The notes under the pieces: model-generated
Databases searched by the model: none
Seen by the model: only the letters and a program-made list of their open reading frames with translations
Told to the model about the DNA's origin: nothing
Assembly (NCBI RefSeq): GCF_025628885.1
Contig: NZ_JAOTIF010000001.1
Coordinates: forward strand, 496,001-560,000
DNA from: Paraflavisolibacter caeni
GTDB taxonomy: Bacteria > Bacteroidota > Bacteroidia > Chitinophagales > Chitinophagaceae
Length of the DNA: 64,000 nucleotides
Direction of reading: 5' to 3'
Position numbers and translations under genes: made by a program
Shown here: positions 1 to 64,000 of the stretch, piece after piece
Numbering within the stretch: the stretch's first letter is position 1
How the letters are laid out: the number at the start of each line of letters is the position of its first letter

Positions 1-1
1 C

Positions 2-2650
2 GCAGGCAGCAGCCCACTGATTGTTGTTGATGGTATTGTGTATGATGGTGACCTGGCCAGTATCAATGCCGCAGACGTGGCCTCTATGTCTACCCTGATG
101 GATGCCGCATCGGCAGCATTATATGGTTCGAGAGGTAGTAATGGTGTTATCCTGATTACTACAAAGAAAGGAAGTGCCAGGAATAAAAAACCAGCGGTGC
201 AGTTTAAAACCTCGCAAGGGTTTAGTGAGCGTATGTTACCCGAATATGCCCGTGTAAATGCATATGAATATTATCCGCTGATGTGGGAGTTCTACAGAAA
301 TGGGTTGGTGAGTAGCCAGGGTGGTATGTTGGCTGATAAATATGCAACAGAAGACATTAAGTCAATGTTGGGGTATAACCCTTTTAATGTTCCTGATGAT
401 AAAATTGTAGATGGCGAAGGAAAGCTGAATCCCAATGCCAAATTGCTTTATCCAGACGATCTTGATTGGGAGAAAGCATCTACCCGTAAAGGTTACAGAC
501 AGGAATATACCGTTTCGTTCAATGGTGGTAATGAAACAGCCGATTATTATGCTTCAATGGGATACATTGGTGAGAATGGGTACACGCCTACTTCAGACTT
601 CAAGCGTTGGAACGGACGTGTAAATGCTAATGCACGCATAAGCTCTAAAGTTAAAGCAGGGCTGAATGTGTATGGCTCATCTACAAACACCAACCAAACG
701 CCGACTTCTAGTAATGCATACGTCAATCCATTCATGTTTGCCCGTTCTATGGGGCCTATTTATCCGGTGTATGCACATGATGCAACCGGTGCATATATAT
801 TGGATGATAATGGCAAACCTAAATATGATGATGGTGTTCATACCGGTAGTCTTCGTCCTTTTGCTCTGGGTCGTAATGCCCTGGCAGAAGGTCTGCTCAA
901 TGTAAACTATCTTACCGGTATTAGTTTAGGCGCACGTACCAATATAGATGTTGCGCTACATAAAAATCTGAAGTTTACTTCTAATATTGGTTTGGATCAG
1001 GAAACTACCGAGTCTTACCAATACATGAACCCAATTATTGGTGATGGTGCTCCTTCGGGTGCACTAACTAGGGGTAGCGATGTTGTAAGGAGTTATACCT
1101 TTAACCAACTATTAAATTACACCAAACGTTTTGATGGACATAATATTGAGGCGTTGATTGGTCATGAAAATTATGATCGTAAGTCAAGTGGAACAAGTGC
1201 TTCAGTAAGAGGACAAATTGCTGCCGGCAACAATTTAGAATTAGGCAACTATTCTACTTCTTCCGAGATGCCAAATTCTTACTCTATTGCTAAACGCGTT
1301 GAAAGCTATCTTTCGCGTATTAGTTACGATTTTAATGAAACTTACTTTGCGACTGCATCTGTAAGAAGAGATGGTAACTCATTCTTCGCAACAGACAAGC
1401 GTTGGGCCAATTTCTGGTCAGTAGGTGGAGCCTGGCGCATCAGCAAAGAAAAATTCTTTCAAGAATACGTCAATCTACCTTATCTCAATGAGTTGAAGCT
1501 AAAGGCATCTTATGGTAAAGTAGGTAATGATGCCGTGGGAAGCTACGCTTATCAAGGTGGGTATATGTCCAATAACAATGCTCAGGAACCAGGTTATATC
1601 TACGCAGTGATACCAAATAAGGACCTGACCTGGGAGTCGTTGAATAACCTGAATCTCGGTATTGAGTTTTCACTGTTCAAAGACAGGATCTCCGGTTATG
1701 TTCAATATTTCGATAAGCAGTCAACCGGGCTTGTATTTGCAGTGCCACAGCCATTGTCGGGTGGTGGTACACCAAGTGGCGTTTATTCTATTTGGCAAAA
1801 TATAGGCAGTATGTATAATCGTGGTTGGGAAGCATCTGTAACTGGTACAGTGCTTCAGACCAAAAAGGCTAACTGGCAAATGGTGCTTAATGCCTCAACC
1901 CTGGAGAACAAGGTTACCAAAATGCCTGAAACCAATAAGGAAATCGTCTCCGGTACCAAAAAACTGTCTGTAGGACACTCTGTTTATGATTTTTGGTTAA
2001 TATCCTATAAAGGTGTAGATCCTGCTAACGGTGATGCGTTATTTGTGTTAGATCCTAAAAATACCTATGATGATGGTGCTCCATATGATTATCCTGATAA
2101 GACCATAATGGGTGAACGATATACTACGACAGTTGCTCGTGCTAAATATGACTACCATGGATCAGCTATTCCTGATTTGTATGGTAGCCTGCGCAACGAT
2201 GTACGGTATAAAAACTTTTCTTTAAATGTACTGTTTACTTATCAAATAGGTGGTTTGGCCTATGATGGTCTGTATGCAACACTGATGTCACCAACCTTTG
2301 GTCAAGCTGTGAGTGCAGATATAGCAGGGCGTTGGAAGCAAACTGGTGATCAAACTGACATTCCTCGTATGGACTATGGACGCTCTGGTGACTTTGACGG
2401 AAGTTCAAGCAGGTGGTTGATTAGCGCAACCTCATTAACTGTAAACAATATCAATTTGGGATACAGTTTTGAACCTTCGGTACTGAAACAGTTAAAGCTG
2501 GCAGGATTGCAAACCTATCTGAGTGTAGAAAATGTTTATCAATTCTCTGCAAGGAAGGGGATGAATGTATTGCAATCATTTAACGGAACCACTACTAACG
2601 GTTTTGTGCCAAGACGAGTTTATTCATTAGGTGTTGTAGCCAACTTATAA
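2..2650 (+). CDS. SusC/RagA-family TonB-linked outer-membrane transporter, 5' part missing
   Basis: C-terminal 882 residues of a TonB-dependent SusC-type porin. The frame is open to the first bases of the window, so the signal peptide, carboxypeptidase-like domain and TonB box lie outside. The visible part opens inside the plug domain with PLIVVDG, followed by the family-typical AALYGSRGSNGVILITTKKG, then a long beta-barrel ending in a terminal aromatic-rich strand (RRVYSLGVVANL). The GTG at 38 is only an internal codon. The partner SusD gene follows after 8 bp, so this is a classic SusC-SusD pair: SusC forms the barrel, SusD the lid, importing an oligomer across the outer membrane. The substrate cannot be told from sequence; the downstream S41-type proteins and lack of glycosidases suggest peptides over glycans (inference). 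Confidence 0.95.
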   Translation, partial: AGSSPLIVVDGIVYDGDLASINAADVASMSTLMDAASAALYGSRGSNGVILITTKKGSARNKKPAVQFKTSQGFSERMLPEYARVNAYEYYPLMWEFYRNGLVSSQGGMLADKYATEDIKSMLGYNPFNVPDDKIVDGEGKLNPNAKLLYPDDLDWEKASTRKGYRQEYTVSFNGGNETADYYASMGYIGENGYTPTSDFKRWNGRVNANARISSKVKAGLNVYGSSTNTNQTPTSSNAYVNPFMFARSMGPIYPVYAHDATGAYILDDNGKPKYDDGVHTGSLRPFALGRNALAEGLLNVNYLTGISLGARTNIDVALHKNLKFTSNIGLDQETTESYQYMNPIIGDGAPSGALTRGSDVVRSYTFNQLLNYTKRFDGHNIEALIGHENYDRKSSGTSASVRGQIAAGNNLELGNYSTSSEMPNSYSIAKRVESYLSRISYDFNETYFATASVRRDGNSFFATDKRWANFWSVGGAWRISKEKFFQEYVNLPYLNELKLKASYGKVGNDAVGSYAYQGGYMSNNNAQEPGYIYAVIPNKDLTWESLNNLNLGIEFSLFKDRISGYVQYFDKQSTGLVFAVPQPLSGGGTPSGVYSIWQNIGSMYNRGWEASVTGTVLQTKKANWQMVLNASTLENKVTKMPETNKEIVSGTKKLSVGHSVYDFWLISYKGVDPANGDALFVLDPKNTYDDGAPYDYPDKTIMGERYTTTVARAKYDYHGSAIPDLYGSLRNDVRYKNFSLNVLFTYQIGGLAYDGLYATLMSPTFGQAVSADIAGRWKQTGDQTDIPRMDYGRSGDFDGSSSRWLISATSLTVNNINLGYSFEPSVLKQLKLAGLQTYLSVENVYQFSARKGMNVLQSFNGTTTNGFVPRRVYSLGVVANL

Positions 2651-2658
2651 AATAGTAT

Positions 2659-4155
2659 ATGCGTATTATAAATAGAATCAATATTCTTATTTGTGTTGTT
2701 GCAATCAGTATGCTGGTTTCTTGCAAAAAGTCTTATTTAGAGACTACGGCAACCGACCGCATCAGCGAGGACATTGCCCTAAAAACAACCGATGGTTGTT
2801 GGAAATTACTCAATGGGATACACAGGATTTTGTATACATCGCATATGGGACGCCAGGACAGGGTTGGTCAGGGTGCCAATATGATGGATATGGATGCAAT
2901 GGGAGACGATATTACCCTATCGTCTGTTCAGGACTGGTATATAGCTCCCTACCTGTGGTATAATACCAATAGGAATCAGTTGTCTGCATTAGTGTATTTC
3001 AATTACTTTTTCTATTATGAGATTATCAACAATGCCAATCTTCTGATAGATAATGTAAAAGCCTCTAAGGGAAGTGAGGAAGATAAGAAAGCTATCTTAG
3101 GACAGGCTTATGCCTACCGTGGGTGGGCTTACTTTCAGATGATACAATTGTATGGAGAACGCTTCAATGCCAATGGCACTAATACAGGACTTGGATTGAG
3201 AATTGTTCGTCATAGTCAGGAACCCGTGAAACCAAGAGCAAGTGTAGCAGTGGTGTATAATCTGATTAACTCTGATTTGGATAGTGCTATTTTATTGTTG
3301 GATGGTTATAAGCGTGCCAATAAGTCGCATCTGAATCAAAGTGTAGCGCAAGGTTTCAAAGCAAGAGTAGCCCTGACCCAGCAGAATTGGTCTACCGCAG
3401 CCACTATGGCAGCAGCAGCCCGGTCCGGTTATGCACTTATGGATTCGGTATCTTATATGTCAGGGTTTAACGACAACAATAACCCTGAATGGATGTGGGG
3501 ATCGCATCAGCAGGAAAATCAAACGACCTATTTTGCATCTTTCTTCGCTTATATGTCGTGCAATTTCCCTTCACAAAACATCATTAGTTCACCAAGAGCT
3601 ATGTTGGATTCTGTGTACAGGTTAATTCCCAGTACAGATGTTCGCTGGCAGTTATGGGATTCAACAGGCGCAAACCTTTCGTTCCCTGTTCCAAAAGACG
3701 CATCCGGAAAAGATGTTGGTACACGTGTGAAGTTTATGCAACGTAAATTCAAAGTGGCGAATCCCGAACTAAGTATAGGTGATTTACCATTGATGCGTGC
3801 ATCTGAAATGTATTTAATAGAAGCTGAAGCCAATGCTCAGATGGGTAATAGTGCAAAGGCTGCTGCAGCATTATATCCATTGGCAAAGCAAAGGGATGCA
3901 GCTTATATGCTTTCTACTAAAACGGGTACAGCCTTACTAAACGAAATTTCATTTCAAAGACGTATTGAGCTTTGGGGAGAAGGTTTCCGCTTTTATGATC
4001 TTAAGCGTTTGAACCAGCCTTTAGACAGAAGCAGACACACGTTTTATAAATCTTATCAAAAGTCGGTTCCTGCCGGTGATATAAAATGGCAGTTTCTTAT
4101 TCCTCAGGCAGAGATTGATGCCTCTGGAAAGATTATCGAACAAAATCCTTTATAA
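2659..4155 (+). CDS. SusD/RagB-family nutrient-binding lipoprotein
   Basis: Surface lipoprotein of 498 residues that would cap the SusC barrel encoded just upstream. The N-terminus is a type II signal peptide with lipobox LVSC (Cys22) followed by KKSYLE, the pattern at the start of many SusD proteins. The middle is alpha-helical and TPR-like (for example AILGQAYAYRGWAYFQMIQLYGE). The C-terminal third carries the SusD signature LPLMRASEMYLIEAEANAQMG, then RRIELWGEGFRFYDLKRL, and it ends with IPQAEIDASGKIIEQNPL, all hallmarks of the family. It lies 8 bp after SusC and 30 bp before the LRR lipoprotein gene, so it is co-transcribed. Family assignment is certain; ligand unknown. Confidence 0.95.
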   Translation: MRIINRINILICVVAISMLVSCKKSYLETTATDRISEDIALKTTDGCWKLLNGIHRILYTSHMGRQDRVGQGANMMDMDAMGDDITLSSVQDWYIAPYLWYNTNRNQLSALVYFNYFFYYEIINNANLLIDNVKASKGSEEDKKAILGQAYAYRGWAYFQMIQLYGERFNANGTNTGLGLRIVRHSQEPVKPRASVAVVYNLINSDLDSAILLLDGYKRANKSHLNQSVAQGFKARVALTQQNWSTAATMAAAARSGYALMDSVSYMSGFNDNNNPEWMWGSHQQENQTTYFASFFAYMSCNFPSQNIISSPRAMLDSVYRLIPSTDVRWQLWDSTGANLSFPVPKDASGKDVGTRVKFMQRKFKVANPELSIGDLPLMRASEMYLIEAEANAQMGNSAKAAAALYPLAKQRDAAYMLSTKTGTALLNEISFQRRIELWGEGFRFYDLKRLNQPLDRSRHTFYKSYQKSVPAGDIKWQFLIPQAEIDASGKIIEQNPL

Positions 4156-4185
4156 TATAGAAAATAATAAAAAATAAAATTTGCT

Positions 4186-5550
4186 ATGAAACAAAATATA
4201 TTCTCTCTGCCACGCATATTGGCGTCAGTGATGGTAGTAAGCAGTATTTTATTGTTTGCCTGTTCTAAAAAATCGGTTGCGCCTGAAGATCTTACAGATA
4301 ATAATGGCAATCCTCAGGAAACTGCTACTTTAAAACTTATTCCTGATAGTGTTTTCAGGGTTTATCTGAAAGCTAATGTTTGTCCTAATGCATTTGATAA
4401 TACAGGAAAACGTATTAACATTACGAATGCAGAGGTAACAAATTTCACAGGTACCATGAATATCGATACGGTAACTTGTAATGGGCAACAAGTAGCTAGT
4501 TTGAAAGGTATTCAGTACTTCACGAACATGCGCAAGCTCATTGTGCGTAATAGTGCAATTGATACCCTGGTACTTTCTGCAACAATGAAGTTGGATACAC
4601 TGAAACTTCTTGTTAATAAGGATTTGCAATCTCTGGATGTAAGTGGTTGTACCAGCATGCGTTTTATCAGAATTTCTGATATGCCTGCCAGAAAACTGGA
4701 TTTCTCTGGTCTGCCTGCACTCAATTATATTAACCTGATTGCCATGTCAAGGCTCAACAACCTGAATGTTGCAAATACTAATAATCTTCAGCATTTGATG
4801 TGTTATGGATTGTCTTCTTTGAAATCTGTGAATACAGCTGCCTGTCCTAATCTTGGGCGTTTGTTCTTTGAAAGTTGTGGTGCTATCAATTCGATTGATG
4901 TTACGCAAAATCCTAAGCTATATTGGTTGTTCACCTCATTTTGTTATAGTTTGACTAGTATTGATTTGACAAAAAATTCTGAATTGAAGTATGTAGGGTT
5001 TGATGATGCCAATATTGATACTCTTGATTTCAGTAAAAATCCAAAGTTGGTTTCCGCAACAATGATGAGAACACCACTAAGGAATCTGGATTTGACTAAA
5101 AACCCTAATTTGATACTTCTGTATTTGGATGGTTGTACACAACTTAAAAATTTGGATATAAGAGTGCAAAAAAGCTGGGATTACTGGTTTGCGAATAATT
5201 CAGCAGCAACAGGAATGGATGATTACTATCTGCTATACAAAGATGCGCGTGTTTCTCCTACTCAAACAGCAGAGTGTACTATTTTCGGGCAGGCTACCAG
5301 GCATCCAACCATATTTGCTGCCAATCCTCAAAATCTTTTTGGGGGATTGCGTGTGCCTCAATTTTTGGATGCTAGTGGAATTTCATTGGCTACAGTAAGA
5401 ATAAATAACGCAACAAAAGATAACTATTCGTTGGTTATGGCAAGAAGGACCGGAGGGCTGGCAATTACTCCTGCACAGATTATAGTATATGATGATAATG
5501 GAAATATAGTTTGTAACGATTATTCTCCTGAGTATTTCAAGTGTAATTAA
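4186..5550 (+). CDS. Leucine-rich-repeat lipoprotein of a SusCD operon
   Basis: A 454-residue predicted lipoprotein: signal peptide with lipobox LLFAC (Cys26), then a Ser/Lys/Asp linker. From about residue 90 to 350 there are irregular repeats of roughly 20-23 residues built around L-x-x-L-D-[LV]-[ST]-x-N-x-x-L (SIDVTQNPKLYWLF, SIDLTKNSELKYV, LDFSKNPKLVS, LDLTKNPNLILLY), resembling the bacterial LRRs of BspA-like and internalin-like surface proteins. The C-terminal 100 residues form a separate region without repeats. Such solenoids bind protein or glycan ligands; as third gene of a SusC/SusD operon it probably acts as an accessory surface binding protein. That role is inference; the repeats and lipobox are seen directly. 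Confidence 0.8.
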   Translation: MKQNIFSLPRILASVMVVSSILLFACSKKSVAPEDLTDNNGNPQETATLKLIPDSVFRVYLKANVCPNAFDNTGKRINITNAEVTNFTGTMNIDTVTCNGQQVASLKGIQYFTNMRKLIVRNSAIDTLVLSATMKLDTLKLLVNKDLQSLDVSGCTSMRFIRISDMPARKLDFSGLPALNYINLIAMSRLNNLNVANTNNLQHLMCYGLSSLKSVNTAACPNLGRLFFESCGAINSIDVTQNPKLYWLFTSFCYSLTSIDLTKNSELKYVGFDDANIDTLDFSKNPKLVSATMMRTPLRNLDLTKNPNLILLYLDGCTQLKNLDIRVQKSWDYWFANNSAATGMDDYYLLYKDARVSPTQTAECTIFGQATRHPTIFAANPQNLFGGLRVPQFLDASGISLATVRINNATKDNYSLVMARRTGGLAITPAQIIVYDDNGNIVCNDYSPEYFKCN

Positions 5551-5563
5551 TAAAATGAGGAAA

Positions 5564-5592
5564 TTTCATCCCGGCTGTTAGTTGGGATGAAA
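5564..5592 (+). other. Intra-operon hairpin between the LRR and RCC1 lipoprotein genes
   Basis: Perfect 9-bp inverted repeat TTTCATCCC / GGGATGAAA around an 11-base loop, lying between the stop at 5550 and the ATG at 5607. An A-run, not a T-run, follows, so it is not a standard intrinsic terminator. It may be an mRNA processing or stability element that sets relative expression in the operon. Confidence 0.5.
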
Positions 5593-5606
5593 CGTAAAAA
5601 AAGATT

Positions 5607-7055
5607 ATGAGAAGAAAGGCTAATTATTTTAAACTAGGTTCTTTATCTCTTGTCCTATTTTCAGTAGTATCATTGTTGGGATGTAACAAAGAAACTGAAT
5701 ATACGCCAAAATCCAATAGTGAAGCCGGAATTGATGATTTTTGGTTGGAGAAAACAAGTAGCAACACTAAGCTTAACAGGCCTTACCAGGGGATGATACT
5801 TGGTGATACTGCAATCAAGCTAATGGTAGACTATGGTACAGATATAACAGCACTGGAGCCTACTATTTTTACTTATGCAGATAGCATTAGTCCCAAAGGA
5901 AAGCAAAACTTTACTAATCCTGTGGAGTACACTGTGTGGGGAGCCGGTAAGAAAGCTACCTATAAAGTTAGAATAACTGTGAGTGCTGTACAAGCTCCTG
6001 TGTTTACAAGTATTGTATCGGGTTATAGCCATGTGATGGGCTTGAAAAACGATGGTACTGTATGGGTTTGTGGAAATAATTTTTCCGGTCAGTTAGGGCT
6101 GGGAGATTTCAGCAGCCGCAATAGACTATCACAAGTGCCGGTATATGATGCGGTGCAACTGTTTAGCGGTGAAGTTGCAAGTGTAATAAAACTGAAAGAT
6201 GGTACTGCCTGGGCAGCTGGCAACCAATACGGTCAGTTGGGGATAGGCAACCGAAATGGAACTCCTATTATGACAAGAGTACCTTTTATGGATAATGCTG
6301 TGAATATTGAAGTTACATTCGGAGAGGTATTTATTCTGAAACCAGACGGTACGGTTTGGGGGTCAGGAAGAAACTTTGGGAATGTATTTCTACTGCCTGC
6401 ACAAGATATGCAGTCCTCTTTTGTTCAACTACCGATTAGCAATGTTAAGCAATTGAATGTTACCGGTTCTGAAGTAATTGCTCTGAAGAATAATGGAGAG
6501 CTTTGGGGCTGGGGTATAAATGCATCCGGGCAATTGGGTGTTGGTGATAATCTCAAAAGAACAACACCTGTATTGATACCTAATCCGGCAGGTAGTGTTG
6601 CCAAATTATTTACTGGAGGAAATGATCTATTTATTATTGATAATTCTGGTAAACTGTGGGGTACAGGGGTAAATCTTAATGGTCAATTAGGATTGGGAGA
6701 TAGAACTAACAGATCCACATTGACAAATATATCGTTCTTCAACGGCAAGTCAATTGGGTCTATTTCCTCTCATTTATCTAACACAAGCTTTATACAAACA
6801 AATGGAACAGTATGGAATGTAGGAGAAAACTCGGATGGTCAAATGGGTTTAGGCTCTGTTTCTATACCTTATACCACTCCGGTGCAGATGCCTAATTTCA
6901 CAACAAGTACACTTGTCGGGTCTGGCAGTGTTATGTATGCCTTAAAGTCAGATGGAACCATTTGGGCATGGGGAATCAATGATGCCGGTGCATTAGGAGC
7001 CGCATGGATAAATAAAACAGAAAAATATTCTGCATCGCCAATTAAATTACAATAA
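5607..7055 (+). CDS. RCC1-repeat beta-propeller lipoprotein
   Basis: A 482-residue predicted lipoprotein with lipobox LLGC (Cys26). Residues about 40-130 form an Ig-like N-terminal domain (IDDFWLEKTSSN, then SPKGKQNFTNPVEYTVWGAG) that resembles the DUF5018/PKD-like domains of Bacteroidota surface proteins. From about residue 135 to the end there are about seven RCC1-type blades of around 50 residues with the motif LKxDGTVWxxGxNxxGQLGLGD (GLKNDGTVWVCGNNFSGQLG, IKLKDGTAWAAGNQYGQLGI, ALKNNGELWGWGINASGQLG). RCC1 propellers are interaction platforms; in bacteria they occur on secreted or surface proteins. Its place in a SusCD operon suggests an accessory ligand-binding role (inference). It follows the LRR gene by 56 bp and precedes the barrel gene by 20 bp. 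Confidence 0.85.
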   Translation: MRRKANYFKLGSLSLVLFSVVSLLGCNKETEYTPKSNSEAGIDDFWLEKTSSNTKLNRPYQGMILGDTAIKLMVDYGTDITALEPTIFTYADSISPKGKQNFTNPVEYTVWGAGKKATYKVRITVSAVQAPVFTSIVSGYSHVMGLKNDGTVWVCGNNFSGQLGLGDFSSRNRLSQVPVYDAVQLFSGEVASVIKLKDGTAWAAGNQYGQLGIGNRNGTPIMTRVPFMDNAVNIEVTFGEVFILKPDGTVWGSGRNFGNVFLLPAQDMQSSFVQLPISNVKQLNVTGSEVIALKNNGELWGWGINASGQLGVGDNLKRTTPVLIPNPAGSVAKLFTGGNDLFIIDNSGKLWGTGVNLNGQLGLGDRTNRSTLTNISFFNGKSIGSISSHLSNTSFIQTNGTVWNVGENSDGQMGLGSVSIPYTTPVQMPNFTTSTLVGSGSVMYALKSDGTIWAWGINDAGALGAAWINKTEKYSASPIKLQ

Positions 7056-7075
7056 AAGAATTTTAAATAGTTAAT

Positions 7076-7810
7076 ATGTATAAAAAGATCGTTACAATGC
7101 TGTGTGTATCAGCATTGATGTGTGTGAATCAATTGCAGGCGCAATTGTATGTAGGAGTGGAAGCCGGTGCTAACCGAAACTATCTTGTTACTAATGCTTC
7201 TGATAAGCCGTTTCTTGATTATCAACCATTATATGGTTATTCAGCAGGGGTGTCCGTACGTTATGCATTTCCTTCACGCTCCTGGTTTGGAGGCATACAA
7301 GCGGTGCCTACCTATATTCAGAAAAACTTTAAGATGCAACGTACGGACTATTATTCTCCGATGTATCAGCAATCAACAAATACGTTTCTTGAATTGCCTG
7401 TAATGGCTCAATTCAGATTTGGAGGAAAATTTACAAAGCATCAAAGTCTGTATGGTATTCTGAATTTAGGAGGATATGCTGAATACTGGATGAGTGGCCA
7501 TGTAAAAGGCAGAGCCATGTCGTCTATGGATCCAAACAACTATTTGCCATACGATGAGGCTTATACTTTTTCAGAAGTAAGAGACAGAAGGTTTCAGCTA
7601 GGTGGCCTGGCCGGAGTAGGGCTTCAATATATGCCTAATAAAAAATATACTTTCTCAATTGAAGGCAGATACACTCCTGCTCTGACGGATTTGCAAAAGG
7701 CATATTCTGAAAATCAGACGCCAAAGTATAATGACAATTATAGCATATTGGTGGGCGTGCAATATCAATTGCCCAAGCTCAAAGTGAAGAACCATTCATC
7801 AGCTAAATAA
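7076..7810 (+). CDS. Outer-membrane beta-barrel protein, PorT-like
   Basis: A 244-residue protein with a cleavable signal peptide ending near CVNQLQAQ and then alternating hydrophobic/polar strands rich in Gly and aromatics (LYVGVEAGANRNYL, FGGIQAVPTYIQKNF, FLELPVMAQFRFGG, FQLGGLAGVGLQYMPNKKYTFSIEGRY). The pattern FLELPVMAQFRFG and the final strand YSILVGVQYQLPK match the small outer-membrane barrels grouped as PorT-like or OMP_b-brl in Bacteroidota. It is the fifth gene in the operon and has no lipobox, unlike its neighbours. Function is unknown; it may be a small channel or structural barrel of this uptake locus. Confidence 0.75.
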   Translation: MYKKIVTMLCVSALMCVNQLQAQLYVGVEAGANRNYLVTNASDKPFLDYQPLYGYSAGVSVRYAFPSRSWFGGIQAVPTYIQKNFKMQRTDYYSPMYQQSTNTFLELPVMAQFRFGGKFTKHQSLYGILNLGGYAEYWMSGHVKGRAMSSMDPNNYLPYDEAYTFSEVRDRRFQLGGLAGVGLQYMPNKKYTFSIEGRYTPALTDLQKAYSENQTPKYNDNYSILVGVQYQLPKLKVKNHSSAK

Positions 7811-7850
7811 GAGCTGTTATTGTTGATGTGTAATTGTATGAACACTAATA

Positions 7851-9122
7851 ATGCAAAGAATGATGTATTCTAATAAATATTTTAAGGGTCGCCACATTTT
7901 AAAATGTGCCCTTATATTAACATTGGTTACAGGGATGTTTTCCTGTAAACACGAGATAATGAAGCGTGAGTTGACCTCTGATTATGAGATCAATAATTAC
8001 GGAGAGTTTTTCAAGGCTTTTTGGAATGGAGTTAATACCAACTATGTGTTTTGGGATATCGAAACGGTGAATTGGGATAGTATGTATCAAATTTATAAGC
8101 CCCGCTTTGATTCCTTAGACCTCAAGCCATTATCTGATAGCACACAAAATCTATGTTTTCAGTATTTGGCTGATATGACCAAAGAACTGTGCGATGGGCA
8201 GTTTTATCTGAATATTCCTTCCGGAGGTAATTTTACTTTTGATGGCGAATATTACAAGGATTATGTAGTGTTCATGCCTAAACTTTTCAGGACTCTGAAG
8301 ACTCATGCCGCGTTGCCAGATACCTTGTTTGATCATATTGTTCAGAACAACTATTTATCAGGATTTGACTATGGTCAATATCGGAATATTAATACTGCTG
8401 AAATTTTTCAAATCATAACGGGCAGAATATCCAAAGGGTCGAAGGATATCCTGTACACGAGCATGAACAATTTCATGATAAAGGAGGGGTATAACAGTAC
8501 GATTCCAAGCACCAGACCTCCTGCCCGTCCTGTTATTAAAAATTTCTATGATGCTATCCACAAGGAAGATTGCGATGCGGTAATTATTGACATCCGCAAT
8601 AATAGAGGTGGTAACTTGGAAGATGTTGATTACTTAGTAGGACAATTTACTACCAAGCCAACTTTATTTGGCTATACCAGATATAAGTCGGGTGTAGGGA
8701 GGTTAGATTATACTCCATTTTTACCTATGAGCATTACGCCACAGGCGAATGCGAAAGACTTTTCCCGCCCGGTTATTATCCTGACAGATATTTATACATC
8801 CGGGCTGGGTGAAACAATGGTTCAGGCATTTAAAGCCTTGCCAAATGCTAAAGTGACTTTGATTGGTGAGAAAACTTTTGGTTCTGCAGGGTTGATTTCA
8901 ACCAATGCAACCACTGCTCTCGGAGGGCCATTTACTTTGGGATCATTTGCTTTCGTAAGGATGTCTTCTTCGGCTATAACAGATGAAAATCGCAAGTTTA
9001 ACTTCTCAGGATTTGCACCAGATATTGAAGTCAAGTATACAGATGCCGGGATTGCTACAATGTTGAAAACAGGGGTTGATCCTCAATTGGAAAGAGCCAT
9101 TCAATTTATTAATAGTAAATAG
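7851..9122 (+). CDS. S41-family peptidase-like lipoprotein with an altered active site
   Basis: A 423-residue predicted lipoprotein (lipobox MFSC, Cys32). ATG codons at 7851, 7860 and 7863 could all serve as starts; the first is used here. A helical N-terminal region (AFWNGVNTNYVFWDIETVNW) shared with the next gene is followed by the S41 core: DAVIIDIRNNRGGN (residues about 241-255), the hallmark strand before the active site, and later LIGEKTFGSAG. In active C-terminal-processing peptidases the nucleophile lies three residues before a conserved Glu (SxxE). Here the stretch reads YTSGLGE (Glu321), putting Gly at that place and Ser one residue earlier, and the usual Lys after TFG is Ser. The protein may therefore be non-catalytic or use a shifted Ser. 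Confidence 0.85.
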   Translation: MQRMMYSNKYFKGRHILKCALILTLVTGMFSCKHEIMKRELTSDYEINNYGEFFKAFWNGVNTNYVFWDIETVNWDSMYQIYKPRFDSLDLKPLSDSTQNLCFQYLADMTKELCDGQFYLNIPSGGNFTFDGEYYKDYVVFMPKLFRTLKTHAALPDTLFDHIVQNNYLSGFDYGQYRNINTAEIFQIITGRISKGSKDILYTSMNNFMIKEGYNSTIPSTRPPARPVIKNFYDAIHKEDCDAVIIDIRNNRGGNLEDVDYLVGQFTTKPTLFGYTRYKSGVGRLDYTPFLPMSITPQANAKDFSRPVIILTDIYTSGLGETMVQAFKALPNAKVTLIGEKTFGSAGLISTNATTALGGPFTLGSFAFVRMSSSAITDENRKFNFSGFAPDIEVKYTDAGIATMLKTGVDPQLERAIQFINSK

Positions 9123-9148
9123 AAAAGGGGGTCATTATTGACTTCAAA

Positions 9149-10414
9149 ATGATATTAATTATGTTTACACGCATTAATAATAGTTTAAGAAAAATGGGCA
9201 TTGGAAACATACAAAGTATGTTGGTTGTGTGTGCCCTTGGATTGGTTGTAACTTCCTGTAGAAAAGATATTGAACCAAAAGATCGACTAACAAGTTATAC
9301 AGGAAAAAACTATACCGAAGTTTTTGATGCATTTTGGAATGGAATGAATACTAACTATGTCTTTTGGGATATAGAAACAGTGAATTGGGACGATATCTAT
9401 AAAACGTACAAACCACGGTTTGAGTTTTTGGATAAACATAAGGACGATCCGAATAATCCTCAGCTAGCTACCCAGTATTTGGTAGATATGACCAAGGATT
9501 TGGCGGACGGGCATTTGGAACTTTCTTTTAATGGTAAAACTTCTTATGTAGTACAAGGTTATAAGATTGATGGCTATAATTTTCAGCCGGTCGCTATCCG
9601 GCATCAGTTGAGAGGAGATGCAGCTCCAATTCCGAGAAAAGTATTTGACCAGACGATTCCCCAGAATTATCTGACAAATCCTGAAGCAGGAATGGTGGGT
9701 AATAGTATAGTAGTAAATTTGGGCGTTATTAAGAGAAATAATAAAAATATATTGTATCTGGAGTTCCCTAGCTTCCAAATATTAGCAAGCTATTTATATA
9801 ATAATACAACAGCCTACCCTTTTAAGCCAGTTTTGGATAACTTTTTCCGCTACACTAAAGACCCTTCTATAGACGGGCTGATCATCGATTTGCGTTCAAA
9901 CGGAGGGGGAAATGTATCTGACCTGGATTTTCTGTTGGGACGTTTGATTACAGAGCCTAAACATTTTTGTTATACGCACACAAAAAACGGAACAGGAAGA
10001 CTGGAGTACACACCTTGGATGAAAGGTTATGTGCATCCTCAGCCGGCTGCCATCGATTTTACCAACAAGCCAGTTGCCGTGTTGATTGATAATAATTCTG
10101 TTAGTATGTCAGAAGTAACCTCGATGGCTGTAAAAGCCATTTTCCCTAAATCGGCTTTGGTAGGTACGAAAACATGGGGTGGTACCGGGCAGATCCCACC
10201 TCAGGATATTCGTTACTTAGGTGGTCAGTTTACTGCAGCTAATTTTGTGAAGGTATATACACCAGGGGTGGCTATGAGAGATAAAAACATGGTTAGCTAT
10301 GAAAACAAAGGCATTACCCCCGATATCCAGATAGCTTACGATACTACGGCTATTAAAAGTAACATTGATGTGCAGTTAGATAAAGCGTTAGAATTTGTAC
10401 ATGCAGCAAAGTAA
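9149..10414 (+). CDS. S41-family peptidase lipoprotein, paralogue of the preceding gene
   Basis: A 421-residue predicted lipoprotein (lipobox VTSC, Cys37) that is a tandem paralogue of the preceding gene: both carry FWNGMNTNYVFWDIETVNW-type N-terminal segments, YLVDMTKDLADGH and an S41 core with GLIIDLRSNGGGN (residues about 243-255). Here the nucleophile motif is intact: SVSMSE places Ser319 three residues before Glu322. The Lys of the classic Ser-Lys dyad is absent (TKTWGGTG), as in tricorn-like S41 enzymes that use a Ser-His type centre. It is probably a periplasmic or surface endopeptidase making peptides for the SusCD pair upstream. It is the last gene of the operon, 26 bp after its paralogue and 14 bp before a strong palindrome. 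Confidence 0.88.
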   Translation: MILIMFTRINNSLRKMGIGNIQSMLVVCALGLVVTSCRKDIEPKDRLTSYTGKNYTEVFDAFWNGMNTNYVFWDIETVNWDDIYKTYKPRFEFLDKHKDDPNNPQLATQYLVDMTKDLADGHLELSFNGKTSYVVQGYKIDGYNFQPVAIRHQLRGDAAPIPRKVFDQTIPQNYLTNPEAGMVGNSIVVNLGVIKRNNKNILYLEFPSFQILASYLYNNTTAYPFKPVLDNFFRYTKDPSIDGLIIDLRSNGGGNVSDLDFLLGRLITEPKHFCYTHTKNGTGRLEYTPWMKGYVHPQPAAIDFTNKPVAVLIDNNSVSMSEVTSMAVKAIFPKSALVGTKTWGGTGQIPPQDIRYLGGQFTAANFVKVYTPGVAMRDKNMVSYENKGITPDIQIAYDTTAIKSNIDVQLDKALEFVHAAK

Positions 10415-10428
10415 GTAGTCAAACAAAT

Positions 10429-10475
10429 AGCATAAACAAAGAGTGCGGCAATTTGCCGCACTCTTTGTTTATGCT
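10429..10475. terminator. Bidirectional intrinsic terminator
   Basis: Perfect 23-bp inverted repeat separated by one base, with GC-rich core GTGCGGCAA / TTGCCGCAC and flanks AAAGA / TCTTT that supply a T-run in both directions. It sits between the converging S41 gene (stop 10414) and the LytTR regulator gene (stop 10533), so it can terminate both transcripts. Confidence 0.9.
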
Positions 10476-10532
10476 ATAAAAAGAATTTCAGGCTTCATCT
10501 TTTCCAGGCATACGGTGACTGTTCTCCTTAAA

Positions 10533-11213
10533 TTACCTTTTCAATAGATCAGAAAGCTCCTGGCTATAAGCTTCACTAACCGGTATTTTGATTTTTTGTA
10601 TCGTTACCTGGTGTCGTTCCACCTTATCTATTTTTTGAATGGCCACAAGATATGATCTATGTATCCTTACAAATTTGTCAGGGGGCAGGAGGTTGATGGC
10701 TTCAATAAAAGTACTGCGGGCAAGGATGTTTTTGTCTTTCAATACAAAAGTTACGTAGTTGCCCGTTGCTTCTAAATAAAGTATATCCTCATACAATACT
10801 TTGATTTGTTCATATCCGGTTTTGATGAACAAATGATCAGAAGTTTCAGCATTGTTCCGGAAATTATAGATTTCAAAGGCTTTATTACATCCTTTAATAA
10901 AACGGGCCAGGGAAAATGGCTTTAACAGGTAATCTATGGCATCCATTTCAAAACTGGTGACAGCATGCTCTGTATAAGCTGTGGTAAAAATCAGGAGCGG
11001 CCTTTTACTCAGGCTGTTGTAAAAGTCTATCCCTGAAATATCCGGCATTTTGATGTCCAGGAAGATCAAATCAATACTTTCTTTTTGCAGGTACTCCAGC
11101 GCTTTGAAAGCATCAGTAAATACAGCTTTCAAATCAATAAATGGTACTTTAGAAGCGTGCGATTTAATAATTTCTAAAGCAATGGGTTCATCATCAATAG
11201 CGATTGCTTTCAT
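10533..11213 (-). CDS. LytTR-family response regulator
   Basis: A 226-residue regulator. The receiver domain covers residues 1-118 with the acidic pair Asp7/Asp8, phospho-acceptor Asp53 (FLDIKMPDISG), the Thr at TTAY (77-78) and Lys98 (LLKPF). The LytTR DNA-binding domain covers about 125-226 (IKTGYEQIKVLYEDILYLEA, then FVRIHRSYLVAIQKIDKV). LytTR regulators bind direct repeats upstream of targets. The cognate kinase gene lies 5 bp upstream on the same strand, giving a two-gene LytS/LytTR-type system. Its target is not shown by sequence; the converging SusCD/S41 operon is a neighbour but not proven a target. Confidence 0.95.
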   Translation of the reverse strand: MKAIAIDDEPIALEIIKSHASKVPFIDLKAVFTDAFKALEYLQKESIDLIFLDIKMPDISGIDFYNSLSKRPLLIFTTAYTEHAVTSFEMDAIDYLLKPFSLARFIKGCNKAFEIYNFRNNAETSDHLFIKTGYEQIKVLYEDILYLEATGNYVTFVLKDKNILARSTFIEAINLLPPDKFVRIHRSYLVAIQKIDKVERHQVTIQKIKIPVSEAYSQELSDLLKR

Positions 11214-11218
11214 TTTGA

Positions 11219-12730
11219 TTAAGATAGCTGTAAGGTAAGGTGTACAAAAAAATCTTTTTTCGTTTCACGCACGACCAGTTCGTGTTTGCCAGGATATAAC
11301 ATCTTGAGACGTTGCCTTACATTGTTCAAACCGATGCCACTATTATTTTGCTCAGGGTCATTTTCCTGTCTTGTATGCTTGCTATTACATACATCAAAAT
11401 ATAAGGTACGATCCTTGACTTCTAGCGTGATTGTAATATAAGAGGGTTCCCTGAAACTAATGCCATGCTTAAATGCGTTCTCAACAAAAGGTATCAATAA
11501 CATGGGTGCGATCTGGATGATGTTGACCTGTTGCTCAATTTCTGTTTGAATTTTTATATTCGGATTGGCGTCAGTCCGTAGTTTTTGTAAACTGATATAG
11601 TTGTTGACATAATCAATTTCTCGCGATAAGGAAATTTTATCCTGCATATTTTCTTGAAGCATAAACCGCATCATATCACCTAGTTTTTCGACACCTTCGC
11701 TGGTACGCTCTGCGTTTTCCTGTAAAGCAGTACCATAAATCGTGTTCAGGGCATTAAAAAGAAAGTGAGGGTTGATCTGGGATCTAAGAAAGTCGAAATG
11801 TGCATGAGATTGTCCTAATTCCTTTTTCAAGTAATTGATTTCTTCGTTTCCACGCATATGCCGTTTATAAAGCACCCAGGTGAGCGGCATGATGATCAAT
11901 AGTTGAACTGCTGTATTTAAAGAGCTGATGGCCAGGCCTGGATCTCCATGATTGGTAAGTAACATGCCCAATAACGCAACGGGTATAAATGCTAAAATGA
12001 GTATAAGCAGGGTTTTCCCGATATAGGCGCGGAAAGGTTTCTTTTTGTAGAGAGACTGGGGAATCAGGAATTGAAAGGCATAGGAATAAAAGAGGATAGA
12101 GCATGGTAGAATAGTACCCCATATTGCTTTAATAGGTTCCTCTGTGGTGACCGTTAATAACAGGAACATGGTGATCATCCATATAACAGATGCAACCAAA
12201 CTTCCGGGTGCAACGAATTTATACCTTGATTGAATCGTTTCAGCATGCGTTAAAAGATACAAGCTGGCGTATTTGATCACAGAATAAAAACCCATGAGTA
12301 ATAAAAGCCAGGCTGCAAAAAGAAAATTATTTTGAATGACAGAAATATGAGTTGCGTGGTTGGCCTGGTAGCCAGGTAGCAGGAGTCGTTTCAGTTGGGT
12401 ATTGATGATGCCAAAGGCCAGGCCTACTGCCAGGAAGATCAATATAATCAATAGGATATCCAGGACCAATGATTCTTTTCTGATCAACCTTGGAACTATA
12501 ACAAAATTTAACAGTAAAAATGCAAGGTATAGGATTGTATATCGAAGGAGTTTTGAAGTAAAGTAGTAGTCAAAGGGGATACGTATGTTTTCGGAAGTAT
12601 TTTTAACAGCGTTCCAGTCATTTCCTAATGTGTTGGTAATAAGGAAGAAAATTGCAAAAACAAATATTGTGGTTGCCGCCCAAAATTCAACCCTGGTAAA
12701 GTTGACTGTTCTTTTGATGAATTCTTTCAT
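11219..12730 (-). CDS. LytS/YehU-type membrane sensor histidine kinase
   Basis: A 503-residue kinase. I chose the ATG at 12730 (MKEFIKRTVNF) over an upstream TTG at 12751. About eight hydrophobic segments lie in residues 18-290, forming an integral-membrane sensor without a clear periplasmic domain. The phospho-acceptor region is LRSQINPHFLFNALNTIYG with His322, the signature of the His_kinase family. The ATPase part has the N box FVENAFKHG and the G box NNSGIGLNNVRQRL. It would phosphorylate the LytTR regulator encoded 5 bp downstream. Stimulus unknown. Confidence 0.95.
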   Translation of the reverse strand: MKEFIKRTVNFTRVEFWAATTIFVFAIFFLITNTLGNDWNAVKNTSENIRIPFDYYFTSKLLRYTILYLAFLLLNFVIVPRLIRKESLVLDILLIILIFLAVGLAFGIINTQLKRLLLPGYQANHATHISVIQNNFLFAAWLLLLMGFYSVIKYASLYLLTHAETIQSRYKFVAPGSLVASVIWMITMFLLLTVTTEEPIKAIWGTILPCSILFYSYAFQFLIPQSLYKKKPFRAYIGKTLLILILAFIPVALLGMLLTNHGDPGLAISSLNTAVQLLIIMPLTWVLYKRHMRGNEEINYLKKELGQSHAHFDFLRSQINPHFLFNALNTIYGTALQENAERTSEGVEKLGDMMRFMLQENMQDKISLSREIDYVNNYISLQKLRTDANPNIKIQTEIEQQVNIIQIAPMLLIPFVENAFKHGISFREPSYITITLEVKDRTLYFDVCNSKHTRQENDPEQNNSGIGLNNVRQRLKMLYPGKHELVVRETKKDFFVHLTLQLS

Positions 12731-12967
12731 AGTAAGTTTTTCTGACGGCAATGTTAATCGAAAGCTATAGTTGAATATAGCAAATGTGACGAAACCTTAT
12801 GAAATAGTGATGGAAGCTCTATTCCAATCCCACCTTTTTTACCGTCCGGAGTTTTATGGATTGAACTTAGTAAATAAAAGGCATCCTGAATGGCGAACAC
12901 AATTTTCTGCCTTTTCATCACATTTCATCCTGGGGAAATTGATCATTCATCACCTTGCAGGCAATAA

Positions 12968-13210
12968 ATGATTTTCCACACGGTAAATAAAATGATAATG
13001 CTGAGGATAACATTTGTAATCACACTGGAACTTTTATGTTTTATTGTAAACAATGAAACACAGCATGAGGTGAAATCTCCCTGCCTGGTTCCTGTTTCTG
13101 AGCAGAAATCTGTAAAAGATCAGAAAGTAAAAAGAGCGAAACAATTTTATCCACTCACTTTCGGAAGTAGCTTTATTATTCTTGATGAAAAACTGGTTTG
13201 CTATGAGTGA
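12968..13210 (+). CDS. Possible small protein with N-terminal hydrophobic segment
   Basis: An 80-codon frame starting with ATG. The first 28 residues (MIMLRITFVITLELLCFIVNN) could be a signal or anchor segment; the rest is Lys-rich (KSVKDQKVKRAKQ) and polar. No family recognised. It has no neighbour in an operon and no clear promoter, so it may be chance; it is listed because it occupies an otherwise empty gap. Confidence 0.25.
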   Translation: MIFHTVNKMIMLRITFVITLELLCFIVNNETQHEVKSPCLVPVSEQKSVKDQKVKRAKQFYPLTFGSSFIILDEKLVCYE

Positions 13211-13245
13211 ATAGAATAGGGAAGTTTGAAAGATGATAATAAAAA

Positions 13246-13269
13246 AGGGCTGGATAGAAATCCTGCCCT
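13246..13269 (-). terminator. Orphan terminator-like hairpin, minus-strand orientation
   Basis: Inverted repeat AGGGC-T-GGA / TCC-T-GCCCT with one T:T mismatch and a 6-base loop, preceded on the plus strand by six A (13241-13246). Read on the minus strand it is a GC-rich stem followed by a T-run, the form of an intrinsic terminator. No minus-strand gene is visible upstream of it (13270-13553). Confidence 0.4.
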
Positions 13270-13290
13270 GTTCTAAAAATCTAATATCCT

Positions 13291-13404
13291 ATGAAAAACC
13301 AGTACTACTTTGACAAAATATATTCCAGAATTATGATCAGGGTGTTTCAACCTGGTTTTATAAGAAATTCATTTTCAATAGCTTCAAAATGTAGAATCCA
13401 GTAG
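13291..13404 (+). CDS. Possible 37-residue peptide
   Basis: ATG-initiated 37-codon frame, MKNQYYFDKIYSRIMIRV at its start, basic and aromatic in the first half. The beginning is loosely like the start of Chitinophagaceae SusC proteins, so it could be a decayed gene start, but nothing downstream supports that. Low confidence. Confidence 0.15.
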   Translation: MKNQYYFDKIYSRIMIRVFQPGFIRNSFSIASKCRIQ

Positions 13405-13489
13405 TTGAGCTTGTAGAAAATAATACTCATCTACTGTTGTCTTCTAATGTATATAGTGAAATAGTCCATTCTTTCAGTAAATACTGACA

Positions 13490-13519
13490 TTGTTATCCTA
13501 TGCAGTACTGTTAACTTTA
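13490..13519 (+). promoter_or_regulatory. Candidate Bacteroidota promoter of the symporter gene
   Basis: TTG at 13490-13492 and TAACTTTA at 13512-13519, 19 bases apart, fit the Bacteroidota pattern TTTG-N19-21-TAnnTTTG with a final mismatch. Transcription would begin about 30 bases before the ATG at 13554. Confidence 0.35.
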
Positions 13520-13553
13520 TTTCAGCAGCCTTAAGCCAGCCAAATATGATTTT

Positions 13554-15125
13554 ATGAACCGATTGCCTGTTATAGACATTGTTATTATCGTTGTTTATTT
13601 TCTTTCCATGATTTTAATGGGTATTTACCTGGGAAGGAAAAACAAGAGCACGGCACAGTTCACTACAGCTTCGGGAAAGATCCCGGGATGGGCTATTGGC
13701 TTATCGCTTTTTGGTACCTATTTAAGCAGTAATACCTTTATTGGTAACCCAGGTAAAGCTTTTGGTGGTAATTGGAACTCTTTTGTATTTACGCTCACAT
13801 TGCCGGTAGCTGCTTTTATTGCCGCAAAGTTCCTGATCCCATTCTTCCGTAAAACAGGTGAGGTTTCTGCATATGAACATTTTGAAAAAACGTTTGGTCC
13901 CTGGGCCAGGACTTATACAGTTGTCTGTTTTCTGTTAACGCAACTGGCCCGTACCGGTACTATCTTTTTGGGTGTAGGTTTAACACTGAATGCCCTTACT
14001 GGTGTTGATATTCGTATGATTATCCTGATCACCGGCGCTGTCGTTACGGTATATACTGTTATGGGGGGCATGGAAGCTGTGATCTGGACCGAAGTCGTGC
14101 AAAGTATCATTAAAACTGTTGGAGCTATCCTGGTTTTGGTGTTGGTGATCTGGGGCGTCAGGGGAGGCGTCAGCGAGATTTACCACAATTCGATCACTGG
14201 TGATAAGTTAAGTTTGGGTAGTTTCCAGCCTGATTTTACCAGGGACACTTTTTGGGTTGTATTCCTATATGGCGTATTGATCAATTTGACCAATTTTGGT
14301 GTTGATCAAAATTATGTGCAGCGGTATCATACTGCAGCTAATGTAAAGGAAGCCTCCAAATCTCTATGGCTTTGTGTTTACATGTACCTGCCTTCTTCTT
14401 TGATGTTTTTTGTTATTGGTACCTGTCTTTTTACCTACTACCACCAGCATCCTGATATGCTGCTTCATGTCAAGCAACAAGTTGCGGCAATTAAGTTAGG
14501 AACAGGGGCAACTGCAGAAGCTATTGCTGCGAAAGCTGCTGTACTAACTGATGCTGAGATAGGTGATAAAGTTTTACCACACTTTATTGTACATAAAGTA
14601 CCATCTGGTATTGTAGGCTTAATTTTCGCGGCTATTCTTTCAGCTGCTATGGGCACGATCAGTTCCGGGTTTAATAGCTCAGCTACTATTTACATGCTGG
14701 ATATACATAAACGATACATCAATAAAAACATTACTGATCAGCAACAGCTGCGCATCCTGTACATAGCTACTATTGTTATTGGTCTGCTGGCAACTGCGGT
14801 TGGTGTTAGCATTATTGGCGTCAACAGTGTACTTGATCTGTGGTGGAAGCTGTCTGGAATATTTGCAGGCGGTATGCTGGGGATATTTTCGTTAAGTATG
14901 ATTGCCCGTCATGCTGGCCGTTCAACAGCTATGATTGCAGTGATCACAGGTACACTGATCATTATCTGGATGACCTTTTCGCAAACAGGATCTTTTCCGC
15001 CCATGTTGCGCAATCCCCTACATGCCAATATGACGATTGTTGTTGGTGCTTTAAGCATCTTTTTAACAGGGGTGGCATTGCAAAAACAACATAAATCACC
15101 ACTCAACTTAAAGAAATCAATATGA
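13554..15125 (+). CDS. Sodium:solute symporter (SSS family)
   Basis: A 523-residue integral-membrane protein with about 13-14 hydrophobic helices, no signal peptide, and typical SSS sequence: a first helix IDIVIIVVYFLSMILMGIY, then GKIPGWAIGLSLFGTYLSS with small residues near the sodium site, VYTVMGGMEAVIWTEVVQ (the family GG-x-x-A-V-x-x-T-D/E-x-x-Q signature) and IFAAILSAAMGTISSGFNSS. It imports a small solute with sodium. Its stop overlaps the start of the following aldolase-family gene (ATGA), so the two are translationally coupled and probably act on the same compound. A sialic acid, sugar acid or proline-like substrate is possible; sequence alone does not decide. Confidence 0.93.
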   Translation: MNRLPVIDIVIIVVYFLSMILMGIYLGRKNKSTAQFTTASGKIPGWAIGLSLFGTYLSSNTFIGNPGKAFGGNWNSFVFTLTLPVAAFIAAKFLIPFFRKTGEVSAYEHFEKTFGPWARTYTVVCFLLTQLARTGTIFLGVGLTLNALTGVDIRMIILITGAVVTVYTVMGGMEAVIWTEVVQSIIKTVGAILVLVLVIWGVRGGVSEIYHNSITGDKLSLGSFQPDFTRDTFWVVFLYGVLINLTNFGVDQNYVQRYHTAANVKEASKSLWLCVYMYLPSSLMFFVIGTCLFTYYHQHPDMLLHVKQQVAAIKLGTGATAEAIAAKAAVLTDAEIGDKVLPHFIVHKVPSGIVGLIFAAILSAAMGTISSGFNSSATIYMLDIHKRYINKNITDQQQLRILYIATIVIGLLATAVGVSIIGVNSVLDLWWKLSGIFAGGMLGIFSLSMIARHAGRSTAMIAVITGTLIIIWMTFSQTGSFPPMLRNPLHANMTIVVGALSIFLTGVALQKQHKSPLNLKKSI

Positions 15126-16081
15126 ATAGCGAGAAGAAGTTTGTACCTGTAATGATCACACCCTTCAACCTCAAAGCAAAAGTTGACCTTGAGGTCGTAA
15201 CAAGGTTAATTGATTTTTATTTAGCTGCGGGTGTAAAAGGTTTTTTTGCCAATTGCCTGAGTAGCGAGATGTATAGTATTAGTGAAGATGAACGTTTAGA
15301 ATTGACCCAACATGTTACCCGGTATGTAAATGGCCGGGTGCCTGTGGTGGCTACGGGTTCTTTTGGGCTGACTATTGAGGATAAAGCAGAGTTTACTAAA
15401 AGGATTTATGATACAGGTATTGATGCTGTAATCTTAATTACAGGGCACTTTGCCAAAGTAGAAGATGGTGATGATGTGCTGATCCGCAACTTTGATCAGA
15501 TGTTGAAACTGACCAGCGATATTCCAATGGGCTTGTATGAATGTCCTGCACCTTATAAGAGGATACTTAGTGCGGATGTATTCAATTCATTGTTAGAGAC
15601 CAACCGTTTTGTTTATCATAAAGACACTTCAATAGAGTTGGAGCAGGTTAAGGCAAAACTGAAGGTATTAAAAGAGCATGAAGGCAATAAGCTCGAGTTT
15701 TATGACGCACATACACCGAACGCCATGTTTTCATTGCAAATGGGTGCAAAAGGAATGTCATCCATATCTGGTAACTTTTATCCGGAAGTCATGGTGTGGA
15801 TGTGTGAAAATGCTACCAATCCGGAAAGGCAGGAAGAGGTTAAATGGCTGCAATCTGAACTCTCCAGTGTGGATCCTTTGATCCACCAGGCTTATCCTTT
15901 ATGTGCAAAATACTTTTTAAGTAAAAGAGGGTTACCCATACGCCCCATCAGCAGGGCACATGTGTTGGCTTTAACACCGCAGCAAAAGCAAGTGCTTGAT
16001 GAAATTTATGATCGTTTTTTAACCTGGTGTGAGCGTTTGGAAATTGAGCCGGTGAATATTGGTTCTCTATTGAATTACTAG
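15122..16081 (+). CDS. Dihydrodipicolinate synthase/N-acetylneuraminate lyase family protein
   Basis: A 319-residue (beta/alpha)8 class I aldolase-family protein. The Schiff-base lysine is Lys167 in FVYHKDTS and the proton-relay tyrosine is Tyr139 in MGLYECPAPY. The phosphate/carboxylate-binding motif that reads GTTGE in DapA is here ANCLSSEMY (residues 43-51), so it is not a standard dihydrodipicolinate synthase. The family includes sialate lyases and keto-deoxy sugar acid aldolases that split or make 2-keto acids with pyruvate. It overlaps the symporter gene by 4 bp, suggesting catabolism of the imported solute (inference). A strong hairpin closes the two-gene operon. Confidence 0.88.
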   Translation: MNSEKKFVPVMITPFNLKAKVDLEVVTRLIDFYLAAGVKGFFANCLSSEMYSISEDERLELTQHVTRYVNGRVPVVATGSFGLTIEDKAEFTKRIYDTGIDAVILITGHFAKVEDGDDVLIRNFDQMLKLTSDIPMGLYECPAPYKRILSADVFNSLLETNRFVYHKDTSIELEQVKAKLKVLKEHEGNKLEFYDAHTPNAMFSLQMGAKGMSSISGNFYPEVMVWMCENATNPERQEEVKWLQSELSSVDPLIHQAYPLCAKYFLSKRGLPIRPISRAHVLALTPQQKQVLDEIYDRFLTWCERLEIEPVNIGSLLNY

Positions 16082-16098
16082 TCATTAATGCTCGTATA

Positions 16099-16136
16099 AT
16101 AAAGCAGGCGACAACCCATGTTGTCGCCTGCTTTAT
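16099..16136 (+). terminator. Intrinsic terminator after the symporter/aldolase operon
   Basis: Perfect 17-bp stem (core AAAGCAGGCGACAAC with its complement) and a 4-base loop, 17 bp after the stop at 16081. The right arm ends in CTTTAT, a short T-run. Confidence 0.85.
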
Positions 16137-16186
16137 ATTGAAATTGATACCACATTCAAATGGTTAGTATGGATATTGTTTAGGAT

Positions 16187-16283
16187 ATTGCCCATTCACC
16201 ATTGACTCCTCCCCATTCATCCCTCCTCCCCATTCATCCCTCATCACCCTTCATTCACTATTCACAATTGCCCATTCACCATT
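16187..16283. repeat. Pyrimidine-rich direct-repeat spacer
   Basis: Two exact copies of the 17-mer CTCCTCCCCATTCATCC stand head to tail (16206-16222, 16223-16239). They are bracketed by two exact copies of ATTGCCCATTCACCATT (16187-16203 and 16267-16283), with further near-copies of CATTCACTATTCA between. Such CATTCACC-type strings are slippage-prone spacers; I see no coding or terminator function. Confidence 0.85.
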
Positions 16284-16322
16284 CACTATTCATATTAAAA
16301 CGGTATTATTTATTGAGATCTT

Positions 16323-16691
16323 CTAGAACGGGTTGTAATAATCCTTTGGATCAGTTAATACTTTTTTCCATTGACGCTGATGGCTTTCCTGCCATTTCTT
16401 ATTGGGATGTATATCCCAGTTAACATGCTGCAATTGTTGTTGCACAAAAGCCCTTTGTTCCGGATGAACGTAAAGCGGGTGGAGATAGAACCATTCTTTG
16501 TTCTTGGTTAGTTCCTGCCAGAATGCTTTAAAAGAAGGGTAGGTTGTTTCAAATACTTTAAACTCATCTTTAGATTCATCATAAGTACTGTGTTGATATG
16601 AATAGGAGGGAGGCTCTGTTCCATGCTGAATACGGTACAAGCTACCACCACTTTCAGTCGAACCTATATCAAAATATAATTCGGGTTTCAT
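16323..16691 (-). CDS. Conserved-looking hypothetical protein, 122 residues
   Basis: A compact soluble protein rich in Trp, Tyr and His (for example WQELTKNKEWFYLHPLYV and HPNKKWQESHQRQWKKVL), beginning MKPELYFDIGSTESGGSLYR and ending with DPKDYYNPF. No signal peptide, membrane segment or recognised domain. Amino-acid use and balanced composition look like a true gene, and it is the only frame in this stretch. It stands alone between two repeat-rich spacers, 240 bp after the aldolase operon on the opposite strand. Function unknown. Confidence 0.65.
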   Translation of the reverse strand: MKPELYFDIGSTESGGSLYRIQHGTEPPSYSYQHSTYDESKDEFKVFETTYPSFKAFWQELTKNKEWFYLHPLYVHPEQRAFVQQQLQHVNWDIHPNKKWQESHQRQWKKVLTDPKDYYNPF

Positions 16692-16956
16692 ACAGGATGT
16701 AAAGAAAGCAAAACTTTGAAATAGTTGACTTCATCTTTCTTATTTGCTTTTATTGATTTAGTCCTGCAATAATCCCTCTATCATCTACCTTCTATAATCT
16801 CTCATCTACTATCCATCCTACCGCTCACACCCCTTCACTCCAAACTTCAAACCCCAAACCTCAAAATCCCCTCTCCCCTCTATCATCTTTTCTCCCCCAT
16901 TCGTCATTCCCTCTGTTCCCCACTTCATTTCCCCCTTGCAGTAATTCACTAGAGGC

Positions 16957-17022
16957 CTTATAGTAATCTTATAGAAAACTTACAGTAAAGTTATAGTAAA
17001 CTTATAGTAGAGTTATAGTAAA
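16957..17022. repeat. 11-bp minisatellite A (6 units)
   Basis: Six contiguous 11-bp units with consensus [CG]TTATAGTAAA: CTTATAGTAAT, CTTATAGAAAA, CTTACAGTAAA, GTTATAGTAAA, CTTATAGTAGA, GTTATAGTAAA. The period is close to one helical turn. Seven bases separate it from minisatellite B. Confidence 0.9.
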
Positions 17023-17029
17023 CATTAGC

Positions 17030-17106
17030 CGTACATACTCCCTATCTACTCCATATATACTCCGTATCTACCCCGTACCTAAGGCGTATCTACTACGCAT
17101 CAACTG
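17030..17106. repeat. 11-bp minisatellite B (7 units)
   Basis: Seven contiguous 11-bp units with consensus CGTATCTACTC: CGTACATACTC, CCTATCTACTC, CATATATACTC, CGTATCTACCC, CGTACCTAAGG, CGTATCTACTA, CGCATCAACTG (the last is weak). Same period as minisatellite A but a different sequence. Confidence 0.85.
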
Positions 17107-17411
17107 CTACCATTGTTGATGAGTAAAACATTCCAATATTTAATGATTAGCAGATGTATTATGATAATATACAATAAATGTTTTGCTGCTAATGGTGTAT
17201 TAATTAAGTGGTTGTTTTTTGTATGTTAAGCCTATTTTTTATGAAAATGTGGAGATTATCTCGTTTTTTAGGGTAATTACAAATATTAAAATAATAATTA
17301 TTTTTGTTTTTTTATAAAGTTTTCTATTTTAGCGCTACAAATCGCAACAACTTAAAGGTGTTGCTTACAGTTTTTGTATAAGCAATTGCGAGGGCAATGC
17401 CTTTTTGTTTT

Positions 17412-17430
17412 TCAATCCTGGTTGGATTGA
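17412..17430 (+). promoter_or_regulatory. Hairpin in the glutamine synthetase leader
   Basis: Stem TCAATCC / GGATTGA with a 5-base loop, about 100 bases before the start codon. Further upstream are a smaller stem GCAACA / TGTTGC (17343-17365 region) and ATTGC / GCAAT followed by a T-rich stretch (17384-17410), so the leader could act in post-transcriptional control. Confidence 0.4.
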
Positions 17431-17527
17431 CAGTATTGATTAATAACCCTTTACCCCCTGAACCTTGGCAGTAATTCAGAATTGGACTACTTAACAAAAC
17501 GTCATATAAAATAAAAAATAAATAAAT

Positions 17528-18571
17528 ATGTCCATTGCTAAACTAGAGTACATTTGGCTTGATGGCTATCAACCAGTACAAAGCCTTCGTAGCAAAACTA
17601 AAATTGAAAAAGGTTTTTCAGGTAAATTGGAAGATTGCCCTATGTGGTGTTTCGACGGTTCTTCAACCGAGCAGGCACCGGGGGGTTCTTCAGATTGTTT
17701 ATTGAAGCCTGTTTTTATCGTTAAGGATCCTCAACGTAAAAACGGATATTTAGTAATGTGCGAAGTATTGAGTCCTGATGGTAAAGCCCATCCAAGTAAT
17801 GGTAGAGCGTTGATTGATGATGATGATAATGATTTCTGGTTTGGCTTTGAGCAGGAATATTTCCTGTGGAATCCGGAAACAGAAAAACCTCTTGGTTTTC
17901 CTGAAGGTGGTTTCCCCAGGCCACAGGGTCCTTATTACTGTTCAGTAGGTGCGCGTAATGCATATGGCCGTGCAATCGTTGAAGAACACCTTGACGCATG
18001 TTTGGAAGCCGGTTTGAATGTAGAAGGTATCAATGCTGAGGTTGCTACTGGTCAGTGGGAATTCCAGATTTTTTCGAAAGGTGCAAGAGAAGCTGGCGAC
18101 CAGATTTGGATTGCTCGTTACCTGCTGGAAAGAATTGGTGAAAAATATGGTGTAGCCATCAACTGGCATTGCAAACCGCTGGGTAACCTGGATTGGAATG
18201 GTAGTGGTATGCATGCTAACTTCTCTAACACCGTGTTGAGAACTTGCGGAAGCCGTGAGATCTATGAAAAAGTTTGCGAAGCCTTCCGTCCGGTAATCAG
18301 CGAACATATTGAAGTATACGGTGCGGATAATCACCTGCGTTTAACAGGTAAGCACGAAACGGCAGCTATTAATGAATTCAAGTATGGTGTTTCAGACAGA
18401 GGCGCTTCTATCAGAATTCCAATCGGAACTGTAGAAAGAGGATGGAAAGGATGGTTAGAAGACCGTCGTCCAAATAGTGCCGCTGATCCATATAAAGTTG
18501 CTGCACGAATCATTAAAACTGTGAAATCAGCAGAAGTTGAAGTGCTCGCGGAAGATTTAAAGGTAGCTTAA
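17528..18571 (+). CDS. glnII: Glutamine synthetase, type II (eukaryote-like GSII)
   Basis: A 347-residue cytosolic enzyme that makes glutamine from glutamate, ammonia and ATP. Length and motifs match short GSII enzymes, not the ~470-residue GSI: WCFDGSST (40-47) in the beta-grasp domain, GFEQEYFL with metal-binding glutamates (106-113), GINAEVATGQWEFQIF (167-182), the ATP-site HCKPLGNLDWNGSGMH (214-229) and DRGASIRIP (290-298). The adenylylation-loop Tyr of GSI is absent, as expected for GSII, so control is probably transcriptional or allosteric. The gene is monocistronic with a long structured leader and its own terminator. Confidence 0.97.
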   Translation: MSIAKLEYIWLDGYQPVQSLRSKTKIEKGFSGKLEDCPMWCFDGSSTEQAPGGSSDCLLKPVFIVKDPQRKNGYLVMCEVLSPDGKAHPSNGRALIDDDDNDFWFGFEQEYFLWNPETEKPLGFPEGGFPRPQGPYYCSVGARNAYGRAIVEEHLDACLEAGLNVEGINAEVATGQWEFQIFSKGAREAGDQIWIARYLLERIGEKYGVAINWHCKPLGNLDWNGSGMHANFSNTVLRTCGSREIYEKVCEAFRPVISEHIEVYGADNHLRLTGKHETAAINEFKYGVSDRGASIRIPIGTVERGWKGWLEDRRPNSAADPYKVAARIIKTVKSAEVEVLAEDLKVA

Positions 18572-18643
18572 GCTCATAAAGAGTTATTGACCTGCCCGCT
18601 TCAGAATTATTGAAGCACTTAATATATCATTACATCATAGTTC

Positions 18644-18674
18644 AGAGGTTGTCTCTACAATTGAGGCAACCTCT
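18644..18674 (+). terminator. Intrinsic terminator after glutamine synthetase
   Basis: Twelve-pair stem starting AGAGGTTG / CAACCTCT (one G:U pair) with a 7-base loop, followed by TCTTTTTTT. It lies 73 bp after the stop codon. Confidence 0.85.
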
Positions 18675-18802
18675 TCTTTTTTTGGTAACTGATCAGGTAT
18701 TTTATTTTCTTTTAACAATAGTGGTTAAAACCTTTTCATTCGTGCTCAGTCAGATAATATAGAACACCGGAAAACGGAATTAAAAAAAATAAAATAAAAC
18801 TT

Positions 18803-19363
18803 ATGAAAAGAATTTTACCATTTTTTAGTATCGCTGTAGTATTTGCAGCTTGTAGCAATAATCCTAAAACTGATGCTGCATCACCTGCTGTTGAGCAAGT
18901 ACAGGCTGTAAAGCCGGATACTTCTGGCCTGGCTGAATATCAAATGTGGAAGTTGCAACAACAAATAGCAGAAATACAAACACCAGAAAAGGCCACAGTG
19001 CAGTATGCAGCGGCGGCGCCGGTAAAAAAGGCGAAAAAGACATATCACCCTGCAGCAAAGCCTGTCGCTAAGCCAGCTGAACAACATTCAGAATCCAATA
19101 CCTCTGTATCTGAAAACAGCAACAGCAATACAGGTGCCGGATCGATAGGGTCTGAATCAACCAATACTGCTGAAGCTCCTGCTAAAAAAGGATGGAGTAA
19201 ATCGGCAAAAGGTGCTGTGATCGGAGGAGCCACTGGTGCAGCTGCAGGTGCAGTGATCAATAAAAAGAACCGGGTTATGGGTGCTGTGATCGGTGGTGTG
19301 TTGGGTGCAGGCGGCGGTTATGTTATTGGTCGTGACATGGATAAAAAAGATGGCCGTTATTAA
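18803..19363 (+). CDS. Glycine-zipper lipoprotein
   Basis: A 186-residue predicted lipoprotein with lipobox FAAC (Cys17). Residues 20-125 are low-complexity, rich in Ala, Lys, Pro, Ser and Asn (KKAKKTYHPAAKPVAKPAE), a likely periplasmic linker. Residues about 130-178 form a glycine-zipper membrane-inserting hairpin (KGAVIGGATGAAAGAVI then RVMGAVIGGVLGAGGGYVIG), typical of YMGG/OmpA-like zipper proteins in the outer membrane. Such proteins are often envelope-stress lipoproteins; no specific role can be read here. The gene is monocistronic with its own terminator. Confidence 0.85.
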   Translation: MKRILPFFSIAVVFAACSNNPKTDAASPAVEQVQAVKPDTSGLAEYQMWKLQQQIAEIQTPEKATVQYAAAAPVKKAKKTYHPAAKPVAKPAEQHSESNTSVSENSNSNTGAGSIGSESTNTAEAPAKKGWSKSAKGAVIGGATGAAAGAVINKKNRVMGAVIGGVLGAGGGYVIGRDMDKKDGRY

Positions 19364-19390
19364 CGGACATTTTTTGAGTGGACAAAAATA

Positions 19391-19425
19391 AAAGAGGCTA
19401 ATTCCAAATAGGAGTTAGCCTCTTT
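19391..19425 (+). terminator. Intrinsic terminator after the glycine-zipper lipoprotein
   Basis: Stem AAAGAGGCTAA / TTAGCCTCTTT plus three inner pairs (TCC/GGA) around one mismatch and a short loop. T-rich on the right and A-rich on the left, so it could work both ways. Confidence 0.8.
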
Positions 19426-19474
19426 CATTTGAAATCAGTTAGCAAAAATTGATGAATAGTAATTCGTTGTCTTA

Positions 19475-19562
19475 AAGAAATAGGAGCTTTGGAATGTTAT
19501 TGAGCAACTTTAGCTTTGCGAGTTGTTAAACTGGCGATCAATAACAAGAGCCCCTATTTCTT
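19475..19562. repeat. 88-bp nested inverted-repeat element
   Basis: Outer arms of 14 bases (AAGAAATAGGAGCT / AGCCCCTATTTCTT, one mismatch that becomes a G:U pair in minus-strand RNA), a second perfect 8-bp stem GTTATTGA / TCAATAAC (19496-19503, 19538-19545) and an inner CAACT / AGTTG pairing. It folds as a long branched hairpin. It lies 60 bp after the stop of the minus-strand gene at 19623 and has no T-run, so it could be a small palindromic (MITE/REP-like) element or a structured RNA. Confidence 0.65.
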
Positions 19563-19622
19563 CTGTGTATTATTCAAAAAATGATTACTCCATTGGGAAA
19601 CACTTTATCAGGATATTCGCGA

Positions 19623-20048
19623 TTATGCATTTTCCCATACTGTTTTACTGGTAGCTTTTACCTGCAATGTTCCATTTGATGATAATACCACATTCTTAAG
19701 TTTGTACAAACCTGGTTTCAAATCTTCTGGCACAGAAAGTCCTTCAACCGTAGCTTGTGCTGGAAGGCTGCCGCCATCTCCATTGTTAATAGTTGCAAGA
19801 ACTTCTATGTTCTTCATGGGGCAGAAATACATAGTCATTCTACCTTGATCACTTTCCAGGCGTACTGGTGAAATGTTTACAGTCACTGTTTCGCCATGGG
19901 TTAATCTTTCTTCCTTCATTTTTTGTTGTAGCACGTGTGGCTGGGAGTAGGAAGAAATGACCACTTGAGTTGACTTTCCAGGATCTGGCGCCGGGCTTTT
20001 TTTAGCACCAAAAAGATTGCTGAAAAGGGAGGTGTTTTCTTTTTTCAT
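19623..20048 (-). CDS. Hypothetical protein, 141 residues
   Basis: The ATG at 20048 (MKKENTSLFSNLFGAKKSP) is chosen over one at 20090 because the intervening 14 residues add nothing recognisable. No signal peptide. After a Lys/Pro-rich N-terminus there is a mixed beta-rich region (VVISSYSQPHVLQQKMKEE, TVTVNISPVRLES, MYFCPMKNIEVLATINN) and a C-terminal segment LPAQATVEGLSVPEDLKPGLYKLKNVVLSSNGTLQV that looks like a small beta domain. No family recognised. It is monocistronic, with no clear promoter. Confidence 0.6.
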   Translation of the reverse strand: MKKENTSLFSNLFGAKKSPAPDPGKSTQVVISSYSQPHVLQQKMKEERLTHGETVTVNISPVRLESDQGRMTMYFCPMKNIEVLATINNGDGGSLPAQATVEGLSVPEDLKPGLYKLKNVVLSSNGTLQVKATSKTVWENA

Positions 20049-20574
20049 AGCGTTTATTTTAAGTGTTAATGAAACTGTGAAAGGGTACACCTAGTTTGAC
20101 AAAACAACAATATTATTCATGAGTTTCCTTTAAACACATGAGTTAAGCCTGTTGTTACTTGGAAGCAGTAGTTTGTTAGTTCTTCTCCCTTTTCTAAATC
20201 TAAATGCGGTTTGTTAAGGGTCATCAAAGAAAGTGATTCAGCTAGCGGTCTAATTAATGCTAAAAAGAAGAACCTGTTCTATTTTTTAAGACAGCCATCT
20301 TTTTTGATTAGCTGCATACTAAATTTAGAAAAAATAATTGAAAAAAATATAAAAACAAAAATAGTTTTCAGGGCATAAATTATGGATCATGAAATGAATG
20401 AAACGCGTTTAAAAGTTAAGCAAATTATACTGATATTGAATTCATTATCCATGGCTGGAATGATGTTCTGTTACCCGGACCCTGTTTGTAGTGGCAAGTA
20501 CTAACTGCCTTTCAATATTTATTTGTCTGATCATATGCAACAATGATTTTAAATAACTTGCTAATTTTGTTAGC
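20049..20574. other. AT-rich spacer with one tiny reading frame
   Basis: A 526-bp gap between divergent genes, A/T-rich around 20280-20370. It contains a 40-codon frame (20382-20504). Just before the TcmP-like gene there is a perfect TAATTTTG (20562-20569), a possible -7 element that would place transcription almost at the start codon; no matching -33 box is present. Confidence 0.5.
20382..20504 (+). CDS. Possible 40-residue peptide upstream of the TcmP-like gene
   Basis: ATG-initiated 40-codon frame. It begins MDHEMNETRLKVKQIILIL and ends with a Cys/Pro-containing tail CYPDPVCSGKY. A TAGTTTTC near-match to the -7 box lies about 20 bases before it. No family recognised; it may be chance. Confidence 0.25.
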   Translation: MDHEMNETRLKVKQIILILNSLSMAGMMFCYPDPVCSGKY

Positions 20575-21447
20575 ATGCAGTCGAGTTTTCGCGTACCCCA
20601 ATTTTCTGATTTAGCTGTTAAGGACAATATAGTTGTCTCGTATTTCTCCCACTGGGCAAAGGTGGTTGTGCCATTTGCTAAAAAAGTGGGCGGCAAGATC
20701 GGCTTTCTTGATTTCTTCTCTGGTTCGGGAAAATATGAAGATGGATCAAAGGCGACTCCGCTGCTCCTGTTAAGGAATGCTGCAGCCTGTGAAGAAATGG
20801 CAAATATGCTTGTGTCCATATTTTGTGATAAGGAATCTAAAAATCTTATCAAGTTGAAGCAATCAGTAGCCAATATGGAATGCGTTGAAAAGTTGACGCA
20901 TGCACCTCTGTTTGAGAAGGGGATTTCTTTTGATGATCTCATCTGTAACCTGCAAAAAATCCGCCTTCTTCCATCACTGTTAGCTATTGATCCATTTCAT
21001 ATAAAAGATCTGAACCTGGAATTGTTGTCTTCATATATAAAGGATGGAAACATTGATTGCTTCTTTCAGATTCCGTTTTCCTTGTTGGAAAGGATGATTG
21101 AAAATCCATTTAAAGCAAAGTACCTGGAAACAATATTTGGTAAAACAACGGCTGATATGCTGAAGACTGTTTCCGGAAGGTTGAACGCACAGCAAAGAGA
21201 ACATTTTATAGTTAAAACCTTTTTAAGTGGATTGAAAAATTTAAAAGGATATCATTCAATCGTACTTAGTTACAAACAGGATGGAGATGTATGTTACCTC
21301 ATATTTGTTACACGGTATGTTCCTCGTTACCGTTTTATGAAAGAGTTGATGATCAAAAAAGGATATTCTGAAATTGTCATCAGCAACCACGAATCAGGTC
21401 AGACAGAAAAAAATAATGTTTTAGTACAAGCCGGTTTGTTCGGCTAA
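20575..21447 (+). CDS. tcmP: Three-Cys-motif partner protein TcmP-like
   Basis: A 290-residue soluble protein. The N-terminal 75 residues follow the TcmP plan: VKDNIVVSYFSHWAKVV, then the beta strand and glycine loop GFLDFFSGSGKYEDGSKATP (the family's FIDLFAG-G-x-G-SP-type signature), then an alternating region that ends in EIVISNHESGQTEKNN. TcmP proteins are usually encoded beside a three-Cys-motif (Gp37/Gp68-like, iron-sulphur type) protein; no such gene is found here. The fold resembles SAM-dependent methyltransferases, but no activity is established. Gene neighbours are unrelated and a SusC fragment lies immediately downstream, which suggests an acquired segment. Family call is by memory of the motif pattern. 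Confidence 0.6.
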   Translation: MQSSFRVPQFSDLAVKDNIVVSYFSHWAKVVVPFAKKVGGKIGFLDFFSGSGKYEDGSKATPLLLLRNAAACEEMANMLVSIFCDKESKNLIKLKQSVANMECVEKLTHAPLFEKGISFDDLICNLQKIRLLPSLLAIDPFHIKDLNLELLSSYIKDGNIDCFFQIPFSLLERMIENPFKAKYLETIFGKTTADMLKTVSGRLNAQQREHFIVKTFLSGLKNLKGYHSIVLSYKQDGDVCYLIFVTRYVPRYRFMKELMIKKGYSEIVISNHESGQTEKNNVLVQAGLFG

Positions 21448-21453
21448 AACTGA

Positions 21454-21549
21454 ACCATCTCAGTCGCAGGTGTAACGATCACCAATAACAGCGGGCAACC
21501 TGGTGGCGGTATATCCATCAGGGTTAGAGGTATTTCCAGTATCAAATAA
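21454..21549 (+). pseudogene. Fragment of a SusC/RagA plug domain
   Basis: The 31 codons after the TGA at 21451 and before the TAA at 21547 read TISVAGVTITNNSGQPGGG followed by ISIRVRGISSIK. This matches the AAGVVVSNTGQPGSGAVVRIRG plug-domain motif of the intact SusC at 27414. There is no start codon, no barrel and no signal peptide, so it is a relic of a lost SusC gene or of a recombination event. Confidence 0.75.
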
Positions 21550-21611
21550 TCTCAAATTAAAGTAATAGCTGAACCTTTATCTTTAAAATTAAAATTGTAA
21601 ACTTCATTTCA

Positions 21612-22289
21612 ATGAAACGATTAACAAGACTACTACTAATGTTCTTATTAGCGATCATTACACTTTCGATGACCGTTCAAAAAAAGACCCGCGTCATTCT
21701 CTTTGGTGACTCTATTACGCAAATGGGTGTTAATCCGGGAGGATATATTACCAAAATGAATGAGACCCTTGTTAAGAACAATCTTTCATCGCAATATGAA
21801 TTAATAGGTGCAGGCATTAGTGGAAATAAAGTATATGATCTATACCTGCGTATGGAAGATGATGTATTGGCCAGGAATCCGGATGTTGTTGTTATATACA
21901 TTGGCGTGAATGATGTCTGGCACAAGACAACTTCCGGTACTGGTACAGATCCGCAAAAGTTTGAGCGCTTCTATCAGGCTATTATTAAGAAACTACAAGC
22001 AAAGGGTATCCAGGTGGTGTTGGCAACACCTGCGGTTATCGGTGAAAGAACTGATTATACTAACCAGCAGGATGGCGACCTGAATCTGTATGCCAATATG
22101 ATCCGGAATCTGGCTAAAGCCAATAACTGCAAGCTGGTTGATCTTCGAAAAGCTTTTCTTGATTATAACTTGAAAAATAACCCTGATAATAAAGAATCCG
22201 GGATATTAACTACTGACCGCGTGCATTTGAATGAAAAAGGAAATGCCCTGGTTGCTGAGAAAATGCTTGATGTTTTGGTTGCTAAATAA
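21612..22289 (+). CDS. SGNH/GDSL-family hydrolase
   Basis: A 225-residue secreted esterase-like protein with an N-terminal hydrophobic signal (residues 1-21). All four SGNH blocks are present: FGDSIT with nucleophile Ser34, GISGN (Gly71/Asn72 region), IGVND (Asn100) and DRVHLN with Asp202/His205. These enzymes hydrolyse acyl or acetyl esters, often on polysaccharides or lipids. The gene is alone on its strand, with no glycan-degradation genes next to it, so the substrate is unknown. Confidence 0.93.
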   Translation: MKRLTRLLLMFLLAIITLSMTVQKKTRVILFGDSITQMGVNPGGYITKMNETLVKNNLSSQYELIGAGISGNKVYDLYLRMEDDVLARNPDVVVIYIGVNDVWHKTTSGTGTDPQKFERFYQAIIKKLQAKGIQVVLATPAVIGERTDYTNQQDGDLNLYANMIRNLAKANNCKLVDLRKAFLDYNLKNNPDNKESGILTTDRVHLNEKGNALVAEKMLDVLVAK

Positions 22290-22410
22290 GCCGGAAAGCT
22301 CACAATTTCATCGATAAAAATGTCCTTTTTGCCTATTAAATGCCCTGATTGGAGTAAAAAGAGGGACTTCTGCCTGATGTTTTATTAGATTTAATATCTA
22401 AACTGTTTAT

Positions 22411-22656
22411 ATGGCTGTGAAGTTTAAAGCTGCGCTTTTTTATCAGGAGTCCATTGTTTTTTACAGTGTGTACTGTGTGGGTGAGGATTTTTATAAAGCA
22501 AAGCTGGATGATTGTAATGTGGAAGGCCAGCCTCCTGCGTTATTGGCTCTTTATAAAAGCGAAAACTATTGGGAGTCTGATTGCAATAATATCCATATAG
22601 TTAATGAGTTAGGGGCAGCTATTGAGCAGCAAAAATATAAACCATCTGAAATGTAG
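22411..22656 (+). CDS. Hypothetical protein, 81 residues
   Basis: Small soluble protein (MAVKFKAALFYQESIVFYSVY..., then ESDCNNIHIVNELGAAIEQQK) with balanced composition, three Cys and no signal or membrane segment. It lies 121 bp after the SGNH gene and 66 bp before a strong hairpin. No family recognised. Codon use looks like its neighbours, so it is probably real. Confidence 0.5.
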   Translation: MAVKFKAALFYQESIVFYSVYCVGEDFYKAKLDDCNVEGQPPALLALYKSENYWESDCNNIHIVNELGAAIEQQKYKPSEM

Positions 22657-22721
22657 ATAAGCGAATACAGCATCGTGTATAAATCCAATATAACATCCTT
22701 TTATTTGAATTAATATCCTGA

Positions 22722-22762
22722 AAAATTGAATGCCCCCTGCAATGTAGGGGGCATTCAATTTT
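22722..22762. terminator. Bidirectional intrinsic terminator
   Basis: Perfect 17-bp inverted repeat (AAAATTGAATGCCCCCT with its complement) and a 7-base loop, between the converging 81-residue gene and the SIMPL gene. The T-run on the right and A-run on the left serve both directions. Confidence 0.9.
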
Positions 22763-22779
22763 AAAAGAACTGTCAGCCT

Positions 22780-23502
22780 TTACTTCAATAGAAATGAAAC
22801 TGGCGCTTCAAACCGGAGTTTGATCTTTTTAAAATCTACATTCAATGCCGGCTCATCTGCCGTGCTCATAGCTTCTGCTTTTTGTACCCTCATAGCGTCT
22901 CTATATATATACGGGCTAATTATGATCTCTTGTGGTTCATTGATCTGCAATACATCTCCAACCTGTGCTCCTAATGTTTCTGCCATAAAGTTTGCTTTTT
23001 CTCTTGCCTGTTTCAATGCCTGTGCTTTTAACTGTTTCTTATAGTCTTCTATTTTACTATGTGTAACTTTCTGAATGAAAAAGTTTTGCGTGGCTTCGTC
23101 GTCCAGGTTTTGTACCACTTCTTCTATTTGTTTTACAGAACCCAATTTGATTAGATAATTAATAGAAGCTTTAAGGTCGGGATTTTTCTTATTTTTTTTA
23201 TACCAATACCAATAGTTACCGTCCGATCCGCTAAAGCTTTGTACACTGATTTCTTTTTCCGTGAGACCTAGCTTTTTCATCCGGCTTAAGAATTCATTCT
23301 TGATGGTGTTAATGTCAACTTTTTTTCCGGATCCTTTTTTATCATATTCCTGCAAGATCACCTGCACATAAATTTCATCTGGTGTGATTTCTGTTTCTGC
23401 CGATGCTTGTACATTGACAACTCTCTGGCGGTTATAAAACTCTTGTGCGCTCACAGTGAAAACAGCAAGGAAACTTAATAAGATAAAAATTGTTCTTTTC
23501 AT
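22780..23502 (-). CDS. SIMPL-domain (DUF541) periplasmic protein
   Basis: A 240-residue protein with a signal peptide ending VFTVSAQ. The rest is the SIMPL/DUF541 domain: VVNVQASAETEITPDEIYVQVIL, KLGLTEKEISVQSFSG, and the helix KKQLKAQALKQAREKANFMAETLGAQVGDVLQINE typical of the family. SIMPL-domain proteins are oligomeric periplasmic proteins (BP26/Omp28 type) of unclear role, sometimes linked to oxidative stress. Monocistronic, with a strong terminator downstream. Confidence 0.92.
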   Translation of the reverse strand: MKRTIFILLSFLAVFTVSAQEFYNRQRVVNVQASAETEITPDEIYVQVILQEYDKKGSGKKVDINTIKNEFLSRMKKLGLTEKEISVQSFSGSDGNYWYWYKKNKKNPDLKASINYLIKLGSVKQIEEVVQNLDDEATQNFFIQKVTHSKIEDYKKQLKAQALKQAREKANFMAETLGAQVGDVLQINEPQEIIISPYIYRDAMRVQKAEAMSTADEPALNVDFKKIKLRFEAPVSFLLK

Positions 23503-23919
23503 AGTGTTTACTTTTTCTGTTGATGCAAGATTGTTGGGAATGACATAAACAAAACGGTGAAATATCAGCAGCTTAACATTCTTTTAATAAGCAATGATGA
23601 ACCATGTTTGAAACACTTGTCCTAAAGATCTGTGTACATGTAGAGATGTAAATCTGTAAGCAAAAAAAAGGGCTTTCTTTCGAAAGCCCCAGGCAGTCAA
23701 TTTTTTATTTAAGCAGTGCAAAAATAAGGGAAAACATTCTTTAAATAACATTTTGCTAATATTATTTTAGCATTTAATGAAGTACGTACAATTGAAGAAG
23801 ATATTGAATTCAATCAGCCCTTATAAATAAATAATGGGAATCGGAATATTCCTGTATGTGAGAAAAAATAGTGATCTATTATTCGAAAACAGTTTAAATT
23901 GTATTGTAACATATTGACC
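23503..23919. other. Spacer between divergent SIMPL and sugar-kinase genes
   Basis: A 417-bp AT-rich stretch without a credible frame. It contains an orphan A-run plus hairpin (23662-23689, separate entry). I see no clear TTTG-TAnnTTTG promoter for either flanking gene. Confidence 0.5.
23670..23689 (-). terminator. Orphan terminator-like hairpin, minus-strand orientation
   Basis: Perfect 8-bp stem GGGCTTTC / GAAAGCCC with a 4-base loop, immediately preceded on the plus strand by eight A (23662-23669). In minus-strand RNA this is a stem followed by U8, a good intrinsic terminator. No minus-strand gene precedes it (23690-23919 is empty), so it may end a small RNA or antisense transcript. Confidence 0.5.
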
Positions 23920-24804
23920 ATGGAATCTCAATACTCTGTTGTTTGTTTTGGCGAAATCTTGTGGGATATATTGCCTTCAGGCGAAGAAGCCGGTGGGGCT
24001 CCCATGAATGTGGCTTATCATTTGACCAAACATGGAATCAATACTGCAATGATTTCACGAATTGGTAACGATGAACGTGGTAAAAAACTGCTGGAATTGT
24101 TGCAACAGCAAAATGTTGTAACAGATTATATACAATCAGACAACCAGCATCAAACTGGTGTTGTGTATGCACGCCCGGGTGCCAATCATGAAATGACTTA
24201 CGAAATTGTGCAACCCGTTGCCTGGGACTTTATTGAGTGGAATGAGGATATGCAGAAGATAGTTGAGGCCGCCGGATTTTTTGTCCACGGCAGTCTGGGT
24301 GCAAGGAGTGAAATCTCCCGCAATACACTGCTTTCTCTTTTGGAATGTGCTCAAAAAAGAGTCTTTGATATTAACATCCGGCCTCCACATTTTGATAAGA
24401 ACCTGGCGCTTCAATTGCTACATGGTGTACACATTCTGAAATTGAATGAAGCAGAGTTGAACTTACTTGCTGGTTGGTATGGTGATTACAATTCATTGAT
24501 CGATCAGCTAAAAAAAGTACAGGACGAATTGGATATTCCTTTAATTATCGTGACACGTGGCGAGCATGGCGCAATGATCAATGCACAGGGAAAGATTTTT
24601 GAGCATCCGGGTTACAAGGTGTTGGTAGCTGATACAGTGGGCAGTGGTGATGCATTTCTTGCCGGGTTTTTGTGCCAGATATTGAATGGAGCAGAGGTGC
24701 AGCAGGCGCTGAACTTTGCCTGCGCCAGTGGCTCATTAATAGCTTCTTATGCAGGAGCCTGCCCTGATTACAAAACAGCTGAAATCAGGAAGATGTTGAT
24801 TTAA
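23920..24804 (+). CDS. PfkB-family sugar kinase, fructokinase-like
   Basis: A 294-residue cytosolic kinase. I use the ATG at 23920 (MESQYSVVCFGEILWDIL) instead of a TTG at 23899. The sequence shows the family's AGGAPMNVAYHLTKHG glycine loop, SRIGNDERGKKLLE, the ribokinase-type FDINIRPPH, KLNEAELN, IIVTRGEHGAM and the C-terminal signature DTVGSGDAFLAGF with the catalytic Asp. Fructokinases and 2-keto-3-deoxygluconate kinases look alike here; fructokinase is the closest match by motif. The gene converges with the GMC oxidoreductase gene with only 3 bp between stops. Confidence 0.92.
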   Translation: MESQYSVVCFGEILWDILPSGEEAGGAPMNVAYHLTKHGINTAMISRIGNDERGKKLLELLQQQNVVTDYIQSDNQHQTGVVYARPGANHEMTYEIVQPVAWDFIEWNEDMQKIVEAAGFFVHGSLGARSEISRNTLLSLLECAQKRVFDINIRPPHFDKNLALQLLHGVHILKLNEAELNLLAGWYGDYNSLIDQLKKVQDELDIPLIIVTRGEHGAMINAQGKIFEHPGYKVLVADTVGSGDAFLAGFLCQILNGAEVQQALNFACASGSLIASYAGACPDYKTAEIRKMLI

Positions 24805-24807
24805 ATT

Positions 24808-26508
24808 TCAAATCTCATTCTGTTTTAATTGCTTTAGTGCATAGTCTACTGCCCTGGCAGTTAATGCCATATAGGTCAATGATGGGTTCTGTGTAGATGT
24901 AGAAGTCATACAGGCTCCATCTGTCACAAAGACATTGGTACAGGTATGCAACTGATTCCACTTATTTAAGAGCGAGGTTTTGGGGTCATGGCCCATACGT
25001 ACACCGCCCATTTCATGAATGTCCAAACCCGGGGCTTGTCTGGAGTCCGTGGTTTTGATATTTATGAATCCTGCTTTGGTATACATCTCTGTCATCTGCT
25101 CAAAAAAGTCTTTCAGCATCTTCTCATCATTGTCGTCATAATCAACGGCTATGCTTAACTGAGGGATGCCCCATTCGTCTTTTTTATTATGATCTAGGGC
25201 AACATAATTGCTTTCTTTCGGAATGGTTTCCCCCATTATGTGCGAATTCACACTCCATGGCCCTAATTCCTGCTTCATCAGGTTTTCTTTAAGTTGTAAA
25301 CCAAAGGCATTACCATCTATTTTCATTGGCCTGCTTGCGGCAAATCCAGCTGCATAACCACGTAGAAAATCCGTTTCCTGTTTAAATACATTCCTGAATC
25401 TTGGAATATATGCACTGGTAGGACGGCGTCCGTCTGTAGTAAAATCTTTGAATCCATCGTATTGTGCTGAAATGCGACCACGGTAATTATGAAATGCTAC
25501 ATACTTGCCCAGCAAGCCGTTATCATTTCCCATGCCGTTGGGGAATCGCTTTGATATTGAATTGAGTAATAACAGGTTGGTGTTGAGTGCTCCGGCATTT
25601 ACAAAAATGATTGGTGCATAGAAGTCTATTGCATCTTTGGATTGGGCATCGATTACCCTGACGCCGGTAGCTTTTCCTTTCTGTTCATCATAGATGATAG
25701 AATGAGCTACAGAATAAGGACGCAGGGTAAGATTACCTGTTTTTTCCGCCCATGGAATAGTAGAAGCGTTAGAACTAAAATAACCGCCAAATGGACAACC
25801 GCGCTGGCATAAGGTTCTCTTCTGGCATTGCGCCCTTCCTTGCTCCAGGTGCATAGGCTGTGGTTGAGTAAGGTGCGCACAACGGGCATAAATAATATGG
25901 CGGTCTTTATAATTTTTAGTTACAAAATCTTTGAAATAGTTTTCGACGCAGGTTAGTTCAAGGGGAGGCAGAAATTCACCGTCAGGTAGTTGCGGTAAGC
26001 CATCTTTATTACCGGAAATACCAGCAAATTTTTCTACGTAACTGTACCAGGGAGCAAGGTCATTGTACCTGATCGGCCAATCGACTGCAAAACCATCACG
26101 GGCGGGGCCTTCAAAGTCAAAGTCACTCCAGCGTTGCGTTTGTCTGGCCCAAAGTAAAGACCTTCCGCCTACCTGGTAGCCCCGGATCCAATCAAATGGC
26201 TTTTCCTGCACATATGGATGTTCCTGGTCTTTTACAAAGAAATGCGCAGCGTCTTCTCGAAAAGCATAACAACGGCTTACAATCGGATTCTCTTCCTCGA
26301 CCTTTTTGGGCATTTGTCCACGGTGCTCAAACTCCCAGGGATATTTATTGGCGGTAGGGTAGTCTTTCAGATGCCTGACATCACGCCCACGTTCCAATAC
26401 CAGTGTTTTCAGCCCTTTTTCACAGAGTTCTTTGGCTGCCCATCCGCCACTGATGCCAGAGCCAATAACAATTGCATCAAACCTGCGGTTTTTAATATCA
26501 TTACCCAT
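24808..26508 (-). CDS. GMC-family FAD oxidoreductase
   Basis: A 566-residue flavoenzyme. The N-terminal Rossmann motif is AIVIGSGISGGWAAKEL, followed by LVLERG; the GMC FAD-site region reads GYQVGGRSLLWARQTQR. The C-terminal GMC_oxred_C portion has HEMGGVRMGHDPKTS and VTDGACMTSTSTQNPSLTYMALTARAVDY. There is a Cys cluster CQKRTLCQRGCPFGGY near residue 240, seen in the gluconate/fructose-dehydrogenase-like GMC subgroup of bacteria. No signal peptide is visible. The upstream gene in the operon (49 bp gap) encodes a gluconate-2-dehydrogenase-subunit-3-like protein, so the pair should form a sugar- or sugar-acid-oxidising dehydrogenase; substrate unknown. Confidence 0.95.
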   Translation of the reverse strand: MGNDIKNRRFDAIVIGSGISGGWAAKELCEKGLKTLVLERGRDVRHLKDYPTANKYPWEFEHRGQMPKKVEEENPIVSRCYAFREDAAHFFVKDQEHPYVQEKPFDWIRGYQVGGRSLLWARQTQRWSDFDFEGPARDGFAVDWPIRYNDLAPWYSYVEKFAGISGNKDGLPQLPDGEFLPPLELTCVENYFKDFVTKNYKDRHIIYARCAHLTQPQPMHLEQGRAQCQKRTLCQRGCPFGGYFSSNASTIPWAEKTGNLTLRPYSVAHSIIYDEQKGKATGVRVIDAQSKDAIDFYAPIIFVNAGALNTNLLLLNSISKRFPNGMGNDNGLLGKYVAFHNYRGRISAQYDGFKDFTTDGRRPTSAYIPRFRNVFKQETDFLRGYAAGFAASRPMKIDGNAFGLQLKENLMKQELGPWSVNSHIMGETIPKESNYVALDHNKKDEWGIPQLSIAVDYDDNDEKMLKDFFEQMTEMYTKAGFINIKTTDSRQAPGLDIHEMGGVRMGHDPKTSLLNKWNQLHTCTNVFVTDGACMTSTSTQNPSLTYMALTARAVDYALKQLKQNEI

Positions 26509-26557
26509 GAAAATCTATATTTGGAATTCAAGAAAATTGTGGTTCGCTCAATCATCC

Positions 26558-27121
26558 TCAGACATGTTGCTTATTCCCTTTCAGGGGTTGTGGTAGTTGT
26601 ATACATCCTTTAAAGCGCCCGGGCGTTAATTCGTAGACCTGCACTTTAGTTAAATAAAATTTTGAGGACATAAAACCTTGAATCGTTAATCCCTTTATTG
26701 TTTTGTAGAAAGCCTGGACATCTTCGGGCACGTTTTTCTTTCTTTCCATTTGCAGTAAAACACCGTCCCGTTGAGTGGGCGTTAACTCTATAAATGATTT
26801 TTGGGTGCTTTTTTGAACAAACTTGCCAAAAGCTTTTAGGCCCTTTTCAAACTTCTTCTGATCTTCTTTTGTCCTGCAATCATCTATCGTTTTTAAGATA
26901 TAAAGGTGTGTATAGGTGTCTTTCGCTCCAGGTGTATCTGTTTTTGGAATGATGGTTTCCGAGAGTTCTGCCAGCAAATGCTCGTCATTGCCCGTCAGGG
27001 CGAGATTCTTCAGTTGAATAGATGTTGTTGCATCGTTTTTATGCAGGCAAGATGGAAGAAAGATCACTCCTCCGGTAACGACTAAAAGATTTTTTAGGAC
27101 AGATCTCCTGTCTAAATTCAT
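26558..27121 (-). CDS. Gluconate 2-dehydrogenase subunit 3-like protein with twin-arginine signal
   Basis: A 187-residue protein. I take the ATG at 27121 (MNLDRRSVLKNLLVVTGGV) because a further 67 upstream codons show no domain. The N-terminus has Arg5-Arg6, a hydrophobic stretch and a lipobox-like FLPSC (Cys25), matching a Tat-exported lipoprotein. The rest fits the small subunit of FAD-dependent gluconate dehydrogenases: LLAELSETIIPKTDTPGAKD and the tail SKFYLTKVQVYELTPGRFKGC. It would carry the folded GMC flavoprotein out of the cytoplasm by Tat hitchhiking. The cytochrome c subunit found with some family members is not next to it. Confidence 0.9.
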   Translation of the reverse strand: MNLDRRSVLKNLLVVTGGVIFLPSCLHKNDATTSIQLKNLALTGNDEHLLAELSETIIPKTDTPGAKDTYTHLYILKTIDDCRTKEDQKKFEKGLKAFGKFVQKSTQKSFIELTPTQRDGVLLQMERKKNVPEDVQAFYKTIKGLTIQGFMSSKFYLTKVQVYELTPGRFKGCIQLPQPLKGNKQHV

Positions 27122-27413
27122 ATGGCAATGTTTAAGAAAGTCTATTAAGCGAAATCTGAAGTTAAAGGATGTTTTGCGAAATATGTAGAATGTGGAGTAG
27201 GAATTTTGGATATGCAGGTGTTGAAATAGGTAACTAGAGGAGAACTCATAGAACAGCATCCTTGTCACAATAATATTTATATAGCCAAGTTGATATTTTT
27301 TTATAGGTATTCGATATTTCAAAATTTAAAATCTGGTTTTAGGAAATAATTAACAAAAAAAAGGGTTAAATTAATAGTAGTATTTTAATGTTCTCACACT
27401 AAAATTGCTTGCT

Positions 27414-30400
27414 ATGCCATTGAAACTAATTGCACGGAGGCTGCTATTGGCCCTGTGCCTAACCTGTTTTACTTCACTTTTATTTGCACAGCAGAAGACA
27501 TTTACGGGAAAGATAACCGATATGAATGGGCAACCCGTTGGGGGGGCAACCATTACGGTTAAAGGAACAACGCTCGCTGCATTGACAGATGATAATGGTA
27601 ATTTCAGCATTTCTGTTCCTGCTGGCAGGGAGGCCCTCATTGTTTCATATGTAGGATATGAAACAAGGGAAATTCCGCTGGGGGCAGAAAACAATCTTTC
27701 CCTTTCACTGAAACCAACTACTACATCACTAAACGAGGTAGTGGTAACGGGGTACTCAACGCAGAAAAAAAAGGATATTATCGGGGCGGTTTCTGTGGTG
27801 AATACAGAAGATCTTAAATCAACACCCTCTGCCAACTTATCCGCCCAGTTACAGGGCCGTGCAGCCGGTGTTGTGGTAAGCAATACTGGGCAGCCTGGTT
27901 CTGGTGCTGTTGTACGGATCAGGGGTTTCCAATCGTTCGGAAACAACAACCCATTATATATAATTGATGGAGTTCCTACAGAAGATCCATCGTCGTTAAA
28001 CCCACAGGATATTGAATCCATGCAGGTATTAAAAGACGCCACTGCTTCAGCTGTTTATGGAACGCGGGCTGCCAATGGTGTAGTGATCGTCACTACAAAG
28101 CAAGGCAGAATGGGAAAGGCCCAGGTTTCGTATGATGGTTACGTAGGTTTTCAAACCATTACAGATGACATGGTACCTGATTTGCTGAACACCAGTCAAT
28201 ATATGGAGTACCTGACAAGGTCCACAACTCATAGTAATGACCCTGCATTGAATTATAAACACCCGGTTTTTGGTGCCAATGGATCGTTTGCAGTCCCTGA
28301 TTATATTGTGGTAAGCTCCGCATTTAAAGGTGGTGTTCCCGCTGGTGATCCAAAAGCAGATCCTTCCTTGTATTCACTGGATCCTTTGTACCAGATATTA
28401 AAAACCACACCCGAAGGGACTGACTGGTTTGATGCCGTTCTTAGAAATGGCATTATCCAAAGCCACCAGGTTACTGCTACAGGGGGTACCGATAAGGCGC
28501 TTTATTCTGTCGGATTGAATTATTTTGACCAGGAAGGAGTTTTCAAGTATACAGATTATAAACGTTATACGGTTCGTGCCAATACCAGTTTTAAGCCCAA
28601 AAGCTACTTTAGATTTGGAGAAAACCTCCAGGTAAGTTATGAAGACCGCCTCGGTGGTGATCAAAGAGGAGAGGAAGGCGCCTGGTCTTGGGCATATAGA
28701 ATGGTACCTTATATACCTCTTTACGACATTAAAGGCGGTTTTGGAGGTAATGCTGTTGGTGAATCGGGAAATGGTTCCAGTCCTCTTGCTACGTTGATCA
28801 GGGATTCTGACGACAAGAACATTTATTACAAGCTTTTTGGAAATGTGTTTGCAGAAGTTATTCCCGTTAAATACCTGACCGCACGTACTTCATTTGGCGT
28901 TGATCTAGGTAGTCAGTATCAAAGAGATATAGCAAGAAAGACATATGAACGTGCAGAAAACCGGGCAGTCACTCAATTAAATGAGCGGACATACAACAGC
29001 ATTAACTGGACCTGGACCAATACGCTAACTTTTCAAAAACAAATTGCCACAGATCATGACCTGAAAATTTTGGTGGGCACCGAAGCAATTAAAAGGAAGT
29101 TCAAGGTTGTGCGTGCTTCTGGACAAAGGTTTGATTTTGACAATGACGATTTTATACAGCTTGACAGAGCCGGGCTGTTACCTGGTGATAGAAACGTTTT
29201 CAATTACAACCTGGACGAGGAAAACATCCCAGGCTTAGAAACTGTAACGATTAGTTCTCTATTTGCAAGAGCGGATTATGCTTATAAAGGAAAATATCTT
29301 TTGAACGCAACGATAAGAAGAGACGGAGCTTCTGTTTTTGGTCCGGAAAACCGTTATGCTAATTTCCCTTCTGTTGGTGTAGGCTGGCGTATTTCTGAGG
29401 AAGACTTTATGAAATCACTCACTTGGGTAACCGATCTGAAATTACGTGCCGGCTGGGGTGAAGTGGGCAGTATTGGTAATGTACGTGCACTCAATCAATA
29501 TACATCCTTTACATCTACTGCAGGCTCAACCAACTATGATATTGGCGGTAATAATACTTCTGCTGTTACAGGTTATAGAGTAGGCACGATTGGAAATCCT
29601 TCTACCAAATGGGAAACGACTGAATCTAAGAATATTGGCCTGGATCTTACCATTTTTCAGGGGAAATGGGATTTCACTTTTGACTACTACCATAATGACA
29701 CCAAAGACCTGTTGGTGCCCAAGTTGAGAAACGGTTTAGAGCCTCTTGCTACGCAGCCGCAGGAAAACATAGGCACTATGCGCAACAGTGGATTTGAGAT
29801 TTCAGTAAACCACCATGGCGCCATTACCACTGATCTGAATTATGATTTTTCGCTGAACTTCTCTCATTATAAGAATGAACTGACAAAAATGAATGAGGAA
29901 GGTACGGTTCGATTGGTAAATTTTGATCGTTTAAATAATGCCTTAATAACCCGTGCAGGAGATCCGATTTCTTCTTTTTACGGATACCAGATTGATGGTT
30001 TCTACAATACCGACGCGGATGTGAACAGGGGACCTAAGATTAATGGCGCCCCAGGAACTATAGGCACCTGGAAGTATAAAGACATAGACGGTGATGGAGA
30101 TATAACGACAGCAGACAGGGTAATATTGGGCAGTCCACATCCTGATTTCCAATTAGGTGCTAACCTGGGACTCAACTGGAAAAACTTTGATTTCAACCTA
30201 TTCCTGTTTTGGAATCAAGGCAATAAAATATACAACTATACAAAGTATTACACTGATATGCGTGTGTTTGTGGGTGGCGTAAGCACAAGAGTGCTAAACG
30301 ATACCTGGACCCCGCAAAATACGAATGCAAAACTTCCAGTACTGCAACCTGGTCAAAACGGTTTTACTTCATTTGTCCGCGCTAACTCTAACTCATACTA

Positions 30401-30674
30401 TGTAGAAGATGGTTCTTATCTAAGAGCCAAAAACATTCAATTGGGATACACCTTGCCTAAGAGCATGATCAGCAAGATAGGAATGTCTAATATCAGGTTG
30501 TATGTTCAGGCCCAAAACCTGTTCACCATCACTAATTACAGTGGCCCTGATCCAGATCTGAGCGTGATCAACAACAGGGTAGATGATATTTCAACCGATA
30601 CCTTTATAGGTGTTGATCGAGCCGGGTTCCCAACTCCTAAGCAGTTTCTCTTAGGATTAAATGTTTCTTTCTAA
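27414..30674 (+). CDS. SusC/RagA-family TonB-linked outer-membrane transporter
   Basis: A complete 1086-residue SusC protein. The ATG at 27414 (MPLKLIARRLLLALCLTC) is preferred over a TTG at 27405. Domain order: signal peptide ending SLLFAQ, a carboxypeptidase-D-like domain (residues about 25-105: KTFTGKITDMNGQPVGGATI), a TonB-box-like region, the plug domain with NEVVVTGYSTQKKKDI, QLQGRAAGVVVSNTGQPGSG and PLYIIDGVPTEDP, then a long barrel ending with FLLGLNVSF. Its SusD partner follows after 19 bp. It lies divergent to the GMC/subunit-3 operon, with a 292-bp gap that shows no strong promoter match. Confidence 0.97.
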   Translation: MPLKLIARRLLLALCLTCFTSLLFAQQKTFTGKITDMNGQPVGGATITVKGTTLAALTDDNGNFSISVPAGREALIVSYVGYETREIPLGAENNLSLSLKPTTTSLNEVVVTGYSTQKKKDIIGAVSVVNTEDLKSTPSANLSAQLQGRAAGVVVSNTGQPGSGAVVRIRGFQSFGNNNPLYIIDGVPTEDPSSLNPQDIESMQVLKDATASAVYGTRAANGVVIVTTKQGRMGKAQVSYDGYVGFQTITDDMVPDLLNTSQYMEYLTRSTTHSNDPALNYKHPVFGANGSFAVPDYIVVSSAFKGGVPAGDPKADPSLYSLDPLYQILKTTPEGTDWFDAVLRNGIIQSHQVTATGGTDKALYSVGLNYFDQEGVFKYTDYKRYTVRANTSFKPKSYFRFGENLQVSYEDRLGGDQRGEEGAWSWAYRMVPYIPLYDIKGGFGGNAVGESGNGSSPLATLIRDSDDKNIYYKLFGNVFAEVIPVKYLTARTSFGVDLGSQYQRDIARKTYERAENRAVTQLNERTYNSINWTWTNTLTFQKQIATDHDLKILVGTEAIKRKFKVVRASGQRFDFDNDDFIQLDRAGLLPGDRNVFNYNLDEENIPGLETVTISSLFARADYAYKGKYLLNATIRRDGASVFGPENRYANFPSVGVGWRISEEDFMKSLTWVTDLKLRAGWGEVGSIGNVRALNQYTSFTSTAGSTNYDIGGNNTSAVTGYRVGTIGNPSTKWETTESKNIGLDLTIFQGKWDFTFDYYHNDTKDLLVPKLRNGLEPLATQPQENIGTMRNSGFEISVNHHGAITTDLNYDFSLNFSHYKNELTKMNEEGTVRLVNFDRLNNALITRAGDPISSFYGYQIDGFYNTDADVNRGPKINGAPGTIGTWKYKDIDGDGDITTADRVILGSPHPDFQLGANLGLNWKNFDFNLFLFWNQGNKIYNYTKYYTDMRVFVGGVSTRVLNDTWTPQNTNAKLPVLQPGQNGFTSFVRANSNSYYVEDGSYLRAKNIQLGYTLPKSMISKIGMSNIRLYVQAQNLFTITNYSGPDPDLSVINNRVDDISTDTFIGVDRAGFPTPKQFLLGLNVSF

Positions 30675-30693
30675 TCCTTAAATCTTACTAAGT

Positions 30694-32433
30694 ATGAAAA
30701 ATATATTGATAAAATATTTATTTGTAACACTGGTTGCAGTCACGATTGTCCTATATGCCTGTAAAGACGACTTTTTAGAGCCTGCCCCCCAAGGCGTTTA
30801 TACTGAAGCGCAACTCACCAACAAGCAAGGGCTTAATGGCGCATTGATCAATGCTTATGCAACATTGGATGGTAATGAAGCTACCTGGTATGCGGGCGCC
30901 AGCAATTGGCTTTGGGGCAGTGTATTAGGGGGAGATGCTTACGAAGGCACAGAACCAACTGACCAGGTAGATCTAAACCCTATTATGCGTTTTGAAGTGC
31001 AATTCAGTAACCCTTATGTTTTAAATAAATGGAATGGGATCTGGGATGGTGTTGGACAGGCCAACCAGGTGTTGAGATTACTGCCTAAGGTTAAGGATAT
31101 GAGTGATGTTGAGAAAAAACAGGTCGAGGCCGAAGCTCGCTTTTTAAGAGGACATCATCATTTTGAAGGGAAGAAGGTGTTCGGTAACATTCCTTTTATT
31201 GACGAAACTGTAACAGATTTTAAAGTTCCCAATACCGATGGCAGTGGCAATTATGTGAACATCTGGCCACAGATTGAAGCAGATTTTAAATTCGCATTTG
31301 ATAATCTAGATGAAGTGAAGCCACACGTTGGCAGGGCCAATAAATGGGCTGCAGCAGCTTTCCTGGCAAAAGCTTATATGTTCCAGAATAAATTTGCTGA
31401 AGCGAAACCTCTTTTTGACCAGATCATTGCAAATGGGAAGACCAGCAGAGGCGTTAGATATCAGTTGGCGATCAATTATCATGAAAACTTCAGGGTGGCT
31501 ACAGAAAATAACCGGGAAACAATTTTTTCAATACAAGCGTCTTATGGTGATGGATCTAATACCAATGGAAGTTACGATCTGACTTTGGCTTTTCCACATT
31601 CTCCTTCAACGCCTGGAGCAGGATGTTGTGGATTTTTTCAACCATCACAGAGCCTGGTAAATGCTTATCAAACAAATTCTGCTGGTTTGCCTTTGCTTGA
31701 TACTTATAACAATTCTAATGTTACAAGTGATGAGAACTTACTTTCCTCTGAACCTTTTACTCCATATGCCGGTAATCTTGACCCACGACTGGATTGGTCT
31801 GTAGGAAGGAGAGGCATTCCTTATTTGGATTGGGGAATTCACCCCGGTAGAAGCTGGATTAGAAAAGTTGATTGGGGCGGACCTTACTCTCCTAAGAAAA
31901 ATGTGTTTTATAAAGCAGATCTTGGTACACTGGCAGGTGCAGTAGGCTGGGGTTGGAATAACGATGCCTTGAACTATACCATCATGCGTTATGCTGATGT
32001 ATTGCTGATGGCTGCAGAAGCTGAAGTGGAGGTTGGTAGTTTAGCCAAGGCAACAGAATATGTGAATATGATAAGGGCCAGAGCCGCTGCTTCGCCGGTA
32101 AAAAAAGATGACGGAACAAATGCTGCTAATTATGTCATTGGTCCATATCCAACTTTTACGAATAAAGATGAGGCAAGGAAGGCCGTACGCTTTGAAAGAA
32201 AACTGGAACTGGCAATGGAAGGCCATCGTTTATTTGACCTGAATCGCTGGGGCATTGCAGCCGAAACTATAAATGGTGAATACCTGTCTAAAGAATCATC
32301 CAGACGTGCTTCTGCATTAGGAGGCGTTGTTTTTCAAAAAGGAAAACATGAGTACTTACCTATTCCAGAGTTCGCTATCACTCAAAGTATGAAAGATGGT
32401 AAGGCAACTTTAAAACAAAATCCTGGTTACTAA
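30694..32433 (+). CDS. SusD/RagB-family nutrient-binding lipoprotein
   Basis: A 579-residue surface lipoprotein paired with the SusC gene upstream. Lipobox LYAC (Cys23) followed by KDDFLEPAPQGVYTEAQL, a standard SusD start. Helical, TPR-like core (FLRGHHHFEGKKVFGNIPF, AFLAKAYMFQNKFAEA) and C-terminal signature IMRYADVLLMAAEAEVEVGSL, RFERKLELAMEGHRLFDLNRWG, and LPIPEFAITQSM...LKQNPGY. It probably covers the SusC barrel and binds the substrate. A hairpin downstream may lower read-through into the rest of the locus. Confidence 0.97.
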   Translation: MKNILIKYLFVTLVAVTIVLYACKDDFLEPAPQGVYTEAQLTNKQGLNGALINAYATLDGNEATWYAGASNWLWGSVLGGDAYEGTEPTDQVDLNPIMRFEVQFSNPYVLNKWNGIWDGVGQANQVLRLLPKVKDMSDVEKKQVEAEARFLRGHHHFEGKKVFGNIPFIDETVTDFKVPNTDGSGNYVNIWPQIEADFKFAFDNLDEVKPHVGRANKWAAAAFLAKAYMFQNKFAEAKPLFDQIIANGKTSRGVRYQLAINYHENFRVATENNRETIFSIQASYGDGSNTNGSYDLTLAFPHSPSTPGAGCCGFFQPSQSLVNAYQTNSAGLPLLDTYNNSNVTSDENLLSSEPFTPYAGNLDPRLDWSVGRRGIPYLDWGIHPGRSWIRKVDWGGPYSPKKNVFYKADLGTLAGAVGWGWNNDALNYTIMRYADVLLMAAEAEVEVGSLAKATEYVNMIRARAAASPVKKDDGTNAANYVIGPYPTFTNKDEARKAVRFERKLELAMEGHRLFDLNRWGIAAETINGEYLSKESSRRASALGGVVFQKGKHEYLPIPEFAITQSMKDGKATLKQNPGY

Positions 32434-32499
32434 TTGGGCCTTGAGAGTGCTGAACATTTATTTTATTATTCAGAAATAACCATACGGAATAATTATACG

Positions 32500-32523
32500 G
32501 AACCACCTTTCTTAAGGTGGTTC
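32500..32523 (+). terminator. Hairpin between susD and the FG-GAP gene (attenuator candidate)
   Basis: Perfect 10-bp stem GAACCACCTT / AAGGTGGTTC with a 4-base loop, followed by TTCCTGTTTG, a poor T-run. It sits 66 bp after the SusD stop. A leaky terminator would give strong susCD and weaker downstream expression. Confidence 0.5.
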
Positions 32524-32611
32524 TTCCTGTTTGTGTTATTGATACTATATGCTTTTGAATCATGTAACGATATGGTTTTTTTAGAGCATTCTTTGTAACT
32601 TACCTGATACA

Positions 32612-35600
32612 ATGCTTACCATATATCACCGCTTTTTGCTTCTTCTTCTCACTGCAGTTGCTTTTAGCTGCCAGGGTAAAAAAATGTTTGAACAAATTGA
32701 TTCCTCTCATTCCGGAATTCATTTCAATAATCAAATAGAAGATGACGATACACTTAATATTTTAAATGTAGAAAATATCTATAACGGAGGTGGTGTTGGT
32801 ATTGCCGATTTTAATAACGATGGCTTACAGGATATTTACTTTACGGCCAATATGGTTTCCAATAAACTGTACCTGAATAAAGGTGATTTTCAGTTTGAAG
32901 ATATTACGGATGATGCAGGTGTTGGTGGTGATGGCCGCTGGTGCCGCGGCGTAAGCATTGTGGATATCAATAATGATGGTTTGATGGATCTATACGTTTC
33001 TGCTTCTTTGCTATCAAACCCTAAAAAAAGAGAAAACCTTTTGTACATCAATGAAGGGATGAATGCCAAAGGGATTCCTCATTTTATAAATAGGGCAGTG
33101 GAATATGGACTGGCTGATACCAGTCATTCAACCATGGCTGCTTTTTTTGATTACGACAATGATGGAGACCTGGATATGTATCTGTTGGTAAATGAAATTG
33201 TGAAAGACCAGTATCCAAATACCTTCCGGCCCATTTTAAAAAACAGCGAACATCCTAATACTGATAAACTATTTCGAAATGACTGGGACAATCATCTGAA
33301 GCATCCTGTATTTACTGATGTTTCAAAGGAGGCAGGTATAACTGTTGAGGGATATGGTCACGGGGTAAATATTACGGATATCAATAAAGATGGCTGGAAA
33401 GATATTTATGTCACTAATGATTTCCTTTCCAATAACAATCTCTTTATCAACAATGGTAATGGTTCTTTTACCGATCAGGCAGCAACTTATTTTAAGCATA
33501 CTTCCGAAAACTCAATGGGGCAGGATGTGATGGATATCAATAATGATGGCCTGGCGGATGTCATTGAAGCTGACATGAATCCTGAGGACAACTTTCGCAA
33601 AAAAATGATGTTGAATCCATTAGGTTATCAGAGATACCAGAACAATGAATATTACGGTTATCAGTATCAATATGTTCGGAATGTAGTGCAGTTGAATCAA
33701 GGGCCGCGGTTAGGTCAGAACGATTCTGTTGGCGTACCTATATTTAGTGACATAGCTTTTTCTTCTGGCGTGGCTGAAACTGATTGGAGTTGGGCACCGG
33801 TAGTTGCTGATTTTGATAATGATGGCTTTCGTGATATTATCATTACCAATGGCTTTCCCAAAGATGTTACTGATCACGATTTCATAACCTTTCGAAACAA
33901 GGCTTGGCTATTGGCTTCTAAAAAGGAAATCCTGGAACAAATTCCACAGGTAAAGATTGCAAACTATGCATTTAAGAATAATGGTGATCTTACGTTCAAA
34001 AATGTAACAAAAGCATGGGGCTTAGCAACTCCAACGTTTGCCAATGGTGCTGCATATGCTGACCTGGATAATGATGGTGATCTGGATTTTGTGGTGAATA
34101 ACATTAACGATGAAGCTTCTATTTATAAAAACAAAGAAAGGGAACACAACCATGAAAAAAATCATTATCTCCGTATCCACCTTGAAGGCGATACAATGAA
34201 TATAAATGGCTTTGGAACCTGGGTAGAACTTTATTACCAGGGCAAACAACAGGTATATGAACAAACACCTTACCGTGGCTATTTATCATCGATTCAGCAA
34301 GACCCGCAATTTGGTTTGGGAGCCGTAGCATCTATTGATTCTGTTGTTATAAAATGGCCTAATGGCAAAATGCAATTATTGCAGAACATAAAGGCTGACC
34401 AATTGTTGAAAGTAAACATTAAGAATGCCACTCAGCATTATTCCTTTACTCATGAAACTGTTGCTCAAAATGCAATATTCCGTGAAGTAACTGGTGAACG
34501 CAACATTCAGTATGTGCATCAGGACAGTGATTTTGTGGATTTCAATATTCAAAAACTATTGCCTCACAAGTTTACTGAGTACGGGCCTGCATTGGCAGTT
34601 GGAGATGTAGATGGAAATGGCCTGGAGGATGTCATTAGCGGCGGTTCTTTTTACTATGGTGAACAAGTTTTTTTACAGCAATTGGATGGCCGGTTTGTTC
34701 AACGAAACCTGCAAGAAAAAAAGACAAATAAAGGTGCAGAAGATATGGGTATCTTGTTGTTTGATGCTGATGGAGATCATGATCTGGATTTATACGTGGC
34801 CAGTGGCGGATATGAAGCACCAGCCAACAGTATTGCTTACCGGGACAGGTTGTATGTAAACGATGGGAAAGGAAATTTTACTCCAGATACTACTGCCCTG
34901 CCGCAGAATCTAACCAGTAAATCCTGTGTTCGTGCTGCTGATTATGATAACGATGGTGATTTGGATTTGTTTATTGCCGGCCGTATTGATCCCTGGAATT
35001 ATCCTAAACCGGTTTCCAGTTTTATCTACCGAAATGATTCGCAAAATGGAGTGATCAAATTCTCAGATGTCACTGCTTCAATAGCAAAGCCGCTGCTCAA
35101 CATTGGTCTTATTTGTGATGCTCTATTCACAGATTATGATCATGATGGCTGGCAAGATTTATTGCTTGCGGGAGAATGGAAGCCAATTACTTTACTGCGC
35201 AATGAAAAAGGCAGATTTACAAATATTCATCTCCCTATTTCAAATTTATTCGGTTGGTGGAATACAATTGCTCCTGGTGATTTTGATAACGACGGTGATG
35301 TAGATTATATAGTGGGCAACCTGGGTAAAAACTCATTCTACCGGGCCAGTGAAAAATACCCGGTTTGCATTACCGCTAAAGATTTTGACAACAATGGCAG
35401 CTACGATGCTTTCCCATCACTTTTCTTACCGGTATCACAAAATGATACAACCAGGAAAGAGTTCCCCGCACACCTAAGAGATGAAGTGATAAAACAAATG
35501 ATTAGTTTAAGAACGAAGTTCCAGAATTATCATTCGTTTGCCATAGCACCAATGGATGAGATGCTTACGGAAGAGCAGCGCAAAGATGCATTGCGCTTAC

Positions 35601-36190
35601 AGGCAAATTATCTGCAATCGGCCTATATGCGCAATGATGGAAATGGTAAGTTTATTCTGCTTCCTCTGCCCATGCAGGCGCAGATTTCAGTTCTGAATGG
35701 TATGGTTGCTGAGGATTTTGATGGTGATGGTAACCTTGACCTGGTCATTAATGGCAATGATTATGGAGCAGAGGTATCGGTAGGCCGCTATGATGCTTTA
35801 AATGGGTTATACCTGAAAGGTGACGGAAAAGGTAATTTTTCATCTTTATCAATTTTAAACAGTGGCATTTTTATTCCAGGCAATGGAAAGGCCTTGGTAA
35901 AACTACGTTCTCAATCGGGTGATTGCCTTTTAGTAGCCAGTCAGAACAAAGGTCCACTGAAGATTTTCCAATTAAAAAAGAGGGTTCAATGTATTCCCTT
36001 ACAGCCTTCTGATGTCAGTTTTTTGATAAGATATAAGGATGGGCGGATACAAAGGGGAGAAGTATATTATGGTTCTTCTTTTCTGTCACAGTCCGGACGC
36101 TTTTTAATCATAAACAATAAAGTGACTTCAGTGGAAGTGATGGATGGCAAGGGAAGAAAGAGGATCATTAGCGGGACTCTGGCCTCATAA
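32612..36190 (+). CDS. FG-GAP/VCBS-repeat lipoprotein with ASPIC/UnbV domain (CRTAC1-like)
   Basis: A 1192-residue predicted lipoprotein (lipobox AFSC, Cys20). At least 14 calcium-binding loops of the type D-x-[DN]-x-[DN]-G-x-x-D are visible (FNNDGLQD, INNDGLMD, YDNDGDLD, VDGNGLED, FDGDGNLD and others), arranged in two beta-propellers. Between them, about residues 530-600, lies an ASPIC/UnbV domain (LYYQGKQQVYEQTPYRGYLSS then VVIKWPNG). These propellers resemble integrin-alpha and bind proteins or glycans. The FG-GAP plus UnbV arrangement is common beside SusCD pairs in Bacteroidota, but its job is undefined. It is the third gene of a five-gene locus. Confidence 0.92.
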   Translation: MLTIYHRFLLLLLTAVAFSCQGKKMFEQIDSSHSGIHFNNQIEDDDTLNILNVENIYNGGGVGIADFNNDGLQDIYFTANMVSNKLYLNKGDFQFEDITDDAGVGGDGRWCRGVSIVDINNDGLMDLYVSASLLSNPKKRENLLYINEGMNAKGIPHFINRAVEYGLADTSHSTMAAFFDYDNDGDLDMYLLVNEIVKDQYPNTFRPILKNSEHPNTDKLFRNDWDNHLKHPVFTDVSKEAGITVEGYGHGVNITDINKDGWKDIYVTNDFLSNNNLFINNGNGSFTDQAATYFKHTSENSMGQDVMDINNDGLADVIEADMNPEDNFRKKMMLNPLGYQRYQNNEYYGYQYQYVRNVVQLNQGPRLGQNDSVGVPIFSDIAFSSGVAETDWSWAPVVADFDNDGFRDIIITNGFPKDVTDHDFITFRNKAWLLASKKEILEQIPQVKIANYAFKNNGDLTFKNVTKAWGLATPTFANGAAYADLDNDGDLDFVVNNINDEASIYKNKEREHNHEKNHYLRIHLEGDTMNINGFGTWVELYYQGKQQVYEQTPYRGYLSSIQQDPQFGLGAVASIDSVVIKWPNGKMQLLQNIKADQLLKVNIKNATQHYSFTHETVAQNAIFREVTGERNIQYVHQDSDFVDFNIQKLLPHKFTEYGPALAVGDVDGNGLEDVISGGSFYYGEQVFLQQLDGRFVQRNLQEKKTNKGAEDMGILLFDADGDHDLDLYVASGGYEAPANSIAYRDRLYVNDGKGNFTPDTTALPQNLTSKSCVRAADYDNDGDLDLFIAGRIDPWNYPKPVSSFIYRNDSQNGVIKFSDVTASIAKPLLNIGLICDALFTDYDHDGWQDLLLAGEWKPITLLRNEKGRFTNIHLPISNLFGWWNTIAPGDFDNDGDVDYIVGNLGKNSFYRASEKYPVCITAKDFDNNGSYDAFPSLFLPVSQNDTTRKEFPAHLRDEVIKQMISLRTKFQNYHSFAIAPMDEMLTEEQRKDALRLQANYLQSAYMRNDGNGKFILLPLPMQAQISVLNGMVAEDFDGDGNLDLVINGNDYGAEVSVGRYDALNGLYLKGDGKGNFSSLSILNSGIFIPGNGKALVKLRSQSGDCLLVASQNKGPLKIFQLKKRVQCIPLQPSDVSFLIRYKDGRIQRGEVYYGSSFLSQSGRFLIINNKVTSVEVMDGKGRKRIISGTLAS

Positions 36191-36225
36191 ACTAATTTCA
36201 AATCAGAAAAAATTTCAGCACCAAG

Positions 36226-37779
36226 ATGATCAAAATGCGTCAGGCTATTTATGGGTTTCTGAGCTGCTCTTCTATTTTGGTCATGTTTTATTCCTGCCGG
36301 AACTATCATAGAAATCAGTCGCATAAAAATGTTCCTGTATCCAGCATTCGAAAAGGCGAACAATTAGCTGCAAAATACTGCCAGTCATGTCATTTGCTTC
36401 CAGAGCCTTCACAGTTAAATGCTAAAAGCTGGGAAGAAGGTGTTTTGCCTAATATGGGACCCTACCTTGGCATTTTTGCTTATGATTTTAAAGTTTATCC
36501 TTCAGCTAGGAAAGACCCGAATTTGCAACCTGGCTTTTATCCTTCCAGGCCTGTATTGTCTGCGGTTGAATGGCAGCATATACTGGATTATTATTCGGCA
36601 ACTGCCCCTGATTCTTTGCCTGGCCAAAATCGCGAAATGCCAATTAGAACAGGCCTGCCACTTTTTGATGTTGAAATACCCATTTCAAATTCCTTCGATC
36701 CAACAGTATCTTATATTAAAATTGAAAAACGCAGGTTATTACTGCATGATTTGAAATCACAAAAACTTTGGGTCTACGATAGTTCATTGGCAGTGGTGGA
36801 TTCGCTGAACTCCAAGGGCTCTATTGTGGATATAGACTTTCAGGAAGACAAGCTGCTGGCCTGCGATATAGGGGAACTCAATCCTAACAATGGAAGATTT
36901 GGAAAACTGGCTTATGTTCATTTTGACGCATCAGGTAAATTGGAGCAGGATATAAGCGTGATCATCAAGGATTTGGCCCGGCCCGTGCAAATTACAGAGG
37001 CAGATTTGGATGTTGATGGAAAGATGGACCTTGTGGTTTGCGAATTTGGCTTCTTAAACGGGAGCTTGTCCTGGTTTCAGAATATGGGAAATGGAAAATT
37101 CCAGCGACATGTCTTACAACCTTTAGCTGGGGCCACTAAAGTTTATGTTCAAGATGAAAACAAGGATGGCCTGCCTGATCTTTGGGTTTTGTTTGCCCAG
37201 GGTAGGGAAGGTGTTTTTCTGTATACCAACAAGGGAAAAGGGCAATTCAGAGAAGACGAGGTATTGCGCTTTCCTCCTTTGAATGGTTCAAGTTTTTTTG
37301 AATTGGTAGATTGCGACAAAGATGGTTTTAAGGATATTGTATATACCTGTGGCGATAACGCCGATTACTCCAAAGTATTAAAGCCTTATCACGGTGTTTA
37401 TATTTTTTTAAACGATGGTAATAACAGATTTAAGCAAAGATTCTTTTACCCAATTAATGGATGCTATAAAGCTTTAGCTCGTGATTACGATGGAGACGGA
37501 GATCTGGATATTGCCACTATTTCATTTTTTGCAGATTATGCACATCAACCAGAAGAAGGTTTTGTATATTTTGAAAATAAAGGTAATTTCAAGTATACGC
37601 CTTCCACCTTTCCCGAAAGTAAGTTGGGTCGATGGTTGACAATGGATGCTGGAGACCTGGACGGTAATGGAACGATTGATCTTGTATTGGGAAATTATTC
37701 TGGCGGGCCGCAGTTGATGACACCATCAAGTGACTGGAAGAAAGGCCCCTTTTTTATTTTGCTGAAAAGCAAGTATTGA
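36226..37779 (+). CDS. Lipoprotein with haem-c motif and FG-GAP propeller
   Basis: A 517-residue predicted lipoprotein (lipobox FYSC, Cys24). Residues 44-110 contain a single c-type haem motif CQSCH (52-56) and a possible axial Met at LPNMGPYLG (Met77), as in small monohaem cytochromes. From about residue 145 onward there is an FG-GAP propeller with calcium-loop motifs (LDVDGKMD, ENKDGLPD, CDKDGFKD, YDGDGDLD, LDGNGTID). The fusion suggests a surface or periplasmic electron-transfer protein joined to a recognition propeller (inference). It follows the UnbV-type gene by 35 bp and precedes the haloperoxidase-like gene by 11 bp, so it is surely co-transcribed with the latter. Confidence 0.85.
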   Translation: MIKMRQAIYGFLSCSSILVMFYSCRNYHRNQSHKNVPVSSIRKGEQLAAKYCQSCHLLPEPSQLNAKSWEEGVLPNMGPYLGIFAYDFKVYPSARKDPNLQPGFYPSRPVLSAVEWQHILDYYSATAPDSLPGQNREMPIRTGLPLFDVEIPISNSFDPTVSYIKIEKRRLLLHDLKSQKLWVYDSSLAVVDSLNSKGSIVDIDFQEDKLLACDIGELNPNNGRFGKLAYVHFDASGKLEQDISVIIKDLARPVQITEADLDVDGKMDLVVCEFGFLNGSLSWFQNMGNGKFQRHVLQPLAGATKVYVQDENKDGLPDLWVLFAQGREGVFLYTNKGKGQFREDEVLRFPPLNGSSFFELVDCDKDGFKDIVYTCGDNADYSKVLKPYHGVYIFLNDGNNRFKQRFFYPINGCYKALARDYDGDGDLDIATISFFADYAHQPEEGFVYFENKGNFKYTPSTFPESKLGRWLTMDAGDLDGNGTIDLVLGNYSGGPQLMTPSSDWKKGPFFILLKSKY

Positions 37780-37790
37780 AATAGACCGCC

Positions 37791-39113
37791 ATGAAAAATG
37801 TATTGCTCATTTTGATGTCCTTTGTTTTTCTCGCATCATGTAAACAAACAGGTCAAAAAGCTGATGATCATTTGCTGGCTGATCCCAACCTGCTTCATCG
37901 CAATATGAAGCAGCTAACCGAAGTGATCATTCACGATGTCTTTGGTCCACCGGTTGCCAGCCGTATCTACTCCTATACTTCTTTGGCGGCCTATGAAGCA
38001 ATCCGTTTTGAGCAGGCAGGATATCCTTCACTGGCTGCTCAGCTGAACGGCTTTGCGCCAATGCCTTCTCCTGAAAAAGGAAAACAATACAATTATTTAC
38101 TGGCTGCTACCAAATCATTTTTTACGGTGGCAGAAAAAATTACGTTCTCAAAAGACACGTTGCTTAACTATCAGAATAAGGTTTATGCAGATTTTAAATC
38201 ACTCCTTGATATAGACACTTACGAGCGTTCTCTTGATTTGGGAGAGGCTATTGGAAATAAGGTATTGGAAAGAGCAGCAAAGGATAATTATAAGGAAACT
38301 CGTGGCATGGCCAAATTTCTGGGTAACAACCAGGCGGGAAAATGGAGACCTACTCCGCCAGATTACCTGGATGGAACAGAACCTTATTGGAGCCTGATCA
38401 AGCCTTTAGCACTTGATTCAGCTGCACAATTTAAATGCCCACCTCCACCCCTCTACAAGGTGGATACAATAAGTGATTTTTATAAGATGGTAAAAGAAGT
38501 TTATACGATTGGTAATAACCTCACAGAAGAACAGAGAACCATTGCGCATTATTGGGATGATAATCCCTTTGTAATGGAACATTCCGGCCACCTAATGTAT
38601 GCCAACAAAAAAATTACCCCGCCAGGACATTGGATAGGCATTACAGCTATAGCCTGCAAAAAGAAGCAACTGAACGCTATAGAAACTGCACAAGCTTATG
38701 TAGTAACATCTATTGCAATGTTTGATACATTTATCGCTTGCTGGGAAGAAAAATACCGTTCCCAGGTAGTTCGTCCTATTACAGTAATCAACGAGCTTAT
38801 AGACCGCAATTGGCAGCCAATGTTGCAAACACCAGCCTTCCCGGAATATACAAGTGGACATAGCGGGATTTCAGCAGCCGCAGCTACCGTGCTTACCAAA
38901 CGCTTTGGAGATAACTTTGCTTTTGAAGACACCAGCGACTTGGAATATATTGGCTCGAAGCGCAATTTTCAATCTTTTGACCAGGCAGCGCAGGAAGCTT
39001 CCATCAGCAGGGTGTATGGCGGAATTCATTACCGTACAAGTGTTGATGCAGGAGCAAGACAAGGTAAAACAATTGCAGCGTTTATCAATAATAAGTTGCA
39101 ACTAAGAGAGTAG
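37791..39113 (+). CDS. Vanadium-dependent haloperoxidase / PAP2-family lipoprotein
   Basis: A 440-residue predicted lipoprotein (lipobox LASC, Cys17). All three parts of the PAP2/vanadium-haloperoxidase active site are intact: K-x6-RP (Lys321, Arg328, KYRSQVVRP), PEYTSGH (Ser355-Gly356-His357) and SR-x5-H (Ser406, Arg407, His413; SRVYGGIHY). The long spacing and the PEYTSGHSG context match bacterial vanadium haloperoxidase-like proteins over small PAP2 lipid phosphatases, though the two cannot be separated by sequence alone. Last of the SusCD locus genes, 11 bp after the haem-c gene. It may halogenate or dephosphorylate the transported compound (inference). Confidence 0.92.
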   Translation: MKNVLLILMSFVFLASCKQTGQKADDHLLADPNLLHRNMKQLTEVIIHDVFGPPVASRIYSYTSLAAYEAIRFEQAGYPSLAAQLNGFAPMPSPEKGKQYNYLLAATKSFFTVAEKITFSKDTLLNYQNKVYADFKSLLDIDTYERSLDLGEAIGNKVLERAAKDNYKETRGMAKFLGNNQAGKWRPTPPDYLDGTEPYWSLIKPLALDSAAQFKCPPPPLYKVDTISDFYKMVKEVYTIGNNLTEEQRTIAHYWDDNPFVMEHSGHLMYANKKITPPGHWIGITAIACKKKQLNAIETAQAYVVTSIAMFDTFIACWEEKYRSQVVRPITVINELIDRNWQPMLQTPAFPEYTSGHSGISAAAATVLTKRFGDNFAFEDTSDLEYIGSKRNFQSFDQAAQEASISRVYGGIHYRTSVDAGARQGKTIAAFINNKLQLRE

Positions 39114-39157
39114 GAGGTTGCGATGGCAATCGGTTCTAAAAGCCTGATATTTGCAAA

Positions 39158-39733
39158 ATGACTTCTGGTAAGAACAAGGCAATTTTTATTGATAAAGATG
39201 GTACCCTGATCCCGGATATACCCTATAATGTTGATCCGGAGAAGATTAGTTTACAGGAAGGTGCATTAGCAGGATTGCTTCAATTGCAGGAAGCTGGTTA
39301 TTTACTGATTATCGTCTCCAACCAATCGGGCGTTGCCCGTGGCTTATTTAAAGAGGAAGCGCTGCTCCATGTGCAACATAAGATCGAAACCCTTTTGGCA
39401 GAAAAGGGCGTGGTATTGAACGGCTTTTATTATTGTCCCCACTATCCCAATGCTGCCATAAAAGAATATGCAATAGCATGTGACTGCCGCAAACCGCAGC
39501 CTGGCATGTTATTAAAAGCCGCCAGGGAACTGGATATCGACTTGTCTCAATCCTGGATGATCGGTGATATGCTCAATGATGTGGAGGCTGGCAAAAAAGC
39601 AGGTTGCAAAACTGTTTTGATAGACAATGGAAATGAAAAGGATTACCTAGTCAATGAGGTGCGTACACCAGACTATAATGCACAAAACATTGAAGAGGCT
39701 GCAATCCAAATTCTTAAACATGTCAAGGTTTAA
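39158..39733 (+). CDS. gmhB: HAD-IIIA phosphatase, GmhB-like
   Basis: A 191-residue cytosolic HAD enzyme. Catalytic Asp12 and Asp14 lie in FIDKDGTLIPD, motif II is IIVSNQSG, and the acidic motif is MIGDMLNDVEAG. The structural zinc site of GmhB-type enzymes is complete: CPHYP (Cys93, His95) and CDCRKP (Cys108, Cys110). It would remove the C7 phosphate of heptose-1,7-bisphosphate for lipopolysaccharide or glycan synthesis, or act on a related histidinol-phosphate substrate. It follows the haloperoxidase-like gene by 44 bp on the same strand but seems functionally unrelated. Confidence 0.88.
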   Translation: MTSGKNKAIFIDKDGTLIPDIPYNVDPEKISLQEGALAGLLQLQEAGYLLIIVSNQSGVARGLFKEEALLHVQHKIETLLAEKGVVLNGFYYCPHYPNAAIKEYAIACDCRKPQPGMLLKAARELDIDLSQSWMIGDMLNDVEAGKKAGCKTVLIDNGNEKDYLVNEVRTPDYNAQNIEEAAIQILKHVKV

Positions 39734-39749
39734 TTGATCATAGAATAAT

Positions 39750-40577
39750 CTATTTCAACTTATATGCTACAACTGTATTAGCAAAAAATGTTGGCACATA
39801 AATAATGCGTTGTTTAGCATCATAGCCAATATCTGCGACATTCCTTTTTTGTTCACGGGTGTCCATCAGTGTCTCCAGTTTCCCGTCTTTTTGCAAATAG
39901 TAAAGTACACCAGCCCAGGTAGAGGTAACAAAATCCCCATTGCCAATAGGTTCAATACCATCTCCGCCCAATTCCTGGATACCTACAGTAATTAATTTTT
40001 TATCCTTTCCAACTTTATAAACATCCTTTGCTGTCAACATGTAAAGGTCATTGCCATAAGCCTTGAGGCCATTCACCTTGTTAAGGCCGGATAAATAAAG
40101 TGTGGGTTTGTTATTGATAATCTGGTGCACGTTACCCAGTTTAGAGTCGGATACGTAAACAGTTCCTTTCTGGTCAACACTGATATCGTTGAGGTTTTGT
40201 GCACCATCAACAGCGATCTTCTGGTCTATTTTTCCAGTCTTTGTATCAATGACAACAACTTCTGTAATATCTGCTACAAACAATTTATTGCCAGACAATC
40301 CCATTCCTTTGGGCGCATTCAATCCTGAAACCCATGAGGCGTCAAGCACCTTTCCGTTTCTGTCAACTTTGGCAATGCCGCCTTTCCCATCTGCTTCCCA
40401 GGGTGCTCCTTTGATCAATGAAACATATAAAATACTGCCGGCTGGTAAAACTGATTCCGGAGTGGTCAGAGTTGTATCGGTTTCCCAGATTTTTTCAATC
40501 TGGTGTTGTGCATTTGCCATAAACGCAAAAGAAAACAGGAAGGAAAGAAAAAATAGTTTCTTGAAACAGGTTTTCAT
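39750..40577 (-). CDS. Secreted SMP-30/gluconolactonase-like beta-propeller protein
   Basis: A 275-residue exported protein with signal peptide ending AFMANAQ. The body is a beta-propeller with NHL/SMP-30-type blades (ESVLPAGSILYVSLIKG, NAPKGMGLSGNKLFVADI, NLNDISVDQKGTVYVSDS, KVNGLKAYGNDLYML). Some family members are lactonases; the metal ligands cannot be assigned with confidence here, so the function stays open. Its stop lies 16 bp from the converging phosphatase gene, without a clear terminator. Confidence 0.8.
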   Translation of the reverse strand: MKTCFKKLFFLSFLFSFAFMANAQHQIEKIWETDTTLTTPESVLPAGSILYVSLIKGAPWEADGKGGIAKVDRNGKVLDASWVSGLNAPKGMGLSGNKLFVADITEVVVIDTKTGKIDQKIAVDGAQNLNDISVDQKGTVYVSDSKLGNVHQIINNKPTLYLSGLNKVNGLKAYGNDLYMLTAKDVYKVGKDKKLITVGIQELGGDGIEPIGNGDFVTSTWAGVLYYLQKDGKLETLMDTREQKRNVADIGYDAKQRIIYVPTFFANTVVAYKLK

Positions 40578-40683
40578 TGAATGTTTATTTAGTTAGCAAA
40601 TCTAAACAGGTTGAGGAAATGTCAGATATTTTCCATGATACATTCAGTATTTTGCATTTTACATTATCTTATTATTCTAATCT

Positions 40684-41763
40684 ATGCTAATGAATATGAA
40701 CAATATGGAGCAAATACTTCCGCCAGCAACTGCTTTTAACCATTCCATTGATGGCAAGCGAATCCAATTATTCCATCTGAAAAAAGGGGATATCGAAGCT
40801 GCTGTAACGAACTATGGTGCAAAGCTGGTGAGCTTGGCTGCGCCTGATAAAGAAGGGAACAGGCTTGATGTCAATATCGGCTTCAGCGATCTTGACCAAT
40901 ACTTCAATGTAAAGGATGCTTATTATGGTGCTACAGTTGGTCGTTATGCCAACCGTATCGCTTTTGGAAAGTTCTCCTTGAATGGAAAGGAATACACGCT
41001 TGCCACTAACAATGGCCCTAACCATTTGCATGGCGGTATCAAAGGCTTTGATGATGTTGTGTGGGATGCAGAGCAGAAAGATGAAGCTACAGTTGTTTTC
41101 AACTATCTTTCAAAGGATGGTGAAGAAGGTTATCCTGGAAATTTGCAGATTAAAGTGACCTATCATCTGACTGATCAAAACGAACTTCAATTGCACTTCG
41201 AAGCAGAAACAGATCAGACTACAATTATCAACCTCACCAACCATGCATATTTTAATTTGAATGGGCAAGGGAGTGGTACGATCTTAAATCATTTGTTGCA
41301 AATCAATGCAGATCATTATACGCCAATTGATGAAACATCTATTCCCTTTGGAACCATTGAATCAGTAGAAGGAACTCCTTTCGACTTTCGCCAGCCAACA
41401 GTTATTGGCGCCAGGATCAATAACGAACATGAACAACTAAAGAATGGATCAGGCTATGACCACAACTTTGCGTTGAATCAAGAGAATGGCGGGTTAACTT
41501 TTGCTGCTGCTGCAATTGGTGATAAAAGTGGAATTAAATTGGAGGTGTTTACAACAGAACCTGGCATTCAGCTATACACCGGTAACTTCATGCCCGGTAA
41601 AAACAAGTTTCCCAATGGCGCCACAGATGACAAACGCACTGCCTTTTGCCTGGAAACCCAGCATTTTCCTGATTCACCTAACAAACCGAACTTCCCTACC
41701 ACAACATTAAATCCCGGCGAAAAGTTCGATTCCCAGACCATATTCAGATTAACTGTTGCATAA
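40684..41763 (+). CDS. galM: Aldose 1-epimerase (galactose mutarotase)
   Basis: A 359-residue beta-sandwich enzyme that interconverts alpha- and beta-galactose or glucose. Sequence marks: GRYANRIAFGKFSLNGKEY, NNGPNHLHGG with a substrate His, NLTNHAYFNL with the catalytic acid His, and the catalytic base Glu in FCLETQHFPDSPN. Several ATG codons stand at the start (40684, 40690, 40696, 40705), so the exact start is open. No signal peptide. It converges with galK across a strong terminator; galactose use is the common theme. Confidence 0.95.
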   Translation: MLMNMNNMEQILPPATAFNHSIDGKRIQLFHLKKGDIEAAVTNYGAKLVSLAAPDKEGNRLDVNIGFSDLDQYFNVKDAYYGATVGRYANRIAFGKFSLNGKEYTLATNNGPNHLHGGIKGFDDVVWDAEQKDEATVVFNYLSKDGEEGYPGNLQIKVTYHLTDQNELQLHFEAETDQTTIINLTNHAYFNLNGQGSGTILNHLLQINADHYTPIDETSIPFGTIESVEGTPFDFRQPTVIGARINNEHEQLKNGSGYDHNFALNQENGGLTFAAAAIGDKSGIKLEVFTTEPGIQLYTGNFMPGKNKFPNGATDDKRTAFCLETQHFPDSPNKPNFPTTTLNPGEKFDSQTIFRLTVA

Positions 41764-41766
41764 ATC

Positions 41767-41796
41767 AAAGAAGCTGGCTTTAGGGCCAGCTTCTTT
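41767..41796. terminator. Intrinsic terminator between galM and galK
   Basis: Perfect 12-bp stem AAAGAAGCTGGC / GCCAGCTTCTTT with a 6-base loop, 3 bp after the galM stop. The A/T-rich flanks on both sides allow action for both converging genes. Confidence 0.88.
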
Positions 41797-41844
41797 CTAT
41801 TCAAATTTATCATTTTGATCTTTCCAAAACCAGGTTCAGACAGA

Positions 41845-43035
41845 TTAAGCAATGATCGTTTCTGGTGTAATAGTCGAAACTACTGATGTGCCGTTTTCAA
41901 TCTGTGCAATGTAAGCGGTTAGCTCTAACTGCATATGCTCTTGATAAGACTTGCTGATGGCTGCTACCATAGAATCAATAGCTTCTTCCTTCACTATATT
42001 GATGGTGCAACCTCCAAAACCTCCTCCCATCATGCGTGCACCTAATACATTTGGATTATTGCGGACCGCATCAACCAAAAAGTCCAGCTCTTTACAGCTT
42101 ACTTCATACTCTTTGCTCAGACCATCATGCGTTTCAAACATCTTCTTACCCAATGCTTCTACATGACCGGCTTTCAGGTCTTCACAACCATTCAGCAGGC
42201 GGCTGATTTCTTCCACCACATATTTACACCTTCTGTAAATCTCTTCATCTTTAGGTGCAACATGTTCATTTAGCATTTCCATGCTGATATCACGCAAACT
42301 ATTCACCTGGGGATAATGTTCCTTCACCCAGGCTACACCTTGTTCACATTGTGCACGGCGGGTATTATACTCAGATGAAGAAAGGGAATGCTTGACATTG
42401 GTATTTAGTAAAAGGATTTTATATCCTTCTAGTTTTAGCGGCACATATTCATATTCCAATGAACGGCAGTCGAGTTTAATTACATGATCTTTTTTACCAA
42501 ACATAGAAGCAAACTGGTCCATAATACCACACATCACGCCTGCAAATGTATGCTCTGCTTTTTGGGCAATACCTGTCATTTCAGTTTTGGAAATGTCCAA
42601 ACCGAAAATTTCATTTAGAGCATATGCTGTAGCACATTCAACGGCAGCTGAGGAGGAAAGGCCGGCGCCAAAAGGCACATTGCCATCCACTACCAGGTCG
42701 AACCCACTTAATTTATAACCACGTTTTATTGCTTGATCCACTACTCCAAGAATATAGTTTGACCATCCTTCGCCGGGTTTTACATCAGGTAAACTTGTTT
42801 CAAAATGTTCATTGAATTCGTTGGCGTAAAGACGTATTTTGTTATCAGCTCTTTTGTGTATGGCTACGTAAACAGCTTTATCAATAGCTGCTGGCAGCAC
42901 AAAGCCTTCGTTATAGTCGGTATGTTCACCGATAATGTTTACACGGCCGGGAGAACGCACAATAAGCGGTTCTGTACCAAAGAGCTCTTTAAACTTATTG
43001 TAAAGTGCTGAAGTGTCGTAGTTGTTTTGTATCAT
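41845..43035 (-). CDS. galK: Galactokinase
   Basis: A 396-residue GHMP kinase that phosphorylates galactose at C1. The galactokinase signature GRVNIIGEHTDYNEGFVLP is at residues about 30-48, the ATP-binding loop PFGAGLSSSAAVE at about 121-133, and the third GHMP motif GARMMGGGFGGCTI near residue 340. Catalytic Arg and Asp are within GRVN and CGIMDQFAS. The ATG shares one base with the upstream aldo/keto reductase stop (TAATG), so translation is coupled. No galT or galE lies in the window. Confidence 0.97.
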   Translation of the reverse strand: MIQNNYDTSALYNKFKELFGTEPLIVRSPGRVNIIGEHTDYNEGFVLPAAIDKAVYVAIHKRADNKIRLYANEFNEHFETSLPDVKPGEGWSNYILGVVDQAIKRGYKLSGFDLVVDGNVPFGAGLSSSAAVECATAYALNEIFGLDISKTEMTGIAQKAEHTFAGVMCGIMDQFASMFGKKDHVIKLDCRSLEYEYVPLKLEGYKILLLNTNVKHSLSSSEYNTRRAQCEQGVAWVKEHYPQVNSLRDISMEMLNEHVAPKDEEIYRRCKYVVEEISRLLNGCEDLKAGHVEALGKKMFETHDGLSKEYEVSCKELDFLVDAVRNNPNVLGARMMGGGFGGCTINIVKEEAIDSMVAAISKSYQEHMQLELTAYIAQIENGTSVVSTITPETIIA

Positions 43036-44054
43036 TATTGAACGGTAAGTGTTTGTGGTTTTAAAATTTGATCAATAGTTTGTAGTTCTTCAGAACTGAA
43101 GGCATAATTATCAAGGCTTTTGATAGAATCGGTAATTTGCTCTGGTTTGCTTACGCCCAGTAGGACAGATGTAATCCTTTTATCTCTCAACACCCAGGAA
43201 AGAGCCATTTGCGCCATTGATTGACCCCGCTCTTTCGCCATTTCGTTCAGCTTGCTTACTTTCCTGACATTCTCCTCAGTAATGGCATCTTGCACAATAG
43301 CACCATTACCTAATGGACGCGATGCCCTGGAGCCGGCTGGTATGCCCTTCAGGTATTTGTCAGTTAGAAGCCCCTGAGCGAGTGGCGAAAACGCAATGCA
43401 GCCCACTCCTTCTTTTTCCAGCAAAGAGAGCAACCCTTCTTCTTCCACCCAACGAACGAACATGGAATATTTAGGCTGGTGAATTAGGCAGGGCGTTCCA
43501 AGAGACTTTAGCAGGGCAAATGCTTTCGCTGCCTCCTCGGGGTGATAATTGGAAATGCCTACATACAAGGCTTTGCCTTGACGGACGATCAAATCCAAAG
43601 CTTGCATGGTTTCTTCAAGTGGTGTTTCCGGATCAGGACGGTGGTGGTAAAAAATATCTACGTAATCCAGTCTCATGCGTTTCAAACTTTGATCAAGACT
43701 GGAAACAAGGTATTTTTTTGACCCCCAGTCCCCGTAGGGGCCGGGCCACATGGTATAGCCTGCTTTGGTAGAGATGATCAGCTCATCTCTATGGCTGTGA
43801 AAGTCTTCTTTTAAAATCTTCCCAAGATTTTCCTCAGCGGAACCGGCAGGCTGGCCATAATTATTTGCTAAGTCAAAATGCGTTATTCCATTATCAAAAG
43901 CAGTACGTAGGATATTCTTGCAATTTTGCAGGGGGTCAATATGGCCAAAGTTGTGCCATAAGCCCAGGGAAACAGCTGGTAATTTAAGCCCGCTGATTCC
44001 GCATCTTCGGTATTCCATTGAGTGATACCGGGTCAGGTCAGGTATGTAAAGCAT
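43035..44054 (-). CDS. Aldo/keto reductase, YghZ (L-glyceraldehyde-3-phosphate reductase)-like
   Basis: A 339-residue NADPH-dependent reductase. N-terminal YRRCGISGLKLPAVSLGLWHNFGH closely follows the YghZ/AKR14 pattern, supporting the ATG at 44054. Catalytic residues: Asp in FDLANNYGQ, the Tyr next to it, Lys in STKAGYTMWPGPYGDWGSKKY and His in IFYHHRPDPETP. The Kv-beta-like AKR14 members reduce L-glyceraldehyde-3-phosphate and methylglyoxal. It is the first gene of a two-gene unit with galK (TAATG overlap), which suggests a link to sugar metabolism. Confidence 0.93.
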   Translation of the reverse strand: MLYIPDLTRYHSMEYRRCGISGLKLPAVSLGLWHNFGHIDPLQNCKNILRTAFDNGITHFDLANNYGQPAGSAEENLGKILKEDFHSHRDELIISTKAGYTMWPGPYGDWGSKKYLVSSLDQSLKRMRLDYVDIFYHHRPDPETPLEETMQALDLIVRQGKALYVGISNYHPEEAAKAFALLKSLGTPCLIHQPKYSMFVRWVEEEGLLSLLEKEGVGCIAFSPLAQGLLTDKYLKGIPAGSRASRPLGNGAIVQDAITEENVRKVSKLNEMAKERGQSMAQMALSWVLRDKRITSVLLGVSKPEQITDSIKSLDNYAFSSEELQTIDQILKPQTLTVQ

Positions 44055-44123
44055 CGTGTGTTAATAAGCCATAAAAATAGGGAAAGAAAGTTTTTAAATG
44101 GCTGATTGACATTCTTGCGGGTG

Positions 44124-44528
44124 TTACTGTTCTTTTACACTATCTACAATATACTTGGTTTCTCCTCTCCATGGCAGAGTACCATTCTTCTCCAGGTAAT
44201 GAACTGTAACATACCTTCCTTGCATGTTCATGAGTTGGTCTGCAACATTTTTTTCCTGAACGGAGAAAAAGAATTTTTCTGAAGCTATGGGAACATTATT
44301 GTATCCTCTGACACTACTCAATATCATTTCTCCCTCATAGGTCTTGAAAATGTTGCCCTTATGAGAAAACTTCTGTAGCAAGCCAAAGCGATTTCCACTG
44401 CTGTATGTGTAAAAATAATTCCAATAAATATAGATGCCCAAACCTAAAATAATGAAAATAAAAAGCATGGTGAGGTATTTGCCAAACTTGCTTTTTCTCC
44501 TTTTTACCGTGAGTTCACTGCTTTCCAT
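44124..44528 (-). CDS. Conserved membrane-anchored hypothetical protein
   Basis: A 134-residue protein with a basic N-terminus (KRRKSKFGK), one transmembrane helix (residues about 18-38, YLTMLFIFIILGLGIYIYW) and a soluble C-terminal domain (NRFGLLQKFSHKGNIFKTYEGEMIL, VTVHYLEKNGTLPWRGETKY). I recall this GLLxKFSxKGxxFKTYEGE pattern as a small Bacteroidota-wide family, sometimes carrying a misleading 6-phosphogluconate dehydrogenase name, though it has no dehydrogenase motif. Function unknown. It is encoded alone between the aldo/keto reductase and gyrB. Confidence 0.75.
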   Translation of the reverse strand: MESSELTVKRRKSKFGKYLTMLFIFIILGLGIYIYWNYFYTYSSGNRFGLLQKFSHKGNIFKTYEGEMILSSVRGYNNVPIASEKFFFSVQEKNVADQLMNMQGRYVTVHYLEKNGTLPWRGETKYIVDSVKEQ

Positions 44529-44648
44529 ATATCTGTTTTAATTATTACATTAATACAAATTTACATGCCACGAGTTCTTCCTAAACGGATCTATCCATAT
44601 GAAATTAGTATTGTAATGAGATGCTGGTTTTACGAACCCAAATAAAAA

Positions 44649-44670
44649 AGACCAGGTAAACCCCTGGCCT
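44649..44670 (-). terminator. Intrinsic terminator of gyrB
   Basis: Stem AGACCAGG / CCTGGCCT (a G:U pair in minus-strand RNA) with a 6-base loop and an A-run on the plus-strand left side (44644-44649), giving a U-run at the 3' end of minus-strand RNA, 27 bp after the gyrB stop. Confidence 0.8.
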
Positions 44671-44696
44671 TTTTTATTTGAATTTATTGTTAGTGT

Positions 44697-46694
<1,998 letters not shown>

Positions 46695-46732
46695 TTAGAT
46701 ATTTGAATAATACTGGGCGTGGCCCATTCTTG

Positions 46733-46740
46733 CAAATATA
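46733..46740 (-). promoter_or_regulatory. Candidate -7 promoter element of gyrB
   Basis: Minus-strand TATATTTG matches the Bacteroidota -7 consensus TAnnTTTG exactly and lies 44 bases upstream of the gyrB ATG. I find no convincing TTTG -33 box at the usual distance. Confidence 0.4.
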
Positions 46741-46884
46741 TCGAAAATAAGCCGCTTAATGGATCTGTAAGACGTTAAAAAACAAGAATTCAAGGCTTAA
46801 ATCTGCACTTTGAGGCATTTATATAACATCTACAGCTAAAACTGTAATATGAAGGGGCTATACTTCTTCAAAGGCCTAATAAAA

Positions 46885-46906
46885 AGCCCTGGTCGATGCC
46901 AGGGCT
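46885..46906 (-). terminator. Intrinsic terminator of lpxD
   Basis: Perfect 8-bp stem AGCCCTGG / CCAGGGCT with a 6-base loop, preceded on the plus strand by AATAAAA, which becomes UUUUAUU after the stem in minus-strand RNA. It lies 40 bp after the lpxD stop. Confidence 0.85.
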
Positions 46907-46946
46907 ATAAACAAATTTTATAAATGTATTTATATGCTTATAATAA

Positions 46947-48002
46947 TTATAAGCTATTCACTCTTTCTGCTACCAATTGCCTGACGAGTTCTTCCAATTC
47001 CTGGATTCGTCTTTCCATTTCAGGTAAATTACGGAAAACTGCCTGGCTGCGCAAGGCACTGGTATAATCGTAAGCTGGGGAACCGGTAACTGCCGTATTA
47101 GGGCTTTTCAACGATTTGCTTACCCCACTCTGTGCATTGATTTTAGAACCATCAGCTATGGAAATATGTCCTACAATTCCAGCCTGGCCACCAATCATGA
47201 CATGGTTACCAATTTTAGTGCTACCTGAAATACCTGCCTGGGCAGCTATCACGGTACTGTTACCAACTTCCACATTATGGGCAACCTGGATAAGGTTGTC
47301 CAGCTTTGCTCCAGCCTTAATAAAGGTAGATCCGATGGTAGCACGATCAATAGTGGTATTGGCACCGATTTCTACCTGGTCTTCAATCACCACATTTCCT
47401 ATTTGTGGTACTTTTTTGAAAGAGCCATCAGCCTGTGGTGCAAAGCCAAAACCGTCACCGCCGATTACAGTCCCGGCATGTATGATCACATTATTGCCTA
47501 AAACGCAATCATGATAAATTTTAACGCCAGGATGAATAATGCAGTTGCTACCAATCTTTACATTATTGCCAATATAGGTATTGGGATAAATTTTGGTGTT
47601 GTTTCCGACTTTTACATGATTGCCTAGGTAACTGAATGCCCCGATATAAACATCCGTACCTAATGTCACCGTAGGTGCAAGGTAGGATGGTTGCTCAATG
47701 CCTTTTAATTGTTGGCGGGCTACTTCTTCATATTTACTTAAAAGCAGGGCAAATGCTGAATAGGCATCCGGAACCCTGATAAGCGTAGGACGGACAGCGT
47801 GTTTCAGTTCGTAACCCTCGCTTAAAATGACAATCGATGCATGAGTCGTATAAAGAAATTCTTCGTATTTAGGATTGGCGAAAAATGTAAGTTGATGCTG
47901 TTCCGCTTCTTCTATCTTTCCAAAAGAAGTTACGACGGCTTCGGCATTCCCTTCTATTTTTCCATTTATTAAAAATGAAATCTGAGCGGCTGTAAACTGC
48001 AT
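46947..48002 (-). CDS. lpxD: UDP-3-O-(3-hydroxyacyl)glucosamine N-acyltransferase
   Basis: A 351-residue lipid A enzyme: it adds the second 3-hydroxyacyl chain from ACP to UDP-3-O-acylglucosamine. N-terminal uridine-binding domain (residues 1-100: [17 protein letters not shown]), then a left-handed parallel beta-helix of hexapeptide repeats ([27 protein letters not shown] ..., [14 protein letters not shown]). The catalytic His is in [12 protein letters not shown]-terminal helix [13 protein letters not shown] follows. lpxC/fabZ and lpxA, often next to lpxD in Bacteroidota, are not here: a terminator follows instead. Confidence 0.97.
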
Positions 48003-48260
48003 ACTTTGTTGTTATCGCTAATAGTAAAATGAGTTTCAGGTCAGCAAATCGTTCAATTAAAATAAAATACCGGGCAAAGCTTTATGAGCACCAGTATTGA
48101 CTTATTTTATTGTAAAGAGTTTAATGAACATTCGCTTGTAAAAAGCTATTGAAATTGCTATCTGATTGGTATTCAATAGGTAAGATTTCCTTAACTTATT
48201 ATAATTACCAGATTGTTAACTTTTTCAACTTTTATTGCCCTTGCTTTTTAAGTCGCAAAA

Positions 48261-49472
48261 TTATTCAAAGCGGCAAAGGTAGTACTTTTTAACAGGGGAG
48301 GCGAAGTGTTGATGAATTAAAGCATTTTGAATTTTAGAAATATCAGTTACTGTACCATTTTTAAACAAAACTTTAATACGTTCGTCATTAGGATTATAAG
48401 TTGTATTCACTGCTTCGCCCTTAAATACCAAATAGCCAGCCTCATAGTCAGAAATATTGAGTTGGCGGGCAACTTTAGAACACTTTTCTTCTGTTTCTTC
48501 TTTTGAAAAAGGCTCAGTTCGAAATTCTACTTTCAGTAACCTTCGGTTAACCAAGCCTTTGCACAATAGGGAAAGTACAACGTCCTGGTGGTTGCACCAG
48601 TTTTTTAGGGTGCACATAACATCAGTATCATCAAGACAGCAAAACTTCTCCAGGTGATTTCTAAAGTCGTTGGTATACTGATGGTCCTTTAAAAAGAAAT
48701 CCAGGGCTTCAGAAGCTGCATGCAGTTCTATACCATTTTCTAATAATTCCTGTGCTCTTTTAATTATTTTAACCAGCATTTTTTCTGCCGCTACTACAGT
48801 TTTGTGCAGGTACACCTGCCAATACATAAGCCGTCGGGCTACCAGGAACTTTTCTACTGAATAAATTGCTTTTTCTTCAATTACAAGCTCGCCATTGTGT
48901 ACTGCCAGCATTTTTAAAATTCTGTCATAACCTATAACTCCTTCTGCTACCCCGGTAAAAAAGGAATCCCGGCTTAAATAATCCATCCGGTCCACATCCA
49001 ATTGTCCTGAAACCAGTTGGTGCAGAAACTGTTTGGGATGTTTGCTACTTAAAATATCGATGGCCATTTGCAGTTTGCCATCAAACTGCTGGTTCAAAAG
49101 CTCCATCATCATTACCGAGATCTGTTCGTGGTGTACCCCTTTAAGCAGTTTTCTTTCTAGTGCATGGGAGTAAGGTCCATGGCCAATATCGTGAAGCAGG
49201 ATGGCGATCTTGGCACCTCTTTCTTCTTCTAAGGATATATCAACGCCCTTGTTGCGCAATTCATTAAGGGCATTATGCATCAGGTGATAAGCTCCTAACG
49301 AATGGTGCAGGCGCGTGTGCACGGCTCCCGGGTATACCAGTGAAGCGAAAGCCATCTGGTGAATTCGCCGGAGTCGTTGATAATAAGGGTGTGCAATAAT
49401 TTTAAAGATCAGCGGATCGTCTATCGTTATAAATCCATAAACAGGGTCATTGATAATTTTGCGTAAGGCCAT
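48261..49472 (-). CDS. HD-domain phosphohydrolase (dGTPase-like)
   Basis: A 403-residue protein starting at the ATG at 49472 (MALRKIINDPVYGFITID); an upstream ATG at 49571 would add 33 unlikely residues. The HD metal site is evident: TRLHHSLGAYHLMHNA (first His), LLHDIGHGPYSHALE (His-Asp) and the later LDVDRMDYLSRDS Asp. This is the YdhJ/SAMHD1-like type widespread in Bacteroidota, upstream of lpxD. Likely a nucleotide phosphohydrolase; exact substrate unknown. A 258-bp spacer separates it from lpxD, and its promoter region lies before porX on the other strand. Confidence 0.93.
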   Translation of the reverse strand: MALRKIINDPVYGFITIDDPLIFKIIAHPYYQRLRRIHQMAFASLVYPGAVHTRLHHSLGAYHLMHNALNELRNKGVDISLEEERGAKIAILLHDIGHGPYSHALERKLLKGVHHEQISVMMMELLNQQFDGKLQMAIDILSSKHPKQFLHQLVSGQLDVDRMDYLSRDSFFTGVAEGVIGYDRILKMLAVHNGELVIEEKAIYSVEKFLVARRLMYWQVYLHKTVVAAEKMLVKIIKRAQELLENGIELHAASEALDFFLKDHQYTNDFRNHLEKFCCLDDTDVMCTLKNWCNHQDVVLSLLCKGLVNRRLLKVEFRTEPFSKEETEEKCSKVARQLNISDYEAGYLVFKGEAVNTTYNPNDERIKVLFKNGTVTDISKIQNALIHQHFASPVKKYYLCRFE

Positions 49473-49761
49473 AAGATAAATGTAAAATAAAGTGCGAAGG
49501 TAGAATAACAAAAGCTCCTGCCATTTAGAAATAAACTCGTCTTTAATCATACCAATATATGATCTCCGCAATTGCAGGCTCTAGAGACAGTTTTTATTTT
49601 ATAGAAGGTTTTAGAAACGATAAGTGATTGATAATCAATATGTAATATGTCAAGGTGTATCGTTCCCGCTATATTTGGTTTTTCTTCTGCTTTATGCGGT
49701 ACATATTTGGTAATTTTCAAAGTTCAAATCGTAGTTCCTTAATCGTAAATAATATATAAAC

Positions 49762-51318
49762 ATGGTTTTGGCTAAAATAGTTTGGGTAGATGATGAAATT
49801 GAAAGTCTGCAATCGCAAAAGATCTTCCTGGAAAATAAAGGATATGAAGTACAAACTTTTACGAATGGCTTTGATGCAATCGATTATGTAAAAGAAAATG
49901 TAGTAGATGTAGTGCTGCTGGATGAAACCATGCCTGGAATCACAGGACTGGAAACACTCGCAAAAATTAAAGAGATCAACGCCCAGATTCCAGTAGTGTT
50001 GATCACAAAAAATGAAACAGAAAACCTGATGGATGAAGCCATTGGGAGTCAGATAACAGATTATCTTATTAAGCCGGTGAGACCCAATCAGGTATTGCTG
50101 AGTTTAAAAAAAATCATTGATAATAGACGCCTTGTCGCAGAAAAGACGACTTCTGCTTACCAGCAGCAGTTTCGTAATTTATTTATGGCGTTGAACAGTA
50201 ACCCTGATTTCAATGAATGGATGGATATCTATAAAAAACTAGTGTATTGGGAGTTGGGGCTTCAGAAAAGCGATTCCCCTGAAATGCAGGAAGTGCTGCA
50301 AACACAAAAGGGCGAGGCTAATACTGAATTTTTTAAGTTCATTTCCCGCAATTACGCTTCATGGTTAAAAGACAAAGGATCCAAAGCGCCGGTGATGTCC
50401 CATACATTAATGAGGGAAAAGATATTGCCTCATGTTGAAAAGGGAACGTCTACTTTTTTAATATTGATAGATAACCTGCGATTTGACCAGTGGAAAACCA
50501 TACAACCCATATTTGCTGAAAGTTTTCGTATAATGGAGGAAGATACCTTTTATAGTATTTTGCCTACAGCCACTCATTATGCACGTAATGCCATCTTTGC
50601 CGGAATGCTGCCTATCGAAATAGAAAAGCGTTATCCTACGCAATGGAAAAACGATGACGAAGAAGGAGGAAAAAATTTATTTGAAGAAGAATTCTTTCAA
50701 TCTCAACTCAAAATACTCGGAATAACAAACCTGCGCTTTTCCTATACTAAAGTCCTGAACAACCAGGCAGGGCTTGAGTTGGTCAATAACATTCATAACC
50801 TCCTGGTAAATGACCTGAATATAATTGTATACAATTTTGTAGATATGCTGAGCCATGCGCGAACAGAGATGGAGGTGCTGAAAGAATTGGCTGGCGATGA
50901 AACCAGTTACCGCAGCATTACAGCCTCCTGGTTTGAGCATTCACCTCTTCACCAGGCATTGAAAAAAGTAGCTGATAAAAATATTAAACTGATATTGACT
51001 ACAGATCATGGTAGTGTACGTGTTAAAACACCGGCTAAAGTTATTGGCGATAAGCAGACGACCACCAATCTGCGTTACAAACATGGTCGCAATTTGAATT
51101 ATAATCCGAAAGAAGTATTGGCCTTCCGCGATCCAAGGGAAGGCGGCCTGCCCGTTCCAACAGTAAACTCTTCCTACATCTTTGCTGGTGAGGATACCTT
51201 CTTATGTTACCCCAACAACTATAATCATTATGTAAACTATTACCGCAACACCTTCCAGCACGGCGGTGTAAGTCTCGAAGAAATGATCGTACCGGTAATT
51301 AAGATGGTTAGTAAATAG
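49762..51318 (+). CDS. porX: PorX-type response regulator with PglZ domain (T9SS regulator)
   Basis: A 518-residue regulator. Receiver domain 1-120: acidic Asp10/Asp11, phospho-acceptor Asp54 (VVLLDETMPG), Lys104 (IKPVRP). A helical linker (130-225) leads to a PglZ/alkaline-phosphatase-like domain: FLILIDNLRFDQW (Asp237), SILPTATHYARNAIF (Thr269/271), NFVDMLSHAR (Asp361) and LTTDHGSVR (Asp415/His416) as metal and catalytic residues. Receiver plus PglZ defines PorX, which with PorY and a sigma factor controls type IX secretion in Bacteroidota. Its presence implies T9SS in this organism. The next gene follows after 7 bp. Confidence 0.95.
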   Translation: MVLAKIVWVDDEIESLQSQKIFLENKGYEVQTFTNGFDAIDYVKENVVDVVLLDETMPGITGLETLAKIKEINAQIPVVLITKNETENLMDEAIGSQITDYLIKPVRPNQVLLSLKKIIDNRRLVAEKTTSAYQQQFRNLFMALNSNPDFNEWMDIYKKLVYWELGLQKSDSPEMQEVLQTQKGEANTEFFKFISRNYASWLKDKGSKAPVMSHTLMREKILPHVEKGTSTFLILIDNLRFDQWKTIQPIFAESFRIMEEDTFYSILPTATHYARNAIFAGMLPIEIEKRYPTQWKNDDEEGGKNLFEEEFFQSQLKILGITNLRFSYTKVLNNQAGLELVNNIHNLLVNDLNIIVYNFVDMLSHARTEMEVLKELAGDETSYRSITASWFEHSPLHQALKKVADKNIKLILTTDHGSVRVKTPAKVIGDKQTTTNLRYKHGRNLNYNPKEVLAFRDPREGGLPVPTVNSSYIFAGEDTFLCYPNNYNHYVNYYRNTFQHGGVSLEEMIVPVIKMVSK

Positions 51319-51325
51319 CTGAATT

Positions 51326-51622
51326 ATGAAATACACACAAACAACATTAAATAAAATTGAAAAACTTGTTGAAGAACAGCACTATGTGATCCGCTATGAA
51401 AGAGGAACCTTTCAAAGCGGATACTGTATCCTGGAACAAAAAAAAGTAGTGGTGCTGAATAAATTCCTGACACTGGAAGGAAGAATTAATGCTTTGATTG
51501 AGTTGATTCCTCAATTCAATTTTGATCCCAGCACCCTTTCTCCTGAAAGCGCAAAAGTCTATCACGACATCATGAGCCGGGTAAAGCAAAGTGGTGCTGA
51601 GGAACAAGCAGGCAATCAATAA
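51326..51622 (+). CDS. Conserved hypothetical protein encoded beside porX
   Basis: A 98-residue soluble protein: KIEKLVEEQHYVIRYERGTFQSGYCILEQKKVVVLNKFLTLEGRINALIELI followed by an acidic C-terminal tail. No signal peptide, membrane segment or catalytic motif recognised. I recall homologues next to porX or MBL-fold genes in other Bacteroidota, which would suggest a functional link, but that is from memory. It is in the porX operon (7-bp gap) and about 100 bp before the metallo-hydrolase gene. Confidence 0.75.
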   Translation: MKYTQTTLNKIEKLVEEQHYVIRYERGTFQSGYCILEQKKVVVLNKFLTLEGRINALIELIPQFNFDPSTLSPESAKVYHDIMSRVKQSGAEEQAGNQ

Positions 51623-51724
51623 TTATTGATTAATAACTATTTGTAATTAACTGGCAGCAGAAATTTTTGTAAGAATACTGGTAATCATAATGAATCCTAT
51701 CAATCCGCGGTTTACATTTACACC

Positions 51725-52501
51725 GTGAGCAGTCCGCCATTGACCATTACTTTTCTCGGAACGGGCACCAGCAGTGGAGTGCCTATGATCGCTTGCGGAT
51801 GTTATGTCTGCACATCGTCTGATAAGAAAGATAAACGCCTGCGCAGCAGTATTCTCGTGCAGTCTCCTAAGACTACAATAGTGGTTGATACCACACCTGA
51901 TTTCCGTTATCAAATGTTAAGAGCCCAGGTAAAAAAGCTGGATGCTGTATTATTTACGCATCCTCATAAGGACCATATAGCAGGTCTTGACGATATAAGG
52001 GCTTTTAATTACCTGCAGCAACAATCTATGCAGGTATACGCCAATCAAATGACAATAGACGGATTGATGCGTGAGTTTGCTTATGCTTTTGCAGATAAAA
52101 AATACCCCGGCATTCCGGAAATTGATTTAAATACCATAACTGAAGAACCATTTTATATTGGAGATATCCCTGTAACGCCCATTATGGTCTGGCATTTAAA
52201 GATGCCGGTTTACGGCTTTCGTTTTGGTCCTTTCACCTATATTACAGATGCTAACCGCATTGAAGATGGAGAAAAGGAAAAGATTGCAGGAAGCCAGGTC
52301 ATAGTACTGAATACATTGCGAAAGGAACCTCATATTTCTCATTTCTCCTTAAGTGAAGCTATTGAACTTGCTGATGAATTGGCGATCCCGGATGCTTATT
52401 TTACCCATATATCGCACCAATTAGGCCGGCACAATGAAATAGAAAAAGAACTCCCCTCTGGCAGGCACCTTGCTTACGACGGGTTGATTCTGAATTTATA
52501 A
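51725..52501 (+). CDS. MBL-fold metallo-hydrolase, PhnP-like
   Basis: A 258-residue cytosolic hydrolase; GTG start at 51725 because no ATG precedes the conserved ITFLGTGTSSGVPMIACGC region. The metal site is H-x-H-x-DH (His79, His81, Asp83, His84 in THPHKDHIAGLDD), with additional His in VWHLKMP and the C-terminal ISHQLGRHNE. A Cys cluster (Cys24, Cys26, Cys29) matches PhnP/YycJ-like proteins, which are phosphodiesterases. In the same direction as porX, so possibly one transcription unit. Confidence 0.9.
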   Translation: MSSPPLTITFLGTGTSSGVPMIACGCYVCTSSDKKDKRLRSSILVQSPKTTIVVDTTPDFRYQMLRAQVKKLDAVLFTHPHKDHIAGLDDIRAFNYLQQQSMQVYANQMTIDGLMREFAYAFADKKYPGIPEIDLNTITEEPFYIGDIPVTPIMVWHLKMPVYGFRFGPFTYITDANRIEDGEKEKIAGSQVIVLNTLRKEPHISHFSLSEAIELADELAIPDAYFTHISHQLGRHNEIEKELPSGRHLAYDGLILNL

Positions 52502-52507
52502 GATCAA

Positions 52508-52545
52508 TATTCCAAATCCCCTTTTGGATGCTTATATTTGGAATA
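52508..52545. promoter_or_regulatory. Inverted repeat overlapping a -7 element upstream of the acyl-CoA dehydrogenase gene
   Basis: Perfect 10-bp arms TATTCCAAAT (52508-52517) and ATTTGGAATA (52536-52545), 18 bases apart. The right arm overlaps TATATTTG (52533-52540), an exact match to TAnnTTTG, about 46 bases before the ATG. This is a plausible repressor operator, or a stem ahead of the short terminator at 52545. Confidence 0.4.
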
Positions 52546-52564
52546 GCAGTTCTTTGCGACTGCT
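52545..52564 (+). terminator. Weak terminator after the metallo-hydrolase gene
   Basis: Six-bp stem AGCAGT / ACTGCT with an 8-base loop, followed by TTTTCATCTT. It lies between the hydrolase stop (52501) and the next ATG (52586). Confidence 0.4.
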
Positions 52565-52585
52565 TTTTCATCTTAACCCTTAATT

Positions 52586-53725
52586 ATGGATTTCGAGATT
52601 TCAGAAATTACTTCACAGGTCGCACAAACAGCAAGGGATTTCGCACAACAGTATATCAAACCCTATGTAATGAAATGGGATGAAAGCCAGGATTTCCCTA
52701 TTGAGCTTTTTAAGAAAATGGGAGAGATCGGCTTAATGGGCGTTCTGGTTCCGGAACATTATGGTGGTACGGGATTAGGCTATTATGAATACAAAGTCAT
52801 TATAGAAGAAATTGCCAAAGTAGATGGGTCCATAGGCTTAAGCCTTGCGGCTCACAATTCATTATGCACTGGACATATCCTTACTTTTGGCAATGAGATA
52901 CAAAAGCAAAAATACCTGCCCAAATTAGCAACAGCTGAATGGCTGGGAGCCTGGGGGCTTACCGAACCCAATACCGGTAGCGATGCCGGCAATATGCGCT
53001 GTACTGCTGTCCGCGAAGGTGATCATTGGGTGATCAATGGCACTAAAAATTGGATCACGCATGGCCGTAGCGGAGATGTGGCGGTGGTGATTTGCCGTAC
53101 CGGCGAACCGCGTACTAAGGACAATGCTACTGCCTTTATTGTTGAAAGAGGCAGTCCGGGCTTTAGTGGGGGTAAAAAAGAAAACAAGCTAGGTATGCGC
53201 GCCAGCGAAACAACAGAGATGGTTTTTTCTAATTGCGTTGTGCCGGATGCGAACCGCATAGGAGAGGTGGGTGATGGCTTTCGTCAGGCATTAAAAGTGT
53301 TGGACGGCGGGCGAATTTCCATAGCTGCACTTGCACTTGGTATTGCCAAAGGTGCCTATGAGGCCGCTTTACAATATTCAAAAGAGCGCCAACAGTTTGA
53401 TAAACCCATTTCTTCTTTCCAGGCAATAGCTTTCAAATTGGCAGATATGGCTACTGAGATTGTTGCTGCAGAAATGCTGATCTACAAAGCCTGCGATCTG
53501 AAACAGCGAAATGAACCTGTAACCACGCAGTCTGCAATGGCGAAATATTATGCCAGTGAAATGTCCGTAAAAGTTGCCAACGATGCCGTTCAGATATTCG
53601 GTGGGTACGGTTATACCAAAGACTTTCCTGTAGAAAAGTATTACCGCGACGCCAAACTATGCACCATCGGTGAAGGAACCAGCGAGATACAAAAAATCGT
53701 CATCAGCCGTGAAGTGTTGAAATAA
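52586..53725 (+). CDS. Acyl-CoA dehydrogenase
   Basis: A 379-residue FAD flavoenzyme of beta-oxidation or branched-chain amino-acid breakdown. It shows the two family signatures: GAWGLTEPNTGSDAGNMRCTA (FAD contact) and QIFGGYGYTKDFPVEKYYRDAK, with the catalytic Glu in CTIGEGTSEIQ and the Arg of ERQQFDKPIS. Short length and the FDKPISSFQAIAFKLADM region point to a short/medium-chain or isovaleryl/glutaryl-type enzyme, but chain-length choice cannot be read with certainty. It is alone on the plus strand; its stop lies 6 bp from the converging ABC gene with no terminator between. Confidence 0.95.
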   Translation: MDFEISEITSQVAQTARDFAQQYIKPYVMKWDESQDFPIELFKKMGEIGLMGVLVPEHYGGTGLGYYEYKVIIEEIAKVDGSIGLSLAAHNSLCTGHILTFGNEIQKQKYLPKLATAEWLGAWGLTEPNTGSDAGNMRCTAVREGDHWVINGTKNWITHGRSGDVAVVICRTGEPRTKDNATAFIVERGSPGFSGGKKENKLGMRASETTEMVFSNCVVPDANRIGEVGDGFRQALKVLDGGRISIAALALGIAKGAYEAALQYSKERQQFDKPISSFQAIAFKLADMATEIVAAEMLIYKACDLKQRNEPVTTQSAMAKYYASEMSVKVANDAVQIFGGYGYTKDFPVEKYYRDAKLCTIGEGTSEIQKIVISREVLK

Positions 53726-53731
53726 GGGGGC

Positions 53732-55561
53732 CTACTTCACCTCCTGCATCTGTACCAGCCGGTAATAGTACCCTCCCTTTTCCAATAACTCTTGGTGTGT
53801 ACCCCTTTCAACAATCCTGCCCTTCTGCAGCACAATGATTTCGTCTGCATGGCGGATTGTGCTCAGGCGGTGGGCTATTACAATAGAAGTGCGGTTTTGC
53901 ATCATATTATTAATGGCGTCTTGCACCAGTCGTTCACTTTCTGTATCGAGCGCAGAAGTAGCTTCATCCAATATCAAAATCGGAGGGTTTTTCAGAACGG
54001 CCCTGGCTATAGTTAAGCGCTGACGTTCGCCGCCGCTTAGTTTGCTGCCCCTGTCTCCAATATTAGTATCAAACCCTCTTTCTTTCTTTGTAATGAACTG
54101 GTAGGCATTAGCTACCTTGGCCGCCGCTTCAATCTCTTCCAGTTTTGCAGATTGCTTACCCAACTGGATGTTGGCAGCTATCGTATCATTAAATAAAATA
54201 GGTTCCTGTGTAACAATACTGATTTGATCCCTTACCGATTCGAGGGAGTATTCTTTTATATTGACGCCGTCTACCAGCAATTCTCCGCTTGTAACATCAT
54301 GAAAACGTGGAACCAGGTCAGCCAGGGTCGATTTACCTGCACCTGATGATCCTACCAATGCTACCGTTTTTCCCTTTTCTATCTTCAGGTTGATGTTTTC
54401 CAATACACTGACCCCATCATACGCAAACGAAACATTACGCAGTTCAATACTGTGCTGGAAGATTTCAAGCCTTTTCCCGTTTATATTATCATCTACTGTA
54501 TTCTTTGTAAGCAATACTTCTTCTATGCGTCCAATGGCTGCTGTCCCCTTTTGCATATTGCTGAACGAAGTGGAAAGTGATTTGGCAGGGTTGATAATAT
54601 TATAAAATAAGGCCAGGTAGGTAATGAAAGCCGATGCCTCCATAATTCTTCCTTTCAATACCAGCGATCCACCAAAATATAGAATACCGCAAAACACCAT
54701 AACGCCTAAAAATTCCGACATGGGTGATGCCAGGTCGCGGCGTGTAATCATTTTGTTCTTGGCCTCTAATAATTTTTTATCAATACTGAAAAACTTTTTA
54801 CGCAGTAATGGTTCAATATTGAATGCTTTGATCACACGCAGGCCTAACAATGTCTCATCCAAAACGGAAACTGAATCCGCATAATGCAGAGCCGCTTCTG
54901 AAGAATGTCTTTTTAGGGAGCGTGAAATCCTGCCGATGAAAGTCCCTACAAAGGGTATAAGCAGCAAAACAAAAAAAGTAAGCTGGGGGCTTAATATGAA
55001 AAGGGCAGAAAGATTAATAATAATCGTAAGAGGATCCCTTATCCAGCCTTCCAGTGTACCCACAACTGAAGACTCAACTTCTCCCATATCATTTGTAATG
55101 CGGCTGATAAGGTCGCCTTTACGCTTTTCAGTAAAGAAACCTATTGGGAGTTGTAGTATTTTATTGTAAAGTTCCGAGCGTAGCCTGTTGACTATTTTAT
55201 TCTTTAAAGGATTTAATATATAATTAGAAAGATAAAGGAATAGATTTTTGAAGAAAATGGAAACAATGATCAAACCGCATATGATGCCTAGTGCCTTGGT
55301 TTTGCTTTCAATGCCATCTTCGCCCTTGGAAATTTGCTGGAACAAGAAATTCTTGAAAACTTTAACTAGGGGGTTGCTGGTTGCACTGATGAGGCTGCCG
55401 GTGCCTGATTGTTCTCCTTTAAAAATAAGATCTAAAAAGGGCATCAACATACCCAGGGAAATAATGGAAAATGCAATAGACAGAACAATAAACAAAAAGT
55501 ATATGAGTACTTGTCCTTTATAATCTTTTAGATATTGGAAAACTCGTCCGTATTTCTTCAT
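53732..55561 (-). CDS. ABC transporter, fused permease/ATPase (MsbA-like)
   Basis: A 609-residue half-transporter. Six membrane helices within residues about 15-320 (IYFLFIVLSIAFSIISLG, ALGIICGLIIVSIFFKNLF, LTIIINLSALFILSPQLTFFVLLLIP), then a nucleotide-binding domain: Walker A VGSSGAGKST, Q loop VTQEPILFN, signature LSGGERQR, Walker B ILILDEATSALD, His-switch IAHRLST. MsbA-type exporters move lipid A or other amphipathic molecules to the outer leaflet of the inner membrane; drug export is an alternative. Monocistronic, convergent with the acyl-CoA dehydrogenase gene. Confidence 0.95.
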   Translation of the reverse strand: MKKYGRVFQYLKDYKGQVLIYFLFIVLSIAFSIISLGMLMPFLDLIFKGEQSGTGSLISATSNPLVKVFKNFLFQQISKGEDGIESKTKALGIICGLIIVSIFFKNLFLYLSNYILNPLKNKIVNRLRSELYNKILQLPIGFFTEKRKGDLISRITNDMGEVESSVVGTLEGWIRDPLTIIINLSALFILSPQLTFFVLLLIPFVGTFIGRISRSLKRHSSEAALHYADSVSVLDETLLGLRVIKAFNIEPLLRKKFFSIDKKLLEAKNKMITRRDLASPMSEFLGVMVFCGILYFGGSLVLKGRIMEASAFITYLALFYNIINPAKSLSTSFSNMQKGTAAIGRIEEVLLTKNTVDDNINGKRLEIFQHSIELRNVSFAYDGVSVLENINLKIEKGKTVALVGSSGAGKSTLADLVPRFHDVTSGELLVDGVNIKEYSLESVRDQISIVTQEPILFNDTIAANIQLGKQSAKLEEIEAAAKVANAYQFITKKERGFDTNIGDRGSKLSGGERQRLTIARAVLKNPPILILDEATSALDTESERLVQDAINNMMQNRTSIVIAHRLSTIRHADEIIVLQKGRIVERGTHQELLEKGGYYYRLVQMQEVK

Positions 55562-55689
55562 GATGGTTTTAATGCTGTAATTTGACCGAACCAGGCGCCG
55601 AATTCATAGGAACAACTAAGGAAAGGACCGGGTTTGATGTCTTAAACGCGGCAAAAGTAACTACTTTTACATCCAATAAAGGTTAATAT

Positions 55690-56079
55690 ATGCAGGAAGG
55701 AAAAAGACAAAAGCAAGTAGGTGGGCTGATTCAGGAAGAAATGAACAGCATCTTTCAGCACCTGGGATTGAATATGCTCAATGGCGGTTTGGTTTCTATA
55801 TCAACAGTGAAGATCACTCCTGACCTTTTGGAAGCAAGAATTTACCTAAGCATATTTCAGACAGAAGCAAAGGTGGCCTTAAAAAAGATAGAAGATCATA
55901 AGTGGGAAATCAAAAAGGAACTGGCTTCCAGGGTGAAACAGCAGTTGCGCCGGATTCCGGAATTAAAGTTCTTCCTTGACGAAACGCTTGACCATGTATT
56001 CAAAATGGAAGAAATATTTAAAGAAATAAAAAAAGGAGAAGAAGGCGCAAAAGATCAAAAGGAGACCAGTGAAGATTAG
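55690..56079 (+). CDS. rbfA: Ribosome-binding factor A
   Basis: A 129-residue 30S maturation factor with KH-like fold: KRQKQVGGLIQEEMNSIFQ at the start, ISTVKITPDLLEARIYLSIF, and RIPELKFFLDETLDHVFKMEEIF. The tail is charged (KKGEEGAKDQKETSED). A TACTTTTA near-match to the -7 box is at 55662-55669, about 20 bases before the start. It precedes a LolC/E-like permease gene by 47 bp. Confidence 0.95.
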   Translation: MQEGKRQKQVGGLIQEEMNSIFQHLGLNMLNGGLVSISTVKITPDLLEARIYLSIFQTEAKVALKKIEDHKWEIKKELASRVKQQLRRIPELKFFLDETLDHVFKMEEIFKEIKKGEEGAKDQKETSED

Positions 56080-56101
56080 CGCTTAGGAGTGATCCTATAC
56101 T

Positions 56102-56133
56102 CATGAACCCGTAAACCTGTAAACTCGTGAACT
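56102..56133. repeat. 8-bp tandem repeat containing a start codon
   Basis: Four 8-bp units CATGAACC, CGTAAACC, TGTAAACT, CGTGAACT in tandem. The GTG start of the following permease gene (56127) is inside the last unit, so the repeat forms its ribosome-binding region. Confidence 0.8.
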
Positions 56134-57350
56134 TTCTCTTCGCCTGGCGCTATTTTAAAGCAAAAAAAACTACAAATGCTATAAATATAATTGCCTGGAT
56201 CAGTATACTCGCCATCATCATTGGAACGGCTTCTCTGATCCTGGTATTAAGTGTATTTAACGGTTTTGAGGACCTTGTAAAATCTCTTTACTCTTCTTTT
56301 TATCCTGATATCAGGGTTTCTCCGGCAACCGGTAAACAGATCACCCTTAGCCAGGAGCAGTTAAACAAAATCAGGTCAGTAAAGGGCGTGATGAATATTT
56401 CCCTGGTTGCGGAAGAAAAAGCATTGTTGCAAAACGGAGAATTTCAATCTATTATTTATTTAAAAGGTGTAGATGACCAATATACTAAAGTAACAGGTGT
56501 ATCAAAGCATATCGTCAAAGGAAATTTCCGGACCGGCGATGCCGACTTCCCGCTCCTGGTGCTGGGTGCTGGAATTGAAAACGCTGTAGCAGTTCAAAGC
56601 GATAGGAGTCTCGCTCCTTTGGTGGTTTACCTTCCCAAAAAATCAGGAGTGGACTTGTCTAACCCACTAAACTCAATCAGCGCAGATACAATCAATACTT
56701 CTGGAACCTTTTTAATTCAGCAGGACTTTGATAATAAATATGCCATAACGAACCTTGAGTTTTTAAAGAGAATGCTTGGATTGGGAGCTGATCAGTATGG
56801 AGCGGCCGAACTGATATTAAACCAGGATGCTGATCCTGATGAGGTTAAAGAAAACCTGGCAATGGTATTAGGTAATCATTACCTGGTTCAAACAAGGTAC
56901 GAGCAAAACCAAAGCCTGTATTCGGTAATGCGGGCAGAGAAATGGGTGATCTATGCCATTCTTTCTTTGATCCTGGTTGTGGCAGCCTTTAATATGATTG
57001 GAGCATTGACGATGCTGGTACTAGAAAAACAACAGGACATCAGTGTTTTGCATGCATTGGGCGGCAGCAGGTCATTCATTCAAAAGATTTTCTTGAGCGA
57101 AGGAGTGCTGCTGGCCGTTATAGGCGGCTGCTCCGGTATGTTGGTAGCAGTTATCTTAGCAGTTCTACAAGTCAACTTTAAATTGATCCCCCTCCAGGGC
57201 GGCACTTTTCTGATTGATTATTTTCCTGTCAAACTGTCCCTGTCAGACTTTTTACTGGTTGGCATAACCGTTTTAGTTATAGCCGTGCTGGCATCCTGGT
57301 TACCAGCCAGAAAAGCAGCGCGACAGGAGTTTAGCCTACGGTCGGAATAA
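56127..57350 (+). CDS. FtsX-like ABC permease, LolC/LolE type
   Basis: A 407-residue inner-membrane protein: one N-terminal helix (NIIAWISILAIIIGTASLILVLSVFNGFEDLVKSLY, residues about 18-52), a large periplasmic domain (55-270) and three C-terminal helices (KWVIYAILSLILVVAAFNMIGAL, VLLAVIGGCSGMLVAVILAV, LLVGITVLVIAVLASWLP). This is the MacB_PCD plus FtsX layout of the lipoprotein-releasing LolC/E family. The matching ATPase LolD is not encoded next to it. GTG start lies inside an 8-bp repeat; no ATG fits the conserved FAWRYF start. Function: lipoprotein transfer to the outer membrane. Confidence 0.9.
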   Translation: MNFLFAWRYFKAKKTTNAINIIAWISILAIIIGTASLILVLSVFNGFEDLVKSLYSSFYPDIRVSPATGKQITLSQEQLNKIRSVKGVMNISLVAEEKALLQNGEFQSIIYLKGVDDQYTKVTGVSKHIVKGNFRTGDADFPLLVLGAGIENAVAVQSDRSLAPLVVYLPKKSGVDLSNPLNSISADTINTSGTFLIQQDFDNKYAITNLEFLKRMLGLGADQYGAAELILNQDADPDEVKENLAMVLGNHYLVQTRYEQNQSLYSVMRAEKWVIYAILSLILVVAAFNMIGALTMLVLEKQQDISVLHALGGSRSFIQKIFLSEGVLLAVIGGCSGMLVAVILAVLQVNFKLIPLQGGTFLIDYFPVKLSLSDFLLVGITVLVIAVLASWLPARKAARQEFSLRSE

Positions 57351-57719
57351 GATTTGGCATGTAGAGAAAAAACAACATTGCATGAATATTTTATTATAAT
57401 TCTTTTCAATTTTAATATATCGGTGAGGGGTAGAGGAAAATAAAAAGACATTAACTGATGAGTTATTTCTACTTAAAATGTAACTGCTTAATTTTTTTGT
57501 TTGAACATTAATGCTTACGTGAAAAAAAAGCTGGCATAATATTTTTGCTGTGTAGCTGCATTCATAACCTTTTAACCAACCGAAATGAGAAATCTTCAAC
57601 CAATACAAAAAGGGCAAGCGGTCTTTAAATAATAAGGTGCTAAAAAGCATAATAAATAAATAATATTTAATGTTTGGATTGTTAGTACTAATTTTACGCA
57701 CCATATAAACCGCTGCATT
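57351..57719. other. Gene-free spacer before the WecA-like gene
   Basis: A 369-bp AT-rich stretch without credible frames longer than 15 codons (one short frame MRNLQPIQKGQAVFK at 57584). I see no strong hairpin or convincing promoter; TAATTTTA (57690 region) is a partial -7 match. Confidence 0.5.
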
Positions 57720-58859
57720 ATGATTTTCGTGCTCTTAACCCTTTCTGTATCCTTTATCTTAACATACTTAGCAATACCTGCAATTATCAAGATAGCCAAT
57801 GAAAAAAGGCTGTATGATATGCCCGATGATCGTAAGATTCATAAAAAACCAATAGCCTCACTGGGTGGTGTAGGTATTTTTATAGGATTCTTTTTATCAA
57901 CTTTATTTTTTATTTCCAATAAGACCAATCCTGAATTCCAATATTTCTTTGCTGCGGCTACTATTATTTTTTTCCTGGGATTAAAAGATGATATCTTAAT
58001 ATTATCGGCCCGTAAAAAGTTTATCTGCCAGCTAGCTGTAGCCGCAATTCTTGTTCACCTGGGCGGCATCCGCATTGATAGCATGCACGGTATATTGGGT
58101 TTTACCAAATTGCCTGATATTATAGGGTTTGGATTGAGCTACTTTACAATCATCCTGATCATTAATGCTTATAATTTAATTGACGGTGTTGATGGCCTGG
58201 CTGGCATGCTGGGATTACTTTCCATGGTAGTCTTTGGAACTTATTTTCATTTGGCAGGGTTGCCCTCTTTTTCACTTTTGGCTTTTGCCATGGCAGGGAG
58301 TCTGATAGGCTTTTTGATCTTTAACTTTCATCCTGCGAAGATCTTTATGGGTGACAGCGGCTCGCTGATGATAGGATTATTGAACTCTATTTTGGTGATT
58401 AAGTTTATCAATGTGGCAGATTCTGTTGCTGTTCCTTTTCACCTTGAATCTGCTGTTGGAATCGGTATTGCTGTTTTAATGGTTCCTATTTTGGATACTT
58501 TAAGGGTATTTAGCATCCGGATCTATAAAGGAAGGTCTCCTTTTTCTCCTGATCGCAATCACATACACCACTTGTTGCTGGATAGAGGTTTAAATCATAA
58601 ATATGTAACAGCCTGCTGTTTTCTTTTGAATGTATTGTTTATTAGCCTGGCTTATTTTGGTCGCTTATTAGGACCCAACTTTCTGCTCTGCATTTTGGGG
58701 GCTGCTTCCCTGGGGTTTCTGGCTATCCTGTTGTATGGCAAAAAGCCAAAAGCTAAAAAAATCAACAAACAAGTGCCTGCACTACAACCTAATGTGAGAA
58801 GCATTTCCCGGACAAAGGTCATTTCATTGGAGCCCGAAAAAGTTGCTGTTGACCAGTAA
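57720..58859 (+). CDS. Undecaprenyl-phosphate sugar-1-phosphate transferase, WecA/TagO-like
   Basis: A 379-residue polyprenyl-phosphate transferase with about ten membrane helices. The cytosolic catalytic motifs are all present: an N-terminal DMPDDRKIHKKPIASLGG, the aspartate pair FFLGLKDDILIL, NAYNLIDGVDGLAG, the MGDSGS motif after FNFHPAKIF, and the basic RNHIHHLLLDRG loop. It links GlcNAc-1-phosphate or a similar sugar to undecaprenyl phosphate, the first step of O-antigen, exopolysaccharide or wall-polymer synthesis. The last 50 residues are a charged cytosolic tail. No other glycan genes lie beside it. Confidence 0.93.
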   Translation: MIFVLLTLSVSFILTYLAIPAIIKIANEKRLYDMPDDRKIHKKPIASLGGVGIFIGFFLSTLFFISNKTNPEFQYFFAAATIIFFLGLKDDILILSARKKFICQLAVAAILVHLGGIRIDSMHGILGFTKLPDIIGFGLSYFTIILIINAYNLIDGVDGLAGMLGLLSMVVFGTYFHLAGLPSFSLLAFAMAGSLIGFLIFNFHPAKIFMGDSGSLMIGLLNSILVIKFINVADSVAVPFHLESAVGIGIAVLMVPILDTLRVFSIRIYKGRSPFSPDRNHIHHLLLDRGLNHKYVTACCFLLNVLFISLAYFGRLLGPNFLLCILGAASLGFLAILLYGKKPKAKKINKQVPALQPNVRSISRTKVISLEPEKVAVDQ

Positions 58860-58903
58860 GTTATAAAACTGAATATTTGCGCTCGCCATAATGATTCCTT
58901 CCT

Positions 58904-58911
58904 TAGTTTTG
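58904..58911 (+). promoter_or_regulatory. Candidate -7 element for frr
   Basis: TAGTTTTG, exact match to TAnnTTTG, 22 bases before the frr ATG. A TTTG at 58876-58879 lies 24 bases upstream, a little beyond the usual 19-21 spacing. Confidence 0.4.
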
Positions 58912-58933
58912 CGCTTTCTAAACTAAGATACCT

Positions 58934-59497
58934 ATGTCAGAAGAGTTGTCGTTAACTATTGATTTAGCAGAAGATTCCATGAAAAAGGCAATTGTGCATT
59001 TGGAAGGAGAATTGGCGAAAATCCGTGCCGGCAAAGCAAATCCTCAAATGTTGGATGGAATTATGGTAGATTATTATGGATCTCCTACTCCAATCAACCA
59101 GGTGGGAAATATCAGTGTTTTGGATGCTCGTACGTTAACCATCCAGCCTTGGGAGAAAAACATGCTTCAGCCTATTGAAAGAGCGATCATAGCTTCTAAT
59201 ATCGGCATCAACCCTCAGAATGACGGTGTTATTATCCGTCTTTTTTTACCTCCATTGACCGAAGAAAGGCGTAAGGAATTGGTTAAAAGGTGCCAGGGTG
59301 AAGGAGAACATGCTAAAATCGCTATTAGAAACATCCGTCGCGATGCCATCGAAAGCATCAAAAAATTGCAGAAGAATGGCCTAAGCGAAGACGTAGCAAA
59401 AGATGCAGAAGCTGAAGTGCAGGAAATGACGAACAAATACATTGCATTGGTAGATAAACACCTGGCCTCTAAGGAGAAAGATATTATGGCAGTCTAA
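58934..59497 (+). CDS. frr: Ribosome recycling factor
   Basis: A 187-residue protein that, with EF-G, splits post-termination ribosomes. It has the usual three-helix bundle plus beta domain: KAIVHLEGELAKIRAGKANPQMLDGIMVDYYGSPTPINQVGNISV, then TEERRKELVKRCQGEGEHAKIAIRNIRRDA, including the conserved RAGKANP. Length is normal. It stands alone between the WecA-like gene and a hairpin; a likely promoter lies in front. Confidence 0.98.
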   Translation: MSEELSLTIDLAEDSMKKAIVHLEGELAKIRAGKANPQMLDGIMVDYYGSPTPINQVGNISVLDARTLTIQPWEKNMLQPIERAIIASNIGINPQNDGVIIRLFLPPLTEERRKELVKRCQGEGEHAKIAIRNIRRDAIESIKKLQKNGLSEDVAKDAEAEVQEMTNKYIALVDKHLASKEKDIMAV

Positions 59498-59523
59498 ATA
59501 CCAGGCTTTTTTTAAATAATTTT

Positions 59524-59572
59524 AAAGGGTCTAATGAGTTAAGAATAACAATAAGAACTTATTAGACCTTTT
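59524..59572. terminator. Bidirectional terminator between frr and the DMT exporter gene
   Basis: Seventeen-base arms AAAGGGTCTAATGAGTT / AACTTATTAGACCTTTT, two G:U or A:C positions, 15-base loop. A-rich left and T-rich right flanks suit both converging genes. Confidence 0.75.
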
Positions 59573-59592
59573 AAATTCTTCTAAACTCCTCT

Positions 59593-60465
59593 CTACGATT
59601 TATTAGCCAGGTAAACACCACCTAAGATCACGCCTAGACAAAAGATCTGTATAGCTGTTACGTTTTCATTTGCTAAGATGCCCCAGAAAATAGCTACAAT
59701 AGGAATCGCATAGGTTGTCATCGTGGCAAAAAGACCACCTGCTTTTTTGATAAGATAATAAAAGAAAACTGTTGCAAATGCACTGCCTACTACTCCTAGC
59801 AAGGCAGCTGCCGCAAACGACCAGCGGGCTGAAACATTATATTGTAATAATGCAAAAGTATCTTGCTGCCACGCGATAACACCTGCAGGGAAACTCATAA
59901 TGGCCAGAGAAATTGTGGCCATGTGTATTGGGTTCACATCTCTTAAATAGTGACTCACCAGGTTAACATTGATGCCATATAATAATGTGGCCACTAAAAT
60001 CAATAGGGCATACCCGGAATTATGAAAACTGATACCTCCTTCAGAGAAACTTAATACCAATAAACCAATAAAGCCAATCACCACGCCGGCAATTTTCTGC
60101 CTGGGTAGTTTGGCTTTATAAAAGAGCATATTAATAACGATAACAAATAAAGGAGTTAGCGAGTTAAGAATGCCGGCAAGTGAACTGTCTATCTTTTTTT
60201 CTATTGCAATTGCAAAAAGAAAAGCCGGCAATAAGTTGCCTAATATGCCAGATAAAATGATCAATGGGATTTTCCTGACTGGAACTTTGGAAATATGAAA
60301 AATAGCTGGTGCCAAAAATATGAAACCAGCCGAAAAAATACGTACAGCACCAATTTGCACACCCGTTAGATCTTCTTTGCTTACCTTCATTAAGATGAAT
60401 GAGCTGCCCCAGATAAATGATAGCAAAATAAAAATCGACCAGTTGATTACTTTTTGTTTTTGCAT
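59593..60465 (-). CDS. EamA/DMT-family transporter
   Basis: A 290-residue membrane protein with ten predicted helices in two EamA repeats: FILLSFIWGSSFILMKVS at the start, IILSGILGNLLPAFLFAIAIE, then the second repeat AALLGVVGSAFATVFFYYLIKKAG and VAIFWGILANENVTAIQIFCLGVILGGVYLA. These drug/metabolite transporters export amino acids or other small molecules; no substrate can be assigned. The gene is divergent from the PPK2 gene, with only 54 bp between starts. Confidence 0.93.
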   Translation of the reverse strand: MQKQKVINWSIFILLSFIWGSSFILMKVSKEDLTGVQIGAVRIFSAGFIFLAPAIFHISKVPVRKIPLIILSGILGNLLPAFLFAIAIEKKIDSSLAGILNSLTPLFVIVINMLFYKAKLPRQKIAGVVIGFIGLLVLSFSEGGISFHNSGYALLILVATLLYGINVNLVSHYLRDVNPIHMATISLAIMSFPAGVIAWQQDTFALLQYNVSARWSFAAAALLGVVGSAFATVFFYYLIKKAGGLFATMTTYAIPIVAIFWGILANENVTAIQIFCLGVILGGVYLANKS

Positions 60466-60519
60466 AAATTCGGTAGCAAAGGTGAAGTTTTGGTATTAAA
60501 AAATCATAAATATTCATTT

Positions 60520-61272
60520 ATGTATCTGCTATCAGAAATATCTACAAAAGCACCAGGGCACCTGGATAAAAAAGAAATTAAAAAGCAGACAGAAGAACTT
60601 TTAGAGGAGTTAGATAGTTTGCAGTATCTTTTGTATGCCGAGGCAAAACATGCTGTCCTGGTAGTACTGCAAGGCCCGGATGCCAGCGGCAAAGATGGGG
60701 CTATCCGTAAGGTATTTGGCAGCTTAAATCCGCAGGGGGTTCGCGTCAAGTCTTTTAAAGAACCTACACAAGAAGAGCTATCCCATGATTTCTTATGGCG
60801 GATTCATCAACATACACCAGGTAAGGGCTTAATTCAGATATTTAATCGTTCTCATTATGAGGATGTTTTAGTAACCCGTGTCCATAAATTATGTGATGAC
60901 GAGACAGCGCATCTTCGCTTTAATGCAATCAATAATTTCGAAGAAATGCTTGCGTCGACTAATTCTACTCAAATTCTGAAATTTTACTTGCATGTATCAA
61001 AGGAAGAACAAGAGGTGCGTTTAAAAGAGCGTTTGGAAGACCCAACCAAGCATTGGAAATATGATCGGAAAGACTTTACAGAATCGAATCTTTGGGATCA
61101 ATACCGCAAGATGTATGAAGACGTGTTCAGATTTTGTAATGCGACTCCTTGGGTAGTAGTTCCTGCCGATCAAAACTGGTATAAAGAATTTATCATTACC
61201 CAAACATTAGTGAATGCATTGAAAGCTTTGAATATGAAATTTCCTTCGCTGCCTGAAAAACCGAATAATTAA
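60520..61272 (+). CDS. ppk2: Polyphosphate kinase 2-family protein
   Basis: A 250-residue PPK2 enzyme. The ATG at 60520 (MYLLSEISTKAPGHLDKKE) is used; an upstream TTG frame overlaps the divergent gene. Walker-A-like VVLQGPDASGKDGAIRKVF, the PPK2 hallmark GVRVKSFKEPTQEELSHDFLWRIHQHTPGKG, and FNRSHYEDVLVTRVH are clear. The C-terminal KYDRKDFTESNLWDQYRKMYED is the lid region. PPK2 enzymes use polyphosphate to phosphorylate AMP, ADP or GDP (class not fixed). Followed by mscL after 37 bp on the same strand. Confidence 0.95.
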   Translation: MYLLSEISTKAPGHLDKKEIKKQTEELLEELDSLQYLLYAEAKHAVLVVLQGPDASGKDGAIRKVFGSLNPQGVRVKSFKEPTQEELSHDFLWRIHQHTPGKGLIQIFNRSHYEDVLVTRVHKLCDDETAHLRFNAINNFEEMLASTNSTQILKFYLHVSKEEQEVRLKERLEDPTKHWKYDRKDFTESNLWDQYRKMYEDVFRFCNATPWVVVPADQNWYKEFIITQTLVNALKALNMKFPSLPEKPNN

Positions 61273-61309
61273 ACTATAAATGCTGTATCTTAACATATAA
61301 ACTTATGCT

Positions 61310-61714
61310 ATGGGATTAATAAAGGAATTTAAAGAATTTGCTTTAAAAGGTAACGTTGTAGACCTTGCAGTTGCCGTAGTGATTGGAGCTGCTTTTGGTG
61401 CTATTGTTTCTTCACTGGTGAGCGATGTAGTTACTCCTTTATTGTTGGCTCCGGCGCTCGAAGCCGCTAACCTGAAAGACCTGGAAGCTCTTAGCTGGGG
61501 GGGTGTTAAATATGGGAAGTTCCTGGCATCTGTGCTCAATTTCCTTATTGTGGCACTTGCACTCTTCATGGTCATCAAAGGCATGAATGTTATGAAGCGT
61601 AAAAAAGAAGCTCCTGTAGCTCCCGCTCCGCCAGAATACACTTTACAGGAAAAATTGTTGATGGAGATCAGGGATGAGTTGAGGGTGAATGGAACCAATG
61701 CTCAAAAGGTATGA
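61310..61714 (+). CDS. mscL: Large-conductance mechanosensitive channel
   Basis: A 134-residue inner-membrane channel that opens on osmotic downshock. N-terminal MGLIKEFKEFALKGNVVDLAVAVVIGAAFGAIVSSLVSDVVTPL contains the pore helix with the typical G-x-x-x-x-L-A-V-x-x-V-I-G-x-A-F-x-x-I-V pattern; the second helix is FLASVLNFLIVALALFMVIKGMN, then the cytosolic TLQEKLLMEIRDEL bundle. Length and layout are standard. It follows ppk2 and may share its transcript; a terminator-like hairpin lies further down. Confidence 0.97.
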   Translation: MGLIKEFKEFALKGNVVDLAVAVVIGAAFGAIVSSLVSDVVTPLLLAPALEAANLKDLEALSWGGVKYGKFLASVLNFLIVALALFMVIKGMNVMKRKKEAPVAPAPPEYTLQEKLLMEIRDELRVNGTNAQKV

Positions 61715-61833
61715 CACTTTTCTTTTAAAGCATGATCTGTGTGCTCAATGGCAAATGATTAATAAATTATAATTAATAATTATTTACAGCCTGGCACCTC
61801 ATTGATACTTTAAAAAGTTGATATTTTTGTTAC

Positions 61834-61853
61834 ATCCCGTTAGTTAACGGGAT
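61834..61853 (+). terminator. Intrinsic terminator between mscL and scpA
   Basis: Perfect 9-bp arms ATCCCGTTA / TAACGGGAT around a 2-base centre, followed by TTTTATTTTTT. It lies 120 bp after mscL and 24 bp before the TTG start of scpA, so it may also act as an attenuator of scpA. Confidence 0.75.
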
Positions 61854-61876
61854 TTTTATTTTTTAAATAATTTCCT

Positions 61877-62659
61877 TTGGTTACCAACTATCAAATAAAA
61901 CTACCTCAATTTGAAGGTCCGTTCGACCTTTTGCTCTTTTTTATCGAAAGAGACGAATTGGATATTTATAATATACCTATCACAAAGATCATCAACGACT
62001 TCCTGAATTATATCCATACAGGCGAGGAATTAGATATTGAGCTTTCGAGCGAATTCATCTTGTTCGTTTCTACCCTGATGCGTATTAAAGCAAAAATGTT
62101 GCTGCCCCGCAAGGAACTGGATGAACAGGGCAATGAAATTGACCCCAGGCAGGAATTGGTTGATAAGATCCTGGAGTATAAAAAGTTCAAGGAAGCTGCT
62201 ATCAGGATGGCAGAACTTGAGGCCGAAAGGATCTTGATGGCAAAAAGGGGCAACATTCAGAAAGAAATGATAGAAATAGGAGAGCAGGCCGGGGAGGGTA
62301 CTGAAATACAGACAATTACACTCTTCAAGTTGATGAAAGCTTTTGAGCGTGTGATGCAAAAGTATGAGGACCGCTTCAATAAGCCCGTACACACCGTGGT
62401 GCAGTACAATTACACAATGGAGCACACCAAAGCAGACATGATCTCGATTGCACAGCGTGAGCGTAGCTTGTCCTTTGAAAAGGTTTTTGAAGTAGTCGAA
62501 AATCGCGTGCATGCCATTTTCGTATTCCTGTCTATGCTGGAGTTAGTACAACAGAAATACTTGCGTATTATGATAGGAGATGGGCGTAATAACTTTCTTT
62601 TGGAGTACAATGAAACGGAAGAAGGTCTGACAGACGAGGAGCATATGCATTTATTATAA
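61877..62659 (+). CDS. scpA: Segregation and condensation protein A
   Basis: A 260-residue kleisin of the SMC-ScpAB condensin. It begins MVTNYQIKLPQFEGPFDLLLFFIERDELDIYNIPI, the family's conserved N-terminal SMC-binding part, with FVSTLMRIKAKMLLPRKE next and a C-terminal winged-helix (IFVFLSMLELVQQKYLRIMIGD). No ATG is available before the conserved region; the frame upstream closes at a TAA at 61868, so TTG at 61877 is the start. scpB and smc are not next to it. Confidence 0.95.
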   Translation: MVTNYQIKLPQFEGPFDLLLFFIERDELDIYNIPITKIINDFLNYIHTGEELDIELSSEFILFVSTLMRIKAKMLLPRKELDEQGNEIDPRQELVDKILEYKKFKEAAIRMAELEAERILMAKRGNIQKEMIEIGEQAGEGTEIQTITLFKLMKAFERVMQKYEDRFNKPVHTVVQYNYTMEHTKADMISIAQRERSLSFEKVFEVVENRVHAIFVFLSMLELVQQKYLRIMIGDGRNNFLLEYNETEEGLTDEEHMHLL

Positions 62660-63143
62660 ATGTTGTTTACCTCCATTTTTGGAGATTTTAACCATCTTTT
62701 TTGGATTTCGCCGATCATTTTTCCGCTTTCGTCGATGTTAAAACGTTTTTTGAACGATTAATAGGTGGGTGTTGGAGGTGTTTGGATAGATTTGTTATAT
62801 CATCCTTTGAAAGACAATACTATCCAAATAATCTTTAGAAAAACATTTGCATCCAATATCCTGAAAAAGCTAAGCCACTATCCTATACCACTTGAATATT
62901 TAGGGTACAGCACTAACTGTCTTATAAAAGCGAGTTTTTACAACTCGCTTTTATCATTTATTGCTCTCTTCTTCAGTTATACTAATATTTCAATATTCTA
63001 GTATCAGAAGCAAATAGAGGATCAAGTTAAATGAAGAACAATACCGGCATTTACTTGCAGCCTACAGTAGGGCACAACCGTATTCCCCTTCGTTGCAAAA
63101 CCTCTAAAAAGAATCACTTCATGAAACTGTAAGCATTCATGAA
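62660..63143. other. Spacer between scpA and dxs
   Basis: A 484-bp stretch between converging genes. It contains the strong terminator at 62924-62954 and two small doubtful plus-strand frames (62765-63001, low quality; 63031-63132, 33 codons). No RNA gene recognised. Confidence 0.5.
62924..62954. terminator. Bidirectional intrinsic terminator
   Basis: Perfect 13-bp arms ATAAAAGCGAGTT / AACTCGCTTTTAT with a 5-base loop. A/T-rich flanks on both sides serve the converging scpA and dxs transcripts. Confidence 0.85.
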
Positions 63144-64000
63144 TCATCCCACTATTGTCATTCCTACCCGCTCTTTCATCATCTCTCTCACTGCATCCGC
63201 AATTCCCTGCGCATCATAACCACACTCACGGTGCAGTTCTTTCAACGTACCATGTTCTACAATACGATCCGGAATTCCTAAAATACGTACATCATTTTTA
63301 TAGCCATGTTGTTGCATGAATTCCAACACCGCACTGCCAAAGCCGCCAACTACAGAGCCATCTTCTACTGTAATAATCTTATCGTATTTGGCCAGCGCTT
63401 CATGTAGCAATTCTTCATCCAGTGGCTTTGCAAAACGCATATCATAATGGGCAGGTGTGATGTTATCAGTCCTGAGGTCCCGGATAGCGGCTGCTGCAAA
63501 ATTCCCAGGGTGGCCAAACGAAAGAATGGCTATATCTTTTCCATCCCTTAATTTTCTTCCTTTACCAATGGTGACAGTTTCGAATGGCTTCCTCCAGTCT
63601 GAAAGCACACCCTCGCCTCTTGGGTAACGAATCACAATGGGAAGTTCTGTACTGTCCAATTGAGCGGTGTACATCAGGTTGCGCAGTTCTGCCTCATTCA
63701 TCGGTGCCGAAATGATCATATTCGGAATGCAGCGGAAATATGGTATATCATAAGCGCCATGATGGGTGGGGCCATCTTCTCCAACCAATCCTGCTCTATC
63801 CAGGCAGAAAACGACCGGTAACTTCTGAATGGCCACATCATGCACAGCCTGGTCAAACGCCCGTTGCATAAAAGACGAGTAAATATTGCAGAATACCTTC
63901 ATGCCTTGGGTCGCCATACCGGCACTAAGCGTCACCGCATGTTGCTCACAAATACCTACATCGAAAGCACGATCAGGCATCTTTTCCATCATGAATTTCA
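63144..64000 (-). CDS. dxs: 1-deoxy-D-xylulose-5-phosphate synthase, C-terminal part (cut by window edge)
   Basis: The visible 285 residues are the pyrimidine-binding and C-terminal domains of DXS, the thiamine-dependent first enzyme of the MEP isoprenoid pathway. Motifs: [20 protein letters not shown] with the catalytic Glu, [47 protein letters not shown], and [17 protein letters not shown]. The frame runs off the right edge (codons before the internal ATG at 63992 read KF), so about half of the ~640-residue enzyme is missing. Confidence 0.97.

Follow-up and report, generated by a model that had tools for sequence, protein, structure and literature searches.

An UnbV propeller protein and a Zobellia-type vanadium haloperoxidase behind a SusCD pair in Paraflavisolibacter caeni

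In the window, a 64,000-nt stretch of the genome of Paraflavisolibacter caeni, a member of the Chitinophagaceae, a SusC–SusD pair heads a run of lipoprotein-type genes that includes an UnbV/FG-GAP propeller protein and a putative vanadium-dependent haloperoxidase (VHPO). Comparison with related loci shows that the UnbV–VHPO pair is the core of this arrangement, with SusCD as a frequent partner and a cytochrome as an accessory. We tentatively read the locus as an envelope halide-oxidation module, in which the UnbV–VHPO core would work alongside SusCD import.

Gene layout and the two core proteins

The five open reading frames that the original prediction had placed on the plus strand are all present, in the order and place it gave, with intergenic gaps of 19, 178, 35 and 11 nt. 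Two genes divergent from SusC precede them:

24808-26508, minus strand: GMC oxidoreductase, divergent from SusC (Pfam/NCBIfam); possible partner
26558-27322, minus strand: gluconate-2-dehydrogenase subunit-3-like protein, divergent from SusC; possible partner
27405..30674, plus strand: SusC/RagA TonB-linked outer-membrane transporter (TIGR04056, 876.5 bits; Plug and TonB barrel domains)
30694..32433, plus strand: SusD-like lipoprotein (SusD_RagB, 156.4 bits)
32499..32524, plus strand: predicted terminator/attenuator-like hairpin in the gap after susD, ahead of the lipoprotein genes (11-bp stem with a weak T tract)
32612..36190, plus strand: UnbV/FG-GAP lipoprotein-type protein, 1192 aa (PF13517, six stretches; PF07593)
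36226..37779, plus strand: haem-c/FG-GAP propeller protein with lipoprotein-type N terminus (CQSCH, three FG-GAP_3 stretches)
37791..39113, plus strand: VHPO of the Zobellia iodoperoxidase family with lipoprotein-type N terminus (phmmer to 4cit/4usz)

SusC may start at TTG 27405 or at the in-frame ATG 27414, the start used originally. The SusD N terminus has a hydrophobic stretch with a Cys at its end, and the adjacency of a SusC-type TonB barrel and a SusD lipoprotein identifies the pair, at the level of sequence, as a SusCD outer-membrane uptake system. Searches of Pfam and NCBIfam, which are general rather than CAZyme-dedicated libraries, matched none of the five proteins to a lyase or glycosidase, in agreement with the earlier statement that no polysaccharide lyase or glycosidase is present. 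The locus thus resembles polysaccharide utilization loci in that SusC–SusD leads a series of lipoprotein genes, but it carries a redox enzyme in place of the CAZymes by which such loci are recognised. Scans for sigma-70 promoters (38 found vs 35.1 expected) and terminators (10 found vs 11.1 expected) were uninformative as counts.

The last protein of the run aligned over its full length (query residues 1-438) with the vanadium iodoperoxidase of Zobellia galactanivorans (4cit, 4usz; phmmer E 1.3e-131, 442.7 bits), while the other four solved structures that matched, none of them full-length, are named vanadium haloperoxidases or NapH1/NapH3. The vanadate-site Lys, Arg, His, Arg and His are all present. 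At what we take to be these positions in Zobellia numbering (K324, R331, H360, R410 and H416), the first three residues are found in all 116 alignment rows and the last two in 115, one row being unreadable. Homology and vanadate-site residues together indicate that the protein is a Zobellia-type vanadium-dependent haloperoxidase, and halide oxidation appears to be the best reading of its role. Oxidative halogenation, one of two activities originally suggested for the locus, is therefore supported at the level of the enzyme. Tyr263 of the iodoperoxidase is replaced by Phe in the window VHPO and in 76 of the 116 rows, so a preference for iodide cannot be read off the sequence.

The third protein consists of a CRTAC1-like FG-GAP propeller, an UnbV domain (UnbV_ASPIC, 74.3 bits) and a second FG-GAP region, with six FG-GAP_3 stretches in all, 11 Dx[DN]xD[GN] motifs and a lipoprotein-type N terminus. 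It matched 9etn by sequence (E 1.8e-10), and its predicted model (pLDDT 88.9) had 9etn as the top Foldseek match (TM 0.73 on target length). The succession of a predicted FG-GAP propeller and an UnbV_ASPIC domain places the protein in the CRTAC1/UnbV family; it differs from CRTAC1 in its second FG-GAP region, its lipoprotein-type N terminus and its bacterial origin.

Conservation of the gene order across relatives

Among 73 VHPOs scoring at least 530 bits and having at least 5.5 kb of upstream DNA, 57 have an UnbV gene upstream on the same strand. UnbV lies within 400 nt in 38 of the 73, and 16 have none within 5.5 kb. An upstream UnbV was found in 40 of the 44 closest relatives, and a class-wide sample of 29 loci has 14 with a same-strand UnbV no more than about 1.5 kb away. 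Where at least 11 kb upstream could be read, 38 of 47 loci have UnbV and 31 have both UnbV and SusC/D. In seven of these 38 UnbV–VHPO loci no same-strand SusC/SusD was detected upstream: L077 and L107 have SusC on the other strand, and the remaining five gave no detection over about 20 kb. Of 39 pairs in which the UnbV and VHPO genes are immediate neighbours, 8 show exact 4-base overlaps. Finally, three Alphaproteobacteria carry the VHPO–UnbV pair in reversed order and with no SusCD match, and two of these pairs again overlap by 4 bases.

Of the eight loci in the flavobacterial clade around 4cit, five have UnbV directly upstream, and one of these (L036) has SusCD as well. The two nearest tree sisters of 4cit lack an adjacent UnbV, with none in 5.3 kb upstream in L041 and one 5.1 kb away in L039. 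Within P. caeni itself, the four other VHPO-like places have no UnbV alongside in the stretches read.

The gene order recurs across several families and is more than chance. These counts, together with the occurrence of the haem-c gene described below, make UnbV–VHPO the core, which SusCD often accompanies and to which the cytochrome is accessory. The expectation of a conserved unit thus holds for UnbV and VHPO, which are mostly neighbours, and fails for the VHPOs with no UnbV nearby, while an obligate link to import is weakened by the seven loci without a same-strand SusC/SusD detected upstream and by the three Alphaproteobacteria without a SusCD match.

Accessory genes, hairpin and protein location

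The fourth protein has a single haem c motif (CQSCH at residue 52). No Pfam cytochrome model scored above its cut-off on it, the best being PF13442 (E 0.006). Excluding the window's own, 23 of 26 homologous ORFs carry CxxCH (19 distinct genes, four seen twice), and the three that do not are fragments cut at the locus end; C52, C55, H56 and M77 are invariant in all 20 aligned rows. The gene is present in 20 of 86 loci, either upstream or downstream of the VHPO, some loci being cut by contig ends. The mono-haem c/propeller protein is thus a lineage-restricted accessory; we rejected it as a core component on account of this count and its variable position, and the proposal that the locus moves electrons as a core function is weakened accordingly. 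A match of its model to Aldos-2-ulose dehydratase was set aside as one of many propeller matches (TM 0.41).

The hairpin predicted after susD has an energy of -17.8 kcal/mol (z -4.5), and 35 of 37 SusD–UnbV gaps meet the same hairpin cut; SusCD may therefore be expressed above the UnbV–VHPO genes. Uniform co-transcription of the lipoprotein genes with susCD, as first envisaged, becomes less probable, since the predicted terminator-like structure parts susD from the rest. Such hairpins are common at other SusD genes, and the idea that they mark the module was rejected: 17 of 30 SusD genes examined, the window's own included, meet the same energy cut (30 of the genome's 75 matches, each taken over a fixed 150 nt and compared with a simpler shuffle).

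Surface lipoproteins combine a lipoprotein signal with an acidic surface export signal. A regex lipobox, some of whose picks were plainly wrong, was found in 43 of 51 UnbV, 48 of 76 VHPO, 16 of 20 haem-c and 31 of 37 SusD proteins. Only one protein per group, SusD included, has at least two acidic residues between positions +2 and +6, so that this test does not discriminate; capture at the surface is one of the weakened parts of the original hypothesis.

The GMC/gluconate-2-dehydrogenase subunit-3-like pair is placed identically in Cnuella takakiae (L061). Among 24 relatives' loci, 4 have a GMC gene vs 0.68 genes expected (P about 0.005, shared ancestry uncorrected), two of the four being from one genus, and the proximity is no more than suggestive. 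The GMC proteins score far below oxidase-model cut-offs (56.7 of 544.9 bits for pyranose oxidase) and may be dehydrogenases rather than oxidases; the pair is a possible source of H2O2 or electrons.

Possible roles of the module

In the reading that we tentatively favour, the core would comprise two lipoproteins, a calcium-stabilised CRTAC1-like propeller/UnbV protein and the VHPO. The latter would use H2O2, possibly from the nearby GMC sugar oxidases, to convert iodide (or bromide) to hypohalous species, with the propeller protein as its docking or substrate-presenting partner. SusCD, which partial termination behind susD would leave in excess, would import the product or cargo, and the mono-haem protein would be an addition in the lineage of the window. 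A bolder version, which we consider unlikely, makes the UnbV propeller the ancestral working partner of Zobellia-type VHPOs throughout Bacteroidota and Alphaproteobacteria, with losses in some lineages; combined with SusCD it would form a TonB-driven envelope system that oxidises halide and imports an oxidised or halogen-carrying product. If true, this would be a SusCD system serving halogen, not glycan.

UnbV–VHPO might instead be a stand-alone envelope unit, removing peroxide or using hypohalous acid for antagonism or signal quenching. SusCD would then be no more than a platform on which UnbV proteins are commonly mounted, and its cargo would be unrelated to halogens. This reading is possible, if rather doubtful. 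It would account for the loci and the alphaproteobacterial pairs without SusCD, and for the genome's three further UnbV genes, each beside SusC/D and without a VHPO. The genome also has 75 SusD matches in 7.0 Mb, so that proximity to SusCD alone means little; the joint presence of UnbV and SusC/D upstream in 31 of 47 loci is, however, above incidental proximity. The same density of SusCD is what can be said for chance neighbours with no joint role, which we disfavour as scarcely credible given the order repeated in several families, the 4-base overlaps and the clustering of the "UnbV near" label on the VHPO tree (17 changes vs 38.6 shuffled).

Two further readings concern the substrate. In a modified polysaccharide utilization locus, the VHPO or haem protein would oxidatively alter a polymer, phenolic or glycan, SusCD would import the fragments, and GMC and sugar enzymes would process them. 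Besides the SusCD context, this draws on aldose-epimerase-, galactokinase- and pfkB-like genes around the locus (sequence reading alone; two also in L011), GMC and TIM-barrel neighbours in Segetibacter (L063) and a below-cut-off apiosidase/GH5-like neighbour in L061; with no lyase or glycosidase match among the five genes we regard it as improbable. That the VHPO is a PAP2-type acid phosphatase, dephosphorylating a substrate before uptake as also suggested originally, is very unlikely. Its PAP2 domain match (31.9 bits, Pfam) fits this, and phosphatases and vanadium haloperoxidases have active-site motifs in common, but the one solved relative that matches over its full length is an iodoperoxidase, the remaining four are named haloperoxidases or NapH proteins, and W321 (114 of 116 rows) and F353 (110 of 116) are as in the iodoperoxidase.

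The family of the crystallised iodoperoxidase is now set in a defined, conserved genomic module. The UnbV propeller can be named as its partner and SusCD as a possible transporter; the UnbV/CRTAC1-like family, itself poorly understood, gains a concrete enzymatic context, and coupling of halide oxidation to uptake in Bacteroidota becomes testable. Among the papers searched, none paired UnbV with SusD or with a haloperoxidase, and for haloperoxidase and SusD there was only PMC5064120, which merely counts SusD proteins; further searches gave nothing that we recognised as a UnbV–VHPO–SusCD module. The excerpts of PMC11871015 and PMC8490876 give no gene context, and that of PMC9296495 describes vIPO3 as induced on brown alga. 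The closest physiological likeness is iodine accumulation by Arenibacter C-21, where uptake requires glucose, oxygen and Ca2+, an H2O2-generating or iodide-oxidising system substitutes for glucose, and a glucose oxidase plus haloperoxidase was proposed (PMC5064120). Its sugar oxidase and Ca2+ need recall the GMC and putative calcium-propeller genes of the window, a likeness of physiology, and the genome of this flavobacterium encodes five or more PAP2 proteins homologous to 4USZ (PMC5064120).

Composition of the five-gene locus

As originally predicted, five plus-strand genes were found together in the window, at the place and in the order given. A terminator-like hairpin lies behind susD. Intergenic gaps are 19, 178, 35 and 11 nt in gene order.

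Features of the locus
27405-30674, plus strand, SusC (TIGR04056, 876.5 bits)
30694-32433, plus strand, SusD (SusD_RagB match)
32499-32524, terminator-like hairpin after susD
32612-36190, plus strand, UnbV protein, 1192 residues (six FG-GAP_3 stretches, one UnbV_ASPIC domain)
36226-37779, plus strand, haem-c protein (three FG-GAP_3 stretches)
37791-39113, plus strand, vanadium-dependent haloperoxidase, VHPO (PAP2 match)

When VHPO was compared with solved structures by phmmer, residues 1-438 matched the Zobellia galactanivorans enzyme 4cit/4usz best (E 1.3e-131), far ahead of the four remaining matches; PMC5064120 identifies 4USZ as the vanadium iodoperoxidase that Fournier et al. published in 2014. 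Residues were then read from 4cit aligned with 116 family rows. At positions that we take to be in Zobellia numbering, K324, R331 and H360 were kept in 116/116 rows, R410 and H416 in 115/116 (the remaining row is unreadable), W321 in 114/116 and F353 in 110/116. Because the match is full-length and these residues are conserved, the haloperoxidase identity of the last protein is well supported at the sequence level. Position 263, in the same presumed numbering, is Tyr in Zobellia and Phe in the window VHPO and 76/116 rows. Given this replacement, and since the residues setting halide choice are mostly not known according to a 2026 paper (PMC13198595), halide preference is not readable from sequence.

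The predicted model of the UnbV protein (42-row alignment, pLDDT 88.9) had murine CRTAC1 (9etn) as its clear best structural match, with a TM of 0.73 on the target's length, and 9etn was also retrieved by sequence (E 1.8e-10). CRTAC1, integrins and other propellers were the best matches of the haem-c model (pLDDT 90.3). Eleven Dx[DN]xD[GN] motifs occur in the UnbV protein and four in the haem-c protein; such propeller-borne motifs bind calcium in several solved proteins (PMC3123361). The haem-c assignment is based on a single CQSCH, and no Pfam cytochrome model scored above its own cut-off on this protein. It was nonetheless upheld among homologues: of 26 homologous ORFs, 23 (from 19 distinct genes) carry CxxCH and the other three are fragments truncated by the locus end, and C52, C55, H56 and M77 are invariant in 20/20 aligned rows.

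Conservation among relatives

Homologous loci were searched in named records (46 loci) and in 294 family genomes, 153 of which had matches. The sample that we fetched was picked by score and is non-random: it took in 40 of the 46 top-scoring places and 14 with lower scores, plus six stretches from the genome of the window. Distinct VHPOs scoring 530 bits or more numbered 86, and for 73 of these the upstream sequence reached 5.5 kb or more; a same-strand UnbV gene lay within 5.5 kb upstream in 57/73 and within 400 nt in 38/73. Among the closest relatives (VHPO at least 640 bits, at least 5.6 kb) the fraction was 40/44. An exact 4-base UnbV/VHPO overlap was seen in 8/39 adjacent pairs. With at least 11 kb upstream (n=47), 38 VHPOs had UnbV, 31 had UnbV plus SusC or SusD (at slightly wider cut-offs; narrower ones gave 29) and nine had no UnbV. 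Seven UnbV-VHPO loci were without same-strand SusC/D: two carry SusC on the opposite strand, and in five no SusC/D was detected within ~20 kb by a search whose SusD profile overlooks some divergent SusD proteins (that of locus L108 was recovered by Pfam). The gene order is widely conserved. The haem-c gene lies outside the module core, being near VHPO in 20/86 loci, upstream in 15 and downstream in L022, L064, L073, L081 and L082; locus L152 of the class-wide sample likewise has it downstream.

A class-wide sample (198 genomes, 47 with matches, 29 loci stored with flanks up to ~1.5 kb) had same-strand UnbV in 14/29 loci; in 13 of these it lies upstream and in one downstream. Rhodobacter, Devosia and Rhizobium (L050:9980-12867, L051:5150-8154, L052:9791-12817) have an FG-GAP/UnbV protein after VHPO; the two genes overlap by 4 bases in two of these three alphaproteobacterial loci, and the stretches examined gave no SusCD match.

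Some loci carry additional genes. A variant module in L108 (9321-13076) has a divergent SusD, a thioredoxin-like protein and a CxxCH/copper-monooxygenase-C-like protein between SusC and UnbV–VHPO. At L067:10160-12091 the module is adjoined by a ~645-residue protein that bears a type IX secretion domain, CHU_C; L078:15582-17525 resembles it by N terminus, and genes of about its size follow VHPO in L075, L076 and L083.

In the window's own genome, the stretches fetched for four further VHPO-like places showed no UnbV next to them; three more UnbV genes adjoin SusC/D without VHPO. SusD is very common there (75 matches), with a second match in the window at ~3670-4149. Among the sampled loci, a GH65-type protein stands beside VHPO in a paralogous clade mostly without UnbV (L089:9572-11614, Pfam-tested; L101:10335-12386, a sequence look-alike).

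On a quick VHPO tree of 117 rows, labelled by same-strand UnbV within 4.5 kb (65/116), the label changed 17 times vs 38.6 when shuffled. 4cit was placed among Flavobacteriaceae, in a clade where five of eight sampled flavobacterial loci carry the label; L036 there reads SusC-SusD-UnbV-UnbV-VHPO. The nearest sisters of 4cit, L039 and L041 (support 88), both lack the label, which counts against any simple account. L041 has no UnbV across 5.3 kb upstream of VHPO, L039 has one 5.1 kb away, and the third unlabelled locus, L034, ends 1.1 kb upstream with a SusD end visible. In UnbV's place, directly upstream of VHPO, L039 and L041 have sugar-kinase-, isomerase- and transporter-like genes, read from sequence in L041 and likened by gene sizes in L039.

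Proposed function, peroxide supply and transcription

Most likely, VHPO would oxidise halide at the cell envelope with the UnbV protein as a calcium-propeller partner, and the SusCD pair would be coupled to both in most sampled close relatives. The link to import is our inference, as are the cargo and the halide. The original prediction of joint capture, electron transfer and oxidative halogenation or dephosphorylation is favoured in part, by the conserved gene order and the haloperoxidase; haem c does not hold as a core component (20/86 loci), and same-strand SusC/D was not detected in seven of 38 UnbV loci. A literature search, whose reach did not extend to the 2014 Zobellia enzyme paper, returned no paper linking UnbV with SusD or with haloperoxidase.

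Divergent from SusC, at 24808-27322, lie genes for a GMC oxidoreductase and a gluconate-2-dehydrogenase subunit-3-like protein, placed alike in Cnuella takakiae (L061). GMC genes occur in 4/24 relatives' stretches vs 0.68 genes expected (P 0.005, a value that ignores shared ancestry); two of these four loci belong to one genus, whose third sampled member has none. Two of the six GMC genes of the window's genome are near VHPOs, one in the window and one ~7 kb from the C34 paralogue. The arrangement echoes the glucose oxidase of the model for iodine uptake in Arenibacter C-21, where glucose oxidase acts with a haloperoxidase and Ca2+ is also required (PMC5064120), and is only suggestive of the GMC enzyme as H2O2 supplier for VHPO.

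Hairpins were predicted (at most -13 kcal/mol, z at most -3; gaps of 40-600 nt) in 35/37 SusD–UnbV gaps vs 3/26 gaps that separate different gene pairs in the loci; a same-strand VHPO follows in 35 of the 37 cases. Since 17/30 control SusD genes of the window's genome (L121-L150) also have a strong hairpin shortly past the stop codon, the post-SusD hairpin belongs to SusCD operons in general, and the module shows it with particular consistency. In several loci (L068, L063 and L081) the SusD–UnbV gaps measure 57, 79 and 79 nt and leave little promoter room past the hairpin, so that transcription would more probably read through from susCD.
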